A stretch of DNA of 7,107 bases from Thermoplasmata archaeon (GTDB lineage: Archaea; Thermoplasmatota; Thermoplasmata; Thermoplasmatales; Thermoplasmataceae), in the NCBI GenBank assembly GCA_021806345.1, contig JAJZXP010000348.1, positions 1 through 7,107 of the forward strand. Direction: 5' to 3'. Each line of letters starts with the position of its first letter. The first letter of the stretch is position 1. Of this stretch, positions 1 through 7,107 are shown in pieces. The position numbers were made by a program, and so were the translations under genes. The notes under the pieces are model-generated. The model was not told where the DNA came from, did not search any database, and was given only the letters and a program-made list of their open reading frames with translations.

Positions 1-1319
1 AAGGAACGATTAAGAATATTCCTTGCTTTGAACCACCTGAGCTTGTACTCCAGGATGAATTGCACCTATTGGAAGGGCCATTGGGCAGTCTTTTTGGCCT
101 CTATGAGACTTCGGTAGAAGGACTTATCCGTGAACGTGGTATATCTCCAAAATATATTGCATCGACCGCGACCATAAAGTTCGCTGAATCCCAAATTGAA
201 AGACTATTTGCAAAAGAAGTCCGTCAATTTCCACCCAACGGACTTACAATCGAAGATAGCTTCTTTGTCAGAGAAAGAGAAAGGAATGATAGTTGGAATG
301 AGGAGCTGGCAGGGAGGATCTATGCTGGAGTTTATTCTCCAGGATGGGGACCTCATACACCAAATATACGTATTTGGGCTAACCTTCTACAAAGTGTTTA
401 CGAACTACGAAATGAAATTAACATAAATTTTTTCTGGACTCTCGTTGGTTACTTCAATTCTATAAAAGAACTTGGAGGAGCGAGGGGACTTTATCGAGCA
501 GATATTGTTGAACGTGTCCAGAACATTGCGTCTGGTGCACCTCGAATGCTAGACCAGGGCAATGTTACTGAACTTTCAAGCAGGATAAATTCAACGGATA
601 TACCGCAGCTGCTGGATGATCTTGAGCGTGGGGAAGAAAGGGGCGTTGAATTGAACCCAGACAGCATATTTACCACATCCATGTTTGGCACTGGGGTGGA
701 TATTTCTCATTTATCGCTTATGGTAGTTAATGGTCAGCCTAAAACAACAACTCAATACATTCAGGCGACCGGAAGAGTTGGTAGAAAACATGGAGGTTTA
801 GTTGTGACATTTTTGCGTTCTGGTCGACCACGAGACTTGAGTCATTATGAAGCATTTCCTGCCTATCATCAACGAAAGTACTTAGAAGTTGAACCTTCAT
901 CTGTTTTCCCATATTCCGATGGTAGTCTAGCTAGGGGTATAGGCCCGTCAATGGTATCTTTCCTTAGAAATTTTCTGAATAATTCCGTCGGTTGGAACGA
1001 AGGAAATGGAAGAGTTATTCTAGAGAACGGTTCAAAAAATGACCTCATCATTTATGAAGATCTTATGCGAAAAAGATTGTCAGGGGTTATGAATATTGAC
1101 GAGGTAAATAAACTAATCAACTACATAAAGAGTGAAACAGACAGGTGGATTAATACGTCTAGGGCTGTTTCAAAGATGATTTTTGTTGAGTATTTTAAGG
1201 CCGTCGAAAATGTAGTTCTCGGGGACCCTTATCATAAGAATAAGGGCCTTTCCATTGTATTTGATAATGCACCTCAGTCACTCAGAGAAGTTGAAGAGAC
1301 AACAGGATTTGTGGTATGA
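1..1319 (+). CDS. drmA: DrmA-like SF2 helicase of a DISARM system, C-terminal part (5' end outside window)
   Basis: This is the helicase subunit of the DISARM core; family members are long SF2 ATPases that work with DrmB on foreign DNA. The frame is open from base 3 and encodes about 438 residues. It enters at the Walker B region, PELVLQDELHLLEGPLGS, with the DELH box at 54-65. Motif III (STATI) is at 162-176. An ELSSR segment at 570-584 recalls the ELTSR of DrmA/MrfA helicases. Motif V (GTGVD) is at 687-701 and motif VI (QATGRVGR) at 762-785, followed by a typical HYEAF...YHQRKYLEVEPSS segment. The first RecA domain with Walker A lies upstream. The TTG at 60 is not a start, because it codes for the Leu inside DELH. 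The stop TGA (1317-1319) touches the drmB ATG. The visible motifs look intact, so the helicase is probably active. Family assignment is strong; the drmA name rests also on the drmB and drmC neighbours. Confidence 0.9.
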   Translation, partial: GTIKNIPCFEPPELVLQDELHLLEGPLGSLFGLYETSVEGLIRERGISPKYIASTATIKFAESQIERLFAKEVRQFPPNGLTIEDSFFVRERERNDSWNEELAGRIYAGVYSPGWGPHTPNIRIWANLLQSVYELRNEININFFWTLVGYFNSIKELGGARGLYRADIVERVQNIASGAPRMLDQGNVTELSSRINSTDIPQLLDDLERGEERGVELNPDSIFTTSMFGTGVDISHLSLMVVNGQPKTTTQYIQATGRVGRKHGGLVVTFLRSGRPRDLSHYEAFPAYHQRKYLEVEPSSVFPYSDGSLARGIGPSMVSFLRNFLNNSVGWNEGNGRVILENGSKNDLIIYEDLMRKRLSGVMNIDEVNKLINYIKSETDRWINTSRAVSKMIFVEYFKAVENVVLGDPYHKNKGLSIVFDNAPQSLREVEETTGFVV

Positions 1320-3128
1320 ATGACAGGAAAGGTACAACATCTTACGAGATCTCAGTTCATACTTACATACGGACCAGGAGCAATTATAGAAAGCGAAGGA
1401 GGGCCGAGACTTATTCCTTCCTTAAATAAAGGGATAAGTACCAAGTTTCTCAGTTCAAGCAACATAAGAGATTTCGAGATAGTTGACAGCAGATTGAGAG
1501 TGGTTCTAAAGAACCTAAAAGGTAAGGATGCAGGAATATTTGCGTTACCAACTAACGCAGGTCTCAATATACCCTCATATTATGCCATATATTCGACATA
1601 TTACTTTCCCAGATGGAGGGTATGCTATGGTAGAAAAGCAGGGCACGATCCAGTGCTTTATGGTACATCAGGTTGTCCAATCTGTAAAAAAGAGGATGAT
1701 TCATCTGCGGTAAGATTTGTCACAGCTTGCACAAATGGGCATATGGATGAAGTCAACTGGATTTACGCAGTTCACATAAAAAAGGAAGGCAAATGTGAAC
1801 CGAATTACTTTAACTGGCGTAGCCAGGGAAGTTCACTCGCAGACATATCTATATCTTGTCCTAAGTGTGGAGCGTCAACCAATATGCAAGAGATTTATAG
1901 TATTGATTTTCTACCGTGTACGGCAAGGTTGCCTGAGACTGAACTACCTATAAACAAAACTAATGATCGCCCATCGATAACAGGTATTGAAAGAAACCGA
2001 ACTAAATGTGATAAGATGATGAAAACACTTCAAAGACAGTCAAGTGCACTCCGTGTTGCGGACACAATAACATTTTTGACCATCCCAGAATATGATAAAA
2101 GCATATCAAATGTACTTCAACGGGCAGAAGTGGGTTCGGCCATAGAGGGGCTTCTAGCAGCAGGCACTGCTTTTTCGGATCAGGCATTTATTGGAATTCT
2201 GGAGAACATGAAGCGGGTCTCTGCAGAAGCTAAAGAAACAATAAAGAACTATATAAACACAAATAGCAAAGACGAACTGACGAATCTTTTTAACAGACTC
2301 AATGACGATAAAAAACAATTTATGGATTTCATTTATGAAGAATTTGATTCATTAATCGCCGGAGCTCCGAGATCGACTGATAATTTTAGTATTTTGAAAC
2401 CAATACATATTAAACCAGTTAAATTTCCCTTTGTAATCTATCCCATTGATAGGCTTAGAACTGTAACTGCACAAATAGGTTACACTAGGACTCCTTACAC
2501 AGAAAGCAATCAGGAATCGACCAGTGATCAAGCTAGCAGGCAAGTACCTTCTCACACAGAAATGGGTGGATTAAGCTGGTACCCTGGATTTGAGGGAAAA
2601 GGGGAGGGTCTATTCATAACTCTTGAAGATAACTTCGGTGAATCGCTTTTCCATAATGATAATCCTTGGAAACAAGAATCTCAAAACAATACTCGGACTG
2701 CATTTGGCAATCAATATTGGGAAAATGTACCAAAGCAACCTCTGTTTGTGTGGTATCACACAATATCACATGCTCTTTTAAGGGCACTTTCTCAATATGG
2801 AGGATATTCATCAGCTTCACTCAGAGAAAGGGTGTATGTTGATCGTAATTTCAGGAAGGGTGGCGTACTGATTTACACCACATCTCCAGGCGACGATGGA
2901 AGTATGGGCGGTCTCGTTGGCATAGCAAATCAAACGCAACTCAAGGAGATAATGGAACGCGCTCTTGAAAACATAAGTTTCTGTTCTAACGATCCGTTGT
3001 GCTTAGAAACAAGTAAAGTTCTAAATAAAGTCAATGGTGCCGCTTGCTATAGTTGTTTGTTTACATCGGAAACGTCTTGCGAACACAGAAATATGTGTCT
3101 TGATCGCCACATAATACTTGGTGATTAA
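1320..3128 (+). CDS. drmB: DrmB-like DISARM protein with DUF1998 (zinc-binding) domain
   Basis: The product (602 residues) is the DUF1998 partner of DrmA; in characterised DISARM the two act as a complex, and related MrfA carries helicase and DUF1998 parts in one chain. The N-terminus has the family's QFILTYGPGAIIE segment (residues 12-24). A putative zinc site follows: C119/C122, then the RFVTACTNGHMDEVNW block with C137 and H141, and a further C180/C183 pair. The C-terminal DUF1998 region starts near WYHTISHALLRAL (478-490) and has GVLIYTTSPGDDGSMGGL (515-532). It ends in a cysteine cluster: C555, C561, C576, C579, C587 and C593, closing with NMCLDR. No catalytic residues of its own are evident, so a structural or DNA-handling role is likely. 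The ATG at 1320 directly follows the drmA stop, which points to coupled translation. Only a weak GTGGT element precedes it. Confidence 0.92.
   Translation: MTGKVQHLTRSQFILTYGPGAIIESEGGPRLIPSLNKGISTKFLSSSNIRDFEIVDSRLRVVLKNLKGKDAGIFALPTNAGLNIPSYYAIYSTYYFPRWRVCYGRKAGHDPVLYGTSGCPICKKEDDSSAVRFVTACTNGHMDEVNWIYAVHIKKEGKCEPNYFNWRSQGSSLADISISCPKCGASTNMQEIYSIDFLPCTARLPETELPINKTNDRPSITGIERNRTKCDKMMKTLQRQSSALRVADTITFLTIPEYDKSISNVLQRAEVGSAIEGLLAAGTAFSDQAFIGILENMKRVSAEAKETIKNYINTNSKDELTNLFNRLNDDKKQFMDFIYEEFDSLIAGAPRSTDNFSILKPIHIKPVKFPFVIYPIDRLRTVTAQIGYTRTPYTESNQESTSDQASRQVPSHTEMGGLSWYPGFEGKGEGLFITLEDNFGESLFHNDNPWKQESQNNTRTAFGNQYWENVPKQPLFVWYHTISHALLRALSQYGGYSSASLRERVYVDRNFRKGGVLIYTTSPGDDGSMGGLVGIANQTQLKEIMERALENISFCSNDPLCLETSKVLNKVNGAACYSCLFTSETSCEHRNMCLDRHIILGD
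3120..3125 (+). promoter_or_regulatory. Shine-Dalgarno site GGTGAT for drmC
   Basis: GGTGAT is complementary to the 3' end of 16S rRNA (the AUCACC part of the anti-Shine-Dalgarno region) and lies four bases before the ATG at 3130. It overlaps the last codons of drmB. Its position decides the drmC start in favour of ATG 3130 over the TTG at 3118, which precedes it. The GGTGAT form is common in archaea but also occurs in bacteria. Confidence 0.6.
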
Positions 3129-3129
3129 T

Positions 3130-3600
3130 ATGTCCAATCAGGAAGTTAAAATTGTAGCAACTGGAGCAAAATGGGTTGGGAGAGGAATAAGGGCATTTTC
3201 TGAAACTACTAAAGAGTGCATTGATGGAACCCAGAATAATCTCTCGTTAACCATTTTCGCTCTATCAGACGACCAAATCATAGATAGGCTTGTTAACGCC
3301 CTTGAAAGAGGAGTTTCAGTGGATATATATCTGAATTACAACAGAAAGTCTGTTTCCAAAGAGTACCTCAAGAAGGTGACCGAGCTCGACGATAAATACA
3401 GGAATCTTAAGCTATTCAAAGTTAAAGAAGATGTACTTCATTCTAAAGTCATTATTTCAGACTTGAATAAAGCCATAGTTGGTTCAGCTAATGCGACTTT
3501 TGCTGGGATGGTAACTAATTATGAACTGGGTTTTGAGTTAGACGATTCGACAATTGCGCATAAATTGGAAACACTTCTACGTAGATTGAGGGAGAGATGA
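3130..3600 (+). CDS. drmC: DrmC-like phospholipase D family protein (single HKD motif)
   Basis: This 156-residue protein belongs to the PLD superfamily, whose HKD nucleases and phosphodiesterases attack phosphodiester bonds through a covalent histidine intermediate. The HxKx4Dx6GSxN motif is complete: H104, K106, D111, G118, S119, N121, then NYELGFEL. It has one HKD copy, so an active site would need two chains, as in Nuc-type endonucleases. The N-terminal half shows the usual PLD pattern of a hydrophobic strand (LSLTIFAL), a helix (IIDRLVNALERG) and a second strand (VDIYLNY). No signal peptide or membrane segment is visible, so it should be cytoplasmic. DrmC is part of the DISARM core, although in the studied Bacillus system it was reported as not strictly required for defence. 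It appears short for DrmC, suggesting a minimal form. The start is ATG 3130, one base after the drmB stop and behind GGTGAT. The stop overlaps the next gene. Confidence 0.85.
   Translation: MSNQEVKIVATGAKWVGRGIRAFSETTKECIDGTQNNLSLTIFALSDDQIIDRLVNALERGVSVDIYLNYNRKSVSKEYLKKVTELDDKYRNLKLFKVKEDVLHSKVIISDLNKAIVGSANATFAGMVTNYELGFELDDSTIAHKLETLLRRLRER
3588..3600 (+). promoter_or_regulatory. Ribosome-binding site and ATGA stop-start overlap between drmC and the large fourth gene
   Basis: A GAGG element (3588-3591) lies five bases before the ATG at 3597. The sequence ATGA (3597-3600) holds both this start and the drmC stop TGA. This arrangement is a standard sign of translational coupling. It supports membership of the 1004-residue protein in the same operon and functional unit as DrmC. 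Confidence 0.6.
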
Positions 3601-6600
3601 AATATTTTCATTTTAACATAACCTGTCCTGAATGTAAAGAGCCTCATTTGAAAGGTGAACAATTAGAGAAACTAGATTCAAAATGGATAAAATGTACTAG
3701 TTGTGGTTGCGTTTTCTCCAACAAACTTGTGTTCGATAATGAAAGGTTTCCAAATACATTTGAAGAAGTGTATAGATTAAACTCATCAATTCCTAAAAAA
3801 TCGGCGTCCATTATTAATCTTCCTTGGGCAGTGGAGAGCAATTTATTGGAAAAGTGTTATATTGATTGGCTCGGGGGACTAAATCCTCCTAACAACATAC
3901 TTGTAACTTGGCCATGGAAAAAAGTGAAATTTGTTCCAATATTGATAGTAGAATACTTATCAAAAAATGAAGATAAACGAGTGGCCGTAATCGATGGAAT
4001 GAGTGAGGACACTGATAGGATTATCTATCCTCCAACCATCCTTAAAACATACAATGAAACTGCATTTTACAAAGATAATCGTGAATTGAACACAGGGGGC
4101 AGAGATGCAGTCGATGAGATGAAGAAGATAGATTATACGGATTTCATTAAACTTGAAAAAATTGTTGAATACGAAATAAAAAGAGTTGGGAGTAAGAATA
4201 GAACGAAATACACGTCAGATAAGAGTTTTATTAAATGCAAAAATATGATATTGAAAGAGGTAAAGTCAGACTTTGGGGAAAATTGCGTCAAGAACCTGAC
4301 TATCAATCGTTTGGAAAAAGAAAACAAGACCACTATGATCAATTCAGAAGGTAAAATTGACATCAAAATACATGAAATGGAAAAATACGCTGGCACCTTC
4401 ATCTATGATAAAAGATGGCTTTGGGGAAATCTCTTAAATTCTGCTGCACTTGTAAAGGCAAGAAATGAATTTCCCCCTGTTATCCTCAGCGTGGATACTG
4501 CAGGCAATTATTCAAGAGATAACAGGTTGTTTTGTCTAAACGAGGAGGACGACCCTGATTTCATTTTTAAAAAATTGGAGGAAATACACCCCGATCTAGT
4601 TATCCTGCCCAATTGTGATTGGTTCATCAAGGATAAACTCAGGGCTGGTCCAAGATATCACGGTTTGGTAAAGTTTCTCAGGCAAAATAACAAATCTAAT
4701 GTGATAATGTTCACTACCAACAAAGACTATAGGCATTTATATGACATATACGGGACACCATTTGGTGAAGGTTCCAATGTGACGACGCACACCTGCGACT
4801 CCGAGATATTTCTCAATAAGCTGTGGGAGACTAATGCACCTCGAGATAAATACTACTATAATCCCCTAAGTTCCATGTGGAAAGAAATTCGCGGCATGAA
4901 CAAGAAGGGACCTCCAGTCAAATATATTGTAGTGGAGTCATTGGATGAAGTGTCCGAAAAGTTGAGCTACCTTGAAGGAGTTTCAAATCAAGCTTTGAAA
5001 AGGGATATCATTTACTTTTTCAGAGAGCTTCTCAAAAGTTTCTTAAATTTATATGGAAATCCTTCAAGCATAGATTCTTTCGACAGAAAAGGTAATTCTT
5101 TGGATGTTCTATCTTATGATTCTGTTTTAAGTATGATAAGAGAAAAAACAGGTGAATCAACTTATGATGAATTTGTAAAGACATTAAGCGATTTGTATCT
5201 CATCAACGGTGAGTCTCCCACTAACCCTCTCTGGCTGGAAGCCAAAAGAGTTTTGCTGAATCTTCTGAAGACCAAAGTGAACATAGTCACTATTGTGGTT
5301 CATTATCGGGATTTAAGGGGTTCGTTAAAATTGATTCGTAACCTCGAACTGTCAGAAATCGACACGAATAGAGTAAGGGTCGCAACCTGGAAAACTCTAT
5401 TGAATATAGAATCCGAAATCCCCCCTAATTATCATCATATAATCTTGGCAACTTCATATCCAAGCATAGGTTATTCCATATTCAATAGTAAAGCAAATGA
5501 ATTCATCTTTTTGGGCGCTTCTGCAAACATTGAAAAGACTAAAGAAGTGGTGAACAACAGACTGATTGAAATCCGTTCAAGGCCATTTAAAACTCTGAAG
5601 GAAGAAGTTCCTGCACCAGAAGTGATCAAAAAAGTGAATTATGCAGCAAGTGCCCCTATATATGATACAATAGAAGAAGTGGTTGAAGATTATGTGCTGC
5701 GTGAATCAAACTATCTCACATCAAAAAATAAGACTGATGGTGAAAATATAAGATACGAGGAATATGCTAAGATAAGGGCAGGAGAAGACGCAATACTGGT
5801 CATCGACTCAATGGAAAATGGAATATTTATTCCAATAAATTCAAGCCTCACTGTTAAGGAAAAGGACAGCCTCGCTGAAATAGAATTGTCTTCGGTTAAA
5901 GATAAGGATTTGGAGAATACTCTTGTTGATAAAGATATACTTGTGGATTCAGAAGGATTGCATCAATCATTCAAAGCATTGTTCATTTTTTATATGAGGA
6001 AATATGCAGAGAGTACTGTTTTTAGAAAAGGCCCCTACGAGTGGGATGGATTTGAAGAAATATTTATTGATAGCCAACGCTGGATTAATGATTTGCGAAG
6101 ATCTGTTGAGAATTATGTCTTGAGAAAGGGTGTTGATGAAGTTGCAGCCAGCTACAATATCTCGAAATATCTGTCGACACTCAATCTAAACGCAGGTGAT
6201 CCAGATTACATAAAAAATTGGTGGACTGATTATGAGTTAATAACTTTGGGAGAGTCAAAGTATTACATATATAGAATAGAACACCCGAAGAGTATAACAG
6301 ACATTCAAAAAATGTATGAAGGGATAACTATCTTATTTCCAGATATGGATCTGGATTTTGTGAACGGGGAGAAGAGCTATCTAGCTTCAGTATTTTTACA
6401 AGATTTTAGAAGGTCACTTTTAACTGGAAAGAAATTGGAATCTGAGCTCCAGTTTATTCATAATCAAATCAGAAGGGACCTTAGCGGTTTGGTCAAAGAG
6501 TCTGCACTGTTCAAAGTAATGAATTGTTTCAAAGTAAAGCTAGAAAGTGAAGTTGTCCAATTCAAGATCTTAGATAACTATAAAGATTATATTCATACCG

Positions 6601-6611
6601 AATTCCCTTAA
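3597..6611 (+). CDS. Large zinc-ribbon protein with degenerate helicase-like core; candidate DrmE-like DISARM subunit
   Basis: I do not firmly recognise this 1004-residue protein. Residues 10-36 form a zinc ribbon (C10-x2-C13, C33-x2-C36, with an extra C38). Residues 99-132 (NILVTWPWKKVKFVPIL... KRVAVI) sit where a helicase Walker A strand-loop-helix would be, but the GxGK[ST] signature is missing. A Lys/Asn-rich stretch follows (about 150-265). PPVILSVDTAG (293-303), HPDLVILPNCD (331-341) and VIMFTTNKD (369-377) resemble motifs Ia, II and III, with no DExx acid pair. A second alpha/beta region spans about 560-660 (VNIVTIVVHYRDL, HHIILATSYPSIGY, EFIFLGASAN). Residues 720-1004 match nothing I know; 845-880 could be a small helical DNA-binding unit. 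Reading: a two-lobed helicase-like scaffold that has lost ATPase function. Its place directly after drmC, with ATGA overlap, makes it a likely system component. DrmE of class 2 DISARM is the best candidate family, but that is inference from context. Confidence 0.7.
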   Translation: MKYFHFNITCPECKEPHLKGEQLEKLDSKWIKCTSCGCVFSNKLVFDNERFPNTFEEVYRLNSSIPKKSASIINLPWAVESNLLEKCYIDWLGGLNPPNNILVTWPWKKVKFVPILIVEYLSKNEDKRVAVIDGMSEDTDRIIYPPTILKTYNETAFYKDNRELNTGGRDAVDEMKKIDYTDFIKLEKIVEYEIKRVGSKNRTKYTSDKSFIKCKNMILKEVKSDFGENCVKNLTINRLEKENKTTMINSEGKIDIKIHEMEKYAGTFIYDKRWLWGNLLNSAALVKARNEFPPVILSVDTAGNYSRDNRLFCLNEEDDPDFIFKKLEEIHPDLVILPNCDWFIKDKLRAGPRYHGLVKFLRQNNKSNVIMFTTNKDYRHLYDIYGTPFGEGSNVTTHTCDSEIFLNKLWETNAPRDKYYYNPLSSMWKEIRGMNKKGPPVKYIVVESLDEVSEKLSYLEGVSNQALKRDIIYFFRELLKSFLNLYGNPSSIDSFDRKGNSLDVLSYDSVLSMIREKTGESTYDEFVKTLSDLYLINGESPTNPLWLEAKRVLLNLLKTKVNIVTIVVHYRDLRGSLKLIRNLELSEIDTNRVRVATWKTLLNIESEIPPNYHHIILATSYPSIGYSIFNSKANEFIFLGASANIEKTKEVVNNRLIEIRSRPFKTLKEEVPAPEVIKKVNYAASAPIYDTIEEVVEDYVLRESNYLTSKNKTDGENIRYEEYAKIRAGEDAILVIDSMENGIFIPINSSLTVKEKDSLAEIELSSVKDKDLENTLVDKDILVDSEGLHQSFKALFIFYMRKYAESTVFRKGPYEWDGFEEIFIDSQRWINDLRRSVENYVLRKGVDEVAASYNISKYLSTLNLNAGDPDYIKNWWTDYELITLGESKYYIYRIEHPKSITDIQKMYEGITILFPDMDLDFVNGEKSYLASVFLQDFRRSLLTGKKLESELQFIHNQIRRDLSGLVKESALFKVMNCFKVKLESEVVQFKILDNYKDYIHTEFP

Positions 6612-6638
6612 TAAAACATTTCTTGTTAAAATTTTATT
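6610..6638 (+). terminator. Possible weak AT-rich hairpin/terminator after the operon
   Basis: AATAAAA (6610-6616) and TTTTATT (6632-6638) are exact inverted repeats around a 15-base loop, starting in the stop codon of the large fourth gene. The right half is T-rich, which suits archaeal-type termination at oligo-T runs. A stem made only of A-T pairs would be unstable, and such repeats are expected by chance in AT-rich spacer, so this is a weak call. Confidence 0.2.
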
Positions 6639-6717
6639 GTCGCTTATAGAGTCGTTTCTAGCAATCATCCGTTGAGTGTATTACTGGAAAGAAACTGTAG
6701 AGGTGTAATGGTTACTC

Positions 6718-6746
6718 CCAAATTGATCTGCTCCAGCAGAATTTGG
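6718..6746. repeat. Bulged inverted repeat just past the transposase stop
   Basis: CCAAATT (6718-6724) pairs with AATTTGG (6740-6746), and CTGCT (6728-6732) pairs with AGCAG (6735-6739). A three-base GAT bulge (6725-6727) interrupts the left arm and two C residues remain at the centre. Twelve base pairs are possible, though the innermost T-A would probably open to a TCCA loop. It lies 14 bases past the transposase stop in transcription direction, so it could end the transposase transcript or block read-through from the defence operon. It could also be part of the element's terminal recognition sequence. Confidence 0.6.
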
Positions 6747-6760
6747 AACACTTCTCCTCT

Positions 6761-7107
6761 CTAATCATCTAGTTTCACCTCAACTTCTTTCTTTTCGAAT
6801 CTGTTCCTGAATGCCGGATCATCCAGGAACTTCCTCCTGAACTCCCTTGGAGGAAGATAATCGATGGATGAATGTGGCCTGCATTCGTTGTAATCAGAGA
6901 ATGCCACCCCAATGGTAATTGATGCCTCATGGAAGTCCCTGAACTCGTTTGGCCAGATGTAATCTGTCTTGATTGAGTTGTGGAATGATTCAATGTTTCC
7001 ATTGTCCTCAGGCGTGTGTTTCTGGATATATTCCAGCTTTATGCCTAGGAGTTTCATGGCATTCCTGAACTCATGCGATATGTATTGTGGTCCGTTGTCT
7101 GTCCTCA
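6761..7107 (-). CDS. IS3-family DDE transposase (OrfB type), C-terminal part; 5' end outside window
   Basis: About 114 codons are visible, with the frame open at the right edge (first full codon ends at 7105). The fragment carries the last two thirds of the catalytic triad of an rve-type integrase core. The second Asp is in RTDNGPQY (codon at 7097-7099) and the Glu is in NIESFHNSIK (codon at 6989-6991). Exactly 35 residues separate them, the classic DD35E spacing. The following segment, YNECRPHSSIDYLPPREFRR, is the conserved C-terminal signature of IS3-type transposases. The enzyme cuts the ends of its element and joins them to target DNA. The ATG at 7057 is internal, since it falls after the DNG motif. 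The first Asp and any OrfA frameshift region are not visible. The gene is transcribed toward the defence operon. It resembles IS3-like transposases I associate with Thermoplasmata, but I cannot confirm the host. Confidence 0.9.
   Translation of the reverse strand, partial: RTDNGPQYISHEFRNAMKLLGIKLEYIQKHTPEDNGNIESFHNSIKTDYIWPNEFRDFHEASITIGVAFSDYNECRPHSSIDYLPPREFRRKFLDDPAFRNRFEKKEVEVKLDD

Follow-up and report, generated by a model that had tools for sequence, protein, structure and literature searches.

DISARM operons of Thermoplasmata: an archaeal variant of class 2 with a candidate divergent DrmE

Two described systems are closest to the locus studied here. Class 1 DISARM consists of DrmA, DrmB, DrmC, DrmD and DrmMI. 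Type II DISARM, in the part of the PADLOC description available, is composed of DrmA, DrmB, DrmC, DrmE and DrmMII (PMC9252829). According to the available text of a biochemical study, unmethylated DNA stimulates the ATPase of DrmAB, 5-methylcytosine lowers its activity, and nucleases of the DrmC type are put forward as effectors (PMC9142583). The accessible portion of a study of the YprA family describes an N-terminal four-helix bundle as a feature of most DrmCs and reports many uncharacterised DISARM-like classes; that portion contains no mention of drmE or of a glycosylase (PMC12458937). Class 2 DISARM has already been published from archaeal proviruses, as stated in the available part of PMC11705971.

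The DNA analyzed, here called the window, is a stretch of 7,107 nucleotides from a Thermoplasmata archaeon. A first-pass annotation had proposed a DISARM core, drmA-drmB-drmC, followed by a fourth gene that we call X. The core was borne out by PADLOC, NCBIfam and Pfam. The frame cut by the left end matched PADLOC DrmA (E 8.8e-191) and NCBIfam DrmAL (E 7.1e-187). The latter match started at position 882 of the 1329 in the profile and ran to 1327, which places about two thirds of drmA upstream of base 1. Adjacent to this partial helicase is an MZB (DUF1998) protein matching PADLOC DrmB (E 3e-197), NCBIfam DrmB_fam (466 bits, cut-off 240) and Pfam MZB. The third gene encodes a PLD nuclease that matched PADLOC DrmC (E 1.1e-45). 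With NCBIfam DrmC_I it scored 80 bits, below the cut-off of 133, and matched positions 74-235 of 236 only; the window drmC is therefore short and without the usual N-terminal part. Matches of this strength to DrmA, DrmB and DrmC are beyond chance. The visible frames are all intact, with four in series on the + strand, and the proposed packing was confirmed: there is no gap between drmA and drmB, one base between drmB and drmC (given its ATG start), and an ATGA overlap between drmC and X. An IS3-family transposase gene, which the annotation had left unmentioned, is a neighbor outside the DISARM unit and lies 150 bases behind X.

Table 1. Features of the window, with the evidence for each.
Feature	Position	Strand	Evidence
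drmA, 3' part (C-terminal 438 residues; DELH, helicase motif V/VI region)	3..1319	+	PADLOC, NCBIfam; left window end cuts gene
drmB, MZB/DUF1998 protein, 602 aa	1320..3128	+	PADLOC, NCBIfam, Pfam MZB
drmC, short form, single PLD nuclease domain	3130..3600 (ORF 3118-3600, ATG at 3130)	+	PADLOC, NCBIfam
gene X, 1004 aa, DrmE-slot protein	3597..6611	+	no family model; position; HHalign to DrmE
X, predicted zinc ribbon (CPEC ... CTSC)	3624..3704	+	weak Pfam zinc-ribbon hits, E 0.13-0.17; Cys pairs in relatives' alignment
X, segment LVTWPWKKVKFVPIL, pattern hh..P-x7-P-hh	3900..3944	+	also near N-terminus of three archaeal DrmEs
X, segment DLVILPNCDWFIKD	4593..4634	+	paired by HHalign with LVIFENIDRF of DrmE
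X, C-terminal segment (WW...HPKSITDIQ...FRR..L.G)	6207..6431	+	aligned to DrmE C-terminal region; part best conserved with short X forms
IS3-family transposase gene, 3' end	6761..7105	-	NCBIfam IS3, E 1.3e-25; right window end cuts gene

Besides the window, X was found at nine loci (L001, L010, L011, L043, L060, L061, L062, L063 and L064) in seven Thermoplasmatota genomes (G001, G312, G066, G117, G390, G428 and G400), three of the loci being in G428. The proposed membership of X in the unit was upheld when the neighborhoods of its homologs were compared. In 10/10 loci, window included, X lies directly behind drmC or, in loci that lack this gene, directly behind drmB or a drmAB fusion. drmC is present in five of the ten (the window, L001, L010, L060 and L064) and missing in the other five. 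Two layouts were observed. In the first (L001, L010, L011, L060 and L061) the order is C5 methylase, HhH-GPD glycosylase, drmA, drmB, drmC where present, and a long X. In the second (L043 and L062) a drmAB fusion is followed by a short X of ~805 aa, the C5 methylase and the HhH-GPD protein. The suggestion of an archaeal, divergent DISARM layout agrees with these loci in Thermoplasmatota.

The annotation had also noted the lack of a methylase, which is probably an effect of a window that starts inside drmA. A C5 methylase paired with an HhH-GPD protein was found in 7/7 X loci whose contigs reach far enough, a count that omits the window, L064 (contig ends inside drmA) and L063 (contig ends just behind X). 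In the five of these seven that have separate drmA and drmB genes, as the window does, the pair is directly upstream of drmA; the methylase of L061 is cut by the contig end, and the drmA of L060 is split across two frames. By analogy with these relatives, the operon of the window probably has a C5 methylase and a glycosylase upstream of drmA as well. DrmMII was the best PADLOC model for 6/6 methylases scanned (L001, L010, L011, L060, L043 and L042, which is not an X locus), five of which come from X loci. The L001 methylase also matched Pfam DNA_methylase and NCBIfam dcm, and those of L043 and L042 matched Pfam DNA_methylase. The methylases of L061, L062 and L045, outside the six scanned with PADLOC, were identified using phmmer.

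With class 2 DISARM these loci have in common a unit of drmA, drmB and drmC, which in the relatives also contains a C5 methylase of the DrmMII type. They differ in having X instead of a DrmE that matches a model, in a drmC that is short or missing, in an HhH-GPD gene beside the methylase, and in having two layouts, one of them with drmA and drmB fused. Put against the type II definition, DrmA, DrmB and DrmMII are all present, DrmC is found in half of the loci and DrmE is recognized by no model. With class 1 they share the drmA/B/C core, and the relatives' DrmA scores above the NCBIfam DrmAL cut-off; unlike class 1, the searches made showed no drmD or adenine methylase in the fetched neighborhoods and the methylase is of the C5 type. 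In the window itself neither drmD nor drmMI, the genes of class 1, was recognized with PADLOC or NCBIfam; its relatives carry C5 methylases. PADLOC has models for DrmA, DrmB, DrmC and both methylase subfamilies encountered and none for X, therefore the loci as such are not unknown to PADLOC. Since the core, DrmMII and an archaeal class 2 system are all known, our verdict is that the X loci are a new archaeal variant of class 2 DISARM. The annotation had held that a drmE and a drmMII next to the locus would speak against its reading; a DrmMII-type gene does adjoin the close relatives, but a separate drmE is absent there.

At E<=1 the X protein of the window had no match in PADLOC, and its scores with Pfam and NCBIfam models stayed well short of the cut-offs; the relatives scanned were likewise unmatched. 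The statement that the fourth gene is neither a methylase nor an SNF2 helicase was right. X was rejected as a methylase, an SNF2 helicase or a nuclease, as it had no family match and a set of 14 X sequences showed no conserved Walker A, DExH or HKD motif. A degenerate (dead) SF2 helicase had been suspected by eye from the string ATSYPSIGYSI; this candidate was rejected as well, with a profile score of 11.5 that 73/100 shuffled decoys equaled or exceeded. Among solved structures nothing credible was found with the single sequence, and the best match by profile was a designed repeat protein (E 0.0003), which is not credible either. Because none of these catalytic motifs is conserved, X is proposed to be a structural or gating subunit.

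X is rare. Six X proteins, including that of the window, were found in 5.8 billion. Two of them have a known neighborhood: the X of the window itself, and P0003, whose sequence equals that of the L001 protein. One of eight matches from a pattern search of genome contigs encodes X; this was L001, from a Thermoplasmata MAG. The first profile found X in 3/389 Thermoplasmatota genomes, and a profile that included the shorter form found it in 6/117 genomes of one order. The short X of L043 was detected by the long-X profile among 145 ORFs (E 2.3e-16). No X was found in plasmids, and none was present among 435 pattern matches in viral contigs. The relatives of X are full-length and 62-67% identical.

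What X might correspond to is suggested by its position. In loci L012, L013 and L014 a protein that matches Pfam DrmE_C occupies the slot of X, after the position of drmC; the drmC of L012 gave a weak NCBIfam match, and in L013 and L014 the gene is assigned to drmC by position. At L046 the slot holds a protein of 1049 aa with no match among Pfam or NCBIfam models, therefore failure to match a model does not exclude a DrmE. The slot is not universal: drmE is upstream of drmA in L019, from another lineage. In L018, a bacterial class 2-like locus on a Lactiplantibacillus plasmid, an 801-aa protein lies between the methylase and drmA and is taken as a DrmE by position only; it has no Pfam DrmE match. 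Neither the X of the window nor the relatives scanned matched a DrmE model of Pfam, NCBIfam or PADLOC. DrmE_fam (NF038316) found nothing at E<=1 in the seven X-bearing genomes, and 4/14 control genomes gave weak hits at that threshold. Two genomes with weak DrmE_fam hits, G149 and G160, showed no drm genes when their ORF lists were inspected by eye and were excluded from all counts. DrmE relatives were absent from the viral contigs (0/80), and a search for further ones in the orders to which G081 and G203 belong (1 and 52 genomes) returned only the two starting genomes.

When X was aligned with HHalign to the archaeal DrmEs of L013 and L014, alone or together with L046, scores of 33.5-35.6 were obtained, at a probability of only 5-7% and an E of 0.005-0.008. 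The alignment runs end to end and is not confined to one patch (for example, X 60-967 with DrmE 17-863). Shuffled and reversed decoys never reached the real score, with 0/322, 0/242 and 0/480 doing so (maximum 32.4 in the last); the sets of 242 and 480 were drawn from the run of 322, so the three are not independent. The DrmE of L013 ranked first of 68 single proteins against X in all three HHalign rounds. Other comparisons were at decoy level: the DrmE set L012+P0008+L019 scored 19-20, L046 alone 18-19, and the short X forms alone against DrmE 16-23. A mixed set of all six DrmEs scored 23-31, and an initial HHalign run of X with mixed DrmEs had given a probability of 0.9%. A score nearly as high as the real one came from DrmA of L012 when the zinc ribbon was kept (31.6), and a three-member DrmB set reached up to 29.3. 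BLASTP of X against one DrmE gave no signal. With the X profile, the DrmEs of L013 and L014 were the top non-X ORFs (E 0.18 and 0.3), next to an unrelated protein at 0.31. The pattern hh..P-x7-P-hh, which was written after the sequences had been inspected, occurs in 9/177 ORFs: five of the nine X forms, three of the six DrmEs and one of 162 others.

Relative to the DrmE family (NF038316 and NF038323; PF24955 and PF24957), X shares the slot seen in L012-L014, a similar length and a suggestive end-to-end alignment, and differs in failing every DrmE model and in having an N-terminal zinc ribbon. A reading of X as something other than drmE stands as far as the models go, but the occupation of the drmE slot and the suggestive distant similarity speak the other way. 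Taking all of this together, we consider it rather probable that X is a DrmE that has diverged beyond the family models and carries an extra zinc ribbon at its N-terminus. The main competitor, somewhat unlikely in our estimate, is that X is a new lineage-specific DISARM subunit which took over from DrmE within one group of archaea; its zinc ribbon and extended body would then read the 5-methylcytosine state or bridge DrmAB to other factors. Such a subunit would account for the complete failure of the DrmE models of Pfam, NCBIfam and PADLOC, for there being only six X proteins in 5.8 billion, and for a similarity to DrmE that falls short of the usual confidence and that half of the DrmEs tried do not show. 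It does not explain why X takes the same slot as drmE at a comparable size in seven genomes with no separate drmE, why the colinear alignment exceeds all shuffled decoys, or why the N-terminal pattern is shared, and the L046 slot protein fails all models too. A broader form of the same idea, which we regard as unlikely, would make these loci an archaeal DISARM class of their own, with DrmE replaced by an unrelated subunit and with a self-marking methylase that travels with its own required deamination-repair enzyme, HhH-GPD in X loci and Vsr in two other neighborhoods.

The seven DISARM-linked HhH-GPD proteins are 221-241 aa long, a MIG-like size, and end in a four-Cys cluster (7/7). All seven have Arg-Thr where MutY, in a structure alignment, has Gln-Gln-Thr, and all have Tyr at the position of the Nth-type Lys. 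Of 11 chromosomal HhH-GPD genes in these hosts, eight encode the Lys and three encode Glu. With the L001 protein as query, the DISARM-linked proteins scored 119-525 bits and the chromosomal ones of their hosts no more than 66 bits. For the three proteins tested out of seven, the best solved relative was 1kea (3/3), a 'possible G-T mismatches repair enzyme' of M. thermautotrophicus, at 124, 102 and 150 bits, compared with 102, 93 and 114 bits for the best MutY. The features of a MIG-type enzyme were found in the relatives' protein, namely the HhH-GPD fold, the 4-Cys cluster, the lack of a MutY C-terminal domain and the closest similarity to 1kea. The Tyr is also present in MutY 6q0c in the same alignment; it therefore counts only against an Nth-like lyase and does not separate a G-T enzyme from MutY. 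TIGR01084 (mutY) was the best NCBIfam model, far below its cut-off. Fold family, length, Tyr, Arg-Thr and the cluster are shared with 1kea, and so is partnership with a C5 methylase, which in the case of the 1kea gene is plasmid-borne and a precedent from restriction-modification; the relatives' predicted glycosylase differs in sitting inside a DISARM operon. No description of a glycosylase in DISARM was found in a literature search of openly licensed papers.

A second kind of enzyme occurs in the same place. In L042 a Vsr protein (TIGR00632, E 1.1e-41) lies beside the C5 methylase instead of HhH-GPD, and in L045 a Vsr (phmmer E 2.7e-34) lies near one. Vsr partners Dcm in restriction-modification. 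The methylase and Vsr of L045 are 1.5-2 kb from drmB, with the methylase on the opposite strand, and may be an ordinary restriction-modification remnant. Sixteen Thermoplasmatota DISARM-like neighborhoods were fetched, a non-random set gathered through searches for X, DrmA and DrmE; nine have a C5 methylase, and all nine of these have a T:G-type enzyme. The Lactiplantibacillus locus L018 has a C5 methylase and neither HhH-GPD nor Vsr among its ORFs. We predict that the glycosylase repairs deaminated 5-methylcytosine, and prefer this reading because of the constant C5 methylase partner and because Vsr is found in the same place in two other DISARM neighborhoods.

PADLOC names the glycosylase family 'Type II nicking endonuclease', hence a role in attack is conceivable. 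The protein would then be a restriction-type effector, a second weapon that excises bases from unmethylated or mismatched foreign DNA. Base-excision restriction enzymes do exist, according to the available part of PMC10273834, and with drmC missing in 5/10 loci and the glycosylase present in 7/7 it could replace the nuclease. We nonetheless judge this improbable, as the closest relative is a G-T mismatch enzyme and Vsr, a T:G enzyme of a different fold, takes the place of HhH-GPD beside the C5 methylase in L042 and L045, which fits repair.

A decaying or rearranged defense island, in which the window locus truly lost its methylase and is non-functional, or X is a passenger, would fit the nearby IS3 element, the view of only the 3' part of drmA and the split drmA of L060, but is highly improbable with all visible frames intact and tightly packed and full-length relatives of X beside drmB in 10/10 loci.

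On balance we favor, as somewhat better than an even prospect, the reading of the window as the 3' half of a class 2-type DISARM operon of Thermoplasmata, with X as a DrmE-like subunit. The full layout would run from a DrmMII-type C5 methylase through an HhH-GPD mismatch glycosylase to drmA, drmB, a short drmC and X. DrmMII would mark self DNA with 5-methylcytosine. DrmA and DrmB, an SF2 helicase and its MZB partner, would load on incoming DNA that lacks the mark, and DrmC, where present, would cut it; here the behavior reported for DrmAB and DrmC in PMC9142583 (available text) is carried over to the X loci by analogy. The glycosylase would excise T from the T:G mismatches left by deaminated host 5-methylcytosines, protecting the host against what its own mark costs it, and would take no part in the attack. 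X would be a non-enzymatic or regulatory subunit, structural or gating, in the place of DrmE.

If this is true, DISARM of Thermoplasmata is easily missed by family models, since its drmE goes unrecognized, and X would be a starting point for the study of DrmE function. The persistent pairing of its C5 methylase with T:G enzymes of two unrelated folds would suggest that mutations arising from 5-methylcytosine self-marking place a real selective burden on this defense. Should the loci instead prove to be a novel class, they would represent an immune system that carries the repair of damage from its own self-mark.

In the 15,584 region of L011, a Thermoplasmatota DISARM locus that carries gene X, the methylase frame (near 15584, minus strand) is open 5' of its first ATG. 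Methylase motif I lies in that upstream part, and translation thus probably begins at one of the rarer start codons.

Two DISARM neighbourhoods without the X arrangement pair a C5 methylase with Vsr. At L042 neither X nor a DrmE match was found, and the accompanying 576-aa protein matched no known family. At L045 the two ORFs lie 1.5–2 kb from drmB. The N-terminal part of the methylase ORF contains a terminal Cys cluster resembling that of HhH-GPD enzymes, and the ORF may be a glycosylase-methylase fusion. In genome G067 (L044), drmA-drmB-drmC is followed by a helicase in place of X or DrmE.

Features of the X loci and of other DISARM neighbourhoods
Locus	Position	Strand	Feature	Remarks
L060 (G390)	9622-13400	-	drmA in two frames	either real or assembly error
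Window	6761-7105	-	IS3-family transposase end	150 bases 3' of X
L042	14881-18834	+	C5 methylase, Vsr, 576-aa protein	directly 3' of drmA-drmB-drmC
L045	3540-6063		C5 methylase ORF (646 aa), overlapping Vsr ORF	opposite strands
L044	14479-16269	+	ResIII/DEAD-type helicase	597 aa
L012	2707-4287	+	PAPS-reductase/ferredoxin-like gene	NCBIfam PRK13795 family, E 7e-80; PDB PAPS reductase match
L013	9374-10660	+	Radical-SAM-like gene	CxxxCxxC; adjoins drmE-slot gene
L046	998-2227	-	Radical-SAM-like gene	CxxxCxxC; adjoins drmE-slot gene
L014	5740-6909	-	Radical-SAM-like gene	CxxxCxxC; adjoins drmE-slot gene

The archaeal locus L012 has the order drmA-drmB-drmC-drmE with no methylase within view, and its PAPS-reductase/ferredoxin-like gene ends four bases upstream of drmA. 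No C5 methylase was found in the fetched stretch of the Thermoplasmatota DISARM loci L013, L046 and L014. Their Radical-SAM-like genes share the strand of drmE in L013 and L046 but not in L014. Sequence comparison showed the encoded proteins to be related to one another, and a search of solved structures returned no relative at E≤0.01. These proteins possibly represent another kind of self-mark.
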